This document shows, one piece after another, positions 1-64,000 of a stretch of 64,000 nucleotides of DNA. This DNA comes from Bacteroidetes bacterium 2013_40CM_41_45 (GTDB lineage: Bacteria > Bacteroidota > Bacteroidia > AKYH767-A > 2013-40CM-41-45). Location of the stretch: NCBI GenBank assembly GCA_002215675.1, contig NGFH01000002.1, forward strand, positions 285,887 to 349,886, written 5' to 3'. The translations under genes and the position numbers were made by a program. The notes beneath the pieces were generated by a model, which worked only from the letters and a program-made list of their open reading frames with translations, had not been told where the DNA came from and searched no databases. Every line of letters begins with the position of its first letter. Position 1 is the first letter of the stretch.

Positions 1-2
1 CG

Positions 3-611
3 GTGCAAATACAGGTTAACCCCTTTACACTCATTGGCGCTACTACCCGCTCGGGGTTGCTTACCTCTCCGCTCCGCGCGCGTTTCGGAATTACTTCACG
101 CCTTGAATATTATGATGCCGAAACATTGCAGGGAATTGTGCTTCGCTCCTCCGATATTCTTAAAATTGAAATCAGCGATGAAGCTGCATTTGAAATAGCC
201 CGCAGAAGCCGCGGCACTCCGCGTATTGCCAATGCATTGCTCAGGCGCGTGCGCGATTTTGCACAGGTTAAAGGTAACGGCACCATAGATGAAAAGATTA
301 CGCATCATTCTCTTGCCGCACTTAATGTAGATGAACACGGACTGGATGAAATGGATAATAAAATTCTTTCTGCTGTCATCGATAAATTTAAAGGCGGCCC
401 CGTTGGAATCACAACCATTGCAACGGCAGTGGGAGAGGAGCCGGGAACTATTGAAGAAGTTTACGAGCCCTTCTTAATCATGGAAGGATACCTGAAACGC
501 ACACCGCGCGGCAGGGAAGCAACTGAAATCGCCTATAAGCATCTGGGGAAAATTATACCAGCGGGGCGTGCCGGGATTTCTTCGCGCAGCGGAGACCTGT
601 TCGACAGGTAA
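3..611 (+). CDS. ruvB: Holliday junction branch migration helicase RuvB, C-terminal part (cut by window edge)
   Basis: RuvB is the hexameric AAA+ motor that, with RuvA and RuvC, drives branch migration of Holliday junctions. Only the last ~202 residues lie in the window; the Walker A region is upstream of base 1. Visible are the sensor-1 segment ([13 protein letters not shown]), the arginine-finger region (PLRARFGI), the sensor-2 segment ([19 protein letters not shown]) and the winged-helix DNA-binding domain ([16 protein letters not shown], then [17 protein letters not shown]). These match RuvB throughout. The GTG at base 3 codes an internal Val and is not the start. The gene ends 3 nt from the stop of the convergent gene downstream, with no clear terminator between them. 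Confidence 0.97.
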
Positions 612-614
612 TTT

Positions 615-2546
615 TTATTTTTCAATCACCAGTTTCCTGAAATGAGAATCAACATTAAGGAAATAAATTCCGTTTTTCATAGTTGATAAATCAAGACGGA
701 ATTTTTCTGATTGAATATCCGCTGCAGAAAATACACAGCGCATTAACTCGTCATAAGCATGGATATTTTTCATCAGCTTGTCAGAGGCGATGATGCATTC
801 ATCCTTTGCAGGGTTTGGATAAATGCTTATGTAAGTTGATTGGAGTTCTTGTGTACCATCGATGATTACATTCACCGTATCAAAAATTCCTTCGCTCATG
901 TTATAATATGTTCCCGTTACAGATGCTTCGAGGCGAATGGCGCGAACCATGTAATGATTAATAGCTTCGGTGATATTTGATTCTGCAAAATTTGTATCCG
1001 CGACAATAGAAGGGCTAATGCGCATGTATCGCCCTGTAGAAGTATCCAGCCTGTAAACATAATAACCCAGAACACTGTCCGGCGAGGCAGACCATGTGAG
1101 CGCAACATAATTAGTGCTCACATTGGTTCCCGAAAGATTGGATGGCGGCGCAATAATGTGTTGCCGCAGCGAGGGGTCTCCCATCAGCGCCTGGTGAATG
1201 TAATGAACGCCGTAGTTTGATACGTAAGGGCTGTAATAATAATTATTCTGAGTCGCTTTTGCGCAAAACCCAATCGTTTCCCCGAGCGACATCTGGTGAA
1301 AATGCCAATGTGGCCTTCCAGCCCAGGCAGAAGTAAGAGCTCCTGATGCCAGCGGTGCGCGCAGGAAATTATCCTGGCTGTCCCAGTCGCCAAAGTAACT
1401 GCCGAATACCATGGTGAAAATAGTTTGCACCGTATCAGCAGCAAAATTCGAGGTGCTTCCTACACCGCCACAGGAAGTATAACTGCCTCCACCACATCCA
1501 TATGACCATTGGTAAGAATTACTTCCAAGTGTTGTAAAATAATCCTGCGAAGAAATGCTGTCGGGTGTAAGAAGAGAAGCAATACGCCACCCATTGCTTG
1601 CAAATGCTTCGCCGCCAAACGTACCAAAGTTATCATCGACAAGGCATCGCTTCACGGGGTCGACAATTTTTTTGCGGTAGTCGTTATCGCGGCCCAGGTA
1701 GTTGCGCATCAATTGCGTTTCTGTAAGCGCAAATGAAGGCAGGTTAAAGAAGTCAATTCTTCCGACCTCTAGTGCAACAGTGCCGGGAATAACAGTCTGG
1801 TCAAATTTTCCGTCTCCCGGAATGTTTTGATTCTGCGGGCGTGAAGCAACAGTGACATTAACCGAAGCATCCGTCCATGCTCCATTCATGTCGCCATAAT
1901 AAACATCAGCGGGCCACGCGCCCTCGTGGTCAGGATGCCCGTCAGGATTAAGGTCACCGGAATAGGGAACAGGGATATGGCCAAGCAGGCAAAGCGCTTT
2001 TACATTTACTGCATCGGCCGTGAAATCATTCAGGATAATATTTTTTACTAAGGGAACAGAATCCGTTCTTGAAACATCGTGCCGGATTACCTGCCAGCCG
2101 TCTGAAATAAAATCTTTTTCAAGCCGCGAAATTTCTGTAGAGAGCGTGTCAGAAAAATAATCATCAACCAACAAAACCATTTTACCTCGGTAATCCACCA
2201 CAGGTATTTTTATTCCTGCATAAACATAACTCTCTCCGTCTGCAGGCGCTCCTGTGCGGGATACTCTATATTCATACCCGGTACCGACAACGACATTGGT
2301 ATCGGTAAAAGAAGTTGAAGCAGGCGCAAGCGAGTCCTCAAGAATGGTCCATGAAGTTGCGGATAGAGATTTTCTGCCGATAGAAAAATTTGTGGCGCCG
2401 GCATTCAAGGGCCATTGCAGTGTTATTTGCGGAGGCGACTCCTGAACCTGTACCGTAATCGGTACGGTATAATCTATGGGAGATTGTGCTGATGTTAGTT
2501 CAGACAAAAGAAATATGGATAAGAAAAGAAGAGTAATTTTTTGCAT
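615..2546 (-). CDS. Type IX-secreted protein with a gingipain-like (C25) domain that appears catalytically dead
   Basis: This 643-residue exported protein has a Sec signal peptide (about 1-20, ending LTSAQ), a fibronectin type III-like stretch (about 25-110), a central region resembling peptidase family C25 (about 118-465), a second Fn3-like domain (about 466-560) and a type IX sorting tail from YISIYPNPAKD to the end. The C25 resemblance rests on LLGHIPVPYSG followed by PADVYYGDM, and on HQALMGDPSLR at the domain end. Where active gingipains have Gly-His-Gly the sequence reads YGCGGG, and the usual Cys segment reads MVFGSYFGDWD with no Cys. I therefore infer a non-peptidase surface protein. 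Cargo status via the type IX system is well supported; the C25 assignment is by eye and moderate. Confidence 0.7.
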   Translation of the reverse strand: MQKITLLFLSIFLLSELTSAQSPIDYTVPITVQVQESPPQITLQWPLNAGATNFSIGRKSLSATSWTILEDSLAPASTSFTDTNVVVGTGYEYRVSRTGAPADGESYVYAGIKIPVVDYRGKMVLLVDDYFSDTLSTEISRLEKDFISDGWQVIRHDVSRTDSVPLVKNIILNDFTADAVNVKALCLLGHIPVPYSGDLNPDGHPDHEGAWPADVYYGDMNGAWTDASVNVTVASRPQNQNIPGDGKFDQTVIPGTVALEVGRIDFFNLPSFALTETQLMRNYLGRDNDYRKKIVDPVKRCLVDDNFGTFGGEAFASNGWRIASLLTPDSISSQDYFTTLGSNSYQWSYGCGGGSYTSCGGVGSTSNFAADTVQTIFTMVFGSYFGDWDSQDNFLRAPLASGALTSAWAGRPHWHFHQMSLGETIGFCAKATQNNYYYSPYVSNYGVHYIHQALMGDPSLRQHIIAPPSNLSGTNVSTNYVALTWSASPDSVLGYYVYRLDTSTGRYMRISPSIVADTNFAESNITEAINHYMVRAIRLEASVTGTYYNMSEGIFDTVNVIIDGTQELQSTYISIYPNPAKDECIIASDKLMKNIHAYDELMRCVFSAADIQSEKFRLDLSTMKNGIYFLNVDSHFRKLVIEK

Positions 2547-2625
2547 AGGGAATATTTTGCGCTCACCAAATGTAAGGAATAAACGAAACAGAAGCCGGCA
2601 GCACAGCAGTTAAATTCAGGATGCT

Positions 2626-2633
2626 ATTTTTGG
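2626..2633 (+). promoter_or_regulatory. Bacteroidota -7 box upstream of the DMT transporter
   Basis: TATTTTTG fits the TAnnTTTG consensus and ends 9 nt before the ATG at 2643, so the transcript would be nearly leaderless. No TTTG at the -33 distance is seen. Confidence 0.4.
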
Positions 2634-2642
2634 CGATTCATA

Positions 2643-3548
2643 GTGAACAAAAATTTTAAAGCGCATATTGCTCTTCTGGCAGTAAATATCTTTTACGGTG
2701 CCAATTACAGCATTGCAAAGATTTCGCTGCCCCAGTATATACAGCCGGCAGGGTATATTCTTTTGCGGGTAGCGGCATCAACACTGCTCTATGCATTGTT
2801 TCTGCTGCTGTTTATGAGAGGAAAATCATTCAGGATTGATAAAAGCGATTGGCTGCGTTTTATTTTATGCGGCATAACCGGGGTTGCCCTAAATCAGGTT
2901 TTATTTTTTGAAGGTCTTGCCCGTACCAGCCCCGTGCATGCAGCACTCATCCTTACTTCTAACCCGCTGCTTGTTCTTGTGGCGGCTGCATTTCTTATTA
3001 AGGAAAAAATAACCGCCAGAAAATTTTTAGGAATTTTACTCGGCATTTCGGGAGCGGTGCTCCTTATTATCTATGGCAATGAAATTGCGATAGGTCACGG
3101 AAGTGTGAAAGGGGATTTGTTCATTCTCATCAACTCCATGTCGTATGCGGTTTACCTGGTGCTTGCAAAACCCCTCATGAAAAAATATAATCCTGTGCTG
3201 GTAGTGGCGTGGGTATTTTTTTTCGGAATGATTTTCTCCATTCCGTTTGGGTATGGAGAATTGTTGCAGGTGCAGTGGTCTGCAATGCCTTCCGCTGCCA
3301 TACTCTCAGTGATTTATGTAATCATATTTGCCACTTTTCTCGCCTATCTTTTAAACACATATGCATTAAAAACCATGAGCCCTGCGGTAGTGAGCTATTA
3401 TATTTATGTTCAGCCGGTAATTGCGGCAATTATTGCGTATTTTCTTGAAGAAGAAAAACTTACGGTGCTGCATTTGGTTTCGTGCCTGTTGATATTTTCG
3501 GGAGTGTTCCTGGTAAGCAAAATGGAAAATGACAAACAGCAAATTTGA
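2643..3548 (+). CDS. EamA/DMT-family transporter
   Basis: A 301-residue inner-membrane protein of the drug/metabolite transporter superfamily, with about ten hydrophobic segments formed by two tandem EamA repeats (about 7-140 and 153-292). Family hallmarks visible are NIFYGANYSIAK in helix 1, the ALILTSNPLLVLVAAAFLIKEK stretch around the end of repeat 1, and the matching PVIAAIIAYFLEEEKL stretch in repeat 2. The substrate cannot be predicted; the family exports amino acids, nucleosides and other small molecules. It is monocistronic by spacing and is followed by a five-unit heptamer repeat. A second, distinct EamA protein is encoded at 42391-43275. Confidence 0.9.
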   Translation: MNKNFKAHIALLAVNIFYGANYSIAKISLPQYIQPAGYILLRVAASTLLYALFLLLFMRGKSFRIDKSDWLRFILCGITGVALNQVLFFEGLARTSPVHAALILTSNPLLVLVAAAFLIKEKITARKFLGILLGISGAVLLIIYGNEIAIGHGSVKGDLFILINSMSYAVYLVLAKPLMKKYNPVLVVAWVFFFGMIFSIPFGYGELLQVQWSAMPSAAILSVIYVIIFATFLAYLLNTYALKTMSPAVVSYYIYVQPVIAAIIAYFLEEEKLTVLHLVSCLLIFSGVFLVSKMENDKQQI

Positions 3549-3571
3549 TTTACCTTTAGTGCCGAAAAAAA

Positions 3572-3606
3572 ATTATAAGTTATAGGTTATAAGTTATATG
3601 TTATAC
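3572..3606 (+). repeat. Five tandem GTTATAN heptamers
   Basis: Five 7-bp units follow one another (ATTATAA, GTTATAG, GTTATAA, GTTATAT, GTTATAC) between the DMT transporter and yicC. There is no inverted partner here. The same words recur in several other gaps of the window. Confidence 0.85.
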
Positions 3607-3662
3607 GAAACAAACTTTTTTCCGGAATCATCAATAATCACTAATAAATAATCAATCATATT

Positions 3663-4529
3663 ATGATTCTTTCCATGACAGGCTACGGTACCGCTTCGGC
3701 AGAGCATAAAGGGAAAACCATTACTGCCGAATTGAAATCAGTAAACGGAAAATTTGCCGATGTAAACGTGCGCCTCCCGCTTGCTTACCGCGACAAGGAA
3801 ATGGAAGTGAGAAACGAACTGGCCAAAAAATTTGAGAGGGGAAAAATCGAGCTTATTGTTTCTGTAGGCGGGGCATCCCAAACACCTTTTAATATCAACA
3901 TGGATGCATTTGAATCGTATTATAAAACTTTGAAGCAGGTAGAAAAAAAATTCAAGCTGCCTCCTACAGATTATCTGAAGACCATCTTTTCTTTTCCCGA
4001 GACTACCCGTTCTGCTGATGTTGGTAATGAAAAAGAATGGACGGTGGTTGCCCATACCATTGCAAAAGCAGAAAAACTTTTTGAGGATTTCAGGAAACAT
4101 GAAGGAAAGCAACTTGAAAAAGATTTTGTAATGAGAATTAATAATATTGTTAAGCTTCTTGAACAGGCCGAGCCGTATGAAAAACAGCGCGAAGAAAACA
4201 TACGGAAAAAAATTAATGCAGGACTAAAAGAATGGATGCGCGAAGAAAACATTGACCGCAACCGCCTGGAACAGGAAATGGTTTTTTATATAGAGAAGAT
4301 GGATTTTACAGAAGAGAAAACGCGGCTTCGCTCGCATTGCTCGTATTTTCTGCAGACCGTTTCAGAAAAAGAAGCCAATGGAAAAAAACTTTCTTTTATA
4401 ACCCAGGAAATAGGACGTGAAATCAATACCATCGGCTCCAAAGCCAATGACGCAGAGCTTCAGAAAATTGTGGTACAGATGAAGGATGAGCTTGAAAAAA
4501 TCAGGGAGCAACTGATGAATGTACTTTGA
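3663..4529 (+). CDS. yicC: YicC/YloC-family endoribonuclease
   Basis: A 288-residue protein matching the YicC/YloC family over its full length. The N-terminal half starts MTGYG(T) and contains ELKSVNGKFADVNVRLP, the family's most conserved segment. The C-terminal half contains the DUF1732 segment around SHCSYFLQTV and ends FITQEIGREINTIGSKANDAELQKIVV. E. coli YicC and relatives are reported RNases acting on small RNAs; the substrate here is unknown. It stands first in a tight unit with gmk (24 nt gap), nadD and an M28 peptidase. The yicC-gmk order is widespread in bacteria, which supports the call. Confidence 0.93.
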   Translation: MILSMTGYGTASAEHKGKTITAELKSVNGKFADVNVRLPLAYRDKEMEVRNELAKKFERGKIELIVSVGGASQTPFNINMDAFESYYKTLKQVEKKFKLPPTDYLKTIFSFPETTRSADVGNEKEWTVVAHTIAKAEKLFEDFRKHEGKQLEKDFVMRINNIVKLLEQAEPYEKQREENIRKKINAGLKEWMREENIDRNRLEQEMVFYIEKMDFTEEKTRLRSHCSYFLQTVSEKEANGKKLSFITQEIGREINTIGSKANDAELQKIVVQMKDELEKIREQLMNVL

Positions 4530-4553
4530 AATCCTGACTCATAAATCCTTGTT

Positions 4554-5144
4554 GTGGCGGATAACTTTTCGAACCCCGAAAAAAAAATGATTCTCTTCTG
4601 TGGCCCTTCAGGCAGCGGAAAAACAACTATTGTACATCATATGCTGGCAAAGGATTCCCGTTTAAAGTTTTCGGTTTCGGCTACCACACGAAAGAAAAGA
4701 AGCAATGAGAAGGATGGAAAGGATTATCATTTTATTTCTGTAGACGATTTCAAAAAAAAAATTGCCAAGGCAGCATTTATCGAGTGGGAACAGGTGTATG
4801 AGAACGGGTATTATGGTTCACTGCATCACGAAGTAGAACGGATTTTATCTGAGGGGAAGGTTCCGGTGTTTGATATGGACGTAGTGGGCGGATTAAGCAT
4901 TAAAAAACAATTTGGTGAAAAAGTTTTGTCAGTTTTTGTGCAGCCACCTGATATTGATTCTTTAAAACACCGACTCACGGCGCGCGCAACAGAAACTCCC
5001 GAAGACCTGAAGCGCAGGTTGGATAAAGCGGTGCATGAATTAACCTATGCCAACCAATTTGATAAAATCCTTCTCAACACAAACATAGAGGAGGCGTGCC
5101 TTCAGGCGGAGAATTGGGTAAATGAATTTTTGCAAGCCAGCTAA
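4554..5144 (+). CDS. gmk: Guanylate kinase
   Basis: Converts GMP and ATP to GDP and ADP in the cytoplasm. The 196-residue length is usual for the family. The P-loop GPSGSGKT lies at residues 17-24, followed by the GMP-binding segment SATTRKKRSNEKDGKDYHF and the downstream FIEWEQVYENGYYG stretch. The start is a GTG giving an 11-residue leader before the kinase fold. An ATG at residue 12 is an alternative start but would leave almost nothing ahead of the first strand. It lies between yicC and nadD with gaps of 24 and 6 nt, so co-transcription is likely. Confidence 0.96.
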   Translation: MADNFSNPEKKMILFCGPSGSGKTTIVHHMLAKDSRLKFSVSATTRKKRSNEKDGKDYHFISVDDFKKKIAKAAFIEWEQVYENGYYGSLHHEVERILSEGKVPVFDMDVVGGLSIKKQFGEKVLSVFVQPPDIDSLKHRLTARATETPEDLKRRLDKAVHELTYANQFDKILLNTNIEEACLQAENWVNEFLQAS

Positions 5145-5150
5145 ATTTAT

Positions 5151-5780
5151 ATGAAAGTCGGACTATTCTTCGGAACATTTAATCCTATCCATGTCGGTCA
5201 CATGGTGATTGCCTCTTATATGGCAGAGTTTACGGATTTGGAACAAGTCTGGTTTATAGTTTCTCCACAGAATCCTTTAAAGCAAAATCAAATACTTCTC
5301 AAAGATTATCACCGGCTGGCATTGGTAAGAATTGCCGCAGAGAATCACCGCAAGCTAAAGGTGAACAACGTTGAATTTTCCCTGCCCAAACCTTCTTTTA
5401 CCATTGATACGCTTGCCCATCTTTCGCAGCAACATCCCGGCAATGAATTTGTTCTGATTCTTGGTTCTGATAATCTTGAATCATTTCATCAATGGAAAAA
5501 CCACCAGCAGATTCTTGATAGCTATTCTGTCTATGTTTACCCCCGGCATGGTTTTCACGGAGGAACGCTGTCATCACATCCGAAAGTGAAAATGACCCAT
5601 GCGCCCCTGATGGAAATATCTTCTACTTTTATCCGCAATGCAATCAGGGATAAAAAGGATATAAGCAGTATGCTCCCCGATGCCGTCTGGAAGTATATTG
5701 ATGAAATGCATTTTTATGAGAAAGAAAATCCTCCGCAACCGATGCGCCCCGAAAACGAGAGCGGAAAGTTTATATTATAA
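5151..5780 (+). CDS. nadD: Nicotinate-nucleotide adenylyltransferase
   Basis: Adenylates nicotinate mononucleotide to deamido-NAD in NAD synthesis. The nucleotidyltransferase signature GTFNPIHVGH at residues 8-17 (HxGH at 14-17) and the C-terminal ISSTFIR motif (about 155-161) identify the family. The 209-residue length is normal. The last ~20 residues, rich in Pro, Glu and Asn, are a non-conserved extension. It is the third gene of the yicC-gmk-nadD-peptidase unit, starting 6 nt after gmk. Confidence 0.95.
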   Translation: MKVGLFFGTFNPIHVGHMVIASYMAEFTDLEQVWFIVSPQNPLKQNQILLKDYHRLALVRIAAENHRKLKVNNVEFSLPKPSFTIDTLAHLSQQHPGNEFVLILGSDNLESFHQWKNHQQILDSYSVYVYPRHGFHGGTLSSHPKVKMTHAPLMEISSTFIRNAIRDKKDISSMLPDAVWKYIDEMHFYEKENPPQPMRPENESGKFIL

Positions 5781-5795
5781 ATTCTAAAAAATGTT

Positions 5796-7181
5796 ATGAG
5801 TGCAGTAAAAAATAAAATTCTTTTTTTCATTTCAATAATTTTTTGTCTGAGTGAAAATGCAGTCGCACAGCAGGATGATTCATTGATGCTGCGAAAAATT
5901 TACAATGAGATTCTTGTAAACGGAAAAGCATACGATTGGCTGAGCGATTTAACAAAAACAGTCGGTGGGCGTCTTAGCGGTTCACCTCAGGCAGCAGAGG
6001 CGGTAAAATGGACAGAGAAAAAAATGAAAGAAGCGGGCGCTGATTCAGTGTGGCTGCAAGAGGTAAAGGTTCCCCATTGGGTTCGGGGTGAAAAAGAAGA
6101 AGGAACCATCATACGGTCTGATGGCAAGAAAGAGGAAGTTCCCGTTTGCGCACTGGGAATGTCTGTTGCAACTCCTGTGGCTGGAATTACCGCTAAAGTG
6201 ATTGAAGTGCATGATTTTGATGAACTGAAAAAACTGGGAGAAGAAAAAGTGAAAGGGAAAATTGTTTTTTATAATCATCCTTTTGACCAGACATTCATTA
6301 ACACTTTTGAAGCATATGGCAACGCGGGAAAATACCGCTGGGCAGGAGCAAGCGAAGCAGCGCGTTACGGGGCGGTTGCTTCCATTACCCGCAGCATGTC
6401 GTCATCCGATAATGATTATCCGCACACCGGCTCAATGGGTTATAATGATTCTCTTCCTAAAATTCCATGCGCTGCCGTCAGCACAAACGGAGCTAACCTG
6501 CTGAGTAAAATTTTAAAAGAGGATTCGGAAACAAAATTTTTCCTGAAGCAAACCTGCCACATGCTCGACAGTGTTTTATCGTATAATGTTGTAGGCGCCA
6601 TAAAGGGCAATGAATTCCCCGATGAAATTATTGTCGTTGGCGGGCACCTGGATTCATGGGATTTGGGAAAGGGTGCGCACGATGACGGTGCGGGTGTTGT
6701 GCAAAGCATCGAGGTGCTTAGAACATTTAAATCGCTCGGTATAAAACCGAAGCGCACCATCCACGCTGTGGCTTTCATGAATGAAGAAAATGGTTTAATG
6801 GGAGGAAAAAAATATGCCGAGCTTGCAGAGAAAAATAAAGATAAAAATATTGTGGCCCTGGAAAGCGATGCGGGGGGATTTCCACCGTTGGGTTTTGGTT
6901 TGAATATGACGGATGACAAGAAGAAAAAAATTCAGGTATGGAAACCTTTATTTCTACCCTATAATTTATGGAACTTTGAAGGTGAAGGCGATGGAGCGGA
7001 TATTTCTCCCATGACCCGTAAAGGATTGCCCGGCATAGGTCTGCATGTTGAATCGCAACGGTATTTTGAAATACATCATGCCAAAACGGATGTAATTGAA
7101 AATGTGAACAAACGAGAACTGCATCTGGGAGCAGCTGCAATGACATCTCTTATTTATTTGCTGAGTCGCTACGGATTGTAA
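5796..7181 (+). CDS. Secreted M28-family zinc aminopeptidase/carboxypeptidase (carboxypeptidase Q-like)
   Basis: A 461-residue exported metallopeptidase. After a signal peptide (about 1-24, ending AVAQ) comes a protease-associated insert (about 95-260) and then the M28 catalytic core. The zinc ligands are visible in order: His in GGHLDSWD (about 282), Asp in AHDDGAGV (about 295), the Glu-Glu pair in MNEENGLMGG (about 329-330), an Asp in ALESDAGG, and the last His in EIHHAKTD (about 427). The layout resembles vertebrate carboxypeptidase Q and its bacterial relatives, which cleave unsubstituted di- or oligopeptides. No sorting tail is seen, so it is probably periplasmic. It begins 15 nt after nadD, probably as the last gene of that unit. 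Confidence 0.9.
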   Translation: MSAVKNKILFFISIIFCLSENAVAQQDDSLMLRKIYNEILVNGKAYDWLSDLTKTVGGRLSGSPQAAEAVKWTEKKMKEAGADSVWLQEVKVPHWVRGEKEEGTIIRSDGKKEEVPVCALGMSVATPVAGITAKVIEVHDFDELKKLGEEKVKGKIVFYNHPFDQTFINTFEAYGNAGKYRWAGASEAARYGAVASITRSMSSSDNDYPHTGSMGYNDSLPKIPCAAVSTNGANLLSKILKEDSETKFFLKQTCHMLDSVLSYNVVGAIKGNEFPDEIIVVGGHLDSWDLGKGAHDDGAGVVQSIEVLRTFKSLGIKPKRTIHAVAFMNEENGLMGGKKYAELAEKNKDKNIVALESDAGGFPPLGFGLNMTDDKKKKIQVWKPLFLPYNLWNFEGEGDGADISPMTRKGLPGIGLHVESQRYFEIHHAKTDVIENVNKRELHLGAAAMTSLIYLLSRYGL

Positions 7182-7269
7182 TTCGTTTTCATTAAATTTT
7201 CAGGGCTTGGCATCATTTTTAATGTAATAAATTCTGTATTTTTCACAATCGCGTTTTATAATACGAAAG

Positions 7270-7277
7270 TATATTTG
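7270..7277 (+). promoter_or_regulatory. Bacteroidota -7 box upstream of the coiled-coil protein gene
   Basis: TATATTTG fits TAnnTTTG and ends 18 nt before the ATG at 7296. No matching -33 TTTG is seen at the expected distance. Confidence 0.45.
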
Positions 7278-7295
7278 TTTCCCGTTAAATAATCA

Positions 7296-9410
7296 ATGAC
7301 CGGCCAGCCGAAAAATATTTTTATTCTCCGGATAAGGATTTCCTTGTTCCTAATCCTGTTATTTTCCTTTTCTTCTGAAATTTCTTTTGCCCAGAGAGAA
7401 GGATACCTGCAGATTTTCGGCAACATCCGGAAGGATACCAAAAATCTTGAGGGCGCTGAAATAAAAGTCATGAAAAATAATGCTGCCGTCCAGACTCTTT
7501 ATACCACGGCAAATGGGAAGTTTGTTTTCAATCTGCCGCTGAACGGAGAATATACTGTATCGATAGGCAAGCCGGGGTTGCTTGGCAAAAGCATCAGCGT
7601 TTCTACTGTTGTTCCGGATGACCAAAAGGATATTATCTTTTCATATAAGTTCAATGTTGATTTAATTCCTGCTGTGGGCGATGCCGCACAGGCGGAAGCG
7701 CTGAGCAAGCCCATTGCAAAAATTGCATACAGCCAGACGTACGAAGATTTTGATTACGACCAGGAGTATACAAAACAAGCCAAGGCACAAGTTGACCAAG
7801 TAGTTAAGGATGCTGCAGTGAAAGCCCGTGCGGACTCCATGGCAATGGCAGAAGCCACAAAGAAACGCAAGCAGGAAGAAGAGCTTGCAAAACAAAAGGC
7901 CGATGTCGAGGCAAAAGCGAGGGCGAAAGCTCAGGCGGACTCCATGGCTTTTGCTGAAAAGTTAAAAGCCGAGGCGGCAGGAAGAGCAAGAATTGAAGCA
8001 GAGAAAAAACATAAAGCAGATTCCACTGCGGCAGCACAGGTAGAAATTAAGCGAAAGCAGGACGAGGAACAGGCACGCTTGAAAGCAGAGGCGGAAGCAA
8101 AAGTAAAAGCAAAAGCCCAGGCAGATTCCGTTGCGCTTGCAGGAAAATTAAAAGCCGAAGCCGCAGAACGGGTAAGACTTGAAGCAGAGAAAAAGCACAA
8201 AGCAGATTCCACGGCAGCAGCCCAGGCAGAAATTAAACGAAAGCAGGACGAGGACCAGGCACGTGTAAAAGCGGAAGCTGAAGCGCAAGCTAAAGCTAAA
8301 GCTCAGACAGAAGCAGCAGAACGAGCAAAAATTGAAGCAGAGAAGAAACGCAAAGCGGATTCTACCTCAACAGCCCAGGCTGAAGTTAAGCGAAAGCAAC
8401 AGGAAGAACAGGCACGCCTGAAAGCAGAAGCAGATGCAAAAACTGCAGCGGCAACGGCTGCAGCAGCAGAGAAAGCAAAGCAGGGCGCAGAAGCGACAGC
8501 TCGTGTGGAAGCAGAGAAAAAACGTAAAGCAGATTCCACCGCATCAGCACAGGCAGAGTCTAAGCGCAAGCAAGCAGAGGATCAGGCGCGTTTAAAGGCT
8601 GAGGCCGATGCAAAGGCAGCAGCAGATGCCAAAGCGGCAGCAGAGTTGAAGCGCAAACAGGAACAAGAAGCAAGAACAAAAGAACTTGCAGACTCATCGG
8701 CACGTGTCGAAGCGCTTAAAAAAGATGCTGAAGAAAAAGAACGCATGAGCAGAGAAAGTAAGGCGCGGGCTGATTCTGTGAGCAAGGCACAGGAGATATT
8801 GCTTGCCAGGCAGAGAGCAGAAGCAAAAGAAAATGAGAGGATTAAAGCCGAGAAAGATTCTGCTACACGCGCTGAACAATTTCGGAAGGAAGCAAGAGAC
8901 AGGGCATACAACGATTCTGTAAAAGCAGCCAAGGCAGAAGCGGATGCCAAAATACGTGCTCAGGCTGATGAGAAATCCAGGGAAGAGGCGCGCAAGAAAA
9001 CTGAAGCGGATGCCATGACCAAAGCAAAAGCGGATTCGATAGCGAGGGAGAATGAAATACGCAAGCAGAAAGCTATCCAGGACAGGGAAGCAAAAGCCGC
9101 AGCAGAATTGCAAGCGAAAAAGGATGCGCTGGCCAGAGCTAATGCTGAACGCGAAAAGGAAGTAAAGAAAGAAGTTGTCGCTCCGGTTATTGAGGAGAAG
9201 AATTACCCCGAGGGAATAACTGAAGAAACCAAAACAGAACCTAACCGCTCTATTTTAAAAACGGTTATCAAGCGCGAGGGTCTTACGGTAGTGTTCCAAA
9301 AAATTACATACACCTGGGGCGCGATTTACTTCTTTAAAAACGAAACCAGTATTTCAGAAAGCGTTTACGACCTTGAAGTAAAAAAACAGAAGGACTATTT
9401 TAATAAATAA
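7296..9410 (+). CDS. Exported protein with carboxypeptidase-like regulatory domain and a long Ala/Lys/Glu-rich coiled coil
   Basis: A 704-residue protein in three parts. After an N-terminal hydrophobic signal (about 8-33, ending ISFAQ) comes a carboxypeptidase-regulatory-like beta domain (about 35-120: GNIRKDTKNLEGAEIKV, then NGKFVFNLPLNGEYTVSIGKPG). Residues about 155-625 are almost entirely Ala, Lys, Glu, Arg and Gln, with recurring modules such as KADSTAAAQ, RKQDEEQARLKAEAEAK and RAKIEAEKK. They predict a very long helix or coiled coil, like the periplasm-spanning part of TolA. A compact beta-rich C-terminal domain follows (NRSILKTVIKREGLTVVFQKITYTWGAIYFFKN). I infer a periplasmic spacer or tether between two globular ends. 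The molecular function is unknown, and composition alone would make database matches misleading. Confidence 0.75.
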   Translation: MTGQPKNIFILRIRISLFLILLFSFSSEISFAQREGYLQIFGNIRKDTKNLEGAEIKVMKNNAAVQTLYTTANGKFVFNLPLNGEYTVSIGKPGLLGKSISVSTVVPDDQKDIIFSYKFNVDLIPAVGDAAQAEALSKPIAKIAYSQTYEDFDYDQEYTKQAKAQVDQVVKDAAVKARADSMAMAEATKKRKQEEELAKQKADVEAKARAKAQADSMAFAEKLKAEAAGRARIEAEKKHKADSTAAAQVEIKRKQDEEQARLKAEAEAKVKAKAQADSVALAGKLKAEAAERVRLEAEKKHKADSTAAAQAEIKRKQDEDQARVKAEAEAQAKAKAQTEAAERAKIEAEKKRKADSTSTAQAEVKRKQQEEQARLKAEADAKTAAATAAAAEKAKQGAEATARVEAEKKRKADSTASAQAESKRKQAEDQARLKAEADAKAAADAKAAAELKRKQEQEARTKELADSSARVEALKKDAEEKERMSRESKARADSVSKAQEILLARQRAEAKENERIKAEKDSATRAEQFRKEARDRAYNDSVKAAKAEADAKIRAQADEKSREEARKKTEADAMTKAKADSIARENEIRKQKAIQDREAKAAAELQAKKDALARANAEREKEVKKEVVAPVIEEKNYPEGITEETKTEPNRSILKTVIKREGLTVVFQKITYTWGAIYFFKNETSISESVYDLEVKKQKDYFNK

Positions 9411-9412
9411 AT

Positions 9413-10303
9413 TTATTTCCTGAAATACTCAGCTACTACCAGGTCTTTGCTTCCGGCAGTGTATTGATAAAAACCTTTTCCTGTTTTCACTCCTAAATTT
9501 CCAGCCATTACCATATTGCTCAAGAGTGGGCATGGTGCGTACTGCGGATTGCCGAATCCTTCCTGCAAAACATTCATGATGTTGAGGCATACATCAAGCC
9601 CAATGAAATCGGCAAGCTGAAGCGGGCCCATAGGGTGTGCCAGACCCAGTTTCATTACCGTATCAATTTCTTCAACACCGGCAACACCCTCATGCAGGGT
9701 GCGAATGGCTTCATTAATCATAGGCATAAGGACGCGGTTTGAAACGAAGCCCGGGTAATCGTTAACTTCTACAGGGGTCTTTCCTAACTTTTGAGACAAG
9801 CTCATAACGGTTTTGGTTACCTCGTCAGAAGTGGAAAAGCCGCGGATAATTTCCACCAGCTTCATTACCGGCACGGGATTAAAAAAATGCATGCCTATAA
9901 CTTTATCCCGTCTTTTGGTTTGTGCGGCAATGCTTGTAATAGAAATAGAAGAAGTGTTGGTGGCGAGAATTGCAGAAGCAGGAGCAAGCAAATCAAGCTC
10001 TATAAAAATTTCTTTTTTCAGCTTGATGTTTTCTGTTGCTGCTTCAATAACGAGCTCGGTATTTTTTACCGCATCTGAAAGTGCGGTGTGTAAAGAAATA
10101 TTTTTCAGCGTGCTTTCTTTGACATCAGCGGTGATAGCGCCTTTGCTTACCTGGCGGTCCAGGTTTTTGGAAATAGTAGAAAGCGCCTTATCCAGAAATT
10201 CTTTTGAAACATCGCAGAGTGAAACCGCGAAACCATTCTGGGCAAAAACATGAGCGATACCGTTGCCCATGGTGCCAGCTCCGATGACTGTAATATTTTT
10301 CAT
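9413..10303 (-). CDS. 3-hydroxybutyryl-CoA (3-hydroxyacyl-CoA) dehydrogenase
   Basis: NAD-dependent oxidation of L-3-hydroxyacyl-CoA to 3-ketoacyl-CoA (or the reverse) in short-chain fatty acid metabolism. The 296-residue length is that of the stand-alone enzyme. The N-terminal Rossmann motif is GAGTMGNGIAHVFAQNG (about 8-24). The catalytic His lies in GMHFFNPVPVMKLVE, and the dimerisation/substrate domain contains PGFVSNRVLMPMINEAI and GLAHPMGPLQLADFIGLD. It stands alone between convergent and same-strand neighbours, with no other beta-oxidation genes in the window. Confidence 0.94.
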   Translation of the reverse strand: MKNITVIGAGTMGNGIAHVFAQNGFAVSLCDVSKEFLDKALSTISKNLDRQVSKGAITADVKESTLKNISLHTALSDAVKNTELVIEAATENIKLKKEIFIELDLLAPASAILATNTSSISITSIAAQTKRRDKVIGMHFFNPVPVMKLVEIIRGFSTSDEVTKTVMSLSQKLGKTPVEVNDYPGFVSNRVLMPMINEAIRTLHEGVAGVEEIDTVMKLGLAHPMGPLQLADFIGLDVCLNIMNVLQEGFGNPQYAPCPLLSNMVMAGNLGVKTGKGFYQYTAGSKDLVVAEYFRK

Positions 10304-10469
10304 GCCTCAAATATAAAGCATAAGAACGAAGAGATATGTTTGGGAAGCGATTTTCGTATTGCCGCTAACGAAGAAGTGATTAAAAAATTATTTCTTTTAA
10401 TCTAAAGGTTATCGGTACACTCGACTTTCCATTCAGGGCAAAACTGTTTTATCTTGGGTACATTGTTTT

Positions 10470-11177
10470 TTAAAATCCAACTTCAAATGCTCCGCGAACA
10501 AAATTAGTTTTATTGTTTTCAAACCCTTTGGAGAACCCTGTTATAAAAGTAATATCATGAGCAAAAGCGAACCATATTTGCGGAACCAACGAGCCGTTCT
10601 TTTCTTCAAAATCGTATTTAGCTTCGGCACCCAGACGTACTATATTTGTAATGTGTTGCCGAAAACCCGCAGCTGCATTAAATGAACCCTTATGGTTATG
10701 CAGAGAAATTTCTTCTGTCAAATTAAGAGTAAAGTTGGTATTTTCAGAGAAATCTTTTGACAAAATTAATTTTGGCTCTAAAGCGTAATGCCATTCATTA
10801 ATTTCTTTAACCGATGAAAATTCCATGGACGCTGCCATGTCAACAGGCATCTCATTTTCTTCTCCAAATCGAAATCGGGTTTCAATTCTTCCTCCTGAAA
10901 AAAATGAATTTTGACCAATGCCGCTTTGAAGAGTCCCCCTGCCATCAATCATCCAGTGCTCGGTGATGCCGTATTCAGCGGCTATATTATTTCTGAAAAA
11001 TCGTTGATTCTGATTTCGCAAATAGCCGTAATCAAACCAATACTCCGGTTCAAATTCCATTCGTTGCAAAGTGAGAAAAACGAAAGTTTCATCAAGGTAA
11101 TCATCACGATGGGAGGATACGCTTAATGGAAATGTTGCTATAATCAACATTGTTACTAAAGCAAGTTTCTTCACCAC
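10470..11177 (-). CDS. Predicted outer-membrane beta-barrel protein of unknown function
   Basis: A 235-residue protein with a signal peptide (about 1-21) and alternating hydrophobic/polar strands rich in aromatic residues to the end. The terminal Phe (RGAFEVGF) is typical of BamA-recognised barrels. Examples of strand-like segments are EYGITEHWMIDGRGTL, HYALEPKLILSKDF and TNFTLNLTEEISLH. It resembles small transport-type or DUF2490-like barrels in architecture, but I do not recognise a specific family. The start is GTG, with a second GTG directly after it. A perfect 8-bp hairpin lies just upstream at 11213-11232. Confidence 0.6.
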   Translation of the reverse strand: MVKKLALVTMLIIATFPLSVSSHRDDYLDETFVFLTLQRMEFEPEYWFDYGYLRNQNQRFFRNNIAAEYGITEHWMIDGRGTLQSGIGQNSFFSGGRIETRFRFGEENEMPVDMAASMEFSSVKEINEWHYALEPKLILSKDFSENTNFTLNLTEEISLHNHKGSFNAAAGFRQHITNIVRLGAEAKYDFEEKNGSLVPQIWFAFAHDITFITGFSKGFENNKTNFVRGAFEVGF

Positions 11178-11212
11178 TTAAGTTTTCTGCCTCGTTTCTT
11201 GTTTTCTGCGCC

Positions 11213-11232
11213 GTCAGGTCCTTCGACCTGAC
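11213..11232. repeat. Perfect 8-bp stem-loop between two minus-strand genes
   Basis: GTCAGGTC, loop CTTC, then GACCTGAC. It lies downstream of the SdpI-like gene (minus strand) but lacks a T-run on either side, so it may be a short interspersed palindrome and not an intrinsic terminator. Confidence 0.6.
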
Positions 11233-11265
11233 AGTATAGGAAAGTTGCCCTGTGTTTAAAGGTAT

Positions 11266-11610
11266 TTAGTTTTTATCCTTAGAACTTCCGTCAGGGTTAA
11301 AATTTTTTGAAAGTTTTATTTCAGTAAGTATAACTGATAAAATTACAGCGATAAGAAAAAAAGAGAATGATATTTTCAGCGAGCTCTTATTGAATGCCAC
11401 GGCAATAATAGCGTTGATAATAAATGAAACGATAGTGAGAAGGAGGAGGTAATTAGCCGAAGTTTTATTTGCAAAGTTCCACACAGAAATATTTTTGCGT
11501 GCAAGAATTGTTCTATAGCCGTAAATCCAATTTATTTTTTTAGGGGGCAGCCATTTATAGATAGCAGCGAGTATCAATAAAGGAATCCAGGCGTATAAAA
11601 TGTTTATCAT
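11266..11610 (-). CDS. SdpI-family small membrane protein
   Basis: A 114-residue protein with an N-terminal hydrophobic helix, the motif PPKKINWIYGYRTILARKN followed by VWNFANKTSA, and two further hydrophobic helices (about 54-72 and 80-98). The GYRT...W.FAN pattern is the signature of the SdpI/YhfL membrane domain, named for the Bacillus immunity protein to toxin SdpC. Short stand-alone members are common in Bacteroidota, and their role is unknown. No toxin partner is visible nearby, so I would not infer immunity. The tail is Lys/Ser/Asp-rich (SSKDKN). Confidence 0.75.
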   Translation of the reverse strand: MINILYAWIPLLILAAIYKWLPPKKINWIYGYRTILARKNISVWNFANKTSANYLLLLTIVSFIINAIIAVAFNKSSLKISFSFFLIAVILSVILTEIKLSKNFNPDGSSKDKN

Positions 11611-11687
11611 ATGGTTAAGTATTTATGCCGTTCGTCAGAATGGTAAAATTACTGTAAAGACTAAATAAACAAAATAACCTAAACCTT

Positions 11688-13103
11688 TTATTTCCCTCTC
11701 CGCTGCAATACAATCACGATAGTATAAAACAGGATTTTAATATCCAGCGCGAGCGACATATTTTCAATATAAATCAAATCGAACTTAAGGCGCTGAATCA
11801 TTTGTTCTACGTTTTCGGCATAACCAAATTTTACCTGCCCCCATGAAGTAATTCCCGGGCGCACTTTATGCAGATGCCGGTAATGAGGAGCGATTTGCAT
11901 AATGCGGTCTATAAAATATTGCCGTTCGGGGCGAGGCCCAACGACTGACATATCGCCAAGAAGTACATTAAAAAACTGGGGCAATTCATCGAGGCGGCTT
12001 TTCCGGATTCTTCTGCCGAACGTAGTAATGCGTGAATCTGCTTTGCTTGATAGCTGTGGCACTTCTGCCTCTGCGCCTACAACCATGGAACGGAATTTAT
12101 AAATGCGGAACGGCTTACCATGCAGGCCAATTCTTTCGTGATGGTAAATCACAGGCCCTTTAGAAGACAATGCCACGCCCAATGCAATGGCTAAATAGAG
12201 AGGAGAAAAAATAATCAGTACGAATAGAGAAATCAGGATGTCCATGATTCTCTTGAGCGAATGCTGCCATGTGGGCATTATCTGGGGTGAGATTTCTATG
12301 AGCGCCGCGCCAAAAATGGAAGTCATTTTTACAGAGCCCGATAGAATGTCGTACATGTCGGGAATAATCTTAATGATGACGGGCATATCCTCGAGCTGGT
12401 TAATAATTCTGCCGATGTTTTCATGCTCCGATGACTCAATGGCAATAATAACTTCCTCCACTTCTTTTTCTTCAATCTGTTTTCGCAAACCGGTGTATTG
12501 CCCCAGGTGCGGAAGCAATCCATCGAGCTTATGCCCGTTGCTTCCTTCGATGTGAACAAAACCGAGGAAATGATTCCCCGCCAGCTTAGACGCCGATTCC
12601 ATTTCCTGGTAAAGTGTAAGAGCATTCTGGTTGCTGCCTACCAGTATGGTGTTAAAGACAATTTTCTTTTTCTGGATACGGTTGATGACGCTGGTTGAAA
12701 GAATCAATCGTATGAAAGCCGTGAGCCCGAACTGAAGTATGAAAAGCGTGAAGATGGTTTGGTAATAAGATTTGTAACTTATAATTACATCGTCCAGCAG
12801 CAGCGTAAAAAAGATAATGAGCACACCGATGAGCGAAACCGATAACGTTTGTCCAAGTTCTTTAAGCCGCGACCTGCGATACACATTCCTGTATGTGCCG
12901 GTGAGTGCATAAACGGCAATCCATAAAAACGGGATAAGCAGAATACCAATCCAGAATTTTTCATCGAGAGTAAACGGAACATTATGGCCTTCGCTGGTAA
13001 ACTCGACAAATAATTTCCGGTACGAATAAAATAGTCCCCAGGCAAGAACAGCAGCAACCCAGTCGCCAAAAATAAATTTAACGGTTTCGTACCTGCGTTT
13101 CAT
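11688..13103 (-). CDS. Polyprenyl-phosphate sugar-1-phosphate transferase (large WcaJ/EpsE-like PGT)
   Basis: Transfers a sugar-1-phosphate from a nucleotide sugar to undecaprenyl phosphate, the first membrane step of exopolysaccharide or O-unit synthesis. The 471-residue protein has four N-terminal transmembrane helices (about 10-125), a Rossmann-like CoA-binding-type domain (about 145-265) and the catalytic C-terminal domain (about 280-471). That domain shows KRIMDILISLFVLIIFSPL, KFRSMVVGAE, SRLDELPQFFNVLLGDMSVVGPRPER and the final PGITSWGQV. Its ATG shares one base with the TGA of the lipoprotein gene upstream, indicating translational coupling. A second, short-type transferase is fused to a ligase at 54159-55997, so the genome has at least two initiation enzymes. 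Confidence 0.92.
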   Translation of the reverse strand: MKRRYETVKFIFGDWVAAVLAWGLFYSYRKLFVEFTSEGHNVPFTLDEKFWIGILLIPFLWIAVYALTGTYRNVYRRSRLKELGQTLSVSLIGVLIIFFTLLLDDVIISYKSYYQTIFTLFILQFGLTAFIRLILSTSVINRIQKKKIVFNTILVGSNQNALTLYQEMESASKLAGNHFLGFVHIEGSNGHKLDGLLPHLGQYTGLRKQIEEKEVEEVIIAIESSEHENIGRIINQLEDMPVIIKIIPDMYDILSGSVKMTSIFGAALIEISPQIMPTWQHSLKRIMDILISLFVLIIFSPLYLAIALGVALSSKGPVIYHHERIGLHGKPFRIYKFRSMVVGAEAEVPQLSSKADSRITTFGRRIRKSRLDELPQFFNVLLGDMSVVGPRPERQYFIDRIMQIAPHYRHLHKVRPGITSWGQVKFGYAENVEQMIQRLKFDLIYIENMSLALDIKILFYTIVIVLQRRGK

Positions 13104-13954
13104 CAGAAGTGAACCACTTTTATATTGTCAAAAAATAATTGAGCATCTCCCACAGCGCTGTTACGTTCCATATGAATATAGGGTTTGAATCCAATGGCAT
13201 TGGGAAAAAGTGCAATACCATCTGTAAGGTTGATATAAATTTTTTTCCATTCCGGAGTTGCCCGGATAGTCAGTATAAAAATGTCATAAGTCTGCTGCAG
13301 GGTAACAGCATGCATGCCGATGGAAAACTCTGTGTTGGATTTATAATTCAGTTCCATATAAACAGAATTGTTTAGAGGAAGCTGGAGTGAATCACTCGGT
13401 TGACATTCAAAAACCGGATGAGCGGCATCGAGATAAGCAGCTCCTGTTCCTCCTTCAAACGAATTGGCGTTGTTAATCACAGTGTAATCTGTATCGCTAG
13501 CAGGGGTGGAAATAATATCATAACCCGGGCCGCTAAAAGATTCCTCCAGTGCAAAAATGGTTCCCGAAAAATAATGCACCACCGGGGAAATAGTAGTAAC
13601 CGAACCGCGTGTAAGATTGATGGTATCGTTATAAAAAGCATAGAACGGATAATACACCCGGGTGGCGGCGATTCCATTCACAATAATTCCGGCTCTTGCC
13701 AAGATGGCATGCGTTCCTTGGGCCAGTACAGGAATTGAAACCGGCATTTCATAAACCCCCAACGGCTGGTCGTCAACATAAAGCCATACGTCTGTAATTT
13801 TGTTTGCTGAGCTGCCTTGTGTTGCAGAATCGGTTACGAGCGAAATGCTTTCCACCCTTATATAAGAAGGAACATCCTCTGCCGGATTTATGATTTCGCA
13901 GGCAGTGAGGAAAAAAGAAAAAATTGAAATCAGCAGGAGTATATTAGCTCTCAT
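13103..13954 (-). CDS. Lipoprotein of unknown function, coupled to the sugar-phosphate transferase
   Basis: A 283-residue protein with a lipobox ending FFLTAC (Cys19), so a predicted lipoprotein. The N-terminal half looks like beta-sandwich material (ITDVWLYVDDQPLGVYEMPVSIPVLAQG). The C-terminal half (from about 120) resembles a jelly-roll or carbohydrate-binding-like fold with EWKKIYINLTDGIALFPNAIGFKPYIHME and LFFDNIKVVHF. I do not recognise a named family. Its stop overlaps the start of the sugar-phosphate transferase (TGATG), and it begins 26 nt after the Gfo/Idh gene. A role connected with exported polysaccharide is inferred from context only. Confidence 0.7.
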   Translation of the reverse strand: MRANILLLISIFSFFLTACEIINPAEDVPSYIRVESISLVTDSATQGSSANKITDVWLYVDDQPLGVYEMPVSIPVLAQGTHAILARAGIIVNGIAATRVYYPFYAFYNDTINLTRGSVTTISPVVHYFSGTIFALEESFSGPGYDIISTPASDTDYTVINNANSFEGGTGAAYLDAAHPVFECQPSDSLQLPLNNSVYMELNYKSNTEFSIGMHAVTLQQTYDIFILTIRATPEWKKIYINLTDGIALFPNAIGFKPYIHMERNSAVGDAQLFFDNIKVVHF

Positions 13955-13980
13955 CCATTAAGGTAATATTACCATACACT

Positions 13981-14964
13981 CTAAACGGAAAATGTGACTG
14001 AATATTTTAATTTTTCTGCCACGGCATGAGCTACCTTCAAAGCATTGTATCCGTCCTCCAGGGTAACGGGCGGTTCGGTATCTGAAATAATGCTTTGGAT
14101 AAAAGCGGTTAGCTCATCCTTTAGCGCATTAGCTTCACCGGTTTGGGGTGATTCAAAATAAATCTGCTTTCTGCCCTTGCTTCCCAAATCAATCACCACA
14201 TCTAAAGGACCCGGCTCACCGTCAAGATTTTTAAGGCGGATTATTTCAGAATTCTTTTTCAGGAAGTCAACAGATATGTAGGCATTATGCTGAAAGAAGC
14301 GGCTCTTGCGCATGTTCTTCATGGAAATGCGGCTTGCGGTGAGATTCGCTACACAGCCATTATCGAATTCAAGACGTGCGTTGGCTATGTCAGGCGAATC
14401 GCTTACAACGGCAACTCCGCTGGCGCTGATTTTTTTTACGGGCGATTTCACTACGCTGAGCACAATATCAATGTCATGTATCATCAGGTCGTGAATTACA
14501 GAAACATCGGTGCCGCGCGGGTTAAATTCGGCAAGGCGATGCGTTTCAATAAACATCGGGTTATTAAGGTAAGGCGCTGCAACAATAAAGGCCGGATTAA
14601 ACCGCTCGATATGTCCCACCTGGGCTTTCACATTTGCCTCATACGAAAGCTCCATTAATTTTTTTGCCTCGTCAACGGTTGCCGTCACTGGCTTTTCAAT
14701 AAAAACGTGCTTCGATTTTTTAATGGCATCCGATGCAAGTGCAAAATGGGTAAGGGTAGGGGTTACGATATCCAGCGCTTCGCATTGTTCCAGCAGTATG
14801 TGAACGCTGCTGAACGAACGAATGCCCGATTCTTTTTCCACGGTCTTTGCCCTGCTTCCGTCAGCATCATAAAAACCAACCACATTCACTTCAGGAATTT
14901 CCTTCAGCAGTTTCAGATGTATTTTACCAAGGTGGCCGGCACCAAGCACTCCTATATTAACCAT
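13981..14964 (-). CDS. Gfo/Idh/MocA-family NAD(P)-dependent oxidoreductase
   Basis: A sugar-type oxidoreductase of 328 residues. The N-terminal Rossmann motif is NIGVLGAGHLGKIHLKLL, followed by the family's EKPVTATVDEAKKLM (dinucleotide and catalytic Lys region). The central GHIERFNPAF and DLMIHDIDIVLS segments carry the His/Asp residues expected at the active site. The ATG at 14964 places the Rossmann strand at the N-terminus; an upstream TTG is unlikely. It heads the three-gene minus-strand unit with the lipoprotein and the sugar-phosphate transferase. This suggests a role in a nucleotide sugar or sugar lipid step, but the substrate is not readable from sequence. Confidence 0.88.
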   Translation of the reverse strand: MVNIGVLGAGHLGKIHLKLLKEIPEVNVVGFYDADGSRAKTVEKESGIRSFSSVHILLEQCEALDIVTPTLTHFALASDAIKKSKHVFIEKPVTATVDEAKKLMELSYEANVKAQVGHIERFNPAFIVAAPYLNNPMFIETHRLAEFNPRGTDVSVIHDLMIHDIDIVLSVVKSPVKKISASGVAVVSDSPDIANARLEFDNGCVANLTASRISMKNMRKSRFFQHNAYISVDFLKKNSEIIRLKNLDGEPGPLDVVIDLGSKGRKQIYFESPQTGEANALKDELTAFIQSIISDTEPPVTLEDGYNALKVAHAVAEKLKYSVTFSV

Positions 14965-14993
14965 GATTTTTTGGACGCACAAAAATAGAAATA

Positions 14994-15030
14994 GTTATAA
15001 GTTATACCGGATAGATATTATTAGTTATAC
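14994..15030 (+). repeat. GTTATAN heptamers in a divergent promoter gap
   Basis: GTTATAA and GTTATAC are adjacent (14994-15007), and another GTTATAC lies at 15024-15030. They sit between the divergent Gfo/Idh and pcm genes. Confidence 0.7.
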
Positions 15031-15044
15031 GCAGATTAGTTGAG

Positions 15045-15052
15045 TAATTTTG
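15045..15052 (+). promoter_or_regulatory. -7 box abutting the pcm start
   Basis: TAATTTTG matches TAnnTTTG and ends one base before the ATG at 15054. Transcription would begin near 15058-15060, which would favour the second in-frame ATG (15060) and a leaderless mRNA. Confidence 0.5.
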
Positions 15053-15053
15053 C

Positions 15054-15719
15054 ATGGAAATGCAGGAAAGGGACTCATATCGCCACCAGGGCTTAAGAAA
15101 AAAGCTTGTGGATAAAATAGGAAAGAAGGGAATCCACGATGAAAAAGTGCTTGCTGCCATAGGTAAAGTTCCCCGCCATCTTTTTCTGGACCCGGCTTTT
15201 ACCGAATTTGCTTACGAGGACCAACCCTTTCAAATCGGAGAGGGACAAACCATTTCACAGCCATTTACAGTTGCTTACCAAACTGCAATGCTTGAGGTAA
15301 AGAAAGGGGATAAGGTTCTTGAAATAGGAACCGGCTCGGGATACCAGGCAGCGGTGCTTTGCGAAATGGGCGCACGGGTTTACAGCGTTGAAAGACAAAA
15401 ATCGCTGTATGAAAAAGCAAAAAAGTTTTTGCCCTCACTCGGTTATATGGTGAAATTGTTTTATGGAGACGGCTACAAAGGGCTTCCCGCTTTTGCGCCG
15501 TTCGACAAAATTATTGTTACTGCTGCAGCGCCTTTTATTCCCGATGATTTAATTGCACAGCTTAAAGAAGGCGGCATACTTGTAATTCCCGTTGGAGCAG
15601 GGGAGACTCAAATAATGACGCGTATTGTAAAGCTTCCTGAAGGAAAACTCGACAAAAAAGAATTTGATTACTTCCGCTTTGTGCCGCTGCTGGAAGAAAA
15701 AAATTTCGGGAAGAAATAA
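15054..15719 (+). CDS. pcm: Protein-L-isoaspartate O-methyltransferase
   Basis: Methylates isoaspartyl residues in damaged proteins using S-adenosylmethionine. The 221-residue protein has PRHLFLDPAFTEFAYEDQP, the substrate loop GEGQTISQPFTVAYQTAML, the SAM-binding motif VLEIGTGSGYQAAVL (about 83-97), and the post-motifs KIIVTAAAP and LKEGGILVIPVG. The order and length are standard for bacterial PCMT. Two ATGs (15054 and 15060) are possible starts. The abutting -7 box makes the second attractive, changing the protein by only two residues. Confidence 0.94.
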   Translation: MEMQERDSYRHQGLRKKLVDKIGKKGIHDEKVLAAIGKVPRHLFLDPAFTEFAYEDQPFQIGEGQTISQPFTVAYQTAMLEVKKGDKVLEIGTGSGYQAAVLCEMGARVYSVERQKSLYEKAKKFLPSLGYMVKLFYGDGYKGLPAFAPFDKIIVTAAAPFIPDDLIAQLKEGGILVIPVGAGETQIMTRIVKLPEGKLDKKEFDYFRFVPLLEEKNFGKK

Positions 15720-15726
15720 AAACCTA

Positions 15727-16101
15727 TTACTTCTTTCCTTTAATTGCTACAAGATACCTTACAATGGCTTTAGAAGTGGAATCGGAGATGGGAGCGCCAA
15801 AGCTTTTGGCCATCTTGTCAACTATTTTCTGCCATGTCTTCTCCGGGAAGTCGGGTTGCATTTGTATATAGCGCAGCGAGTGGCATGTTATGCAGTTAGC
15901 TTTAAATGCTTCTGCTCCTGTTGTAAACAATTCAGCCCCTTCGGTATCGGGTAGCTTCACTTGTGTATCGTAAACATCTTTAGGCGAATTTTCTGCAACA
16001 GCCACGGTGTTTTTTTGTTCTTCGCTTTGGCATCCGGTACAGTACAGGAGAAGTGCTGTACTAAAGCAAAGAAAAAAAATTGTGTATTTGAGCCTGTTCA
16101 T
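15727..16101 (-). CDS. Lipoprotein monohaem cytochrome c, electron acceptor of the sulfite dehydrogenase (SorB-like)
   Basis: A 124-residue cytochrome with a lipobox-type leader (LLLYCTGC, acylated Cys probably 24), a haem c site CITCH at residues 70-74 and a probable axial Met at about 81. The C-terminal helix (SKAIVRYLVAIKGKK) closes a small class I-like fold. Its ATG overlaps the stop of the molybdenum oxidoreductase by 4 nt, so the two are almost certainly co-translated. By analogy to SorAB, it would accept electrons from sulfite oxidation and pass them to the respiratory chain. Both subunits appear lipid-anchored, unlike classic soluble SorAB. Confidence 0.85.
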   Translation of the reverse strand: MNRLKYTIFFLCFSTALLLYCTGCQSEEQKNTVAVAENSPKDVYDTQVKLPDTEGAELFTTGAEAFKANCITCHSLRYIQMQPDFPEKTWQKIVDKMAKSFGAPISDSTSKAIVRYLVAIKGKK

Positions 16102-17318
16102 TTACTCTTCTCCACTTTAATCTGCAACGATTCAATTTCATTGCGCATGTAACCGCTGCGGTTCCAGTGATGCCATGGCTGTGTTTCTCCTTTTGCATTG
16201 GTAGCTTTCACATAGAATGTGAACGTGCCCTGTGAAGCGGGCTGCCATGTATACCTCCACCTGCGCCATGAATATTTTCCTAAATCATTATCAAGAGATG
16301 CCTGAACCCAGGTAGCTCCGCTGTCAGTAGATAGCTCAACCTTTGTGATGCCATAACCGCCATCAAAAGCAAGCCCTTGCATTTTACATATTTGTCCGGC
16401 AGCAATTACACTGCCCTGCTCGGGAACAACAAAGATGGAACGAATATCAAGACGGCTTATAGGAGTCATGTCCTTTGCAAGACTATCAGGTTTTTCATTT
16501 CCGTTTGCTACACCTTTGGGTACCAAATACGCTTTATCCATCCAGAAACCTTTAAAGGTGTCCGGGTAAACTTTAATTTCATTGAGCATACCCACCCAAT
16601 ATGTTGCATACCATCCGGGCACGACCAGCTTTAGCGGGAAGCCATTAAGCAGTGGTAAAGGTTCGCCATTCATTTCATACGCTATCATTACTTCGCCATC
16701 AGTTGCATGGTCAACGGTAAGCGACTTAACAAAATCAGGAACCGAAGGTAGCGGGGGTTCATCCATGCCATTAAATGAAACCGATTTTGCACCCGGCTTA
16801 ACGCCTGCCATAGAAAGTACATCTTTAAGAATCACACCGGTCCATTTTGCATTGCCCATGCCTCCGTTTTTCCATTGCCCGCCGGGCACTCGCGGGTCGC
16901 AAAAGCTGCGTGCATTGCCTGCACATGCTGCCAGTGCATTGATGGAAACAGTTTTAAATTTTGTTTTCAGGTCGCTCATGGAAAGTGACAGCGGCTTGCT
17001 CACATGTCCGCTAATGCGAAGCCGGAACGTATCGAGCCCTACCTGTGCGGGCATATTTGACAAATGCCAGCGAACAAAAAATTCATCGTTAGGAGTAAAG
17101 TCATAAAGAAAATAGTGAAGCGGAGTTTCCAGGTTAAGGGGACGGTCGGTTAAAAGAATCATTTCCTTTTTTCCTTCTGCTGTCACCAATTCATCCGGTA
17201 CAACTTTTGAAGCCGGTTGCTTCTCACCGGAATTGCAACTTGCAAACCCAGCTAAAAGTAACCAGGCAGCTAACCCTAAAAAAGAATTTTTAAATCTCTT
17301 TTTTATTTTCACCCCCAT
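16098..17318 (-). CDS. Molybdopterin-dependent sulfite oxidase/dehydrogenase, lipoprotein form (SorA-like)
   Basis: A 406-residue protein of the sulfite oxidase fold. The signal ends LLAGFASC (lipid Cys28). The molybdopterin domain follows (about 60-265), with the Mo-ligating Cys132 in ALAACAGNARSF and the downstream GGQWKNGGMGNAKWTGVILKD region. The Mo-co dimerisation domain (about 285-400) contains AFDGGYGITKVELSTDSGATW and the tail segment KGETQPWHHWNRSGY. Such enzymes oxidise sulfite to sulfate outside the cytoplasm; a related molybdenum oxidoreductase activity is possible. A cytochrome c gene overlaps its 3' end. No twin-arginine pair is evident in its leader, which is odd for a cofactor-loaded exported enzyme. 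Confidence 0.85.
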   Translation of the reverse strand: MGVKIKKRFKNSFLGLAAWLLLAGFASCNSGEKQPASKVVPDELVTAEGKKEMILLTDRPLNLETPLHYFLYDFTPNDEFFVRWHLSNMPAQVGLDTFRLRISGHVSKPLSLSMSDLKTKFKTVSINALAACAGNARSFCDPRVPGGQWKNGGMGNAKWTGVILKDVLSMAGVKPGAKSVSFNGMDEPPLPSVPDFVKSLTVDHATDGEVMIAYEMNGEPLPLLNGFPLKLVVPGWYATYWVGMLNEIKVYPDTFKGFWMDKAYLVPKGVANGNEKPDSLAKDMTPISRLDIRSIFVVPEQGSVIAAGQICKMQGLAFDGGYGITKVELSTDSGATWVQASLDNDLGKYSWRRWRYTWQPASQGTFTFYVKATNAKGETQPWHHWNRSGYMRNEIESLQIKVEKSK

Positions 17319-17369
17319 AGCTATTTTCTATTAACTCCTCCAGATTGTGAACCCTTTGGAGATTTGATT

Positions 17370-17753
17370 TCACTTCCCAAGTTTGTCCCATCTATCAATG
17401 AATTCACCTGACCGTAATGAAGTAATATCAATAATTCCTCTTGTTTTATATTGTTTAACTTTTTCTCTCGTTTCCTTAGCTGTGCAAATGTAGTAGTCAG
17501 GTATTGCTTGGTCATTTAGATTAACAAAAATGTAAATAATTCCATCTTGAACTCGATCTTTCATGATTGGCCATCCGACACTTTTTTTATTTCTAAGAGC
17601 TTTAACTTGAATTGATGAATGTATGCCATTCTTGTTTGCGAACAAGTCAATTGCTTTTGCATTTCCAATAGTCATACCTACTGAAAATCCTCTACGGTAA
17701 AGTTCACCAGCGACAAAATACTCACCTGCGAGATGTGTGTTGTTTCGTTCCAT
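17370..17753 (-). CDS. PD-(D/E)XK nuclease-fold protein
   Basis: A 127-residue protein with the layout of small PD-(D/E)XK nucleases: an N-terminal helix HLAGEYFVAGELYRRGF (Glu16 possible), the metal-binding Asp36 in KAIDLFANK, and Gln49-x-Lys51 in SSIQVKAL. The (E/Q)xK variant with Gln is common among DUF4365-like and Holliday-resolvase-like relatives. It begins inside the last 32 bases of the upstream acetyltransferase gene, so the pair is one transcript. Sample lines of this pair are about 28-33% G+C, against about 42% in the sulfite oxidase gene next to it, suggesting transfer. DNA target and role are unknown; no methylase or helicase partner is present. Confidence 0.65.
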   Translation of the reverse strand: MERNNTHLAGEYFVAGELYRRGFSVGMTIGNAKAIDLFANKNGIHSSIQVKALRNKKSVGWPIMKDRVQDGIIYIFVNLNDQAIPDYYICTAKETREKVKQYKTRGIIDITSLRSGEFIDRWDKLGK

Positions 17754-18225
17754 TGTAAATCAAAAGTTTAAGGTCTTTGTTATAAGTTTTTCCTGTTTGC
17801 GAGAAATTAAATTTACCCAGAATGTGAACTATTGCAGGTTTTCTTGTTGTAGCATAAATTGAGTTAGCGGAAATTTCTCTGAACAATTGTTTGAGCAACT
17901 TCGTGCAATGTCCTTTCCCTTCAAAGTTAGGGCGTGTCGCAATGTAACCCAACTCTTTTTTAAAGTTCAAATTTGTAACTGCTTTTGCTGAATTGAAAAC
18001 TTTTGTCCTATAAGAATTGAAGGGATTTTTGAGTGTCGCTGTGCAAATAACCCTGTCATTCCATAATTCATAAGCAATCAGGTCAGCTCGCAATAAATAT
18101 CTTTTCAAATCGCCACGGGAAGTTTTTACTTCTCCACCTGTCTTAATCAAGTCAATGATCTGCTTAAAATATCTTAACTTAATGTTTGTAGGTTGGGTTA
18201 CCACCGTCACCAAAGAATTTCGCAT
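17722..18225 (-). CDS. GNAT-family N-acetyltransferase, overlapping a nuclease-fold gene
   Basis: A 167-residue protein whose central part matches GNAT acetyltransferases: LIAYELWNDRVICTATLKNP as beta strands, then ELGYIATRPNFEGKGHCTKLLKQLF (acetyl-CoA loop; the usual Q/RxxGxG/A appears as FEGKGH) and a C-terminal KPAIVHILGKFNFSQTG. The substrate is unknown. Its 3' end overlaps the PD-(D/E)XK gene by 32 nt in a different frame. The pair is A+T-rich compared with both neighbours and has no conserved housekeeping context, consistent with a small accessory cassette. Confidence 0.75.
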   Translation of the reverse strand: MRNSLVTVVTQPTNIKLRYFKQIIDLIKTGGEVKTSRGDLKRYLLRADLIAYELWNDRVICTATLKNPFNSYRTKVFNSAKAVTNLNFKKELGYIATRPNFEGKGHCTKLLKQLFREISANSIYATTRKPAIVHILGKFNFSQTGKTYNKDLKLLIYNGTKQHTSRR

Positions 18226-18289
18226 AACAATTAATGATTATACGAACCAAACCTACTGAAACTTTTGCATTTCATTCAAAGAAGATGTA

Positions 18290-18322
18290 GAAAAGCAAAG
18301 CCCCCTGGTTCATCAGAGGGCT
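18290..18322 (-). terminator. Intrinsic terminator of the padR-pspC unit
   Basis: On the minus strand an imperfect stem (AGCCCTCTG / CAGGGGGCT, one mismatch, 6-nt loop) is followed by TTGCTTTTC. It lies about 33 nt past the pspC-family stop codon. Confidence 0.65.
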
Positions 18323-18354
18323 CGCATAATTGACAGTTTATGAGATAATAATCA

Positions 18355-20067
18355 TCACTTACTTTTCTCATCATCTGCCTTTATCATCATTCCATTTTTG
18401 TCAATACGGATAACATCCTTCCCGTTCTTTTTGATGACGATACCATGCTTGTTCACTACAACGGAATCCAGGTCATCATTGCCAATATGAATGTCGCTAT
18501 CGGTTTCTTTTTCTTTTAGCGAGCGTTCATCACCGCTGCAATCTGTGCATTCCAATCCTTTTGCCGTCATCTTCCAGCAATGAGACGCCATATCGTAATC
18601 ATACATATCGCCTGTATTCTGGACATCGTACAGAAAATTACCCAGGTTTTTTTCAAGGCAAACTGTTTTTCCCTCGGGAACTCCAATCACGAATTTTACA
18701 TTCTGAAATGCAAACGTGGTGTTTTTAGAAAGCTGAAAATGATTTTCAAGCGTGAGCTTATTGTCGGTCTGTGCAAAAGCCAGCCGCACACCGCCTGCAT
18801 TTTCTGCGGCATCTCTCCTCGAGGAGCCGTGCGATTCTACAATCTTTACCAGCTCAAATTTATCACTGCTGCTTTTTCTTACATCCACTTTTACGGGGCC
18901 TGTTATGGTGGCCATCGTATCGCGGTTATCGAATGACCATCCTTTAAAAATATGCACGTCCTCATCATCGGCATCAGATATATCGTTCTTCATGGTAACT
19001 ATTAATGTATCATTTGCCGGTTGAATCAGTTCCAGTTGCTGGCGCGAGTTTCCTTCCTTTGAATAATTTCTTAAAGCAAAAACAGCAGTGAGAATTCCTA
19101 TGACCAGCCCGATGGCCCATAGCCCGCCTGCCGTCATATTAACAGCTTTGGATTTTGTTTTAATATTGAAGAGCATTCTAAACCCATAATAGAACAACAT
19201 GAGAAAAGGTATGCCCACCAGCAGCAACACAGCAATAAGCGCAGGAATCGCTACAGGAGGAAACTTGATTGCTGAAACCCCCGCAGCCATAATAAGCGCA
19301 AAAAGCAATGCACCAAATACAAGCAGCCCCACTAAGATGAAGAGCAGGGCAAAAATTTTTGCGATTACATTTAAGATAAAACCAATCAACTCTCCGAGAG
19401 CATCCATTAACCTGTGAAGAAATCCTTTGAAACCTGAGTAATGCTCAGAAGAAAATTTTTTGTTCACTTCTTTTCCAAAGTCACCGGCTTTCTTTTTCAA
19501 ACCTTCAAATTCTTCTTTGACATTTTTTTCAATGTTCGATATAGTAACCTGTTCGCCGCGCATCATCAGCTTGTCGGCAGTGGTTTTTGCCTCGGGCATC
19601 ACAATCCAAAGGATGATGTAAAGCAATACTCCTGTTCCAAAGAAAATTACGCTCAGCACAAATGCGAGGCGAAGCCATACAGGGTCAATTCCAAAGTAAG
19701 CGGCTATGCCTGAACATACACCGCCGAGCACTTCATCATCGGGGCTGCGAAACAATCTCCTCTTAATTCCAGGCTGATGAATTTCTTTGGCAACAACGGG
19801 TTCCTCATCACCGAATTGTTCGGGCTTGCCCATGGCAGCTGTAACTTCTTCCACATCGCGCAGCGTGATGACTTGCTTGCTTTCGCCCACGCGCTGCTGA
19901 AACATTTCTGCAATGCGCGCTTCTATGTCCTGCATGATTTCATCTTTACCTTCACTCGAAGCAAAATGTTTCCGTATGGAATCAATGTAGGAATTGAAGA
20001 CATCGTAAGCGTTTTCGTCAATATGAAAAACGATTCCACTCAGGTTTATGGTTAGTGTCTTATTCAT
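18355..20067 (-). CDS. PspC-domain membrane protein
   Basis: A 570-residue protein with an N-terminal soluble segment (about 1-95), a PspC domain (about 97-165: RLFRSPDDEVLGGVCSGIAAYFGIDPVWLRLAFVL), further membrane helices between about 225 and 345, and a C-terminal extracytoplasmic beta-rich part (about 350-570). Such proteins pair with PadR regulators in many Bacteroidota. They are probably envelope-stress or membrane-state sensors or effectors, but the function is not established. The start overlaps the padR stop by 8 nt, so the two are co-translated. The C-terminus repeats GIVIKKNGKDVIRIDKNGMMIK, a short beta-hairpin-like motif. Confidence 0.88.
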   Translation of the reverse strand: MNKTLTINLSGIVFHIDENAYDVFNSYIDSIRKHFASSEGKDEIMQDIEARIAEMFQQRVGESKQVITLRDVEEVTAAMGKPEQFGDEEPVVAKEIHQPGIKRRLFRSPDDEVLGGVCSGIAAYFGIDPVWLRLAFVLSVIFFGTGVLLYIILWIVMPEAKTTADKLMMRGEQVTISNIEKNVKEEFEGLKKKAGDFGKEVNKKFSSEHYSGFKGFLHRLMDALGELIGFILNVIAKIFALLFILVGLLVFGALLFALIMAAGVSAIKFPPVAIPALIAVLLLVGIPFLMLFYYGFRMLFNIKTKSKAVNMTAGGLWAIGLVIGILTAVFALRNYSKEGNSRQQLELIQPANDTLIVTMKNDISDADDEDVHIFKGWSFDNRDTMATITGPVKVDVRKSSSDKFELVKIVESHGSSRRDAAENAGGVRLAFAQTDNKLTLENHFQLSKNTTFAFQNVKFVIGVPEGKTVCLEKNLGNFLYDVQNTGDMYDYDMASHCWKMTAKGLECTDCSGDERSLKEKETDSDIHIGNDDLDSVVVNKHGIVIKKNGKDVIRIDKNGMMIKADDEKSK

Positions 20068-20404
20068 GTGATGTGGTTTTGTTGGTTAAATGTTTTACGG
20101 TTTCTACAAGAGAATTCCATTCAGAGGCAAGCTCTTCAAGAAATTTTTTCCCGATGGGAGTGAGCGTATAATATTTTCTCGGCGGGCCGCTTTTGCTTTC
20201 CACCCAGCGATAGGTGAGGAGGCCGGAGTTTTTTAAGCGTGTCAGCAAAGGATATAAGGTTCCTTCCACTACAATCAGCTTCGATTCTTTCATCTTGCTG
20301 ATGATGTCTGAAGGATACACTTCTCCTCCTTCCATCACCGACATGATGCAGAACTCCAGAACGCCCTTACGCATCTGCGCTTTGGTGTTTTCAAGATTGC
20401 TCAT
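20060..20404 (-). CDS. PadR-family transcriptional regulator
   Basis: A 114-residue winged-helix regulator. The signature segments are KGVLEFCIMSVMEGGEVYPSDII, LIVVEGTLYPLLTRLKNSGLLTY and SGPPRKYYTLTPIGKKFLEEL. These are the recognition helix, wing and dimerisation helix of the short PadR subfamily. It overlaps the PspC-protein gene by 8 nt. PadR proteins usually repress their own operon; a long inverted repeat at 20806-20838, upstream of the preceding small gene, is a candidate operator. Confidence 0.92.
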   Translation of the reverse strand: MSNLENTKAQMRKGVLEFCIMSVMEGGEVYPSDIISKMKESKLIVVEGTLYPLLTRLKNSGLLTYRWVESKSGPPRKYYTLTPIGKKFLEELASEWNSLVETVKHLTNKTTSHE

Positions 20405-20490
20405 AGGTATGTTTTTTAGTTAGATTTTTTTGTCGCTCCGCTGTGCCTGTCTTGCAGCTTCGCAGGATAACCCGTAACCGCTTGGTATTT

Positions 20491-20739
20491 TTATTTCTTT
20501 TTTTGAATTGCCGTGTCGCTTATGATTACTTCGGGCAACTGCACCAGCCGGATTAATTCTCCTTTATATTTTATGACGCTTGCAGAACGCGATGTTTCTT
20601 TTTCAATTGCCGGACGGAAATAAATTCTTGCATGCGTATTCTTTGTGTTGTGAATTACAGTTGCTCCGATTGAGATTGACAAAACAAAAATGAGCGCTAC
20701 GGTTATGCTCATGGTAAGATTGCGTTTAATTGTTTTCAT
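20491..20739 (-). CDS. Small single-pass membrane protein of unknown function, upstream of padR
   Basis: An 82-residue protein with a Lys/Arg-rich start, one hydrophobic helix (about 10-31) and a basic extracytoplasmic tail. It has no recognisable family. It lies 86 nt upstream of padR on the same strand, so it may be the first gene of a three-gene padR-pspC transcript, or a separate transcript. The small size and lack of homology clues leave some doubt that it is real, though the ATG, clear transmembrane segment and proximity to the palindromic operator support it. Confidence 0.5.
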   Translation of the reverse strand: MKTIKRNLTMSITVALIFVLSISIGATVIHNTKNTHARIYFRPAIEKETSRSASVIKYKGELIRLVQLPEVIISDTAIQKKK

Positions 20740-21240
20740 AATTTTAATTTTTAAAAGTGATATTTTTTATTTGTTTTCTGAATGCGGAAGCAAACATACA
20801 ACATAATTTTAGTACTATGCAACACAAAGTACTAAAATATATTATAATATATTGATAATCAATATAAAAAAATTTAACAATGTACTATGTAAAGCATACT
20901 ATTACCAACTCTTGAACTAACTATTCTCCGCTTGCAAGCAGAATTTTTTTTGAAAATTCAGTCTGCACATCATCAATAACGTGCGATTTTTTTTAAGCAA
21001 GTGATAATAAAATTTGTACTGCACTGACAATTGAAGAGCGCAGTTCATCCGAAAACATTGCATTCAAACTTGTTTTTCCGTCTATTAAAATTTTAAAACA
21101 CAGCAGCAAAATTGCTGTTGGCGTATCCGAAAAGTATGTTGACCAAAATTTTTGTCTGCGGGCTAAAATTTTATATAATTATGCATAAAGATTTTCTTTC
21201 AGTTATTCATTGATAGTTTAAACCTGGAAACTTTTTTACA
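20740..21240. other. Non-coding gap before the giant repeat protein
   Basis: About 500 nt without a convincing gene. It holds the TAGTACT inverted repeat (20806-20838), a weaker related word GTACTATGTAAAGCATACT (about 20882-20900), a very A+T-rich tract (20835-20880) and the region upstream of the plus-strand gene at 21241. No clear TAnnTTTG box was found near that start. Confidence 0.5.
20806..20838. promoter_or_regulatory. Long inverted repeat, candidate PadR operator
   Basis: Perfect 11-bp arms (ATTTTAGTACT / AGTACTAAAAT) are separated by 11 nt, and the inner bases are partly palindromic (ATGCA / CACAA). It lies 67 nt upstream of the small gene that precedes padR. Autorepression by PadR is typical of the family; the link to this site is inferred from position. 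Confidence 0.55.
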
Positions 21241-24200
21241 ATGAAAACTTACTTGACGAGATGCATTTTTTCACTCTTCCTTTTCTATGTGACAGAGAGT
21301 AATGCACAGCCGGTAATAAATGGTTCCGATACGGTTTGTGCAGGATTCAGGTACGGCTACAAAGTAATTATGCCCGGTGCTGTTACGTTCACATGGGCGC
21401 TGCCGGGAGGCTGGTATTTTTTATACGGGCAGGGGACGGATTCGGTATTTGTGAATTGCAATGTAAATGCAACGCAGATTCGCGTCATTGGTTTTGACAG
21501 TGCGGGAGCACCGGTTGATACAGCTTACAAATTAGTACACTGGGGTGGAGGAAGCGGATGGCATGTTGTAGGCAATCAAACATCATATCCGCCATGTTAC
21601 TGTTACAGTTCCTGGACATTTAGTGTGGTTCCCAACACTCCGTTTTGTCCGGGCGGTTGTGGAACGGGTATTCCCAATCCCAATGTATATTTTGCAGTAT
21701 TTGACGGGCCGTTCGCATATTGGAATTACCTCGGACCTATTGGTCCATCCACATCGGTATCGGGTCCTGCGACCATTTACGTGTTTCAGATAGATACGAC
21801 TTTCGGGTTGCAGAATATGATACTTGTATCAGGAGGCGGATGCGGCAATGTGAACAATTCGTTCTCGGTTCCCGGTGACCCGCCATGTTCTTTCCAGGTT
21901 TTTCTCTATCAAAATCCCGACCCGGTTTGCGTGGGTGACACTTTTATAGTAACGGTTGGCTCGTGGTGGGGATTAAGTACTTATTCATGGCAGACCTTCT
22001 CATCCAACATTAATATTATCAGTTCTTACAACGCAGATACATTGGTTGCAGTTTTAACCTATCCCGGGCCTGCCGATATTTATTTCTACGGCACCGATTT
22101 GCTCGGATGCTATTCATTTTGGGGAAATATGACTGTAAATTATTCTCCCTGTGTTCCGCCAATCATTTCATTCTACTCATACGCCACATCAGGTTGTGCC
22201 GGAGGTTGCTTTTCGTTCAACAATAATACCCTTTATGCAACCAGCTACCAATGGTCTTTCCCGGGAGGCAACCCGTCTTCAAGCACCTATGCTTATCCAT
22301 ATGTCTGCTACCCTTCTGCGGGTCAGTACAGCGTAACACTGACGGCATACAATATTTACGGCAGCTCCGTATTGACACAAACCAATTACATTAACATCGG
22401 CCCGGCTACGGTGGTTAATGTATCACCGCCTACTTCCATATGCAACGGACAATCCACAACGCTTTCTGCCAGCGGAGCCAATACCTATACGTGGATACCA
22501 TCTTCATCACTTACTTCATCCACCGGATCCACAGTCACGGCTCACCCCGTTAATACAACAACATACACCGTTACGGGAAATGTAAACGGATGCACTGCAA
22601 CGGCAACTACCGTTGTTACCGTTCTTCCGTTGCCCGCGGTTTCAGTTTCTCCTTCGCAGACCATTTGCATTGGGAACTCAGCAACGCTTAATGCATTTGG
22701 CGCAGCCTCCTATACATGGAGTCCATCCGCGACACTAAGCTCGTCAACCGGTTCGAGTGTAATGGCAAATCCAACTTCCGCTACAACCTATTATGTAACA
22801 GGAACATCTGCTAACGGTTGTACCGCTACATCGCAAACAACGGTAGCTGTAAATCCACTTCCTGTGGTTTCTGTTTCTCCCGGCGATACTGTTTGCAGCG
22901 GGCAGAGTACAACACTTACTGCTGCCGGCGCTAATACATATTCATGGAGTCCGTCTTCATCTTTGAGTTCATCCACGGGTTCTAATGTTACGGCTACTCC
23001 TCCTTCAACCACGACTTATACAGTGACGGGAAATTCACTTGGCTGCACGGCAACGCAGCAAGTAACTGTAACTGTAAATCCGCTTCCCCTGCTTTCGCTT
23101 TCTCCTGATGATACTATATGTACGGGGCAGTCCATTCCGCTTAATGTAACCGGAGCAAGTACGTATGCCTGGAGTCCGTCTTCCACGTTGAGTTCCTCAA
23201 CGGCATCAAATATTACTGCTACTCCTTCTTCAACCACAACGTATACAGTTACCGGTGATTTGCTTGGATGCACGGCATCATCACAGGTTACAGTTATTGT
23301 AAATCCGCTGCCTGTGCTTTCCGTTTCCCCGGACGACACGGTTTGCACCGGGCAATCAACTACGCTTAACGTGACCGGAGCTAGTACTTATGCTTGGAGT
23401 CCGTCATCTTCATTAAGTTCTTCAACGGCAGCAAATGTCACCGCCAATCCTTCCTCAACAACAACATACACCGTGATAGGTGACCTGCTTGGATGCACAG
23501 CATCATCCCAGGTTTCAGTCACCGTGAATCCGCTGCCTGTGCTTTCCGTGTCTCCTGACGACACGGTTTGCAGCGGGCAGTCAACTACGCTCAGTGCAAC
23601 GGGTGCAAGTTCATATTTATGGAGCCCGTCTTCCTCACTGAGTTCCTCAATTTCAGCAAATGTTACCGCCAATCCTTCTTCAACAACAACGTACACTATA
23701 GTTGGAGATTTGCTTGGCTGTACGGCAACATCACAAGTTACGGTCACTGTGAATCCGGTTCCCGTTCTTTCCGTTTCTCCCAACGATACCGTTTGTTTCG
23801 GGCAATCAACCACCCTTAATGCAGCAGGAGCAAATACATATTTGTGGAGCCCTGCTTCTTCACTGAATTCCTCAACGGCAGCAGTGGTTACTGCTACTCC
23901 TTCTTCGACAACAACATATACGGTCACAGGTGATTTGCTTGGATGCACGTCAGCATCGCAGGTAACAGTTACTGTAATTCCTGTGCCTGTTCTTTCGGTT
24001 TCATTTAATGATACCATCTGCAACGGGCAATCAACACCGATAACCGCGCTCGGGGCAAACAGCTACACGTGGAGCCCGTCTTCATCATTGAGTTCGTCCA
24101 CCGGCTCGAGTGTTATTGCTAATCCTTCCGCTACAACCACGTATACGGTGACGGGTAATGCAAATGGGTGCTCGTCCTCAACGCAATTGACGGTAACTGT

Positions 24201-26301
24201 AAATCCCTCTCCGTCTGTATTTGTTTCACCCAATGCTGCCATCTGCAGCGGGCAAAGCATATCCCTTACTGCCGGTGGCGCAAGCACGTATTCATGGAGC
24301 CCGGCTGCATCGCTCAATACATCAACAGGGCCGAATGTTATTGCGAATCCATCCACAACTACAACTTATACCGTAACGGCAACGGGCAACATGGGCTGCA
24401 CGGCAACATCGCAGGTAACGGTAACGGTTAATCCTCCTCCGCCACTTTCCGTTTCACCTTCGTTATCCGTTTGCTACGGCCAGGCTGTGGTGCTTATGGC
24501 AAGCGGTGCAAGCACGTATTCGTGGAGCCCATCATCTACATTAAGTTCATCGACCGGCTCAAGTGTAACAGCAACTCCGGTTTCAACTACAACATATACT
24601 ATTACAGGAACAGGCAATGGCGGATGTACAGCAACTTCTCAAGTGACCGTTACCGTCAATCCGCTCCCGGTGCTTTCGGTATCTCCTGACGATACCGTCT
24701 GCACCGGTCAATCCATGCAACTGACGGCAACCGGTGCAAGCATTTATACATGGAGCCCCTCTGCAACACTAAGCTCATCGAGCGGTTCAAGTGTTACGGC
24801 GAATCCATCTTCTACAACAACCTATACTGTTATTGGTGATTTGCTTGGATGTACTGCATCGGCACAAGTAACTATTACGGTGAGCCCATTCCCTGTACTT
24901 TCCGTTTCTCCGGACGATACCATTTGCAGCGGACAAAATTCTTTGCTAACAGCAGCCGGCGCCAATACCTATCTGTGGAGTCCGTCTGCATCGTTGAGTT
25001 CATCTACCAGTTCAAGCGTCACAGCAAATCCTTCTTCAACTACAACCTATACGGTTATAGGTAATTCGTCAGGATGTACAGTGACGTCACAAATAACCGT
25101 TACAGTTAACCCTTCGCCGGTGCTTTCAGTCAGTTCTTCAACGACTATTTGTAATGGACAGCCGGTTGCGCTAACGGCAAGCGGAGCAAATACATATACC
25201 TGGAGTCCGTCGGCATCTCTTAATACATCAACCGGTCCCAATGTTATTGCCAATCCAACTTCAACTACAACTTATACCGTTATCGCAGCGAACAGTAACG
25301 GCTGCACTGCATCATCGCAGGTAACGGTAACCGTATCTGCGGTTCCCATCGTTACGGTTACTCCTTCTACCACCATCTGCAAAGATGATTCTGTAATGCT
25401 CACTGCTACCGGAGCAAACGCTTATGCATGGAGCCCGGCTACCGGGTTAAGCTCATCCACAGGCGCAAGTGTGATGGCCACTCCGCTTTCAACTATAACG
25501 TATACAGTTACCGGAACCAATAACAATGGCTGCACTGCAACGGCTTCTACAACGGTTACAGTTAACCTGGCTCCAAACATATATGTGTCCAACAACAGTC
25601 CGGTTTGTGTAGGTTCTCCGGTTACCCTTAACGTGACGGGAGCAAACACATACGCATGGCAACCGGGAAATATGACCGGGCCAACTGTTACGGTTAATCC
25701 TTCTGTTACAACAACCTATACAGTAACGGGAACTGCTGCAAACGGCTGCACCGCTTCTGCTTATAGTGTTGTAACCATTAATCCGCTGCCCTTAGTCATC
25801 ATTGATTTATCACCTATCGATACTCAATGCGTATCGGTAAGCAGTGTTTTTCTTTCAGGAGGCAATCCGGCAGGCGGCACCTACAGCGGCACAGCAGTTA
25901 TAGGAAATTACTTTTATCCGCCATCGGCGGGAATAGGGACGCATCAAATCACCTATACGTACACTGATTTGAATGGATGTACTAATACTGCCACGGCAAC
26001 CATCTACGTTGATATTTGTACTGCAGTCTATAATATTGACTTTGATTCGGGAATAGAAATTTATCCTAACCCGGGCAGCGGAGAATTTAATGTCAGGATT
26101 ATTTCTGAAAGGATAAAAGACATTTCTATAAAAATATTCGATATGACCGGAAGAGTTATCCGGGAGCGTTATGCCATGCAAAAAACAGGCCCGGTATTTT
26201 ATTCAGTCATTGATTTGGGCAAAGAAGCAGAGGGTATTTACTACCTCCAGATTGCTTCAGGAAATGAAGTAATAACAAGGAAAGTCATTATTGAAAGATA
26301 G
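21241..26301 (+). CDS. Giant type IX-secreted surface protein with 15 tandem Ig-like repeats
   Basis: A 1686-residue exported protein. After a signal peptide (about 1-22, ending SNAQP) come about 280 unique residues rich in Trp, Tyr and Cys, and a PKD-like domain (about 305-388, with YQWSFPGG and SAGQYSVTLTAYN). Fifteen repeats of 72-76 residues (about 388-1518) then share the pattern VLSVSPDDTVC-GQSTTL, GA-TY-WSPSSSLSSSTG, TTTYTVTG and GCTATSQVTVTVNP. Each has two Cys, suggesting one disulfide per repeat. A divergent Ig-like domain (about 1518-1595) and a type IX sorting tail (IEIYPNPGSGEFNV to KVIIER) end the protein. The DNA repeats have a period of about 225 bp. I infer an adhesin-like stalk; the ligand is unknown. 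Confidence 0.9.
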   Translation: MKTYLTRCIFSLFLFYVTESNAQPVINGSDTVCAGFRYGYKVIMPGAVTFTWALPGGWYFLYGQGTDSVFVNCNVNATQIRVIGFDSAGAPVDTAYKLVHWGGGSGWHVVGNQTSYPPCYCYSSWTFSVVPNTPFCPGGCGTGIPNPNVYFAVFDGPFAYWNYLGPIGPSTSVSGPATIYVFQIDTTFGLQNMILVSGGGCGNVNNSFSVPGDPPCSFQVFLYQNPDPVCVGDTFIVTVGSWWGLSTYSWQTFSSNINIISSYNADTLVAVLTYPGPADIYFYGTDLLGCYSFWGNMTVNYSPCVPPIISFYSYATSGCAGGCFSFNNNTLYATSYQWSFPGGNPSSSTYAYPYVCYPSAGQYSVTLTAYNIYGSSVLTQTNYINIGPATVVNVSPPTSICNGQSTTLSASGANTYTWIPSSSLTSSTGSTVTAHPVNTTTYTVTGNVNGCTATATTVVTVLPLPAVSVSPSQTICIGNSATLNAFGAASYTWSPSATLSSSTGSSVMANPTSATTYYVTGTSANGCTATSQTTVAVNPLPVVSVSPGDTVCSGQSTTLTAAGANTYSWSPSSSLSSSTGSNVTATPPSTTTYTVTGNSLGCTATQQVTVTVNPLPLLSLSPDDTICTGQSIPLNVTGASTYAWSPSSTLSSSTASNITATPSSTTTYTVTGDLLGCTASSQVTVIVNPLPVLSVSPDDTVCTGQSTTLNVTGASTYAWSPSSSLSSSTAANVTANPSSTTTYTVIGDLLGCTASSQVSVTVNPLPVLSVSPDDTVCSGQSTTLSATGASSYLWSPSSSLSSSISANVTANPSSTTTYTIVGDLLGCTATSQVTVTVNPVPVLSVSPNDTVCFGQSTTLNAAGANTYLWSPASSLNSSTAAVVTATPSSTTTYTVTGDLLGCTSASQVTVTVIPVPVLSVSFNDTICNGQSTPITALGANSYTWSPSSSLSSSTGSSVIANPSATTTYTVTGNANGCSSSTQLTVTVNPSPSVFVSPNAAICSGQSISLTAGGASTYSWSPAASLNTSTGPNVIANPSTTTTYTVTATGNMGCTATSQVTVTVNPPPPLSVSPSLSVCYGQAVVLMASGASTYSWSPSSTLSSSTGSSVTATPVSTTTYTITGTGNGGCTATSQVTVTVNPLPVLSVSPDDTVCTGQSMQLTATGASIYTWSPSATLSSSSGSSVTANPSSTTTYTVIGDLLGCTASAQVTITVSPFPVLSVSPDDTICSGQNSLLTAAGANTYLWSPSASLSSSTSSSVTANPSSTTTYTVIGNSSGCTVTSQITVTVNPSPVLSVSSSTTICNGQPVALTASGANTYTWSPSASLNTSTGPNVIANPTSTTTYTVIAANSNGCTASSQVTVTVSAVPIVTVTPSTTICKDDSVMLTATGANAYAWSPATGLSSSTGASVMATPLSTITYTVTGTNNNGCTATASTTVTVNLAPNIYVSNNSPVCVGSPVTLNVTGANTYAWQPGNMTGPTVTVNPSVTTTYTVTGTAANGCTASAYSVVTINPLPLVIIDLSPIDTQCVSVSSVFLSGGNPAGGTYSGTAVIGNYFYPPSAGIGTHQITYTYTDLNGCTNTATATIYVDICTAVYNIDFDSGIEIYPNPGSGEFNVRIISERIKDISIKIFDMTGRVIRERYAMQKTGPVFYSVIDLGKEAEGIYYLQIASGNEVITRKVIIER
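22405..25795 (+). repeat. ~225-bp tandem repeat tract, 15 units, inside the giant surface gene
   Basis: Coding repeats of about 225 bp keep a near-constant length of 72-76 codons and recurring words such as TGGAGTCCGTC and GGATGCAC. Units 4 to 7 are closest to each other, while the first and last units diverge most, a pattern expected from recombination within the array. Confidence 0.9.
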
Positions 26302-26358
26302 GCTTTCAATTCAGCTTTTTTACATCTTCTTTAATCTTCCTTTCAGGAAAAATTTTTC

Positions 26359-26389
26359 TTTGAATTTCCATTAAAGTTTGTGTTATTTG
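26359..26389 (+). promoter_or_regulatory. Candidate recA promoter
   Basis: TTTG (26359-26362) and GTTATTTG (26382-26389; 7 of 8 bases versus TAnnTTTG once the two free positions are counted) are 19 nt apart, the spacing of Bacteroidota vegetative promoters. Start of translation is 25 nt further on. No LexA-type palindrome was noticed. Confidence 0.5.
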
Positions 26390-26413
26390 TGGGGAAGATT
26401 AAAAACAAAAATC

Positions 26414-27421
26414 ATGACTGACATTCAAACAGAAAAAATGAAAATGCTCCAGGTTACTATTGATAAGCTGGAGAAAACGTACGGAAAAGGAACCATCATG
26501 AAACTTGGCGACAACGTTATTGAGGCGGTCGAAACAATTTCTACCGGTTCGGTTTCACTGGATAATGCACTTGGAATAGGAGGACTTCCTAAAGGAAGAG
26601 TGGTAGAAATTTTCGGGCCCGAATCATCGGGGAAAACTACTTTATCCATTCACGCTATTGCGGAATCGCAGCGCAAAGGGGGCATCGCTGCATTTATAGA
26701 TGCAGAGCATGCATTTGACAGAAGCTATGCGCAGAAGCTTGGTGTTGACATAGAAAACCTTCTCATCTCTCAACCCGATAACGGAGAGCAGGCGCTCGAA
26801 ATTGCAGACAACCTCATCCGTTCAGGCGCTATTGATATTCTTGTAATAGATTCTGTTGCCGCACTCACACCCAAGAGCGAAATAGAAGGCGAGATGGGCG
26901 ATTCCAAAATGGGATTGCAGGCGCGATTAATGTCGCAGGCATTGCGTAAGCTCACCGCAAGCATAAGCAGAACAAAATGCTGCTGCGTTTTCATTAACCA
27001 GCTTAGGGAAAAAATTGGAGTGATGTTTGGTAATCCTGAAACTACAACCGGTGGTAATGCGCTTAAGTTCTATTCATCTGTTCGACTAGATATCCGCAGG
27101 ATTGGCCAGATAAAAGAAGCCGAAACTATTGTAGGCAACCGGACGCGCGTTAAAGTGGTGAAGAATAAGCTTGCACCTCCGTTCCGCATGGCCGAGTTCG
27201 ATATCATGTATGGAGAAGGAATTTCTAAGGTAGGAGAAATTGTTGACCTTGGTGTTGAAAAAGGAATCATAAAAAAGAGCGGTTCGTGGTTCAGTTATGG
27301 CGATTCGAAATTGGCGCAGGGCCGCGATGCAGTGAAGCAGGTTTTGCTTGACAATCCTGAATTGAGCGAAGAGATTGAAAAGAAGGTACGTGAAGCATTG
27401 GCTGAACCCAGCGCTGAATAA
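26414..27421 (+). CDS. recA: Recombinase A
   Basis: ATP-dependent strand-exchange protein for homologous recombination and the SOS response. From the ATG at 26414 the protein is 335 residues. It shows Walker [10 protein letters not shown] (68-76), the Walker B region [12 protein letters not shown], the L1/L2 loops ([25 protein letters not shown] and the [20 protein letters not shown] segment) and the expected acidic C-terminal tail. A TTG 12 codons earlier would add a non-conserved leader that overlaps the promoter, so it was not used. A stem-loop and a heptamer repeat array follow the stop. Confidence 0.98.
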
Positions 27422-27436
27422 TTTTGCTTCATGAAG

Positions 27437-27462
27437 ACAAGTTGTATGCGCATGCAACTTGT
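27437..27462. terminator. Stem-loop downstream of recA
   Basis: ACAAGTTG and CAACTTGT are perfect arms around TATGCGCATG, which extends the pairing with one T/G mismatch. It has no T-run after it, so termination would have to be factor-assisted or the structure serves another purpose. Confidence 0.45.
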
Positions 27463-27537
27463 TATATGTTATACGTTATTAGTTATACGGAGATTGGTTT
27501 TGATTACATACAAATCGTATAACATATAACGTATAAC
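27461..27537. repeat. Inverted array of GTTATAN heptamers
   Basis: Four direct heptamers (GTTATAT, GTTATAC, GTTATTA, GTTATAC; 27461-27488) are followed after 28 nt by three in the opposite orientation (GTATAAC, ATATAAC, GTATAAC; 27517-27537). The two sides can pair as a long hairpin in the recA/TPR gap. Confidence 0.85.
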
Positions 27538-27552
27538 TCTTAACCCACTTCC

Positions 27553-28569
27553 ATGTTGAAGCGTGCAATTGTTCAGCTTTCTGTTGTTTTATTAATTGCA
27601 TTTACTATTGGTTGTTCTCCAAAAAATTCTGGAGAAAAACTTGTCCTGAACGACAGTACCAAAAATTCTGTCGAACAACTTTCTGAATTAATAAAGCAGA
27701 ATCCTCAAAGTGCTGATTTGTATTTCGACCGGGCTTCGTTATATATGAAAAAGGGTAATGGCAGTTCAGCGCTTAACGACATGCTGAATGCTGTGAAAAT
27801 TGATTCTGTAAAGTCAGAATATTTTCTTCTGCTTGGCGACATTTACTTTTCAAAGCTGTTTATTGCACAGGCCATTTCTTCGTTCGAAAAAAGTATTGCG
27901 CTTGACCCTAAGAATATAGCTGCAGAGCTGAGGCTTGCTGAATTGTCTCTCTATCTTAAAAAATACCAGGATTGCATTGAGCATGCTGACAATGCATTGC
28001 GCATTGACAAAACAAATGCAAAAGCATATTTCCTTAAAGGATTTATGTTCAAGGAAACAGGAGATACAGCAAGAGCTATTTCAAGTTTTCAGACGGCAAT
28101 AGAACAAAGCCCGGGTTATTTTGATGCATACCTTCAACTTGGAAATTTACTGGCTCTTAAAAAAAATAGCCTTGCACTTAATTATTATGACCATGCACTT
28201 CAGCTGAAAAAAGATAATCCCGAAGCGTTGTACGGGAAAGCAATGTACTACCAGGAAAACGATTCGATAGACACAGCAGGAAAATTATACCAGAAAATCC
28301 TGGAGACGACACCGGATTACAAGGATGCATTATTCAACCTCGGATATATTCACCTGGTTTATAAATTAGATTATGAAAATGCAGCGAAATATTTCAACGC
28401 TGTTTGCCGCCTTGATACGGGCGATGTACGCGCATTCTATAACCGGGGCTTATCTTTTGAGCAGATGAAAAAGAAAGATTTAGCCGAAGCAGACTTCCGC
28501 AAAGCGCTTCAGCTTAAACCGGATTATGAATTGGCAAAAGAAGGACTGAAAAGATTAGGCAAGAAGTAA
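27553..28569 (+). CDS. TPR-repeat lipoprotein
   Basis: A 338-residue protein with a lipobox signal (LLIAFTIGC, Cys21) and about eight tetratricopeptide repeats from residue 40 to 335, such as ADLYFDRASLYMKKGNGSSAL, AKAYFLKGFMFKETGDTARAI and VRAFYNRGLSFEQMKKKDLAEA. TPRs bind partner proteins; the partner is not evident. It is probably anchored in the outer or inner membrane, facing the periplasm. A CCCCTCTCC/GGAGAGGGG hairpin separates it from the convergent gene downstream. Confidence 0.85.
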   Translation: MLKRAIVQLSVVLLIAFTIGCSPKNSGEKLVLNDSTKNSVEQLSELIKQNPQSADLYFDRASLYMKKGNGSSALNDMLNAVKIDSVKSEYFLLLGDIYFSKLFIAQAISSFEKSIALDPKNIAAELRLAELSLYLKKYQDCIEHADNALRIDKTNAKAYFLKGFMFKETGDTARAISSFQTAIEQSPGYFDAYLQLGNLLALKKNSLALNYYDHALQLKKDNPEALYGKAMYYQENDSIDTAGKLYQKILETTPDYKDALFNLGYIHLVYKLDYENAAKYFNAVCRLDTGDVRAFYNRGLSFEQMKKKDLAEADFRKALQLKPDYELAKEGLKRLGKK

Positions 28570-28589
28570 ATTAAACATATGAACTCGTT

Positions 28590-28650
28590 CCCCTCTCCAA
28601 AGGAGAGGGGTTAGCTTCGCCTTCGGCAAGCCTATGGCGACCGAAGGGGG
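28590..28650. repeat. Interspersed palindromic repeat between convergent genes
   Basis: CCCCTCTCC, loop AAA, GGAGAGGGG forms a perfect 9-bp stem at 28590-28610. It continues into a second structure with CTTCGG / CCGAAG arms and ends in GGGGGTGAGGC. Variants of this element occur between genes in many bacterial genomes; here it could act as a bidirectional terminator. Confidence 0.65.
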
Positions 28651-28658
28651 TGAGGCAT

Positions 28659-29138
28659 TTACGGCCGTGGAGGTGAGCACGGATCGCAATCAAAGTTTAT
28701 GTTAATCAGGTAAAGTTTTTTTGCATGATTAAGAATTTCAACTTCTCCGTAACTGGTCCATGCCGCCTTACATTTTGGATTAAAATTCAGAGATAGTTTT
28801 TTGTCATAATATTTACTCATGTACAAAAAATATTTCCCCGGCTTGATGCACTTTTTAAAATTTCCCTCCTTGTCAGCCACGATTTTGTAAATCACTTTTC
28901 CTCCCTTATTTCTTTTCAGGTAAATGGTTGTGCTGGTAAAGTTGCGCGGTGTTGCGTACTGCGCGAGCATTTCTTCGCTCGGCCTGGCGCCTCCGCAGTA
29001 GCGGTTTGTGTATGTCAATGTGCCTTGGACAAGATTACAGGAAGAGGGTAAAGCAGGTACAGGAGCGGAAACAGTATCCTGAGCAAAAGCGCTAACCGAA
29101 AAAAGAAAAACGAAAACGGTAAGGCGAAAATTCTTCAC
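28659..29138 (-). CDS. Secreted protein of unknown function
   Basis: From a GTG at 29138, which gives a clean signal peptide (KNFRLTVFVFLFSVSAFAQ), the protein is 159 residues. The mature part is beta-rich, with GKVIYKIVADKEGNFKKCIKPGKYFLYMS in the middle, resembling the prealbumin or carboxypeptidase-regulatory fold used for extracellular beta sandwiches. Six Cys residues (SSC, RYC, KKC, PKC and CDPC) suggest disulfides. The C-terminus is a Pro-rich SPPRP. There is no recognised family and no sorting tail. A TTG four codons earlier would add METE and spoil the leader. Confidence 0.55.
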   Translation of the reverse strand: MKNFRLTVFVFLFSVSAFAQDTVSAPVPALPSSCNLVQGTLTYTNRYCGGARPSEEMLAQYATPRNFTSTTIYLKRNKGGKVIYKIVADKEGNFKKCIKPGKYFLYMSKYYDKKLSLNFNPKCKAAWTSYGEVEILNHAKKLYLININFDCDPCSPPRP

Positions 29139-29169
29139 TTCAGTCTCCAATTCGTAATTCGTATATTCG

Positions 29170-29185
29170 TCCGTCAGCTGACGGA
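29170..29185. repeat. 16-bp perfect palindrome
   Basis: TCCGTCAGCTGACGGA lies in the short gap between recQ and the secreted protein gene. It may be a short interspersed palindrome; no T-run follows. Confidence 0.5.
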
Positions 29186-29194
29186 TTCGTAGCC

Positions 29195-31384
29195 TTAGTT
29201 TGCCATTTCAGACATGAACTTAATTCGCATCAGGCGGATATCATCAAGCGAATAATCACCCTCACCGAGTTCTTTAAGGGCACTGTCTACCGAATCCGTT
29301 TCTGCTGTGCGGAAATAATCATACACTTCGCGCTGCCGTTCCAGGTCAATCATTTCATTGATGTAATAGTTGAGGTCTACTTTAGTTCCGGAAGCAACAA
29401 TGCTTTCAATTTCAGAAAGCAGCTCGCTCAACGCTATTCCTTTTGCTTTCGCCATGTCGTCAAGAACAACTTTGCGATCAATGTTCTTGATGATGGCCAC
29501 TTTAAGCTGCGACTTATTCACCACTGATTTCACCACAAAATCGATTGGTCGTTCTATCTCATTTTCCTCCACGTATGTCTTAATGAAATCGAGGAACGGC
29601 CTTCCATACTTTGCTGCCTTACCCGGGCCTACCCCGGTAATTTTCTGCAGTTCATCCATCGTGATAGGATATTGGATGGCCATTTCTTCCAACGAAGGGT
29701 CCTGGAAAATAACAAAAGGCGGAACATTTTTCTGCTTGGCAATTTTCTTGCGCATCTCTTTGAGCTGTGCAAAAAATTCTTCGTCAACCACTGCCCCTCC
29801 TCCGGTCATAAAATCATCGTCATCGTCCGACTCGGTATTGCTGTAGTCAACATCCTCAATCATTTTTACCTCGTACGGTTTTTTGAGGAATGCTTTTCCC
29901 TTATCGGTAAGCTTCAGCAAACCGTACGTCTCCACTTCCTTTTTCAGGAATCCATGGAATACAGTCTGGCGCAGCACCGCAGTCCAGAAACGTTCATCGC
30001 GTTCGTTGCCGGCGCCAAACATTTCCAGCTTGCTTGCATGGTAGGTCCGCAGCATCTGGTTTTCTTTACCGATCAGCACGTGCACCACGTTTTCCATGTC
30101 AAACTTTTCCTTAACTGCTTTGACGGCCTCCAGTGCAAGACACATTTCTTCCTGCGCATCAAAACTCTTTTTAGGATGTACGCAGTTGTCGCAGCTATTG
30201 CATTTATCCTGCGTGTATTGTTCCCCGAAATAATGCAGCAGAATTTTTCTTCTGCAAATGGATGACTCTGCAAACGCCATCGTATCCAGCAACAGCTGCC
30301 TGCCCACTTCCTGTTCTGCTACCGGCTTCTTGGTCATAAATTTTTCCAGCTTCTCTATGTCTTTGTAGCTGTAAAAAGTTACGCAGCGCCCTTCTCTTCC
30401 GTCACGTCCCGCACGGCCGGTTTCCTGGTAATATCCTTCAAGCGATTTGGGAATATCATGGTGAATTACGAATCGTACATCCGGCTTGTCGATTCCCATA
30501 CCGAAAGCAATCGTAGCGCATATCACGTCTATTTCTTCCATCAGGAATTTATCCTGTGTTGAAGAACGCACAGGCGCCTCAAGTCCCGCATGATATGGCA
30601 GCGCCTTTACTCCATTGATTTGAAGCGTCTGCGCAACCTCCTCAACTTTTTTCCGGCTCAGGCAATAAACAATGCCTGATTTGCCCATGTGCTGTTTAAC
30701 ATATTTGATGATTTCCTTAATGGCATTAATTTTTGGCCGCACCTCGTAATAAAGATTGGGGCGGTTAAAGGATGCCTTGAATACAACCGCATCCATCATG
30801 TCAAGATTTTTCTGGATGTCCACTTGTACTTTGGGAGTGGCGGTTGCCGTAAGCGCCATAACGGGAACTCTGCCTATAGCATCAACAATAGGGCGCAGCC
30901 GCCTGTATTCGGGGCGGAAATCGTGCCCCCATTCCGAAATACAATGCGCTTCGTCAATGGCAAAAAAGGATACTTTAATAGACCGCAGAAATTCAACATT
31001 CTCTTCTTTGGTCAGCGACTCAGGTGCAACATAAAGCAGCTTTGTTTTTCCTTTTCTTATGTCATCTCTTACCTGGGCAATTTCTGTTTTATTGAGCGAT
31101 GAATTTAAAAAGTGAGCAATGCTGTCTTCGCTGTTGAAGCCGCGCATAGCGTCCACCTGGTTTTTCATCAACGCAATAAGGGGCGAAACCACCACGGCTG
31201 TTCCCTCCATAAGCATGGCCGGAAGCTGGTAACACAGGGACTTGCCGCCCCCGGTAGGCATAATAACGAACGTATTTTTCCCTTCGAGCACAGTTTCTAT
31301 AACCCGCTCCTGGTCGCCCTTGAACTTATCGAAACCGAAATATCTCTGTAAATGCGACCTAAGTGACTTCTCTGCAACTAACAT
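29195..31384 (-). CDS. recQ: ATP-dependent DNA helicase RecQ
   Basis: A 3'-5' DNA helicase of about 729 residues from the ATG at 31384. The order is the superfamily 2 motor with Walker A ([16 protein letters not shown]), DEAH box ([20 protein letters not shown]), motif [15 protein letters not shown], the zinc-binding/RQC region (Cys in [12 protein letters not shown] and [10 protein letters not shown]), an HRDC domain ([27 protein letters not shown]) and a C-terminal helix-turn-helix-like region ([20 protein letters not shown]). A longer reading frame reaches 31528 but overlaps the divergent kdsD start and adds non-conserved residues. The ATG at 31384 starts [21 protein letters not shown], which matches RecQ N-termini. 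Confidence 0.95.
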
Positions 31385-31487
31385 AGTATAATAAATGGAA
31401 TTTTGGATGTTTTTGGAGGATGAAAATAAATATTTTTGCTTCACTAAGATATGAATAATTTCTGAATCAACAAGAAAATTTTTTTTT

Positions 31488-32456
31488 GTGAAATCATCTG
31501 GTAAAATTTTAAGCCTGGCAAAGCGCACGTTTGATATAGAAGCGGATGCTATCCGGAAGTTGAAAAGTTACCTGAATTCTGATTTTATGCGCTCCGTAGA
31601 ACTTATTCATAAGTCGAAAGGAAGAGTGGTGGTGACAGGTGTAGGTAAGAGCGCAATTATCGCAGAAAAAATTGTCGCTACGTTTAATTCTACCGGAACG
31701 CCTTCCATTTTTATGCACGCAGCCGATGCCATTCACGGAGACCTGGGAATTATTCAACCCAATGATGTGGTCATCTGTATCTCCAACAGCGGCAACACCC
31801 CTGAAATCAAGGTGTTGATTCCGGTTCTGCGCAGCAGGGGTAACAAGATGATTGCCATGACAGGCAATAGCGATTCATACCTTGCCCGCAACTGCGACCT
31901 TGTACTCAATACGTATGTAGCTAAGGAAGCATGTCCCAACAACCTTGCACCAACCAGCAGCACCGCTGCACAAATGGCGATGGGCGATGCACTTGCCGTT
32001 TGTCTTTTGTCGTACAGGGGGTTTTCGAAAAAAGATTTTGCGCAGCATCACCCGGGCGGAGCGCTTGGGAAAAAACTTTACCTTGATGTGAAAGCGCTTG
32101 CCGTGAATAATGCCGCCCCGAAAGTTTTTGCAGACGATGATATACGTACCGTTATACTGGTAATGACTTCCAACCGCCTGGGCGCAACAGCTGTCGTTGA
32201 CCGTAAAGGAAAACTTTACGGCATAATCACCGATGGTGATTTGCGAAGGATGCTCATGAAAAATAAAGACATTAATGGCATCCGGGCAAAGGATGTGATG
32301 ACGGTTTCACCTAAAAAAGTTTCTTCCGATACACTCGCAGCCGATGCTTTTACTTTGATGAGCAGCAATAACATTACCCAGCTTATTGTAACGGAGAAAG
32401 GAAAATACTCCGGTATGATTCACCTGCATGATTTGATTAGGGAAGGGATTGTGTGA
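31488..32456 (+). CDS. kdsD: D-arabinose-5-phosphate isomerase (KdsD/KpsF family)
   Basis: Interconverts ribulose-5-phosphate and arabinose-5-phosphate, the first step towards Kdo for LPS. The 322-residue protein has a SIS domain (about 35-180: [24 protein letters not shown], then [11 protein letters not shown] and the conserved [19 protein letters not shown] with [11 protein letters not shown]) and two CBS domains (about 205-260 and 270-322). The GTG start at 31488 gives the normal N-terminus. It is divergent from recQ. Together with lptB and the 47-56 kb operon, it supports an LPS-making envelope. Confidence 0.95.
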
Positions 32457-32473
32457 TTTTTTTTTGAAGAAGT

Positions 32474-33277
32474 TCAATTCAAAAAAACTTCTTTAATAAA
32501 AATACAAATACCCATCACCAGCACAAACCACCCGAACGCTCTTTTTATTTGTGCGGGAGTCCTTTTCAGCGCTGCGCGGAAGCCGATAAAAATTCCCGCA
32601 ACAGAAAGCACGGCAAAAGTGAACAGAAAATGATAGTCAATCATTTCATGCCGTTCCATCACTTCACCCAGAAAACCAACTAACGAGTTGAAAGCAATAA
32701 TAAGCAGCGAAGTTCCCACGCTCATCCGTACAGGAATTCCGGCCAGCAGCACTAATGCAGGAATAATAATGAATCCACCGCCTACACCAAGAATTCCGGT
32801 AAGAATACCCGAGGCAGCACCAATAGCGACTAACCACATGTAATTGATGTTTTGAAATTCTGTTTCCGGTGGCGGCTTGTATTTATCGTTTCGAATCATA
32901 TTGTATGCAACAACAATCATAAGCGCCGCAAATAAAATCATGATAAGAAGCTCCTTGCTAAGCACCCATGACGATGTAACGATAACCGGGTTGGGAATGG
33001 CCGGCATCAGGAATTTGCGTGTGAGAAAAACACAAATGATGGACGGCACCGCAAAAATTGCCGCGGTTTTTATATCTACTAATTTTTTCCGGATGTAGGT
33101 GGCACAGCCAATGGCGCTGGTAGCTCCTACAACAAACAAGCTGTATCCCGTTGCATCAACAGGATTTACATTGAGAAGATAAACCATTATGGGGACAGTG
33201 AGAATGGAACCACCGCTTCCTAAAATTCCCAGCGACACACCTACCAGAATAGCGCAGATGTACCCGAGGATTGCCAT
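32474..33277 (-). CDS. TauE/SafE-family sulfite exporter-like permease
   Basis: A 267-residue membrane protein with seven or eight hydrophobic helices and the two family signatures: ILVGVSLGILGSGGSILTVPIMVYLL at the start and AASGILTGILGVGGGFIIIPALVLL in the second half. Members export sulfite, sulfonates or other small anions, or move sulfur species for partner enzymes. Two DsrE-fold proteins follow on the same strand but are not tightly coupled. The substrate is unproven. The gap upstream (33285-33360) holds an inverted heptamer array. Confidence 0.9.
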   Translation of the reverse strand: MAILGYICAILVGVSLGILGSGGSILTVPIMVYLLNVNPVDATGYSLFVVGATSAIGCATYIRKKLVDIKTAAIFAVPSIICVFLTRKFLMPAIPNPVIVTSSWVLSKELLIMILFAALMIVVAYNMIRNDKYKPPPETEFQNINYMWLVAIGAASGILTGILGVGGGFIIIPALVLLAGIPVRMSVGTSLLIIAFNSLVGFLGEVMERHEMIDYHFLFTFAVLSVAGIFIGFRAALKRTPAQIKRAFGWFVLVMGICIFIKEVFLN

Positions 33278-33284
33278 TGAAAAT

Positions 33285-33360
33285 GTTATACGTTATAAGT
33301 TATACGAAACAATTTTTTGCGGCTGCTGTCCTCTTTAACATATAACTAATAACGTATAAC
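33285..33360. repeat. Inverted array of GTTATAN heptamers
   Basis: GTTATAC, GTTATAA, GTTATAC (33285-33305) face ATATAAC, TAATAAC, GTATAAC (33340-33360) across a 34-nt loop. This is a near-symmetric stem-loop candidate between the TauE-like and DsrE-like genes. Confidence 0.85.
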
Positions 33361-33376
33361 TCTCAACTTCTTTTTG

Positions 33377-33793
33377 CTATCTCGAGGCTTTAATATAACC
33401 CCATCCCTGGTGCTGCTTCGAAATTATTTCATAGATGCCGTCTGGCACGGTACCTACTCCGTCAAGCAGTTGACTTTTTTCAATATTGTTATTTTTCATG
33501 GCTACTTCGCAAACCCTGAAGGAAACATTTTTGACTGCGGCATATTTCACAAGAGTATCTGCCACCACAGACCTATCCTTCGTAATCATATCGAGCGACT
33601 TGCCGTAAAATACCACTTCGATATTTGCACCGGGGTCAGCTTTTAATATTTCTTTTACCCACCGCATCACCATCTGGTGAACTACAGTGTCTTTACTGGT
33701 TACATCAAACACAACATTGTAAGGAACTTTCTGCGCGAAGGATAAATTCAAAAGCATCAACAGTGCTGCAGAAAGAAGAATAATTTTTTTCAT
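33377..33793 (-). CDS. Periplasmic DsrE/DsrF-fold protein
   Basis: A 138-residue protein with a signal peptide (about 1-20, ending LSFAQ) and a DsrE-like Rossmann-type fold. It has PYNVVFDVTSKDTVVHQMVMRWVKEIL, then ANIEVVFYGKSLDMITKD, VSFRVCEVAMKNNN with the single conserved Cys at the position often used to bind sulfur, and GTVPDGIYEIISKQHQGWGYIKA. DsrE-fold proteins relay or sense sulfane sulfur. An exported form next to a TauE-like permease and a Tat-exported relative suggests periplasmic sulfur handling, but the substrate is not shown by sequence. Confidence 0.78.
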   Translation of the reverse strand: MKKIILLSAALLMLLNLSFAQKVPYNVVFDVTSKDTVVHQMVMRWVKEILKADPGANIEVVFYGKSLDMITKDRSVVADTLVKYAAVKNVSFRVCEVAMKNNNIEKSQLLDGVGTVPDGIYEIISKQHQGWGYIKASR

Positions 33794-33818
33794 GATTGTT
33801 AATTTGAAATTAGAAAAA

Positions 33819-33872
33819 GTTATACGTTATATATTACACGAATTACACATCGTATAACTTACAACGTATAAC
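33819..33872. repeat. Inverted array of heptamers
   Basis: GTTATAC, GTTATAT, ATTACAC (33819-33839) face GTATAAC, TTACAAC, GTATAAC (33852-33872). It lies between the two DsrE-fold genes. Confidence 0.8.
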
Positions 33873-33890
33873 TACTATAACTCGATAAAA

Positions 33891-34637
33891 TTATCCGGCA
33901 AAAATATAGGCGCACTTATGTTCCTGTGCACGTCCTACTGCCCATACACCCGATGGAACAACCTGAATTCCCGGAATCACGTTTTCTTTCCATTCTTTGT
34001 AAACATCTTCAGGTTTCATATTCATGTTTCCGGCGGCAATTGCTGAATAAACGGTCATGGCAGCATTGCACACACAAAACATAACACCGTTTGCCTGTAA
34101 ATCTTTAATTCCAATATCCACTACTCCTATACCGGGCACCGCGAAATCTCCATGCTTGCTGTTCCAAAAGGGGTTTCGTGTCTTGGTTGCTGTTTTTGCA
34201 TCGGCTGCCTGGAACCCAGGGCCAACATCTGCTGCCTTAAACAGTTCACCGAAGTTGTATTTCTCCCACATCTTATCCTGGAAAGCATAAGGTATTCCAT
34301 CATGGCGGAGCACCACAACCACACCGCAATCCGCTTCGGGAGAACCGGTGGCGTTATTGGTCATAAGAAAAACTTTGGGCCACGCAAAGGGCATCACATC
34401 ATTCGGGCGCGTTGCATCAAACACCACGCGGTGCTTTCCCTTCACTTTGTCGAACCACATGTCGGCTTCGCTTTTTGGCATAGCAGCCTGCATGGGTTTT
34501 TCACCGCCCTTTTTCTGCTGGGCATTTAACTGTAACGGAGATACAAGCGCTGTCAATCCGAGCGCTGCTGCACCGCTGGCGAGCATTCCTAAAAATCCTC
34601 TGCGATGGGTGCTTTGTTCTAAGTTGTTTTCTGTCAT
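33891..34637 (-). CDS. Tat-exported protein with a C-terminal DsrE-like domain
   Basis: A 248-residue protein with a twin-arginine leader (THRRGFLGMLASGAAALG, cleavage near LNAQQ). The mature part has a first conserved region KHRVVFDATRPNDVMPFAWPKVFL and a DsrE-like second half: GVVDIGIKDLQANGVMFCVCNAAMTVYSA and IPGIQVVPSGVWAVGRAQEHKCAYIFA. The Cys pair in MFCVCNAA aligns with the single Cys of the neighbouring DsrE protein (SFRVCEVAMK). Export by Tat implies folding or cofactor loading in the cytoplasm, although no cofactor motif is obvious. It probably acts with the adjacent DsrE protein and TauE-like permease in periplasmic sulfur chemistry (inference). Confidence 0.75.
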   Translation of the reverse strand: MTENNLEQSTHRRGFLGMLASGAAALGLTALVSPLQLNAQQKKGGEKPMQAAMPKSEADMWFDKVKGKHRVVFDATRPNDVMPFAWPKVFLMTNNATGSPEADCGVVVVLRHDGIPYAFQDKMWEKYNFGELFKAADVGPGFQAADAKTATKTRNPFWNSKHGDFAVPGIGVVDIGIKDLQANGVMFCVCNAAMTVYSAIAAGNMNMKPEDVYKEWKENVIPGIQVVPSGVWAVGRAQEHKCAYIFAG

Positions 34638-34785
34638 GTTGGTTTGATTTTAAAGGTTAATAATAAAAATGTTTTCAGTTAACGAAATAGAGATTCAAAA
34701 GTAAAAATATTTATTCATAAAAGTAGCTGTTATTTCTTCTTCAAGCTTCGGCAAATTCTTGGTAATGTCTCATTTTGACTTTCTG

Positions 34786-34887
34786 GGTGAACTCTGCGAA
34801 GCACTTTGCGCTCTTTGCGTGAAATTTTCAAATGGTTCACGCGAAGTTCGCAGAGAAAACATAAAAGCAAAGCTCGCTAAGTGAAAT
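34786..34887. repeat. Interspersed repeat of CGCAAAG/CGCAGAG words
   Basis: About 100 nt built from words such as ACTCTGCGAAG, CTTTGCGCTCTTTGCG and GTTCACGCGAAGTTCGCAGAG, spaced about 12 bp and partly inverted (TTTGCGTGAA facing TTCACGCGAA). It is non-coding and lies between the Tat-DsrE gene and the TMTC-like gene. Confidence 0.65.
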
Positions 34888-34910
34888 TGATACACTACAA
34901 AATTCTTTAG

Positions 34911-36845
34911 TTAATTTCTTTTCCCGCACATTCTTCTTGCATATTCATAATTATTTTTTGCTAAAGTAAAGGTAGGATTCAATTTTATGGCGCTATCGCA
35001 CGCCTGCATGGCTTTTCCATATTCTTTAAGCTCGTTGTAGGCCGAACAGATGTTATTATATGCCTCGGCATAATCCGGCTTCAATTGTAATGCTTTATAG
35101 CAGGCATCAATGCACTCTGCAAATTTTTTCTCATGGTATAGCTGTAGGCTAAGGTTGAGGAAGTACTCCGGGGTAGATGCCGCAGGCGCACTGCTTTCAT
35201 AATTCTGAATTTGTTCTGATAATTTTTTGGCTTCAAGATGCGCAGGAGCAAGAGCAAGTGTTTTCTGCAAATATGTTTTTGCTTGTGCGTAGCGCTTTGT
35301 TTCGGACAAAAATCTGGCATAATAAAAATTGCATTCAGGATTATCCGGTGCAAGGTCAAGCGCAATCTTAAAATTGTTCTCGGCCTCGAAAGCATTTCCC
35401 AGCGCTCCTTTGGCAATAGCAATGTTCACAAACAGGATAGGGTAGGCGGGTGTAAATTGTTTAGCACGCTCAAAATAATCAAGTGCTTCGGTAATCTTCC
35501 CCTGCGCCATAAGCGTAAGTCCATAATTCATCAGGCCTCTTCCGTTGTGTGGGCTTTTTTCTGTAACGTCTTTCCAAAGGGATTCTTCGGTTTTCCAAAC
35601 TTCATTTCGCTGATGCGTTCCATACGCAAGTGTGGCAAGCAAAAGAATGCATAGTGCAGGAATTATTTTTCCCGCGCGCTTCAAAACGTTGCCGTACTTT
35701 ATATGTACCATCCATACTAAAGCCATCAGTAATCCCGGCAGGGGAAAAAACATCCGGTGGTCGTTCATTACTTCTGCAAGAGGAACTACGCTGGTAGGAA
35801 CAAGTGCAGCGAGGAACCAAAATAATCCAAGCGCAACCGGAAGCAATTTTTTGTTTTTTATTCCAAGAATAATTAAAGCGGAAATTGATATCAGAAAGAG
35901 AAAACCTAAAAGCACCCTGGGTTCGCTGAAGGAGGTAAATGTTGAAAGGTCTGTATCTGCGGAGAGATGTGTGGGAAGCAGCGAATTCCGAAGATATAGC
36001 AGTATGATATACGGCTGCGTAATCATGTAATCCCACCTTGATGTTCCCCCCGGAGCCCATGTTTTTGGAGTCATGTGAACGATAAACCAATAAGTGAGGC
36101 CGCAGACTATAAAGGCAGGGAGCGAACGGATTGCCGAACGGATGAATGATTGCCCTGCTTGTTGACTGGAAGAATCTTTTTCTTTTCGTATAACGTTTAA
36201 CGTATAACTATTTCCGTATTTATTCAGCAGCCAGTCGTTAAAGAAAAGTATAGGTGCAAACATTGCTGCCGATGGCTTGGCAAGCATTCCGAAAATGACG
36301 GGCAAAAGATAAATTCCGTATTTCCGTTTTTTGGGGAAGTACAACCATATAACCATCCCCGCCATTACGCCCATGGAAGAAATAATATCTGAACGGGAAA
36401 TAATATAGTTTACTGTTTCTGCCGCCAGCGGATGAAGAGAAAATAATGCCGCAACAAACAGCGCGCGGAATTTATTATCTGAATAGGCGTCAGCAGCATT
36501 GAAAATCTTAAGAACAAAAAGGTATGTGAGCGCTGTATAAATAAGAAACACAATAAAGTTGCGCAGGTGAAAGAAAAACGGCTCTCCGTTTTCAGATAGC
36601 CAGTAGTCAACAGCCAACGTTGCCGATACTACGGGGCGGTAACTCTGGTTGCTCGGATTGGAACTAAAAGTTGTTGCATCAGTAAAAAATTTTGGAATGT
36701 TTTTTATGTCGTGAATGAAGATGTTGTTCTGTATGGTGTGAGAATCGTCAAAGTGAAATGAATTATGAAAATGATTCAGATAGGTAAGAATCACCGAAAT
36801 TAAAAGCAGCAGGCAGGATAAACGGAAGATTAATTTTTCGCGCAT
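34911..36845 (-). CDS. Multi-spanning membrane protein with C-terminal TPRs (TMTC/GT-C-like)
   Basis: A 644-residue protein. The N-terminal ~410 residues have about ten hydrophobic helices and luminal-loop motifs like those of GT-C glycosyltransferases and TMTC proteins: FHNSFHFDDSHTIQNN (acidic pair after helix 1), RPVVSATLAVDYWLS and LFSLHPLAAETVNYIISRSD. A TPR region follows (about 425-640: GRGLMNYGLTLMAQGKITEAL, PECNFYYARFLSETKRYAQA and AYNNICSAYNELKEYGKAM). TMTC relatives transfer mannose to proteins in animals; bacterial homologues are uncharacterised. A three-unit heptamer repeat is embedded in frame at 36188-36208, within a cytoplasmic-looking hydrophilic loop. Confidence 0.8.
   Translation of the reverse strand: MREKLIFRLSCLLLLISVILTYLNHFHNSFHFDDSHTIQNNIFIHDIKNIPKFFTDATTFSSNPSNQSYRPVVSATLAVDYWLSENGEPFFFHLRNFIVFLIYTALTYLFVLKIFNAADAYSDNKFRALFVAALFSLHPLAAETVNYIISRSDIISSMGVMAGMVIWLYFPKKRKYGIYLLPVIFGMLAKPSAAMFAPILFFNDWLLNKYGNSYTLNVIRKEKDSSSQQAGQSFIRSAIRSLPAFIVCGLTYWFIVHMTPKTWAPGGTSRWDYMITQPYIILLYLRNSLLPTHLSADTDLSTFTSFSEPRVLLGFLFLISISALIILGIKNKKLLPVALGLFWFLAALVPTSVVPLAEVMNDHRMFFPLPGLLMALVWMVHIKYGNVLKRAGKIIPALCILLLATLAYGTHQRNEVWKTEESLWKDVTEKSPHNGRGLMNYGLTLMAQGKITEALDYFERAKQFTPAYPILFVNIAIAKGALGNAFEAENNFKIALDLAPDNPECNFYYARFLSETKRYAQAKTYLQKTLALAPAHLEAKKLSEQIQNYESSAPAASTPEYFLNLSLQLYHEKKFAECIDACYKALQLKPDYAEAYNNICSAYNELKEYGKAMQACDSAIKLNPTFTLAKNNYEYARRMCGKRN
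36188..36208 (-). repeat. Three heptamer units inside a coding region
   Basis: On the minus strand GTTATAC, GTTAAAC, GTTATAC run in tandem. They encode the segment around NSYTLNVIRK in the TMTC-like protein. Twenty-one bases preserve the frame. Confidence 0.85.
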
Positions 36846-36885
36846 CGCATGGATGAAGAAATCATGCCCGAAAATAGAACTATTT

Positions 36886-36916
36886 TTTGTTGCCTCTCAT
36901 TTCATGTTTACATTTG
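36886..36916 (+). promoter_or_regulatory. Bacteroidota promoter for tatC operon
   Basis: TTTG (36886-36889) and TACATTTG (36909-36916) are 19 nt apart and match both parts of the Bacteroidota consensus. The leader then holds a small CCGCC-GCA-GGCGG hairpin (36924-36936) before the ATG at 36972. Confidence 0.6.
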
Positions 36917-36971
36917 AAGCGTCCCGCCGCAGGCGGAACGGGGAATCAATTTCAGAAAATTAATTTAACGT

Positions 36972-37799
36972 ATGGCGCGACTGTTCGGAAGAGAAAGAGA
37001 AGGAAAGGAAATGTCTTTCCTGCAGCATCTTGAAGAGTTGCGCTGGCACCTGATTCGCTCCGTAAGTGTTATCACCATTATCGCCATCGTAGCATTCCTC
37101 TACAAGGAAATTTTGTTTGACGGAATTCTTCTTGCTCCCAAAAGCCCTTCCTTCCTTACTTACCGTGTGTTGTGTGCTATATCGCATCGTCTTAATCTTG
37201 GCGACCAGCTATGCGTTAACAGCATTCCGTTCAACTTAATAAGCACCGAGTTGTCTGCGCAATTCACCACGCATATGTGGGTAGCATTTATTGCAGGCCT
37301 TATTGTCGCTTCGCCTTATGTGCTTTGGGAAGTATGGCGTTTTATAAAGCCGGCTTTGTATGAGAAGGAGAGAGGCTACGCACGCGGCATTGTGTTTTAC
37401 ACATCTTCGCTTTTCCTGATTGGCATATTATTCGGATACTTTGTTATTACGCCCATGTCGGTAAATTTCCTGGGCACATACCAGGTAAGCGTTGAAGTGA
37501 AGAATATGATTACACTGGATTCTTTCATTTCCATGGTCACCACGCTTACGCTCCTTACGGGATTAACTTTTGAACTTCCTATTGTCATATACTTCCTTAC
37601 GAAAATCGGGCTGATGTCACCGTCATTTATGAGAACATACCGCAGGCATGCCGTGGTTGTTATCCTGATTCTTGCTGCAGTTATTACACCAACATCCGAT
37701 GCTACTACAATGATGTTCGTTGCCATTCCATTATATGGGTTGTACGAATTAAGCATTATTGTTTCGGCGCGGGTAGTCAGAAATAAATCAGAAGCGTGA
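36972..37799 (+). CDS. tatC: Sec-independent protein translocase TatC
   Basis: Membrane receptor of the twin-arginine pathway, exporting folded proteins. The 275-residue protein shows MSFLQHLEELRWHLIRS at the N-terminus (the signal-peptide binding region with the conserved Glu), six transmembrane helices, GLIVASPYVLWEVWRFIKPALYEKER (the FxxPxL/Y-type segment) and LTFELPIVIYFLTKIGL. A 35-residue insert after helix 1 (SPSFLTYRVLCAISHRLNLG) is typical of Bacteroidota TatC. Its stop overlaps the GTG start of the DUF5686 gene by 4 nt. A Tat substrate (33891-34637) is encoded 2.3 kb away. Confidence 0.96.
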   Translation: MARLFGREREGKEMSFLQHLEELRWHLIRSVSVITIIAIVAFLYKEILFDGILLAPKSPSFLTYRVLCAISHRLNLGDQLCVNSIPFNLISTELSAQFTTHMWVAFIAGLIVASPYVLWEVWRFIKPALYEKERGYARGIVFYTSSLFLIGILFGYFVITPMSVNFLGTYQVSVEVKNMITLDSFISMVTTLTLLTGLTFELPIVIYFLTKIGLMSPSFMRTYRRHAVVVILILAAVITPTSDATTMMFVAIPLYGLYELSIIVSARVVRNKSEA

Positions 37800-40321
37800 G
37801 ACCAGGGATGAGCCGTTTTTTTCTCGGCACGGGAATTTTTTTTTCGCTGTCATTTTTTTTCTTCGTACCGGTTTATTCCCAGACTACAAAAATCTCGGGA
37901 AGGGTAACCGATGCATTAACCAATGAACCGCTGCCTTTTGCCAGTATAATATTTAAAGGAACCACCATTGGCGCCTCTGCAGACATGAACGGCAATTATT
38001 CCTTTGAAGCATCAAAAAAAGTTGACAGTGTTATCGTCCATGCCTTGGGATATATTTCCGTTACGATGCAGGTACAGTATGGAAAGGTGCAGGTCATGAA
38101 CTTTTCTTTACGCCTGCAGCAGTTCGAACTGCAAGCTGTGGAAATAAAAGCGGGAGAAAATCCTGCCGATATTATTATCCGCAATGCTATTGACAACCGC
38201 GACAAGAATAACAGGGAAAATATTTCGGCATACCAGTATGAAGTTTATAACAAGCTCGAATTCGATATCAGTAACATCTCCGAAAAGTTTATGAAGCAAC
38301 GGGTGCTGAAGCCCATTGCATTCGTTTTTAAAAATATTGACAGCTCGGTGACCAACAAGAAACCCTACCTTCCTGTATTCGTTTCGGAATCTATTTCAGA
38401 TTTGTACTTTAAAAATAACCCTCCGCGCAAAAAGGAAATTATCCGTGCAACCAAGTTGTCGGGCACCGAGAATGCAACAGTCTCCAAGTTTCTCGGAGAC
38501 ATGTACCAGAATGTAAATATCTACGAAAATTTCATTGACCTGTTCAAGAAAAGTTTTGTAAGCCCTATTTCAGGCAGCGGATTTTTCTTTTACAAGTATT
38601 ACCTCACCGACAGCAGCTTTATCGATAACCAGTGGTGTTACAAAATTATCTTCAAGCCAAAACGCAAGCAGGAGCTAACCTTCACCGGTGAGATGTGGAT
38701 ACACGATACCACATTTGCTATTAAGAAGGTAAACATGCGCATGGCGCAGGATGCCAACATCAACTTTGTGGAAGACCTTGCCATAGTGCAGGAGTTCGTT
38801 TTGGTCGATAGCAATGCGTGGATGAAGAAGAAAGATATTTATGTAGTAGACTTCCTTTCGCAAAACGAGAAGATGGGATTTATAGGCCGCAAAACCACTT
38901 CGTATAAAAACTTTGTGGTGAACCATCCCAAGCCCGATTCTTTTTTTGTTGAAGGTGAAGAAATATCCATCAGCGATTCCGCTTTAAAGAGGGACGAATC
39001 TTATTGGTCATTGGCACGGCACGACTCGCTTTCAAAACAGGAAAAGATGGTGTACCATATGGTTGATACCATTCAAACACTTCCCGTTTACAGGACGTAT
39101 GTGGATGCCATCACTTTCCTAGTTACCGGTTACAAAACATTTGGCAATATTGAAGTGGGGCCATTTCCCAAGATGTACAGCTTTAATAAATACGAAGGCA
39201 ACCGCTTTCGTATTGGCGGCAGAACAAATTATAATTTTAACAAATACTTGCTCCTGGAAGGGTATGGCGCGTACGGAAGCGCTGACGAAGTATTCAAATA
39301 CAGCGGCTCATTCACGTATTATGCTTCTCGGAAGCCGTGGCAGACTTTTGGAGGAGGTTATAAAAAAGATGTGGAGGAATTTGGTCAGAGCCAAAGCGCA
39401 TTCCAGGGTTATTCAGTTATAGGCAGACAGGATGATGATGTTTTCCAGGGCGGAGACATTGTGAGCTCTATCATAAGAAGAGTTCAAACGAATAAGTTTA
39501 CCAATGTAGAAGAGTTTTCAGGTTTTTTTGAAACCGACTGGAAACCGGGAGTGTCTACAAAACTTCAGCTATCGCATCGCTCGTTTATTCCGCTTGGCGA
39601 TTTGGATTACGCATATTTTAAGGAGGAAGGAAATGCACTATCCATTCGCAATGCGCTGGTTACTTCCGAAGTCAGCATTACTACACGCATTGCGTTCAAG
39701 GAAAAATTTATTGAAGGCAAAAGAGACCGAATCAGTTTAGGTTCGCGCTACCCGATAATCTTTGTCAACTATACGCATGGGTTCAAAGATGTTTCGAATA
39801 GCGATTTCAGTTACAATAAACTTTCAGTCCGCCTTGATGCCAAGGCTGTACTGAAGCCGTTTGGTTATAGTTTATTTGCTGTTCAAGCGGGACAAACATT
39901 TGAGCCGCTTCCCTATCCGCTGCTCGAGGTGCACCATGGAAATGAAACATTCAGCTATCGCCATTATGCTTTTAACATGATGAACTACTACGAGTTTGTC
40001 AGTGACCAGTATGCCATGTTTATTTTCTCTCATCATTTCAACGGAATATTTTTCGACAAGCTGCCGCTGCTGCGCAAGCTGAAATTTCGCGAAGTGATTA
40101 ATGCTAAGTCGGTGATAGGCAGCCTGCGGCAAGCAAACCGCGATATACTTGTGAATGGAAACCGGCTTACATCACTATCGCATCCATATTACGAAGCGGG
40201 AGTAGGAATCGAAAATATCCTCAAGATGATACGTGTTGATGCAATCTGGCGGCTTAATTACCTGGACAAACCCGATGTAAGTAACTTTGCCGTCATGGGC
40301 AGCCTTCAGCTTAGCTTCTAA
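37796..40321 (+). CDS. DUF5686/carboxypeptidase-regulatory-like outer-membrane protein
   Basis: An 841-residue exported protein. The signal peptide ends near PVYSQ. A carboxypeptidase-regulatory-like domain follows (about 30-115: [24 protein letters not shown] and MNGNYSFEA), as in SusC/TonB-type proteins. The rest (about 120-841) matches the DUF5686 family of predicted outer-membrane barrels, with the conserved [16 protein letters not shown] and [28 protein letters not shown], and ends in a strand with a C-terminal Phe (VMGSLQLSF). Its start overlaps tatC by 4 nt, and lptB follows 23 nt later. The function of DUF5686 is unknown; an envelope role is likely. Confidence 0.88.
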
Positions 40322-40344
40322 CTCTAACGGAACAGAATAAAAAA

Positions 40345-41067
40345 ATGAAACTACGTTCAGAAAATTTAGTCAAGATATATAAGAACCGCACAGTGGTTGA
40401 CCATGTTTCCGTTGAAGTGAACCGCGGAGAAATCGTAGGACTGCTCGGTCCGAACGGTGCCGGCAAGACCACTACGTTTTATATGACAGTAGGCCTCATC
40501 AAACCGAATGAGGGAAAGATTTTTTTAGATGACCAGGATATAACAAACCTTCCCATGTACCGCAGGGCCAAGCTGGGCATCGGTTATCTTGCGCAGGAAG
40601 CATCGGTGTTCCGAAAGCTTTCGGTGGAGGATAATATTCTTGCCGTTCTGGAGATGACATCCCTCACCAAAAAAGAGCAACACGAAAAAACCGAACAACT
40701 GCTCAACGAATTCGGACTCGTTCGCGTGAGAAAAAACCGTGGTGATTTATTGTCGGGAGGGGAGAGGAGAAGGACCGAAATTGCACGCGCTCTTGCAGTA
40801 GACCCTAAATTTATTTTGCTCGATGAACCCTTTGCCGGTGTAGACCCGATTGCTGTGGAAGACATTCAGAATATTGTCACGCATCTTAAAGACCGCAACA
40901 TTGGTGTACTCATTACCGACCATAATGTTCACGAAACACTTTCCATCACCAACCGCTCGTATCTTCTATTAGAAGGACAAATTCTGAAAGCCGGCACATC
41001 GCAGGAACTTGCCGATGACGAGCAAGTGCGCAGAGTTTATCTGGGAAAAAAATTTGAATTGAGGTAG
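40345..41067 (+). CDS. lptB: LPS export ABC transporter ATPase LptB
   Basis: Drives extraction of LPS from the inner membrane together with LptFG. The 240-residue ATPase carries Walker [10 protein letters not shown] (35-43), Q-loop [17 protein letters not shown] (typical of LptB), the signature [17 protein letters not shown], Walker [14 protein letters not shown] and the H-loop TDHNVHE. The overall sequence around [19 protein letters not shown] is that of LptB and not of amino acid importers. It lies downstream of tatC and DUF5686 and is separated from trmD by a palindrome-rich gap. Confidence 0.96.
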
Positions 41068-41102
41068 AGATCCTCATAATTTAATTTACAGGCAGCACGC
41101 AT

Positions 41103-41236
41103 TGAGATTCCTCCCCCGATGAATCGGGATTCGGAATGACAATAATTAACGTGATGAAAAAATATAGTCGGGCTTTAGCCCGACTATATTGACCTATAAT
41201 TATCCTGTCATTCCGAGCGTAGCGAGGAATCTCTTT
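41103..41236. repeat. Nested inverted repeat between convergent genes
   Basis: GAGATTCCTC...CGGAATGACA (about 41105-41140) faces TGTCATTCCG...GAGGAATCTC (about 41207-41234). The two enclose the 30-bp hairpin at 41161-41190. Each outer arm also contains its own mini-palindrome (CCCGAT/ATCGGG, and GAGCGTAGCGAGG). The composite can fold as a cruciform. Confidence 0.8.
41161..41190. terminator. 30-bp perfect hairpin, likely bidirectional terminator
   Basis: AATATAGTCGGGCT and AGCCCGACTATATT are 14-bp arms around TT. It lies between the convergent lptB and trmD genes inside a larger inverted repeat. A short A-run precedes it, giving a U-tract on the minus strand. Confidence 0.65.
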
Positions 41237-41920
41237 TTACTCGTCCTTTTTCATCAACCCAGGTCGCTTTTCTTTTGTTCGTTTCACCGCTTCATCGTGT
41301 CTCCACTGTTCCACTTCAGGTGTATTACCTGATAAAAGTATATCGGGTACTTTCATTCCCCTGAAAACTGCAGGGCGGGTATAAACAGGCGGTGCAAGCA
41401 AATCGTCCTGGAAAGAATCACTAAGAGCGGAAGTTTCATCATTCAGCACACCGGGCAGCAAGCGGATTACCGCATCGCAGAAAACGGCCGCAGCAAGCTC
41501 GCCACCACTCAGCACATAATTACCTATTGAAATTTCTTTGGTTATAAAATGCTGACGTATTCTTTCATCCACACCTTTGTAATGCCCGCAAAGGATGAGC
41601 AGGTTTTTTTTAAGCGAATATTGGTTCGCCATTTTCTGGTCAAGCATTTCGCCATCGGGGCTCATATAAATTACTTCGTCATACTTCCGTTTCGACTTTA
41701 AATCTTCAATGGCAGCGGCAAGCGGTTCAACCATCATCACCATTCCCGCGCCTCCTCCAAAAGCGTAATCATCCACGCTCTTGTGCTTACCCGTGGCATA
41801 GTCGCGAATATTATGAATCCCTATTTCCACCAAACCTTTTTCTCTGGCGCGTTTCAGTATAGAATCGCCAAAAGGGCTTTCTAAAAGTTTGGGGAGAACA
41901 GTGAGTATATCTATGCGCAT
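41237..41920 (-). CDS. trmD: tRNA (guanine37-N1)-methyltransferase
   Basis: Methylates G37 of tRNAs reading CNN codons, preventing frameshifts. The 227-residue length and the trefoil-knot SAM region are standard: [82 protein letters not shown] and the C-terminal [16 protein letters not shown]. It is convergent with lptB and lies 3 nt downstream of a GNAT gene on the same strand. Confidence 0.97.
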
Positions 41921-41923
41921 GGG

Positions 41924-42355
41924 TTATAGTACTTTTTTCATTCTCACATGAAGAATAATTCCGAACAAAGTGTATGAATCGCCTTCCGGTTTATATCCGT
42001 TCTTTTTGTAAAAGTCAACAGCGCCTTCACGCGCATCGAGGATGATATGCTTGAACTTTTTTTTCCGTGCCTCGCTTTCAAGGTGCAAAAGAATTTTTGT
42101 CCCCAGCCCCTTTCCCTGCATTTCCTGAGCTACTGCCATAGACCGTACTTGTCCTTCTTCATCACTGTTGAACTGAAGCCGCCCTGCCGCTATAGGGTTA
42201 TTGTTGTCATCAAGCATCAATACGTGAAGTGAGTTTTCTTCAAACTCATCTTTAGTAGAGTCATACGGCTGATTCCATGGCTTGCGAAGTATTTCATAAC
42301 GCAGGTCGTAATACATTTTTCTTTCTTCAGGAGTAGAAGGAGCAATAATTTTCAT
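41924..42355 (-). CDS. GNAT-family N-acetyltransferase
   Basis: A 143-residue acetyltransferase with a typical GNAT core: ERKMYYDLRYEILRKPWNQP, the strand EGQVRSMAVAQEMQGKGLGTKILLHLE carrying the QxxGxG acetyl-CoA loop, and DAREGAVDFYKKNGYKPEG. The pattern resembles the YjgM/ElaA-like group. The substrate is unknown. The gene ends 3 nt before trmD and is probably co-transcribed with it. Confidence 0.88.
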   Translation of the reverse strand: MKIIAPSTPEERKMYYDLRYEILRKPWNQPYDSTKDEFEENSLHVLMLDDNNNPIAAGRLQFNSDEEGQVRSMAVAQEMQGKGLGTKILLHLESEARKKKFKHIILDAREGAVDFYKKNGYKPEGDSYTLFGIILHVRMKKVL

Positions 42356-42390
42356 GTCCCAAAGATAATAGCCATAACCTTTAGCTATAA

Positions 42391-43275
42391 TTAAGCAGCC
42401 GCTGCCGATTTCCTGTAACGGTAAAACGTATGGAGCATCACCGTTACAAGGATAATGAAAGCGCCAATGTAAAATCCGGAAGTAAGCAGGTTGTATTCTT
42501 TAACAACAAAAATAGCCAACAGAATTCCGTACACCGGTTCAAGGTTCAGGGCAAGGTTCATGGTAAAGGCAGTAACATGATTCAGCGCATTCAGGGAAAG
42601 TATCCAGGGGATAACCGTGCAGAAAAAAGAAAGCCCAAGCAGGTACAATGTATCAGAAGTACCAGGCAAAAGGAATTCATATTTAAAAAACCCGAGGTAA
42701 AATGGAAGCAAAACAGATAGCGTAACAAATGCCCCGAGAAGTTCAATAGAGCTGATGGTGTACGCATTATATGTGGCGGTAAGCTGCTTATTGAGAACCG
42801 AAAATAAGGCACTCATCATGGAACTGAAGAGCGCAATTAAAATTCCTGTTGCTGCGCTGTTATCAGCATGGTAGATAGTATAAATTCCAGCCATGCAGAG
42901 CGCGGCAAAAAAGATTTCTGTGAAGTCGAATTTTGTTTTGGTGATGAGTGGTTCAAAGAAAGAAGTAAACAGCGCAATAGAAGAAAGACAAATCAAAGTG
43001 ACTGAAACGCTGGAGACTTTGATGGCTCCGTAAAAAGTTACCCAATGCACCATCACGATAAAACCTACTCCGCATATTTTCAGGGTTTCTTTCAGCGGCA
43101 GCTTAAACATTTCGTTACGGTTTCCCGCAACAGCCCACATCATAATTCCGCTGATAAGTAGGCGGTACCACACCAGCAATCCCTCGTTGAGAGTAATCAG
43201 TTTGCCAAGAATCCCCGTGAAACCCCACAGGAAAATGGCAATGTGCATTTGGAAGTATGCTGTCTTTAACTTCAT
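42391..43275 (-). CDS. EamA/DMT-family transporter
   Basis: A 294-residue inner-membrane transporter with ten hydrophobic helices in two EamA repeats (about 7-135 and 150-285). N-terminal features HIAIFLWGFTGILGKLI and GFIVMVHWVTFYGAIKVSSVSVTLICL, and the second-repeat NHVTAFTMNLALNLEPVYGILLAIFVVKE, match the family. It differs clearly from the EamA protein at 2643-3548. The substrate is unknown. Its start is followed upstream by an octamer repeat (43299-43338). Confidence 0.9.
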   Translation of the reverse strand: MKLKTAYFQMHIAIFLWGFTGILGKLITLNEGLLVWYRLLISGIMMWAVAGNRNEMFKLPLKETLKICGVGFIVMVHWVTFYGAIKVSSVSVTLICLSSIALFTSFFEPLITKTKFDFTEIFFAALCMAGIYTIYHADNSAATGILIALFSSMMSALFSVLNKQLTATYNAYTISSIELLGAFVTLSVLLPFYLGFFKYEFLLPGTSDTLYLLGLSFFCTVIPWILSLNALNHVTAFTMNLALNLEPVYGILLAIFVVKEYNLLTSGFYIGAFIILVTVMLHTFYRYRKSAAAA

Positions 43276-43298
43276 TGCTCTTATCCGAAAGGTTCAAA

Positions 43299-43338
43299 GT
43301 TATTGAGTTATTCAGTTATCGAGTTATTCAGTTGTTGA
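43299..43338. repeat. Five tandem octamers
   Basis: GTTATTGA, GTTATTCA, GTTATCGA, GTTATTCA, GTTGTTGA follow each other without gaps. This is an 8-bp relative of the GTTATAC heptamer family. Confidence 0.85.
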
Positions 43339-43348
43339 ATCAATCGTA

Positions 43349-43376
43349 ATGACAAATGACCAATGCCTAATGACTC
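43349..43376. repeat. ATGACNA heptamers reaching the xerD stop codon
   Basis: ATGACAA, ATGACCA, ATGCCTA, ATGACTC are four 7-bp units. The last ones form the final codons and stop of xerD on the minus strand. Confidence 0.65.
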
Positions 43377-44281
43377 TTTCTCAAATATCGCGGGTGAAAC
43401 TGCATGATGGATTCGCGCAGGTATTCGCGGTCAAGATGGGTGTAAATTTCTGTGGTGGTGATGGACTCATGCCCCAGCATTTCCTGCACAGCCCGAAGGT
43501 CGGCCCCGCCATTGATAAGATGCGTGGCAAATGAATGCCTGAATGTATGCGGGCTGATTGTTTTTTTTAGTCCTGCTTTTTCGACCAGCCGTTTTATAAT
43601 TGTAAATATCATGACGCGGGTAAGCTTGCGCCCGTGCCGGTTCAGAAATAAAATGTCTTCGCTGCCCCGTTGCGGCTGAAGGTGAACACGAACCCCTTCC
43701 CTGTACAGCCGGATACATTTTATAGCCGTGTTGCCGATTGGAACCAGCCGTTCTTTATTTCCCTTGCCGGTAATTTTTACGTAGCCGATTTCGGGAAAGT
43801 AATTTGAAATTTTCATTCCAATAAGTTCACTCACCCGCAGTCCGCAACTGTATAAAGTTTCCAGGATGGCCTTGTTGCGAGTGCCCTCGGGTTTGCTCAG
43901 ATCAATAACACTGATGATGGAATCAATTTCTTCAATGCTTAGTGTGTCCGGAAGTTTTCTGCCCATGCGGGGGCTTTCAATCAAGGTGGCAGGATTGTCG
44001 CTGATTACATTTTCCAGAATAAGGTATTTAAAAAATCCCTTTATCCCCGAAAGCACCCGCGCCTGTGAGCGCCCTGACAGCCCTTTTTTATTTATCCATG
44101 TAATAAAGTCGCGGAGAATGTCTGCAGTTACTTTTTGCGGAGTTATAGAAGAGTGTTCTGATGAAAAAAACTGTGAAAGTTTTTGTGCATCTTCAATATA
44201 AGAAGCAACCGAGTTGGAAGAAAGCGAACGCTCCAGCTTCAGATACGAAGCATACCCATTTATATAAGAATCCCATTTCAT
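43367..44281 (-). CDS. xerD: Tyrosine recombinase XerD
   Basis: Site-specific recombinase resolving chromosome dimers with XerC. The 304-residue protein has the SAM-like N-terminal domain (about 1-95) and the catalytic domain with the active residues in order: Arg in YSCGLRVSELIGM (about 148), Lys in TGKGNKERLVP, HxxR in SPHTFRHSFATHL, His in MLGHESITTTEIYTHL, and the Tyr nucleophile in the same segment. The length and motif wording are those of housekeeping XerC/D and not of an integron or phage integrase. No attachment site or cargo is next to it. Confidence 0.93.
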   Translation of the reverse strand: MKWDSYINGYASYLKLERSLSSNSVASYIEDAQKLSQFFSSEHSSITPQKVTADILRDFITWINKKGLSGRSQARVLSGIKGFFKYLILENVISDNPATLIESPRMGRKLPDTLSIEEIDSIISVIDLSKPEGTRNKAILETLYSCGLRVSELIGMKISNYFPEIGYVKITGKGNKERLVPIGNTAIKCIRLYREGVRVHLQPQRGSEDILFLNRHGRKLTRVMIFTIIKRLVEKAGLKKTISPHTFRHSFATHLINGGADLRAVQEMLGHESITTTEIYTHLDREYLRESIMQFHPRYLRKSH

Positions 44282-44371
44282 TCAGAAAAAACTATAAGCT
44301 TTAGTTATACGAACTTGCAGGAAAAGGTTAAGGTTACGATGCCCGTATTGGATGACGGTTACATCTTTTTA

Positions 44372-44392
44372 ATGACCAATGACCATAATCAA
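44372..44392. repeat. ATGACCA heptamers at the hydroxylase 3' end
   Basis: ATGACCA occurs twice in tandem (44372-44385), followed by the degenerate TAATCAA that includes the stop of the minus-strand hydroxylase gene. A lone GTTATAC lies nearby at 44304-44310. Confidence 0.6.
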
Positions 44393-45060
44393 TCTGAATG
44401 ATGGTCCGTCATAAGCTTGTCGAGCATTCTGCTTTGGTCGGTACGTGAAACCTTTGAGGGCATGGTTCCGAAGAGAACATCCCAGAGAGGAAATGAAACG
44501 CTGAATGCCGAGTCTACCGAATGATAATGATGCAAGCTGTGATGTTTCCACCAATAACGCAAAAGATTTTTTGGCGGGTGAAGCTTGTGAACGGAATAAT
44601 GAATAATCAGGTAGGTGGAATAGCCGCAAGAAAAACCGGCAAAGAAAACCAGCCCTTCGTCTCCGAAAACAAAATTGAAGAAAAAGAAAAATGCCATTGC
44701 CAAAGTCATGGAGATAATAGGAGGCATCACCAGCCGGTCTTTGTCTTTTGGATACTCATGATGAACGCCATGTATGGAGTATTGTATTTCTCTTTGTCTT
44801 TCATTTTTTGCAGGGAAGTGATAAACAAAGCGGTGCATGAGGTATTCCACCAGGGTAAATGAGAGCATACCCGAAAAGAAAAACAAAAGAAATATTGGAA
44901 GCGATTGGTAATAATTTTCAGTATAAAATATGATGACGGCAACGGCAAGCAGGTAAAAAAATGTTACGGGAAATGCAAAAGGAGTGCGGGTCATCCTTTC
45001 GAGCACAGGATTAGAGAAAAGCTGGACGGTGCCTCTATTCGATACCCTGAAATCTTTCAT
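44389..45060 (-). CDS. Fatty acid hydroxylase/sterol desaturase-superfamily membrane enzyme
   Basis: A 223-residue membrane protein with the di-iron His clusters of the fatty acid hydroxylase superfamily: LMHRFVYH (HxxxxH), HGVHHEYP (HxxHH), HYSVHKLH, and WWKHHSLHHYHS (HHxxHH). Four hydrophobic helices hold the active site at the cytoplasmic face. The spacing and the KDKDRLVMPP segment resemble fatty acid 2-hydroxylases acting on sphingolipid acyl chains, which many Bacteroidota make. No serine palmitoyltransferase is in the window, so the substrate is inferred. Confidence 0.85.
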   Translation of the reverse strand: MKDFRVSNRGTVQLFSNPVLERMTRTPFAFPVTFFYLLAVAVIIFYTENYYQSLPIFLLFFFSGMLSFTLVEYLMHRFVYHFPAKNERQREIQYSIHGVHHEYPKDKDRLVMPPIISMTLAMAFFFFFNFVFGDEGLVFFAGFSCGYSTYLIIHYSVHKLHPPKNLLRYWWKHHSLHHYHSVDSAFSVSFPLWDVLFGTMPSKVSRTDQSRMLDKLMTDHHSD

Positions 45061-45099
45061 AAAATTTCAGTTACAAAAATAAAAAAATATTTTCAGGTA

Positions 45100-45999
45100 T
45101 TAGTATGATTTCGATTTCTTTCGTGTAATAAATCCCATAAGCCGGTATGCCAGCTTTGCCATCGTGTATTCCGAAAGGATTTCTCCCCTGGCAGGAGCTA
45201 TTTCAACAATATCGAACCCAACGACATTTTTGTTTTGTACCACGTTCTCAAGCAGCCGGTTCACTTCCTCCCAAAATAATCCTCCCGGCTCTGCCGTCCC
45301 TACTGCGGGAACGACAGACGGGTCGAATCCATCGGCATCAATGGTGATATACACATGGTCTGTTAAGGAGTTTGTTGCTTGTTCAATCCAGTTGTTGCTT
45401 TGCCTGATTTGATGCGCATAAAAAGTTTTTATTTTTTTGGATGACTTTATCAACTCGGCCTCTTCTTTGCATTGTGCCCGTATACCGACCTGGCAAAGAT
45501 TTACACCTAATTCATGTACCCGCGCCATTACACAGGCATGTGAAAATTTATTTCCGTGATACGTATCGCGCAAATCGGAGTGGGCATCAATTTGGAGTAC
45601 ACTAAGGTCTCTGAATTTTTTAAGATGCGCCTGCACCAACCCGAGAGAAACGGTATGCTCCGCTCCGAAAGAAACCACGAATTTGCTATCGGCCAATAAT
45701 TTCAAAGTTTCTTTTTCAATCAGGTCTACCGCAGAGCGGTTGACTTTTCCTTTAAAATTGACGGGCGGCAATGTTGCTATGCCCGAATGCCGGAAGGTTT
45801 CCATATCAAGGACCTCATCATAAAATTCAACATAGTGCGATGCCTTTATTATTGCTCCCGGCCCTTTTGCCGAACCCTTAAGGTATGAGGAAGTGTGCTC
45901 ATAGGGCAATTGCTGGATAACAAACCGCGAATTTTCATAACTGCATAGTTTTTGCTCTTCTATGCCCAGAAAATTACTTTTTTCGGGAAGGGTTTTCAT
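45100..45999 (-). CDS. speB: Agmatinase (ureohydrolase family)
   Basis: Hydrolyses agmatine to putrescine and urea; the family also includes arginases and formiminoglutamases. From the ATG at 45999 the protein is about 299 residues. The manganese ligands are visible as His in SFGAEHTVSLG, DAHSDLRD and the DADGFDPSVVPAVGTAEPGGL block, with the final EIAPARGE segment. An upstream TTG would add four residues and is unlikely. I prefer agmatinase from the sequence wording, but the exact guanidino substrate cannot be certain. Confidence 0.88.
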   Translation of the reverse strand: MKTLPEKSNFLGIEEQKLCSYENSRFVIQQLPYEHTSSYLKGSAKGPGAIIKASHYVEFYDEVLDMETFRHSGIATLPPVNFKGKVNRSAVDLIEKETLKLLADSKFVVSFGAEHTVSLGLVQAHLKKFRDLSVLQIDAHSDLRDTYHGNKFSHACVMARVHELGVNLCQVGIRAQCKEEAELIKSSKKIKTFYAHQIRQSNNWIEQATNSLTDHVYITIDADGFDPSVVPAVGTAEPGGLFWEEVNRLLENVVQNKNVVGFDIVEIAPARGEILSEYTMAKLAYRLMGFITRKKSKSY

Positions 46000-46140
46000 A
46001 AACGAATACAATATGGATTGTCATTAATAACCGGACGAATGTACAAATGCTGTTTTGAGCCACTAACAAATGTTTGTTAAAAAAATAAAAGTAATGCTGA
46101 ACCCGTTTAAATAGATGCAAGTATAAGTGCAGACAGAATA

Positions 46141-47022
46141 ATGGAAATGAGAAAAAATACTGAACTAAATGCCCTCATCCGGCTTATAGATGATACCGAC
46201 AAGGAGGTCTTTTCAGAAATTGAGAAGCGGCTTATAGAAATTGGCAAGGAAGCGATTCCCGAACTTGAAATTGCATGGGGGCATTCCCTGGATTTGATTA
46301 TCCAGCAGCGGATTGAAAGCATCATTCATAAAATCCAGCTTGAACAGCTTACCGGGGAGCTAAAGCAATGGTTCGATACCGACCGTGACAATCTTTTGTC
46401 GGGAGCGCTTATCGTAGCGCGGTATCAGTATCCCGATTTGAACGAGGAAAAAATTCTGAAGAAGATTGAAAAAATAAAGCGCGATGTATGGATTGAATTG
46501 AATGATAACCTCACAGCGCTGGAGCAAGTTAAAGTGATTAACCATGTCTTCTTTACCATACATGGTTTCAGCGGCAACACGCAGAACTATCATGCTCCAC
46601 AGAATTCTTTCATCAACAATGTGCTTGAAACTAAAAAAGGAAATCCGCTCACCCTGGCGCTGCTGTATTCAGAGATAGCGCGCTCTGCCGGCATTCCTGT
46701 TTATGGTGTGAACCTTCCTGAACATTTCATTCTTGTATATAAAGATGAATCAGGAATACTGCCCGTCAACACACCCGAAGATAATCCCCGCCTGCTTTTT
46801 TATATCAATCCCTTCAGCAAGGGAGCTGTGTTCGGTAATAATGAAATTAATGCTTTCCTGAAGTCATTAAAACTAAAACCTGAAAAATCTTTTTTCGAAC
46901 CCTGCACCAGCGCTGACATTATACAACGCATGATTAGAAACCTGATATATTCCTTTACCAAGCTGGGGCACGATGATAAAGTAGAAGAGCTTCAGAATCT
47001 TCTGAAGGCGGCAGGAGGATAA
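46141..47022 (+). CDS. Transglutaminase-like (SirB1/DUF1338-type core2) protein
   Basis: A 293-residue cytoplasmic protein whose second half matches Transglut_core2: VKVINHVFFTIHGFSGNTQNYHAPQNSF, NVLETKKGNPLTLALLYSEIARSAGIPVYGVNLPEHFILVY and NPFSKGAVFG. SirB1-family proteins share this fold but lack proven transglutaminase activity. The N-terminal ~90 residues are helical (LIRLIDDTDKEVFSEIEKRLIEIGKEAIPELE), perhaps HEAT-like. It stands between speB and the polysaccharide operon without a tight link to either. Confidence 0.85.
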   Translation: MEMRKNTELNALIRLIDDTDKEVFSEIEKRLIEIGKEAIPELEIAWGHSLDLIIQQRIESIIHKIQLEQLTGELKQWFDTDRDNLLSGALIVARYQYPDLNEEKILKKIEKIKRDVWIELNDNLTALEQVKVINHVFFTIHGFSGNTQNYHAPQNSFINNVLETKKGNPLTLALLYSEIARSAGIPVYGVNLPEHFILVYKDESGILPVNTPEDNPRLLFYINPFSKGAVFGNNEINAFLKSLKLKPEKSFFEPCTSADIIQRMIRNLIYSFTKLGHDDKVEELQNLLKAAGG

Positions 47023-47050
47023 AACCATTTTTCAGGACATAAACTAATGG

Positions 47051-47073
47051 GCAGCAAAACATATATTTGCTGC
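47051..47073. promoter_or_regulatory. Promoter of the polysaccharide operon, overlapped by a perfect hairpin
   Basis: TATATTTG at 47062-47069 fits TAnnTTTG and lies 17 nt before the ATG at 47087. It is embedded in the inverted repeat GCAGCAAA-N7-TTTGCTGC, which could be an operator. No -33 TTTG is evident. Confidence 0.5.
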
Positions 47074-47086
47074 TGCCTCAATCCTG

Positions 47087-48376
47087 ATGTTGAAGTTTTT
47101 TTCTCCCTATTCCGAAGTTTCAAAAAATGTTCTGACTCTTATTTCGGGTACCGCTGTTGCGCAGCTTATTGTGCTGCTTTTAGCGCCGATTCTCTCGCGT
47201 CTGTACACCCCGGAAGAATTCGGAGTGCTTGGGGTGTATATGTCCATTGTCTCAGGTGTAGCTGTATTCTGCGGGGGCCGTTATGAACTTGCTATAATGC
47301 TTCCGGAAAAAGATGAAGAAGCCGCCAGCCTGCTTGGCCTTGCATTCCTGGTTAACATAGCGGTATCAACACTTTCATTTGTTCTTGCTTTTTCTCTTGC
47401 TCATTTTTATTCAGGCCAAATGAGGCTAAGCGGGCCTCTTACTTTTTGGATTTATTTTTTTCCATTATTTGTTTTTTTTATCGGAAGCTACCAGATACTG
47501 AGCAATTGGGCAAACCGGAAAAAACAATACAGAAGAATTTCGTATTACCGGGTAGCAAATTCGCTGGTAACAACATGTTCAAACACCGGTTTGGGAATAA
47601 TGAAAACCGGCGCATCGGGATTATTTTTCGGCAACCTGGCGGGTAATATATTTGCTATTGCCATTTTTTGGAATTCGTTCTATACAGAAATCAGGATGCT
47701 GCTTAGATTTGTTTCGTTCAAAAGTATGATGAAGGCAGCGAAACAATACAAAATGTTTCCTCTGGTCAATTCTGTTCAGGCCCTATCAGACATGTTGCAA
47801 ATCAACGGGTTGATTTATTTTATAAGCTATTTTTTTAACTATACAGTCGTGGGTTCTTTTTCTTATACCATAAGGGTGCTCCAGGCGCCTATGAATTTTG
47901 CCGGAGGAGCCATTGCACAGGTATTTTATCAGCATGCATCGGCAATAAAAAATGAGAAACATGCAATCACCCGGCTTGTTTCGCGCACTATTATAAAGTC
48001 TGCACTCATTGCATTTCCGGTCCCGGTAGTGATTCTTCTTTTTGGCCCCGAACTTTTTGGCTTTGTATTCGGAGAACGTTGGACAAGTGCCGGTGAATAT
48101 GCCAGGATTCTTGCCCCATGGTTTTACCTGGATTTTATCCGGGCCGCAGTTTCGCAAATCGTTTTCATAACAGAGAACCAAAGTAAACTGCTTTTGTTTT
48201 CGTTTGCAGGTAATATTATTTTGGCGGCTGCTATGCTTTACGGAGGATTGATTGCCAGGGATGTTAAACAGGGTTTTCTTGTTTTTTCCGTTCTTCAATC
48301 CATCTTGACGATATTCATTCTTCTGTGGCTTAAAAAAATATCCAACAGGAACACTAAAGAGATACCTGCGGCATGA
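47087..48376 (+). CDS. Polysaccharide flippase (MOP/Wzx-type)
   Basis: A 429-residue membrane protein of the MOP superfamily with about twelve hydrophobic helices, probably flipping lipid-linked oligosaccharide across the inner membrane. Family wording is clear at VLTLISGTAVAQLIVLLLAPILSRLYTPEEFGVLGVYMS and GGRYELAIMLPEKDEEAASLLGLAFLV. In the C-terminal half, FGPELFGFVFGERWTSAGEYARILAPWF is the conserved polysaccharide biosynthesis C-terminal segment. It is the first gene of a tightly packed operon running to about 55997, and its stop overlaps the next gene's ATG by 4 nt. Confidence 0.92.
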   Translation: MLKFFSPYSEVSKNVLTLISGTAVAQLIVLLLAPILSRLYTPEEFGVLGVYMSIVSGVAVFCGGRYELAIMLPEKDEEAASLLGLAFLVNIAVSTLSFVLAFSLAHFYSGQMRLSGPLTFWIYFFPLFVFFIGSYQILSNWANRKKQYRRISYYRVANSLVTTCSNTGLGIMKTGASGLFFGNLAGNIFAIAIFWNSFYTEIRMLLRFVSFKSMMKAAKQYKMFPLVNSVQALSDMLQINGLIYFISYFFNYTVVGSFSYTIRVLQAPMNFAGGAIAQVFYQHASAIKNEKHAITRLVSRTIIKSALIAFPVPVVILLFGPELFGFVFGERWTSAGEYARILAPWFYLDFIRAAVSQIVFITENQSKLLLFSFAGNIILAAAMLYGGLIARDVKQGFLVFSVLQSILTIFILLWLKKISNRNTKEIPAA

Positions 48377-49650
48377 ATGTAATTTCTGACTCTAAAACTT
48401 TTCGAGGCCTGTTAATATTTTTCTTTGCCTTTGGATTGGTTTTTCCTACGGTCAGAGTTTTGCTCATTGGCAACACCACATCAACGAGTTTCTTTCAGTA
48501 TTGTGTTTCAGCCATTCCTGAGTTTATAGTTCTTTTAATGACAGTTTATACGGGATGGCGACTTGTTAACGAAGGTAATAAGATTCAACTAACAACCATT
48601 GACTGGGTTGTGCTTGCTTTTGTAGCCAGCAATGTTATGCTGGGATTTTTTCTTGCACAAAACATAAAGCTAAGTTTATACGGATTCAGAATGAGTTATT
48701 TACCTATGGTATTTTATTTTCTTATTCGTTTTTACGACCTCGAAAATGATGTTCTGGAGAAAACGCTTTATTTCATTTTTCTTCCGGTAGTTTTTTTGTC
48801 GGCAATAGGACTCATCCTATATTTTTTTATGCCTGAGCTGATGATTCAAATGATATTGAGGGCAGGCGGACATGTGGGGGAATATTTCATAACCAGGATG
48901 ACCTCACTTTTGTGGACGCCGGTAGTTTTCGGAACATTTACGATTGCCGCATTTCTTTATTTTTTTTATAAAGCAATCGATAATGACCGTTGGAGCAATT
49001 ACCTGTTTATGGCAATCCTGTGGTCCGGAACAGTTCTTTCAGTTTCAAGGGGCGCTGTCATATCGCTGTTTTTTGGCTTACTGGTTTTTTCATTTTTCTT
49101 TTTCAGAATTAAAATTATTACTAAAACCGTTTTGGTCATGGCAGCGGTAATTGTTCTCTTTGCGAATTTTTTAAATCAACCGTCCGAATTTTTTAAATGG
49201 TTCCTGGGTTCTTCTGTACAAACGGTTTCTCTTCAAAAAGGAGTAACCCGCGTGGAGTTATGGAAATTTGGATTTAGAAACTTAAAGCAACATCCTTTCG
49301 GTCATGGATTGGGAATGACCGGTCATGTGGGGGTACGGTTTATGAATGCTCAAGCAGCACATGTGGACATTTTCTCAACTGACGGCTGGTTCCTTAAACT
49401 TGCCAATGAAACAGGATTGTGGGGGCTGTTCTCTTACATGGCCCTTTCGTTGACTTTCATGATATGTTTCGCGAAAAGGATACGTCAAAATAAAAATCTC
49501 CTGTTGTTTTTCCTTCTGCTCTTCTTCGTTGTTTTCAATATTCAGAACATAGGAAGTAATGTTCTGGACTTCTACCTGTTTTCTTATTTATTTTGGCTTT
49601 TAATGGGAGTTGCAGTAAATCAATATTATAAAGTAGAACTTGAACGATAG
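48373..49650 (+). CDS. O-antigen polymerase/ligase-like membrane protein
   Basis: A 425-residue protein with about eleven hydrophobic helices and a Wzy_C/O-antigen-ligase segment: RVELWKFGFRNLKQHPFGHGLGMTGHVGVRF, then the periplasmic loop AAHVDIFSTDGWFLKLANETGLWGLFSYM. Proteins of this kind polymerise repeat units or ligate them to lipid A core. The conserved VELWKFG/HPFGHGLG wording supports the superfamily, but whether it is a polymerase or ligase cannot be settled here. It overlaps its neighbours by 4 nt (flippase) and 11 nt (glycosyltransferase 2). Confidence 0.85.
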   Translation: MNVISDSKTFRGLLIFFFAFGLVFPTVRVLLIGNTTSTSFFQYCVSAIPEFIVLLMTVYTGWRLVNEGNKIQLTTIDWVVLAFVASNVMLGFFLAQNIKLSLYGFRMSYLPMVFYFLIRFYDLENDVLEKTLYFIFLPVVFLSAIGLILYFFMPELMIQMILRAGGHVGEYFITRMTSLLWTPVVFGTFTIAAFLYFFYKAIDNDRWSNYLFMAILWSGTVLSVSRGAVISLFFGLLVFSFFFFRIKIITKTVLVMAAVIVLFANFLNQPSEFFKWFLGSSVQTVSLQKGVTRVELWKFGFRNLKQHPFGHGLGMTGHVGVRFMNAQAAHVDIFSTDGWFLKLANETGLWGLFSYMALSLTFMICFAKRIRQNKNLLLFFLLLFFVVFNIQNIGSNVLDFYLFSYLFWLLMGVAVNQYYKVELER

Positions 49651-50566
49651 ACCGGATGTATCCATAATAATCATCAGCTACAACGTGAGAGATTTTCTTT
49701 CAGCGTGTATCAAATCAATTCAAAACAATTTCTCGGGAAATGAAATAATTGTTGTGGATAATAATTCTGCGGACGGAACGGTGGAATTCTTGAAAAGAGA
49801 ATTTCCTTTTGTCAAAATCATTGAGAATAAAGAGAATCTGGGCTTCAGCGGAGCGAACAATCAAGCTATGGCAATAGCGAAAGCAGAAAACATTCTTCTG
49901 CTTAACCCCGACACGGTGATTTTGGGCAACGCCCTCAAGACAATGGCAGAGCGTCTTAAGCTGCAAAATCAATTGGCCATTATAGCGCCAAGGCTTTTAA
50001 ATTCCGATATGACGCTGCAGATTTCCGGCTGGCGGTTTCCGGGCATATTTAAAATATTTCTGGAATTATTTTTTCTGCACAGGTTAACCGGCATCGGAAA
50101 TTATTCGCTCGAAAAAATGAAAAGAACTTTTAATCCCGATTCGGTTTCGGGGGCAGCCATGCTTTTTGCCAAAACGCTTGTGAAGAAAATAGGAGGGTTG
50201 GACGAAAATCTTTTCTGGATGGAAGATGTGGACTTTTGCTATCGTGCAAAAAAAGCGGGGGCTATTGTTGAATATTTCCCTGAAGCGGAAATAATTCATC
50301 ATATCGGCAAAAGCTCGGGTTCAAACTACAGGGCTGTTATCTCCAACCAGCTTTTGAGCAAACTGAAATATATCAGGAAGCACAGTAATCCTTTTGCTTA
50401 CTTTTTCGCGTGCATATTTATTTTTACTCATATTATTTCCAGGATAGTGTTCTTATTATTTATTGCACCTTTCGGGCTAAAATACAGGACGAAACTTTCT
50501 TCCTATTTTTATTCTCTACAAAATTATTTTAAGCTCCTAAGCGGCAGTAATGAAATCATCAGGTGA
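49640..50566 (+). CDS. Family 2 glycosyltransferase (rhamnosyltransferase-like)
   Basis: A 308-residue GT2 enzyme. GT-A motifs are VSIIIISYNVRDFLSACIKSI at the N-terminus, IIVVDNNSADGTVEFLKREFP, then LNPDTVILGNAL (nucleotide-binding Asp region), SGAAMLFAK and EDVDFCYRAKKAGA with the catalytic acid pair. Hydrophobic helices near the C-terminus (about 255-285) anchor it at the membrane. The start is TTG inside the 3' end of the polymerase gene; the frame starts MNDRPDVSII. The sugar is unknown. Confidence 0.9.
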   Translation: MNDRPDVSIIIISYNVRDFLSACIKSIQNNFSGNEIIVVDNNSADGTVEFLKREFPFVKIIENKENLGFSGANNQAMAIAKAENILLLNPDTVILGNALKTMAERLKLQNQLAIIAPRLLNSDMTLQISGWRFPGIFKIFLELFFLHRLTGIGNYSLEKMKRTFNPDSVSGAAMLFAKTLVKKIGGLDENLFWMEDVDFCYRAKKAGAIVEYFPEAEIIHHIGKSSGSNYRAVISNQLLSKLKYIRKHSNPFAYFFACIFIFTHIISRIVFLLFIAPFGLKYRTKLSSYFYSLQNYFKLLSGSNEIIR

Positions 50567-51665
50567 TTTAAGAATTTTACTTCTTTCGGATGTCAATTCA
50601 TCGCATACTCAAAAGTGGGCTAATGAACTGGCTTCTGAAGGGCATAGAGTTGCGGTATTTTCTTTGACATCGCCCGAACATGATTGGTATTCTGAAAAAC
50701 AAATACAAATTTTTAATTTTAAAAAGTTGAATGGTAGAGCATTGACTTCCACTTCGCTTTTTAAAATAAATTATTTGAGATCTTTATTTTTTCTTAGGAC
50801 AATAGTTAAAAAATTCACTCCTGACATAGTGCATGCTCATTATGCAAGTAGTTATGGTTTTCTCGGCGCTTTGACCGGGGAAAAAACTTTTATTGTTTCA
50901 GCGTGGGGAACAGATGTATATGAATTTCCGAATTTGAATTTTTTAACACGGGCCATTTTAAAATATACATTTCGCAGAGCCCGGTTCATTACCGCTACCG
51001 GAAAAAATCTTGCTTCCCGAGCTCAATTATTCACGAAAAAGAAAATCTATATTGTTCCGTTTGGTATCGACACGGAGAAGTTCTCTCCGGCAGAAGCAGG
51101 CAAAGCAGGCATGCAAATTGTCATCGGCAGTGTGAAAGCGCTGGAAGAAATTTATGCACCGGACGTCCTGGTTAAGGCATTTGCGCTGTGCAGGCAAAAA
51201 ATGCCGGAGAAGGAAATTAAACTTCTGCTTGTCGGAAAAGGGTCGCAAAAAAAAAATCTCTCCGAATTAGCAGAGCAGCTTCAAATTTCTTCCAACGTGG
51301 AGCTTACTGGCTATGTTCCTCCGGAAAGGATAGTGAGCCAATATCGCCGCATAGATATTTTTGTTAACGTTTCAAGGTTTGAAAGCTTTGGTGTAAGTGT
51401 TCTCGAGGCTTCTTCTTGCAGTATTCCTGTTGTTGCTTCAGATGCAGGCGGATTAAAGGAAGTGGGGGTTCAGGGAGAAACATGTTTATTTGTAACTCCT
51501 GGAAACGTTGAAGCGACAGCCGAAGCTATATTGACTTTAATAGGCCATGCAGAAAAGCGCAAAGAAATGGGTATGAAAGGGAGGAAGTTTGTCAAAGAAA
51601 ATTACTCTATCGGCTCAAGCGTAAAAAAAATGCTTGACGTTTATTACACCGCTTTGCAGCAATGA
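50550..51665 (+). CDS. Family 4 glycosyltransferase
   Basis: A 371-residue GT-B enzyme. The N-terminal Rossmann domain begins LRILLLSDVNSSHTQKWANELASEGH, and YASSYGFLGALTGEKTFIVSAWGTDVYEFP carries the acceptor-side motif. The C-terminal Rossmann domain has IYIVPFGIDTEKFSP, IVIGSVKALEEIYAPDVLVKAF, KLLLVGKGSQK and the EX7E segment FESFGVSVLEASSCSIPVVASDAGG. It overlaps the previous gene by 17 nt and the next by 4 nt (ATGA). The donor and linkage are unknown. Confidence 0.92.
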   Translation: MKSSGDLRILLLSDVNSSHTQKWANELASEGHRVAVFSLTSPEHDWYSEKQIQIFNFKKLNGRALTSTSLFKINYLRSLFFLRTIVKKFTPDIVHAHYASSYGFLGALTGEKTFIVSAWGTDVYEFPNLNFLTRAILKYTFRRARFITATGKNLASRAQLFTKKKIYIVPFGIDTEKFSPAEAGKAGMQIVIGSVKALEEIYAPDVLVKAFALCRQKMPEKEIKLLLVGKGSQKKNLSELAEQLQISSNVELTGYVPPERIVSQYRRIDIFVNVSRFESFGVSVLEASSCSIPVVASDAGGLKEVGVQGETCLFVTPGNVEATAEAILTLIGHAEKRKEMGMKGRKFVKENYSIGSSVKKMLDVYYTALQQ

Positions 51666-52876
51666 GAATCCTTTTCATTACTCAATACTTTCCGCCCGAA
51701 ACAGGCGCTCCGCAAAACCGCCTTTTTGGTTTGGCGAAACAGCTTGCCGGGAACGGAGTGAATATAGTGGTGCTGACTGCAATGCCAAATTATCCTGCAA
51801 TGAAAATTCATAAAGGTTATGAAGGGAAATTTTTTGTAAAAGAGAATATAGATTCTATACAGGTTTTCCGTTCCTGGATATATGTGAGTGCAAAGAGAAA
51901 CGTATTAAGGCGTTTGCTGAATTATTTTTCTTTTGTAATTACTTCGTTAATGGCTTCATCCAAAATTAAAGGAAGATTTGATTTTGTTTTTTGTGAATCG
52001 CCCCCTCTTTTTCTCGGTATCAGCGGATGGCTTATCAGCAGGTTCAAAGGAGCAAAATTTATTTTCAATGTCTCTGACCTTTGGCCCGAAAGCGCTGAGA
52101 AGCTTGGAATTATCACCAACAAATTTTTCCTGGGTATTGCATCGCAGCTCGAAACGTTTTTATATCGCAAGTCGTTTCTGATAACCGGACAGACACAGGG
52201 CATCGTCCGTAGTATTTCTACGAGGTTTCCCTTAAAGAAAATCCACTGGCTCCCGAATGGAATTGATGAAGAACAATTTCAAAACGTTCATAGCCCTTCC
52301 GTGCGAGGCGAACTGGGTTTTTCTCAGGACGATTTCCTGGTAGCTTACGCCGGGATAATCGGGCACGCGCAGGGATTGGAAGTTATCCTTAATGCGGCTG
52401 CAAGATTATCAGGCTACCTAAATATTAAATTTTTAATAGTGGGGGAGGGGCCAGAGAAAGAAAATCTTGAGAGGCAAAAAAACAACAGCGGGCTGAAAAA
52501 TGTTTTCTTTCATCCTGCCGTATCAAAAAATAAAATAATTCATATTATTGACAGTTGTGATGCCATGGTAATACCATTAAAAAAGCTAGACCTTTTTAGA
52601 GGAGCCATACCATCAAAAATATTTGAGAGCCTTGCAGTGGAAAAACCCATACTCCTTGGTGTTGATGGAGAAGCGAAAGAATTGTTTATTGACGATGTGC
52701 AAGCGGGAATTTACTTTGAGCCGGAAAATCCGGACAGGTTATCAGAGGGAATACTTACTTTGATGGGTTCGCCTGAACGGTGCAGGGAATTTGGAGCCAA
52801 CGGAAGAAAATACGTGATGAACAACTTTAGCAGGAAAAAAATTGCCGGTGATTTTCTAAGGCAATTGCAATTTTAA
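51662..52876 (+). CDS. Family 4 glycosyltransferase (WbuB-like)
   Basis: A 404-residue GT-B protein with the WbuB-like N-terminus ITQYFPPETGAPQNRLFGLAKQLAGNG, the central ISRFKGAKFIFNVSDLWPESAEKLG, the loop HWLPNGIDEEQF and the nucleotide-binding region GHAQGLEVILNAAARL, LIVGEGPEKENL and IPSKIFESLAVEKPILLGVDGEAKEL. The related WbuB adds N-acetylfucosamine, but the sugar here is not known. It starts 4 nt within the previous gene and is followed after about 40 nt by the aminotransferase. Confidence 0.9.
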   Translation: MRILFITQYFPPETGAPQNRLFGLAKQLAGNGVNIVVLTAMPNYPAMKIHKGYEGKFFVKENIDSIQVFRSWIYVSAKRNVLRRLLNYFSFVITSLMASSKIKGRFDFVFCESPPLFLGISGWLISRFKGAKFIFNVSDLWPESAEKLGIITNKFFLGIASQLETFLYRKSFLITGQTQGIVRSISTRFPLKKIHWLPNGIDEEQFQNVHSPSVRGELGFSQDDFLVAYAGIIGHAQGLEVILNAAARLSGYLNIKFLIVGEGPEKENLERQKNNSGLKNVFFHPAVSKNKIIHIIDSCDAMVIPLKKLDLFRGAIPSKIFESLAVEKPILLGVDGEAKELFIDDVQAGIYFEPENPDRLSEGILTLMGSPERCREFGANGRKYVMNNFSRKKIAGDFLRQLQF

Positions 52877-52916
52877 CTTGTTTCCGTTTCAGAGAACGTA
52901 TATTATTGCTGAAATA

Positions 52917-54137
52917 ATGATACCGTTTTCTCCGCCGCATATAACCCAGAAAATAATTGATGAAGTTACCGCTTCTCTCAAATCGGGGTGGATAACAACC
53001 GGTGCGCGTACTAAGCAGTTTGAGAAAGAACTTGCCAGGTATTGCGGAGTTCCCAATGTACTTTGCCTGAGTTCTGCGACAGCAGGGCTGGAACTCATGC
53101 TTCGCTGGTTTGGTGTGACTGAAGGAGATGAAGTCATTGTTCCTGCTTATACCTATTGCGCAACGGCTAACGTTGTTCTTCATTGCGGTGCAAAACCGGT
53201 CATGGTGGATGCCACAGCTGATTTCAATATTTCGGTAAAAGGAATTGAAAACGTTATAACGCCTAAAACAAAAGTTATTATTCCTGTTGATATCGGGGGA
53301 TTTCCGTGCGATTACAAGAGCATAAATTCACTCGTAAGAAAACCATCAATCGTAAAAAAGTTTTTACCGGCAAATGATACGCAGAAAAAACTGGGAAGAA
53401 TATTGGTGCTTTCCGATGCGGCACATTCCATTGGTGCCTGGTATAAAGGGAAAAGAAGCGGCAGTTTAACAGACCTGTCGGTTCTTTCATTTCATGCCGT
53501 AAAAAATCTCACCACTGCCGAGGGAGGGGCTGTATGTCTTAACCTGCCTGTGCCATTTGATAATGAGCAATTGTACCAGGAGTTTTGCATAAAATCATTG
53601 CACGGCCAAACCAAAGATGCATTTTCGAAAATGCAAAAGAGTACGTGGGAATATGATGTTTTAGAAGCAGGATACAAACTGAATATGCCCGATGTGCTTG
53701 CTGCCATTGGCCTTGCGCAGTTGGCGGAATACGACAACGAAGTTCTGAAGAGGCGAAAAATTATATGGGAACAATATGAAAAAGGGTTTACAAAATACCC
53801 ATGGGCGCAGCTTCCACCGGGAAACTCAACAGGCCAGCAGAAGGACACACATTCATCCTATCATCTTTATGCTTTACGAATAGCAGGTGTTGATGAGCAA
53901 AAGCGAAATAAAATAATTCAGAAAATTTTTGACAGGGGAGTTGCTGTTAATGTGCATTTCAAACCCCTGCCTTTGCTTTCACTTTACAAGAAGCTTGGCT
54001 ATAGAATGAGTGATTACCCGGTGGCTTACGACAACTATTCGCGCGAAATTTCTTTGCCCTTGTATTTTGATTTAACGGATGAGCAGATTGGAGCGGTAAT
54101 CAATGCCGTGGTAAACTCTGTGGAGGAAGTGATTTAA
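52917..54137 (+). CDS. DegT/DnrJ/EryC1/StrS-family nucleotide-sugar aminotransferase
   Basis: A PLP enzyme of 406 residues from the ATG at 52917, which starts MIPFSPPHITQKIIDEV. It aminates keto sugars on nucleotide carriers. The domain motifs are SGWITTGARTKQFEKELARYCG, LSSATAGLELML, DEVIVPAYTYCATANVV, LVLSDAAHSIGAWYKGKRSG, and LSFHAVKNLTTAEGGAV with the PLP Lys. A segment near 127-165 (RKPSIVKKFLPANDTQKKLGR) is longer than usual, inserted before the SDAAH motif. An upstream TTG at 52878 would add a poorly conserved leader. It supplies an amino sugar to the operon's polysaccharide (inference). Confidence 0.92.
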   Translation: MIPFSPPHITQKIIDEVTASLKSGWITTGARTKQFEKELARYCGVPNVLCLSSATAGLELMLRWFGVTEGDEVIVPAYTYCATANVVLHCGAKPVMVDATADFNISVKGIENVITPKTKVIIPVDIGGFPCDYKSINSLVRKPSIVKKFLPANDTQKKLGRILVLSDAAHSIGAWYKGKRSGSLTDLSVLSFHAVKNLTTAEGGAVCLNLPVPFDNEQLYQEFCIKSLHGQTKDAFSKMQKSTWEYDVLEAGYKLNMPDVLAAIGLAQLAEYDNEVLKRRKIIWEQYEKGFTKYPWAQLPPGNSTGQQKDTHSSYHLYALRIAGVDEQKRNKIIQKIFDRGVAVNVHFKPLPLLSLYKKLGYRMSDYPVAYDNYSREISLPLYFDLTDEQIGAVINAVVNSVEEVI

Positions 54138-54158
54138 AACACCATCAGTTGCACTGGA

Positions 54159-55997
54159 ATGAAAAGAGTATTTGATATTTTATTTTCATTCACTTCTCTT
54201 ATAGTACTTTCTCCTGTTTTTATAATTACAGGAATCCTCATAAAGCTTGATTCCAAAGGAAAAATATTTTTCGTACAGAAGAGGGTTGGAAAAAATTCGG
54301 GGGAATTTTCCTTGTTAAAATTCAGAACCATGAGAGAGGGCTCTGAAAAATCGGGCATGCTGACGATAGGGGAGAAAGACAGCAGAATAACACGCATCGG
54401 GTTTTACCTTAGGAAGTATAAGCTGGACGAAATTCCACAGTTTATCAATGTGCTTAAAGGCGATATGAGTGTTGTTGGACCACGCCCGGAAGTGAAAAAG
54501 TATGTTGACCTGTATTCTGAGGAGCAGAAAAAAATCTTGTCGGTAAAGCCCGGCATTACCGATATCGCTTCAATTCAATTTTCCGGCGAGAGCGCAATGC
54601 TCTCGAAATACCCCAATGCAGAAGAGGCCTATGTCAGGGAAATTATGCCTGCAAAACTCTCACTGAGTTTACGGTACATCAGGGAAAGAAGCATATCCAC
54701 TGATATTACGGTTATTGCTAAAACGGCAGGGAAAATATTTCCCCCGTTTTCATCGCGGCGGCATTTGGAAAATGTACTTCTTGCCCTTTTGGTTTTCTCG
54801 CTTCCGTTATATGAGAAAGCGTCTGCGTGGCTGGCTGTTTCTGTTGCATTGTACCGGCTGTTTGACAGGAAAATGGTTTCTGACTTTGGGCAGGCGGCAC
54901 GAAATATTCTTTCAGTTTTATTTTTAGCCTACTACTTCGCTCATCTTGCGGGAACTTTTTACTCTGCAAATTTATCCTACGCATTTTTTGACCTGCAGGT
55001 TAAATTACCTTTTCTTCTTTTTCCCTTGCTGCTCACCATTCCTTTGAGCACGCCTGCGGCATTTCTGAGCTTAAAAAAATATTTTACCGCAGGTTGCACA
55101 CTCGCATCCTTGTTATGCCTGCTTTTGGCAATGATTAGTTTTTCTAAAAGCCACGACCCGTTTGATTTCTTTTATATTGCTTACTCCCGCTTTCTGCATG
55201 TAACTTATTTTTCGATGTATCTGAACCTGTGCATTCTTTTTTTAATTGATGACCTTCTCAACCCCCAAATGACTTTTAGGGGTAAGCCAATGCTCAAGTT
55301 CTCACTGCTTATTTTTCTATTTGTGACGGTAATTCTTCTGTCGGCACGGACAGCCATGCTTACCTGTTTCATTACCGCACTTTCCTTTTCGATATTGGTG
55401 AGCGCTCATCGCAAGATATTAAAGCGTACGTATAAAGTCATACTATTGCTGGTGCTTATACTGGCTGCCGCGGGAATCTATTCCAACAAAATATATAACC
55501 GGTTTGTGCAGATTACCGAAATGTTTCAGCATGGGAATGCAGAAAAAAAAGCGGATAAACCGTTGACGGCAGAAGATTATAACAGTGTTTCTATCAGGAT
55601 GGAATTATGGAAAGACAGTTGGGAATTGATAAAGAAAAATATATGGTTTGGCGTGGGAACAGGAGATATTAAGGATGCTTTGAAAAAACAATACACGGAA
55701 GAAAAATTTTATTATGGTGCCGAAAAAAAATTTAACCCGCACAACCAGTTTTTACATACTGCAGTAGCACTTGGTCTTACCGGGTTGATTTTACTTATTA
55801 TGATGTTAGCCCTACCGCCCCTCCAATCGCTGAAAAATGCAAATTACCTTTTTATTTTTTTCTGTGGCATCATTATCCTAAATTGCATGACCGAATCTGT
55901 GCTTGAGGTTCAGAAGGGAGTTTTGTTCTTTTGTATTTTCAGCATCGCACTTTTCAATTCAAAAAACAGCGAGGCAGAAAAAAACCCGGCTAATTAA
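54159..55997 (+). CDS. Fusion of a short sugar-phosphate transferase (PglC/WcaJ-type) and an O-antigen ligase-like protein
   Basis: A single 612-residue reading frame with two domains that are normally separate proteins. Residues about 1-195 are a small polyprenyl-phosphate sugar transferase: MKRVFDILFSFTSLIVLSP, FRTMREGSEKSG, YKLDEIPQFINVLKGDMSVVGPRPEV, then KPGITDIASIQFSGE. Residues about 205-612 form a multi-spanning membrane domain with the O-antigen ligase/polymerase signature RMELWKDSWELIKKNIWFGVGTGD and NPHNQFLHTAVALGLTGL. The frame is open through the junction with no sign of a frameshift. One protein could therefore start the chain on undecaprenyl phosphate and also handle the finished chain. 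It is the last gene of the operon, with its stop inside a terminator loop. Confidence 0.88.
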   Translation: MKRVFDILFSFTSLIVLSPVFIITGILIKLDSKGKIFFVQKRVGKNSGEFSLLKFRTMREGSEKSGMLTIGEKDSRITRIGFYLRKYKLDEIPQFINVLKGDMSVVGPRPEVKKYVDLYSEEQKKILSVKPGITDIASIQFSGESAMLSKYPNAEEAYVREIMPAKLSLSLRYIRERSISTDITVIAKTAGKIFPPFSSRRHLENVLLALLVFSLPLYEKASAWLAVSVALYRLFDRKMVSDFGQAARNILSVLFLAYYFAHLAGTFYSANLSYAFFDLQVKLPFLLFPLLLTIPLSTPAAFLSLKKYFTAGCTLASLLCLLLAMISFSKSHDPFDFFYIAYSRFLHVTYFSMYLNLCILFLIDDLLNPQMTFRGKPMLKFSLLIFLFVTVILLSARTAMLTCFITALSFSILVSAHRKILKRTYKVILLLVLILAAAGIYSNKIYNRFVQITEMFQHGNAEKKADKPLTAEDYNSVSIRMELWKDSWELIKKNIWFGVGTGDIKDALKKQYTEEKFYYGAEKKFNPHNQFLHTAVALGLTGLILLIMMLALPPLQSLKNANYLFIFFCGIIILNCMTESVLEVQKGVLFFCIFSIALFNSKNSEAEKNPAN

Positions 55998-56009
55998 CCG
56001 GGCTTTTTT
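55985..56009 (+). terminator. Intrinsic terminator of the polysaccharide operon
   Basis: CCCGG...CCGGG arms are followed by C and six T. The stop codon of the fusion gene (55995-55997) lies in the loop. Confidence 0.75.
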
Positions 56010-56027
56010 GTTGAATTAAATTTATCG

Positions 56028-57212
56028 TTAATCAATTACCAGCTTTTCGCGCAGCATTTTATCACCGATAATAACGGTTACATAAAACATTCGCGCTGAC
56101 TCTACAGCATCTGAATCAATTTCAATATTCATGACCGAATTATCCAGGTCTGTGTCGAGCGTTGTTCTTACTTCTGCGCCGGTCATATCGTACACTTTAA
56201 CGATGGCGGAATTCATGTCGTCTTCGCTAAGGTTGATGCTTACCCTATTGCCTGATGCAGGATTGGGATATAAGTGTAATCTGAAAGAATCCACGCCGCT
56301 AACAGCTACAGGGTTGAATATTTGGTAATTGCCATCATAGTCGGTCTGTCGGAGGCGATAAAAACAATCGGTCATTATGGGGTCATCGTCGGTATATTTG
56401 TAATAGAGCAGATGGCCGCTGTTGCCTGCTCCCTTTACGGTAGCTACCTGATCCCACGTGGTAGGGTCTGCAGTGCGCTCAATGGTAAAGTAATCATTGT
56501 TGGTTTCAGATGCCGTTGACCACTCAATGTCCACGCCATCATCGGTCCGCGATGCAGCAAAAGCAATAAGTTCGATGGGTAGCGCTCCGGGTCCTAATAT
56601 ACATGGAAACGAGCCGCATGGATTAGCGGTGCTGTTTCCAAAAATAGTTGCCGATGTACCGTTGGTTGCCGGCCCGGCATTTATTAATATGTTTCCGCTT
56701 CCCGCAATTACGCCACTGTTATTGTTGGCAAATGTTCCGTTCACGGTCATTGCTCCATTAAGGGTAACGTTATTACTGCTCATTTTATTCGTAAAGATTC
56801 CGTTTGCCGTCATGGTTCCGGTTGTCTGAAGCAATACAGCAGCTCCGCTATTAAAGGTAAGGTCTTTTACAGTAAGCGAACCATGTACAGTAAACGTGCT
56901 TCCTGAACGCAGCTCCAAGCTATAGGTGCTTCCGCCATTTAAGCTTGCACCCGGATTGACAGTAAGTATTGCTGTGAGTCCCTGACTACCCCCAATTAAA
57001 TCCTTATCGAGGGTTATATTATTATAGATGTAGATATTGTCTGATTTGGTTGGCGTGCAATTACAGGTTGCTCCTCCATAGGTGATACTCCATGCAGTTC
57101 CGGTAGTCCAGTTTCCGTTGGTAATAGAGTATATGCTGGCTGCGTAGACAGTATTAATCAGTGCAAAAAGTATTGCAGTGATTTTAACAAGGATAGATGT
57201 AGTCGTTTTCAT
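56028..57212 (-). CDS. Type IX-secreted protein with repetitive beta-helix-like region
   Basis: A 394-residue exported protein with a signal peptide (about 1-24, ending VYAAS), a beta-rich repeated region (about 60-185) with steps such as SLTVKDLTFNSGAAVLLQTTG, TMTANGIFTNKMSSNNVTLNG and AMTVNGTFANNNSG, an unannotated domain starting ALPIELIAFAASRTDDGVDIEWSTASETNNDYFTIERTADPTTW (Fn3-like, seen in many type IX cargo proteins), and the sorting tail RLHLYPNPASGNRVSI to the end (EKLVID). It is probably on the cell surface. The ligand or enzyme activity is unknown. Confidence 0.82.
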   Translation of the reverse strand: MKTTTSILVKITAILFALINTVYAASIYSITNGNWTTGTAWSITYGGATCNCTPTKSDNIYIYNNITLDKDLIGGSQGLTAILTVNPGASLNGGSTYSLELRSGSTFTVHGSLTVKDLTFNSGAAVLLQTTGTMTANGIFTNKMSSNNVTLNGAMTVNGTFANNNSGVIAGSGNILINAGPATNGTSATIFGNSTANPCGSFPCILGPGALPIELIAFAASRTDDGVDIEWSTASETNNDYFTIERTADPTTWDQVATVKGAGNSGHLLYYKYTDDDPIMTDCFYRLRQTDYDGNYQIFNPVAVSGVDSFRLHLYPNPASGNRVSINLSEDDMNSAIVKVYDMTGAEVRTTLDTDLDNSVMNIEIDSDAVESARMFYVTVIIGDKMLREKLVID

Positions 57213-57538
57213 AATATTTTATTTGGATATTATTTTTCCAGACCCAAAAGAATTAAAACGGCACATGGTTCAAAGAAATAACTGCAGCGTTACATTATAG
57301 CTGTAAGATTTTGTTCAAAAAGAAAAATACATGGACTGAAATTGATTACAGCGCCGGACAAAAACGATACGGGTATTTCATTTGTTCTTGTTTAATTAGT
57401 GAGATTGTCCATCTTTATAAATGGCTGTCCATTCTCACTTTGTCTCGTCAATAAAAATAAAACCCCCTCCCGGACAAAGGAGGGGGATAACATGAAACAG
57501 GCAAATATTCCTTACATTAAAACAGACTCACCAAAGAG
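57213..57538. other. Non-coding gap
   Basis: About 325 nt with no credible gene. It contains an inverted repeat AGTGAGA / TCTCACT (57398-57439) with an inner CCAT/ATGG pair, and the terminator of the minus-strand gene upstream of it (57452-57486). The rest shows no structure that I can name. Confidence 0.5.
57452..57486 (-). terminator. Strong intrinsic terminator of the Ala-rich protein gene
   Basis: On the minus strand CCCCCTCC, loop TTTGTCCG, GGAGGGGG is followed by TTTTATTTTTAT. It lies about 52 nt past the stop codon at 57539. Confidence 0.85.
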
Positions 57539-57859
57539 TCAGTTTAACGTATACTCAAGAGCTCTTAGCCGCTCAGCAGCCGGAGGCATTAATTTATTTG
57601 CAGGCATAAGTATATCACCGGCATCAGCAAGCATTTGCGCAGCAGTAATGAGCGAACCGCGGGCAGTTATCAGTGCATCTGCAGCAGCAGCAAGCGAAGC
57701 ATTATTCTCCGGCAATAGCTGAACCGCTTTCAAAAGCAAATCACCGGCCTTCTTCAGCGACTTAGCAGAAGCCATAAGCGCTTTTCCTGCTGAATCACTT
57801 TTCGATACGGTGGTGTTACGTTTTTTTAAAGTAATATTTTTTAGAGGCTTTTTTTTCAC
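57539..57859 (-). CDS. Small Ala/Leu-rich helical protein of unknown function
   Basis: A 106-residue protein starting with a basic segment (KKKPLKNITLKKRN) and continuing as a run of Ala-rich amphipathic helix (AGKALMASAKSLKKAGDLLLKAVQ, then ASLAAAADALITARGSLITAAQ and LADAGDILMPANKLMPPAAERL). The pattern of hydrophobic positions predicts helical hairpins or a small bundle. No signal peptide or membrane span is evident. It has no recognised family. It is 12 nt downstream of the SH3-like gene on the same strand and ends in a strong terminator, so the two form a compact unit. Confidence 0.6.
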   Translation of the reverse strand: MKKKPLKNITLKKRNTTVSKSDSAGKALMASAKSLKKAGDLLLKAVQLLPENNASLAAAADALITARGSLITAAQMLADAGDILMPANKLMPPAAERLRALEYTLN

Positions 57860-57871
57860 AGGTGCAAAGTT

Positions 57872-58096
57872 TTAGTTATTCTTATTATCCTGATCGTGAA
57901 CACGCACTGTAACAGAAAGCATTTCTTCGGGCAGGAACACCGTTCCGAAGCCGGTAAATTCAACATCATACGATGCCAGTAGCAGATGCATGTCTGTAAC
58001 AGTTCCTTTCGTTCCTTTCGGAATGTGGATGTGGTCATAATCGTCATCATAGTTTACAACGAGAACTACTGCATCTCCTGTTTGATATTTAAGCAT
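57872..58096 (-). CDS. Small SH3-like (DUF4926-type) protein
   Basis: A 74-residue protein from the ATG at 58096 (MLKYQTGDAVVLVVNYDDDYDHIHIP). The wording GDAVVLVVNY, IPKGTKGTVTDMH, YDVEFTGFGTVFLP and EMLSVTVR matches the small beta-barrel DUF4926/SH3-like family, whose members are often in toxin-antitoxin or regulatory settings, without a clear role. A longer frame would extend upstream to 58195 but has no conserved match and overlaps the operator. It is divergently arranged with a LuxR-type regulator and shares its control region. Confidence 0.65.
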   Translation of the reverse strand: MLKYQTGDAVVLVVNYDDDYDHIHIPKGTKGTVTDMHLLLASYDVEFTGFGTVFLPEEMLSVTVRVHDQDNKNN

Positions 58097-58188
58097 AGTT
58101 TGTTCAGATTTAAAATGAAAAGAAAAACTGCAATAAGTGAAAAGTGACCGTGCAATGCAAAAGTAACCTGCCGCAGGGGGCGCGTCAA

Positions 58189-58224
58189 CCCACATATGAG
58201 TAAAAACGGATACTCATATGAGTA
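58189..58224. promoter_or_regulatory. Tandem palindromic operator between divergent genes
   Basis: TACTCATATGAGTA (58211-58224) is a perfect 14-bp palindrome. A degenerate copy matching 11 of 14 positions lies at 58189-58202, so centres are 22 bp apart (about two helical turns). Both CATATGAGTA half-sites are intact. The position between the SH3-like gene and the LuxR-type regulator suits binding by that regulator. Confidence 0.65.
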
Positions 58225-58262
58225 GGATTATTCTAAGATGAAAACGTTTCCATAGCATCAAA

Positions 58263-58279
58263 ATTGCTACATTAGCAAT
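58263..58279. promoter_or_regulatory. Small hairpin overlapping a weak -7 box
   Basis: ATTGCTA-CAT-TAGCAAT is a perfect 7-bp inverted repeat, and TACATTAG within it is one base off TAnnTTTG. It lies about 20 nt upstream of the regulator's start. Confidence 0.35.
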
Positions 58280-58298
58280 CGTTAAAACGCATCGCGCT

Positions 58299-58940
58299 GT
58301 GAAAATCGGAAAAGTTTATCTCGGAATATTTGATGATTATACCATCCAGCGCCAGCTCTTGCATCATATACTGGAAAGAGAAAAATACGAGGTAAATTAC
58401 TCGGCAAGCACCCAACAGCAGCTCGAAGAATATTTTGAGCACAACCAGGTAAATATTTTGCTGGTTCATTCCCGCTCGGTAAAACCCCGCCTTCTGCAAA
58501 TGCTTGGCAATTTTATATTGCAAACAGAAAGAGAGCTGAAAATAATTTTTTACGCCTGCACCGATAATGAGCGCCCCAAACTTCCGGCCGCTTTCAGAAA
58601 ATATAATAACAATATATTTTATGCCGATGATGATGTTCATTCTTTTTATAAAAATCTTGAACATGTAACAGGCAGTTTCTTCCCCAAGGTAATGCAGGAA
58701 GTAATGAGGCAAAAAGTTCTTTTACCTCCTGAGCATCCGTTTTATAAAATAGTAAACAGCCGCACCATGCTCGATATTTTACGGCTGTTGTCGGAAGGAA
58801 AAAATTTCAGGGAAATATCTACCTCGCTGCATCTAAACGAGCATACCATACGGTCTTATATCAAAAAGATGCGCCTTGAAACAGACAGCATGAACATTAC
58901 ACAGCTTGTTTCGGCCGCTAAAGAGTTTCATCTTATCTAG
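58299..58940 (+). CDS. Response regulator-like LuxR-type transcription factor with atypical receiver
   Basis: A 213-residue regulator. The N-terminal receiver-like domain (about 1-125) keeps the acidic pair Asp12-Asp13 (GIFDDYTIQR), but the usual phosphorylation Asp is His57 (ILLVHSRS), so classical phosphorylation is unlikely. The C-terminal helix-turn-helix (about 155-210) has LSEGKNFREISTSLHLNEHTIRSYIKKM, the LuxR/NarL recognition helix with a VS-like turn. It may work as a non-phosphorylated regulator or respond to a different cue. The tandem palindromes at 58189-58224 lie in its shared upstream region. Regulation of itself and of the divergent genes is an inference. Confidence 0.82.
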   Translation: MKIGKVYLGIFDDYTIQRQLLHHILEREKYEVNYSASTQQQLEEYFEHNQVNILLVHSRSVKPRLLQMLGNFILQTERELKIIFYACTDNERPKLPAAFRKYNNNIFYADDDVHSFYKNLEHVTGSFFPKVMQEVMRQKVLLPPEHPFYKIVNSRTMLDILRLLSEGKNFREISTSLHLNEHTIRSYIKKMRLETDSMNITQLVSAAKEFHLI

Positions 58941-59067
58941 CTTAGTTCGGAATTGCAGGTTTTTCAGCAAAGGCTTCTGCCGTAAAACTTTTATAATATT
59001 TTACCCCAATTTTTCCAACCTTTTTCGCAAAGCTGCGTCTATTATATATTAGTTAATCTAATATTCT

Positions 59068-59075
59068 TAAATTTG
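59068..59075 (+). promoter_or_regulatory. -7 box of the Omp28-like gene
   Basis: TAAATTTG fits TAnnTTTG, 35 nt before the ATG at 59111. It overlaps a reverse TTAAG half-site (TTTAAGAAT on the minus strand), a word also used upstream of the kinase gene. Confidence 0.5.
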
Positions 59076-59110
59076 GTAATGAATGAAATCAATTATTAAA
59101 ATTTCAAAGC

Positions 59111-60199
59111 ATGAAAAAAAATTTACTGTCTATATTGCTTCTTTTCTTTTCCATTGTCTTATCTGCGCAGACAAAAAAAGTTTTACTCGAAGAATTCACG
59201 GGGGCGAATTGCGGTAACTGTCCTCTTGGCGCTTATTACGTGGATTCGATGCTTGCTTTGTATCCCAATCTTGTTTCTGTTGCGTTGCATGCGTATTCTG
59301 TTACCGATGCGATGGACTTTGCAGAAATTGATACACTTAATAATGTATATTCACAAGGCGCGCCCCTGGCAGCAATTGACAGAGTTTGCGGAGGAAGCTC
59401 TTCTTCACAGACAGCGGTGTTTGTGAATACCTGGAACGCGAACATTCAGCAGCGGCTTTCGGTTCCGGCGGCACTTACAATAAGCATTGTTCCATCCTGG
59501 AATTCTTCAACGAGAAATATTACCGCACAGGTAGACGTAAATATTCTTTCCAATATACCTTCAGGTGATTACCGTCTCGGTTTATACGTTGTCGAGGATT
59601 CGGTGACCGGGGCAGGCGCGGGCTACGACCAGGAAAATTTTTATGACACCGACCCCAACAGCCCTTTCTTTGGCATGGGAAACCCGATTGTTGGATTTGT
59701 TCACAAGCATGTAGCGAGAGCGCTATTACCATCTTCCTGGGGTTTGCAGGGGTTGATTCCTTCCACTCCATTAACGGGGCAGAATTTTAATCATACTTTT
59801 AATTATACGCTGCCTGCTCTATACAATGAAAACCGGATTCATCTTGTTGCTTTTGTTTACCGGTTTACAAGCAATCACATAAGCGATGAGGTGCTGAATG
59901 TTTCTGAAGAAAAACTTTTACAATCACCGGCTGCCGTTTTGGATGAGGTGTCTGCTGTGAATGAAATAGAAGTTTATCCAAATCCTTTTTCGCAGTATGT
60001 TGTTCTAAAGTTCGCTCACCCCATTGGAGATGCTGCTTTTATTCTTTACGATGTGCACGGAAAAAAATTAAAGCCCATAGAAAATATTTCAGGGAGCAGT
60101 ATGGTTTTTCATCTTGAAAACTCTGAGAGGGGAATTTATTTTTATAAGATTATTGACAGGGAGAAAAGAATTTACAGCGGAAAACTAATAGCTTATTAG
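59111..60199 (+). CDS. Omp28-like thioredoxin-fold protein with type IX sorting tail
   Basis: A 362-residue exported protein. After the signal peptide (about 1-20, ending LSAQ) comes a thioredoxin-like domain (about 22-130) with a CxxC at residues 34-37 (FTGANCGNCPLGAYYVD), as in the Omp28-related family. A beta-rich middle part follows (about 135-275: DVNILSNIPSGDYRLGLYVVEDSV and FNHTFNYTLPALYNENRIHLVAFVYR), then a sorting tail from IEVYPNPFSQYVV to GKLIAY. Cell-surface redox activity via CxxC is possible but unproven. It is followed by the GEVED gene and the kinase/regulator pair. Confidence 0.85.
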   Translation: MKKNLLSILLLFFSIVLSAQTKKVLLEEFTGANCGNCPLGAYYVDSMLALYPNLVSVALHAYSVTDAMDFAEIDTLNNVYSQGAPLAAIDRVCGGSSSSQTAVFVNTWNANIQQRLSVPAALTISIVPSWNSSTRNITAQVDVNILSNIPSGDYRLGLYVVEDSVTGAGAGYDQENFYDTDPNSPFFGMGNPIVGFVHKHVARALLPSSWGLQGLIPSTPLTGQNFNHTFNYTLPALYNENRIHLVAFVYRFTSNHISDEVLNVSEEKLLQSPAAVLDEVSAVNEIEVYPNPFSQYVVLKFAHPIGDAAFILYDVHGKKLKPIENISGSSMVFHLENSERGIYFYKIIDREKRIYSGKLIAY

Positions 60200-60268
60200 T
60201 TAAAACTCTCCGCGATTTTCGATGAATCTTAACAGGTTTATCAGAATAATTCTCTATCACACATAAAT

Positions 60269-60305
60269 TTAAGGATGTTTTAAGAATTGTTAAGAATCCA
60301 ATAAG
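60269..60305 (+). promoter_or_regulatory. Four-part direct repeat, candidate OmpR-type box upstream of the GEVED gene
   Basis: TTAAG begins at 60269, 60280 and 60290, with ATAAG at 60301 (spacing 11, 10, 11). The 17-mer TTTTAAGAATTGTTAAG at 60278-60294 is identical to one upstream of the kinase gene. It ends 22 nt before TTATTTTG (60328-60335), a plausible -7 box. Confidence 0.7.
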
Positions 60306-60390
60306 CATTTCATTGCTGTGGGTTAATTTATTTTGAAGAAGCAATTATTCAATATTTATTAACTCTAATCATTAAAAAAACAAACCAGCA

Positions 60391-61239
60391 ATGAAAAAAA
60401 TTACCAAACCAATTGTACTTGTGTTGATTCTTGTATGCAACAGCTTTTTGCTGCCGGCTCAATGGTGTACGGTCACCACGGCAATTCCCTATTCTACCGA
60501 CATGCCCGGCATTACACATGTCGTTATTAATACAATCGACAGGATTTCTCTTCCTATAGAAGATTATCCCAACAACAGTTATGTCAACACCGGCATGAGC
60601 ACCACCCTCAACGCAGGACAGACCTACACCATTTCAATAACGCATACGCGCGATGCAGTGATTTTTCCGACAGTACGAAATAATATCCGCGTGTGGATTG
60701 ATTACAATCATGATTATTCTTTTGACGACCCGGGCGAAACGGTAGTCAGCTTGAATTACCAAACCTATGGCACGTCCACTGCTTCATTTACAGTTCCCAT
60801 GTCTTTTACGCCGGGTATGACAAGGATGAGAGTCACGGCAAAAATGTCGGACGATGGAGGGCACACGCTGCCGACCTCCTGCGACAACCCTCCTGACCCG
60901 CTTGGTTATCATGGAGAGGTTGAGGACTATGATGTAATCCTTTCTTCGAGTGTTGGAATAAATGATTTGACATCAGCAATAAGCAATTTTGTTATTTATC
61001 CTAACCCCGCATCGACAGATTTGACGGTTGATTTCGGCCTGGCAAAAGCATCCACGATATCATTAAATATTTATGATGTTTTAGGCAAAAGAATTTATTG
61101 GGTTTCGTCATCGCACCCATCGGGGAAACACAGTCTGAAAATAAACCTTCCTGCAGTTGGTATTACTCAGAAAGGAATTTATTTTATCGATATCAATGAC
61201 GGAAAAAAATCTTCCGTAACAAGATTTGCTGTTCTTTAA
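60391..61239 (+). CDS. GEVED-domain protein with type IX sorting tail
   Basis: A 282-residue exported protein with a signal peptide (about 1-25, ending LPAQW), a GEVED domain (about 45-190; conserved INTIDRISLPIEDYPNNSYVN, VWIDYNHDYSFDDPGETV and HGEVEDYDVIL) and a type IX sorting tail (FVIYPNPASTDLTV, then GIYFIDINDG and RFAVL). GEVED is an extracellular beta-sandwich found in Bacteroidota surface proteins, often with proteases. Its upstream region contains the same four-part direct repeat as the kinase gene, so the kinase/regulator pair may control it. Confidence 0.85.
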   Translation: MKKITKPIVLVLILVCNSFLLPAQWCTVTTAIPYSTDMPGITHVVINTIDRISLPIEDYPNNSYVNTGMSTTLNAGQTYTISITHTRDAVIFPTVRNNIRVWIDYNHDYSFDDPGETVVSLNYQTYGTSTASFTVPMSFTPGMTRMRVTAKMSDDGGHTLPTSCDNPPDPLGYHGEVEDYDVILSSSVGINDLTSAISNFVIYPNPASTDLTVDFGLAKASTISLNIYDVLGKRIYWVSSSHPSGKHSLKINLPAVGITQKGIYFIDINDGKKSSVTRFAVL

Positions 61240-61251
61240 GCAGAAGAAAGA

Positions 61252-61372
61252 CGGAAATTGACAGCGTTGTATTGCCAAAGCGGGGCATCCCGCTCGCTTG
61301 TCGGGAAATCATGTTTGGTGGTTAAAGTCCATTTGTCCCGCTTTAGGCAATACTTTCAAGTAAAAATTTCCG
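61252..61372. repeat. 121-bp imperfect inverted-repeat element
   Basis: Ends CGGAAATT / AATTTCCG, and inner arms ATTGCC-AAAGCGGG / CCCGCTTTAGGCAAT, give about 36 nt of imperfect terminal inverted repeat around a loop of roughly 50 nt with CCCGCTCGC...GCGGG-like words. No reading frame fits. It is intergenic, between the GEVED gene and the response regulator. Confidence 0.65.
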
Positions 61373-61454
61373 AGAGAAAACCAGGGCGTAATGTGATTCT
61401 AGCAATAAAAAAAAGAAACTGCTAAATTGTTCTACTGGTATAATTTGGCCTTAG

Positions 61455-62165
61455 TTAGTTTTTCTGCACATAGAGCTTAAACCCGGTGCCGTAAATATTC
61501 TGTATTTCTACATTGGAGTCGTTCTTCAAAAGTTTTCTGAGACGGGTAATAAAAACATCCATGCTTTTTGCAATAAAATAATCATCGCTGTTCCATACTT
61601 TATTCATAAGGAATTGGCGATGCACCAGTTCATTTTCTTTTTCACAGAAAACTTTCAGCAACTCAGCTTCTTTCATCGAAAGTATTTTTTCTGATTTATC
61701 AGGATAAACCAGCGTACGTTTTGTGTAATGAAAAACGTAACTGCCAATATTAAAAATATCATCTTTACTTTTTGTGTGGTTAACCGCTGTTCTTTTAAGA
61801 ACCGCATTTACGCGCAGCAAAAGTTCCATAAGGCTGAATGGCTTGGTTATATAATCATCGCACCCTATTTCGAATCCTTTTATTTTATCCAATTCCATAG
61901 AGCGGGAAGTGAGAAAAATAATCGGAACATTCTCTTTTAGCTTGCGCATTTCTTTTGCCAGTGTAAATCCATCTTTATGCGGAAGCATTACATCGAGAAT
62001 ACAAAGCTGAAACGGCTGCTGGTTAAACATGCGGATACCCTGCTTTCCATCAGTGCAAGTAGAGACCAGGAATCCTCTCGACTCAAGATTTTCCCTGAGC
62101 AGGTAGCCGAGGTTATCATCGTCTTCTACAATCAGAATGTTATGCGATGGGGTTGGTGTGCTCAT
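61455..62165 (-). CDS. OmpR/PhoB-family response regulator
   Basis: A 236-residue regulator. The receiver domain (about 9-125) has acidic Asp15-Asp16-Asp17 in LIVEDDDN, phosphorylation Asp58 in CILDVMLPHKDGF, Thr86-Ser87 in IIFLTS and Lys108 in DDYITKPFSLMELLLR. The C-terminal winged helix (about 135-235) contains KILSMKEAELLKVFCEKENELVHRQFL, MDVFITRLRKLLKNDSNVEIQNIYGTGFKL. The frame is complete and typical. It lies 2 nt downstream of the histidine kinase gene, so one transcript. It is the likely binder of the direct repeats at 60269-60305 and 63713-63775 (inference). Confidence 0.95.
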   Translation of the reverse strand: MSTPTPSHNILIVEDDDNLGYLLRENLESRGFLVSTCTDGKQGIRMFNQQPFQLCILDVMLPHKDGFTLAKEMRKLKENVPIIFLTSRSMELDKIKGFEIGCDDYITKPFSLMELLLRVNAVLKRTAVNHTKSKDDIFNIGSYVFHYTKRTLVYPDKSEKILSMKEAELLKVFCEKENELVHRQFLMNKVWNSDDYFIAKSMDVFITRLRKLLKNDSNVEIQNIYGTGFKLYVQKN

Positions 62166-62167
62166 GT

Positions 62168-63700
62168 TTATTGGCTGTGTGGAAGATATACCTGGAATTC
62201 GCTGCCTGCATTTAGCTGGCTCCGTACAATGATTCTACCCTTATGTGAATCCACAATAGTTTTTACGTAGGTCAATCCCAGCCCGAATCCTTTTACGGTA
62301 TGCACATCGCTGTTGCTTGCACGGTAAAACTTTTCAAAGATTTTTTTCTGCGCTTCCTTAGGTATGCCTTCTCCGTTGTCTTTGACGCTGAACATAACGC
62401 CTTCGCGGAAATTTTCCGTTCGTATATCAAGATGCAAACCGTTGGATGAATATTTAATTGAATTGTCTATAAGATTGCAGATTATATTTATCAGGTGTGT
62501 TTCATCGGCTTCAACTATAGGTTTTGAAGCCTTAAAATCAAATTTCACCTCGGCGTTTCTTCCTTCCAGAACCGGTTCAAAGCTCGAGGCGGCTTTCTGG
62601 ATAACGTTGTGTATATCCAGTTTCTCAAATGATAAATTAATTTTTTCTTTTTCAAACCGTGCCACCTGGAGAATTTTTTCAATATTCTCTCTTAGCCGTT
62701 CTGTTTCCTGCCCGAGTATTTTATAAACTTTTGAGGCGGGTTGTTTTTCTGCTTCATGTTTTTCCGCTAATGTTTCCAAAGCAACAGAGATATTGGCAAG
62801 GGGGGTTTTAAATTCATGCGTCATATTGTTGATGAAATCATTTTTAAGCTCGGATAATTTTCGCTGCCTGAAAATAATCCGGATAAAAAGATAAAAGGAA
62901 ATAAGCAATATGGCAGTGATTATAAATGAAACAATAAGAACGGTCCTGATTCCTGCCAGCAGCATGGAAGAATAATTTTCAAAATATAAAACCAAATCGT
63001 ATGGCTGGCTGAAATACTTATTATTGGTAAGCTGCACGCGGAGAGGGGAGACGAGCAATTTATTACTCTCAGCGCCTTCATTTTTATACTCAACCTTAAG
63101 CCTGCTGCTTCTTATAAATCCGAAATGAAATTTATCGTGAATAGAATTATTACCCAGCTCCATTTTCAGAACAGAATCTATGAAGGACGTGTCGTAACGC
63201 TCCGCAATGGGAACATTATCTGAAAGTTTATCGCGATAATTTTTGAGATTCACACCTTCCGGAATTCTTCGCTCCGTTTTTGCAGCCAGCGTGTCATTGA
63301 GCAGGTAACGGAATTTAAGAACCATCTCCAGGTCAATAGGATATTGAAACTTAACACTTCCCCATCGGAATGGAAAATCACCTTCGGCATTTGCAAAGTA
63401 CATCGGCACGGTGTCCGGCACACTTGAACCGCTGGCTACAAATTTATCATTACTCCATTTTTGCCTTATCATATAAAAACCTTCATGAGGATTTATAGGA
63501 ACTTTGGAAAAAAGTTCGAAGCACATGATATTCTCGTTTGCAACATCAACAGTTTTTTTCATGGCATCCATTGATTTTGAAGCAATATTCTTTTCACTCA
63601 GTCTGTACGATGAATATGCCCAGAAAACCTGTATGGTAATAAGCGAGAGCAGCGCAACAGAGACAAGGCCTATAATAAGTTTTACTCTCTTAAATTCCAT
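62168..63700 (-). CDS. Membrane sensor histidine kinase
   Basis: A 510-residue two-pass kinase. Transmembrane helices are at about 8-30 and 250-275, with an extracytoplasmic sensor of about 220 residues between them that has no recognised fold. The cytoplasmic part has the H-box NDFINNMTHEFKTPLANI (His295), N-box IICNLIDNSIKYS, G1 VKDNGEGIPKEAQ, F-box KIFEKFYRAS and G2 GFGLGLTYVKTIV. No HAMP domain is evident, as is common in this Bacteroidota family. It is co-transcribed with the response regulator. Its upstream region (63713-63775) contains six TTAAG-type half-sites. Confidence 0.95.
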   Translation of the reverse strand: MEFKRVKLIIGLVSVALLSLITIQVFWAYSSYRLSEKNIASKSMDAMKKTVDVANENIMCFELFSKVPINPHEGFYMIRQKWSNDKFVASGSSVPDTVPMYFANAEGDFPFRWGSVKFQYPIDLEMVLKFRYLLNDTLAAKTERRIPEGVNLKNYRDKLSDNVPIAERYDTSFIDSVLKMELGNNSIHDKFHFGFIRSSRLKVEYKNEGAESNKLLVSPLRVQLTNNKYFSQPYDLVLYFENYSSMLLAGIRTVLIVSFIITAILLISFYLFIRIIFRQRKLSELKNDFINNMTHEFKTPLANISVALETLAEKHEAEKQPASKVYKILGQETERLRENIEKILQVARFEKEKINLSFEKLDIHNVIQKAASSFEPVLEGRNAEVKFDFKASKPIVEADETHLINIICNLIDNSIKYSSNGLHLDIRTENFREGVMFSVKDNGEGIPKEAQKKIFEKFYRASNSDVHTVKGFGLGLTYVKTIVDSHKGRIIVRSQLNAGSEFQVYLPHSQ

Positions 63701-63712
63701 GCATCAAATTTC

Positions 63713-63775
63713 CTTAATTATTTCTTAACTCGAAAGATTTAAGAATATTTTAAGAATTGTTAAGGATTTGATAAG
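63713..63775. promoter_or_regulatory. Complex direct/inverted repeat upstream of the kinase gene
   Basis: Four direct half-sites (TTAAG at 63739, 63750, 63760 and ATAAG at 63771; spacing 11, 10, 11) copy the layout at 60269-60305, including the shared 17-mer (63748-63764). Two reverse half-sites (CTTAA at 63713-63717 and 63724-63728, spacing 11) point towards the kinase gene. Confidence 0.7.
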
Positions 63776-63823
63776 AAAACCGCGCTAAAAAATAAAGGCG
63801 GCATCTCATGAATTCAGCCGTTG

Positions 63824-63909
63824 TACCCGGGGCGGGAATCGAACCCGCACGGACGTTTCGGTCCAAGGGATTTTAAGTCCCTCTTGTCTACCAGTTCCAA
63901 CACCCGGGC
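63824..63909 (-). tRNA. tRNA-Leu (anticodon UAA)
   Basis: The minus strand folds as a class II tRNA of 86 nt. The acceptor arm GCCCGGG pairs with CCCGGGT (one G-U pair), the anticodon stem AGGGA/TCCCT frames the loop CTTAAAA with anticodon UAA, a long variable arm is present, and the T-arm GCGGGTTCGATTCCCGC is canonical. The discriminator is A, and CCA is not encoded (CAA follows). Confidence 0.95.
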
Positions 63910-63923
63910 AGAAATGAAAAAAA

Positions 63924-63985
63924 GTTAGACGTTAGAGGTTAGTCGTTGTTCTGATATTCATAACGTCTAACGTCTAACGTCCAAC
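63924..63985. repeat. Inverted array of GTTAGAC heptamers
   Basis: GTTAGAC, GTTAGAG, GTTAGTC (63924-63944) face GTCTAAC, GTCTAAC, GTCCAAC (63965-63985). It has the same design as the GTTATAC arrays but a different core word, just outside tRNA-Leu. Confidence 0.85.
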
Positions 63986-64000
63986 ATTTAATTTCAGAGC

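Follow-up and report, generated by a model that had tools for sequence, protein, structure and literature searches.

A four-box direct-repeat array predicted to couple an RprXY-like two-component system to a type IX-secreted surface protein in a Bacteroidetes bacterium

Results

The stretch of DNA that we analysed, hereafter the window, comprises 64,000 nucleotides of Bacteroidetes bacterium 2013_40CM_41_45. It carries, on the plus strand, a gene (60391..61239) for a secreted protein with a GEVED domain (PF20009) and a type IX C-terminal sorting domain (Por_Secre_tail), the latter scoring 50 bits for PF18962 against a cut-off of 27 and 44.9 bits for TIGR04183 against a cut-off of 23; this gene is the predicted target of the system described below. 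An OmpR/PhoB-family response regulator, rightly assigned to that family by the first-pass annotation, is encoded on the minus strand (61455..62165). Its receiver (PF00072, 94.5 bits) and winged-helix domain (PF00486, Trans_reg_C, 56.7 bits) both exceed their cut-offs, and its nearest named family is RprY, at a score under the cut-off of that family. In the same minus-strand operon, 2 bp upstream of the regulator gene, lies the gene for a membrane histidine kinase (62168..63700) with HisKA and HATPase_c domains (PF00512 and PF02518, both above cut-off) and an extracytoplasmic sensor region of about 215 residues. The earlier remark that this region matches no known fold holds: its AlphaFold model is weak (mean pLDDT 69), and no PDB structure matched the model at an E value below 0.69, the periplasmic domain of LuxQ being a weak lead. 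A tRNA-Leu gene (63823-63909, minus strand) lies upstream of the kinase gene, and the window therefore has no divergent protein gene directly opposite the kinase.

OmpR/PhoB-family regulators bind direct repeats of about 10–11 bp. A four-part direct-repeat array precedes both the GEVED gene and the kinase gene. Copy A, of the cargo type (60269..60305, plus strand), reads TTAAG-N6-TTAAG-N5-TTAAG-N6-ATAAG, with TTAAG at 60269, 60280 and 60290 and ATAAG at 60301, and is a predicted site for two tandem regulator dimers. Copy B, of the kinase type (63739..63775, minus strand), has TTAAG at 63739, 63750 and 63760 and ATAAG at 63771, and reads CTTAT-N6-CTTAA-N5-CTTAA-N6-CTTAA in the direction towards the kinase. 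The first-pass annotation had described both arrays with the spacing of 11/10/11 bp, and every position was confirmed, as was the identical 17-mer TTTTAAGAATTGTTAAG common to the two, whose only occurrences in the window are those at 60278 and 63748. Both copies have ATAAG as their fourth box, a deviation that we counted against reading the arrays as operators. Chance was ruled out as the source of the arrays and their spacing: the window contains 6 TTAAG pairs 9–11 bp apart against 0.84 expected from dinucleotide shuffles, with 0/100 shuffles reaching 6, and the expectation for four-part arrays, calculated from 5-mer frequencies, is about 1.5e-5 per whole genome.

We scanned the whole genome (a 3.38 Mb assembly, 99.5% complete, in 11 contigs) for the four-part 11/10/11 pattern, a check that the annotation had suggested, and found it at the two window sites only, even with up to three mismatches. 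The annotation had named a 17-mer common in unrelated intergenic DNA as grounds for giving up its proposal, and this test did not go against it. With loose spacing, the exact three-box pattern had one additional match in the genome, at a different spacing. When up to three mismatches were allowed, the three-box pattern matched 154 places in the genome against 304 in the reversed control; given this lack of excess, the genome has no background population of weaker sites. Scanning the genome more loosely, for four boxes of the S type, added only noise at two or three mismatches. Further targets in this genome, if there are any, are without this array.

Two individual matches elsewhere in the genome may be recorded here. 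About 25 bp upstream of a small gene resembling an XRE-type regulator there is a three-box array with a single mismatch (L155, C10:102641), and a gene for a secreted HYR-domain protein is preceded, at a distance of 38 bp, by a weak three-box TTAA match with 2 mismatches (L162, C3:255926).

To place the arrays in a wider context, kinase relatives were collected by protein similarity alone and their promoters then inspected (n = 27). RprXY-like kinases of the same class carry GTTAA-N6-GTTAA-N5-GTTAA-N6-GTTAA upstream of their start codons. At least 15 of the 16 TTAA positions were matched at 11/10/11 in 13 of the 27 kinase promoters, as against 0/1080 Markov resamplings, and 11/10/11 scored best among 343 spacing combinations tried on these promoters. 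A blind scan of 395 genomes of the class for four STTAA boxes at 11/10/11 returned 31 places in 30 genomes, versus 1 in the reversed control; about 23 of these 31 arrays stand directly upstream of a kinase gene.

In most relatives a single array separates the kinase–regulator operon from a divergent gene whose product is type IX-secreted (Por_Secre_tail). The sorting domain was found in 18 of 22 tested genes opposite the kinase, two of the 18 scoring under the family cut-off. Since the number of such domains in these genomes ranges from 92 to at least 150 each, a few per cent of the genes, this proportion represents a large enrichment. At some cargo genes (L084, L085; loci L152, L153) the array stands with no kinase or regulator within the stretch fetched around it, which is the state of the GEVED gene. 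A GTTAA four-box array was also seen at two loci (L095 and L096, in G172 and G305) upstream of a gene encoding a trypsin-PDZ protease of the HtrA/Deg-like type (by Pfam for L096), with an opposite, divergent gene that by eye resembles diaminopimelate epimerase; the protease and the epimerase-like gene hint at a role in envelope stress.

The position of the arrays relative to the promoters is equally regular. The Bacteroidetes -7 box has the consensus TAnnTTTG. Among the 31 arrays of relatives, 24 have a cargo-side -7 box whose start is exactly 22 bp from the edge of the array, and 24 have a kinase-side -7 box 26–28 bp from the edge; the background frequency in these flanks is about 1% at any one position. 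In the window, the predicted -7 box of the GEVED promoter, TTATTTTG (60328..60335, plus strand), lies exactly 22 bp from the edge of copy A, and that of the kinase promoter, GAAATTTG (63705..63712, minus strand), lies 26 bp from the edge of copy B. Both fit five of the six consensus positions rather than all six, a further point that we weighed against the operator reading. The kinase start is 38 bp from the end of its array, as compared with 36–43 bp (about 40 bp) in most relatives. A composite search for three boxes with a -7 box at 22 bp found the GEVED promoter as its sole match in its own genome. The cargo geometry (22 bp) thus persists in the GEVED copy and the kinase geometry (26 bp) in the copy upstream of the kinase gene, and no comparable -7 box was found on the far side of either array. 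Since each copy has one -7 box at its own distance, the window is best read as a split two-way operator, and its two arrays would derive from a two-way ancestor that was split. On the cargo side we saw no conserved -33 element separating the array from the -7 box, from which we infer that the array would serve activation. At five loci of the window's family (L009, L012, L014, L023 and L024) we observed a fifth GTTAA in the same orientation, about 20 bp past the fourth, between the array and the -7 box.

Additional half-sites had been pointed out around these promoters. Two reverse CTTAA half-sites, 11 bp apart (63713 and 63724; 63713..63728, no strand assigned), are indeed present between array B and its -7 box, but a role for them is unsupported, as they are absent from the ortholog in G370, which has a perfect array. 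The reverse half-site of the Omp28-like gene likewise overlaps that gene's -7 box (CTTAA at 59066-59070; TAAATTTG at 59068-59075). We nevertheless rejected this gene as a target, because one solitary 5-mer, here a lone CTTAA overlapping the gene's own -7 box, carries no evidential weight.

We then compared the closest relatives of the window pair. A profile of the sensor domain matched in 6 of 395 genomes of the class, the window's own included, and another profile scan for orthologs, run on genome contigs, had G004 as its only match. In the kinase-plus-regulator tree, the window, G004, G064, G370, G262, G286 and G315 form one clade (bootstrap/SH-aLRT 99/98); this group of seven stands apart from the other sampled RprXY-like pairs, in a tree built without the authentic Bacteroides RprXY. 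The G370 ortholog has a perfect four-box CTTAA array upstream of its kinase, as in the window, and the G315 ortholog has an ATTAA/TTTAA/CTTAA/CTTAA array at the same place. In both, the divergent gene encodes a Kelch-repeat type IX cargo protein, and these orthologs share an extended array core, CTTAAAAYATTCTTAA, of which G004 has a degenerate form. Several members of the clade weigh against the operator reading: in G004, the nearest ortholog, the array is degenerate, with three recognisable boxes; in G064 it lies 248 bp from the kinase ORF; and in G262 and G286 no array was found. The G004 array sits between a TonB-receptor-like gene and an S41 peptidase–kinase–regulator operon. The G064 locus (L143, C65) is of separate interest in that a TPR-repeat-like sensor region replaces the usual one while the CTTAA array is kept, and its divergent gene, for a secreted protein with PKD/SprB repeats, is interrupted by the contig end.

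The first base of the boxes follows this clade. Exact all-CTTAA arrays were found in the class scan only in G370 and G064, both of the window clade, and the remaining exact arrays are dominated by GTTAA. In the wing of the regulator, the Lys/Arg of most GTTAA-type regulators is replaced by Thr in the window clade (Tyr in G064), and in the recognition helix an Arg is replaced by Lys or Asn in six of the seven clade members. This association between box letter and putative contact residues is a correlation over one clade, not a proof of specificity. A single recognition-helix residue was rejected as the cause of the box letter, because the Arg is retained in G315, whereas the rest of the clade has Lys or Asn there. 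In G004 and in G315 a CTTAA-type system coexists with a GTTAA-type one; the four-box scans found no G-type array in the window genome.

Discussion

Two arrays that are unique in their genome, conserved in relatives, fixed in promoter geometry and marked by a clade-specific box letter can be read directly from the DNA. We regard it as highly probable that both represent a single operator belonging to the OmpR-family two-component system next to them, through which this system would activate both promoters. In this model, a signal would lead the kinase to phosphorylate the regulator, two dimers of which would bind head to tail, on a single helix face, to four 5-bp boxes at 11/10/11. The bound regulator would take the place of a -33 element and recruit RNA polymerase to the Bacteroidetes -7 box. 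One array would feed two divergent promoters in most relatives, those of the kinase–regulator operon and of the gene for the type IX-secreted cargo. The present genome would have this operator in duplicate, with one promoter left per copy: copy B would drive the kinase–regulator operon in positive autoregulation, and copy A the GEVED surface protein. Of the small regulon proposed in the first-pass annotation, the part concerning the Omp28-like gene falls away, and predicted autoregulation and GEVED control by the regulator at 61455-62165 are well supported by phylogenetic footprinting, because the spacing, both -7 distances, the clade-linked box letter and the pairing with type IX cargo are conserved.

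The sign of control is taken from geometry, and the same operator could be put to the opposite use: the bound regulator would repress, the array blocking RNA polymerase at both promoters and phosphorylation relieving or strengthening the block. The related RprY of P. gingivalis has been described as a repressor that binds its own promoter (PMC3646045; PMC6032018). The array edge, however, remains upstream of the core promoter at a near-constant distance from the -7 box, and on the cargo side the interval separating it from that box has no conserved -33 element, as would be the case if an activator took over the place of this element. We therefore consider repression rather unlikely and activation the probable outcome.

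That the adjacent regulator is the protein that would bind the arrays is suggested by the way they travel together. Boxes of OmpR-family members look alike, and the genome contains a second RprY-like pair on contig C6, which leaves some room for another OmpR-family regulator of the cell as the binding protein, its adjacency to this kinase pair being incidental. This would be surprising, given that the array follows the kinase–regulator locus through many families, that the box letter follows the clade of the window pair, and that the C6 pair has no 11/10/11 array in front of it. Even less credible is an origin in chance similarity of AT-rich intergenic DNA or in a dispersed repeat: the two sites do have a high AT content and share 5-mers frequent in such DNA, but the genome has only two copies, against an expectation of about 1.5e-5, and the array is conserved in other families with a fixed promoter geometry.

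The targets of two-component systems in Bacteroidetes are mostly uncharted, and the operator would link an orphan kinase–regulator pair to type IX-secreted surface proteins. Because it is recognisable by its sequence and promoter geometry, the targets of the whole family could be readable from genomes, from DNA alone. More tentatively, and with somewhat less than even confidence, we propose a class-wide RprXY-like family in which each system controls a dedicated type IX-secreted surface protein through a rigid two-way operator, the cargo perhaps feeding back on the state of the envelope that the kinase senses. A side clade to which the window belongs may have swapped the first base of all boxes together with DNA-contact residues of the regulator, becoming insulated from a G-type paralog that survives in G004 and G315. 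It would be a natural case of an operator letter and regulator contact residues changed jointly following a duplication, and in two genomes a single cell has the two versions.

Several described systems resemble the one proposed here. PhoB is a winged-helix regulator that binds direct repeats of 11 bp ahead of the core promoter and replaces an upstream promoter element, a likeness that extends to the window regulator and its array. Yet the window regulator is not a PhoB equivalog (161–178 bits against cut-offs of 296 and 270), and its locus has four TTAA boxes, a Bacteroidetes -7 promoter and no pst genes beside the pair. The closest named family is RprX/RprY of Bacteroides and Porphyromonas, in which, as here, the kinase adjoins the regulator; the window regulator scores 267.9 bits, and its orthologs 236–278 bits, against the cut-off of 370 of the RprY equivalog NF051850. 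Binding of RprY to its own promoter is known from P. gingivalis (PMC3646045), and our search of open-licence papers found neither an RprY binding motif nor a TTAA-repeat operator in Bacteroidetes. Two-component control tied to type IX secretion is represented in this phylum by PorX/PorY-SigP, which acts on genes of the secretion machine through an ECF sigma factor (PMC4800418), whereas the predicted target in the window is a single cargo gene, reached through a direct-repeat operator. The nearest described site is that of Staphylococcus aureus SaeR, also an OmpR-family regulator acting upstream of surface and secreted protein genes. SaeR binds GTTAA-N6-GTTAA and tolerates a change of the first G to C with about 20% activity (PMC5083920). 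The 11-bp spacing and the TTAA core are the same, and the first base is C in the window and G in its relatives. The arrays described here differ from the SaeR site in belonging to another phylum, in having four boxes at 11/10/11 instead of a separate pair or several such pairs, in their two-way promoter with type IX cargo, and in the C that marks the boxes of the window clade.
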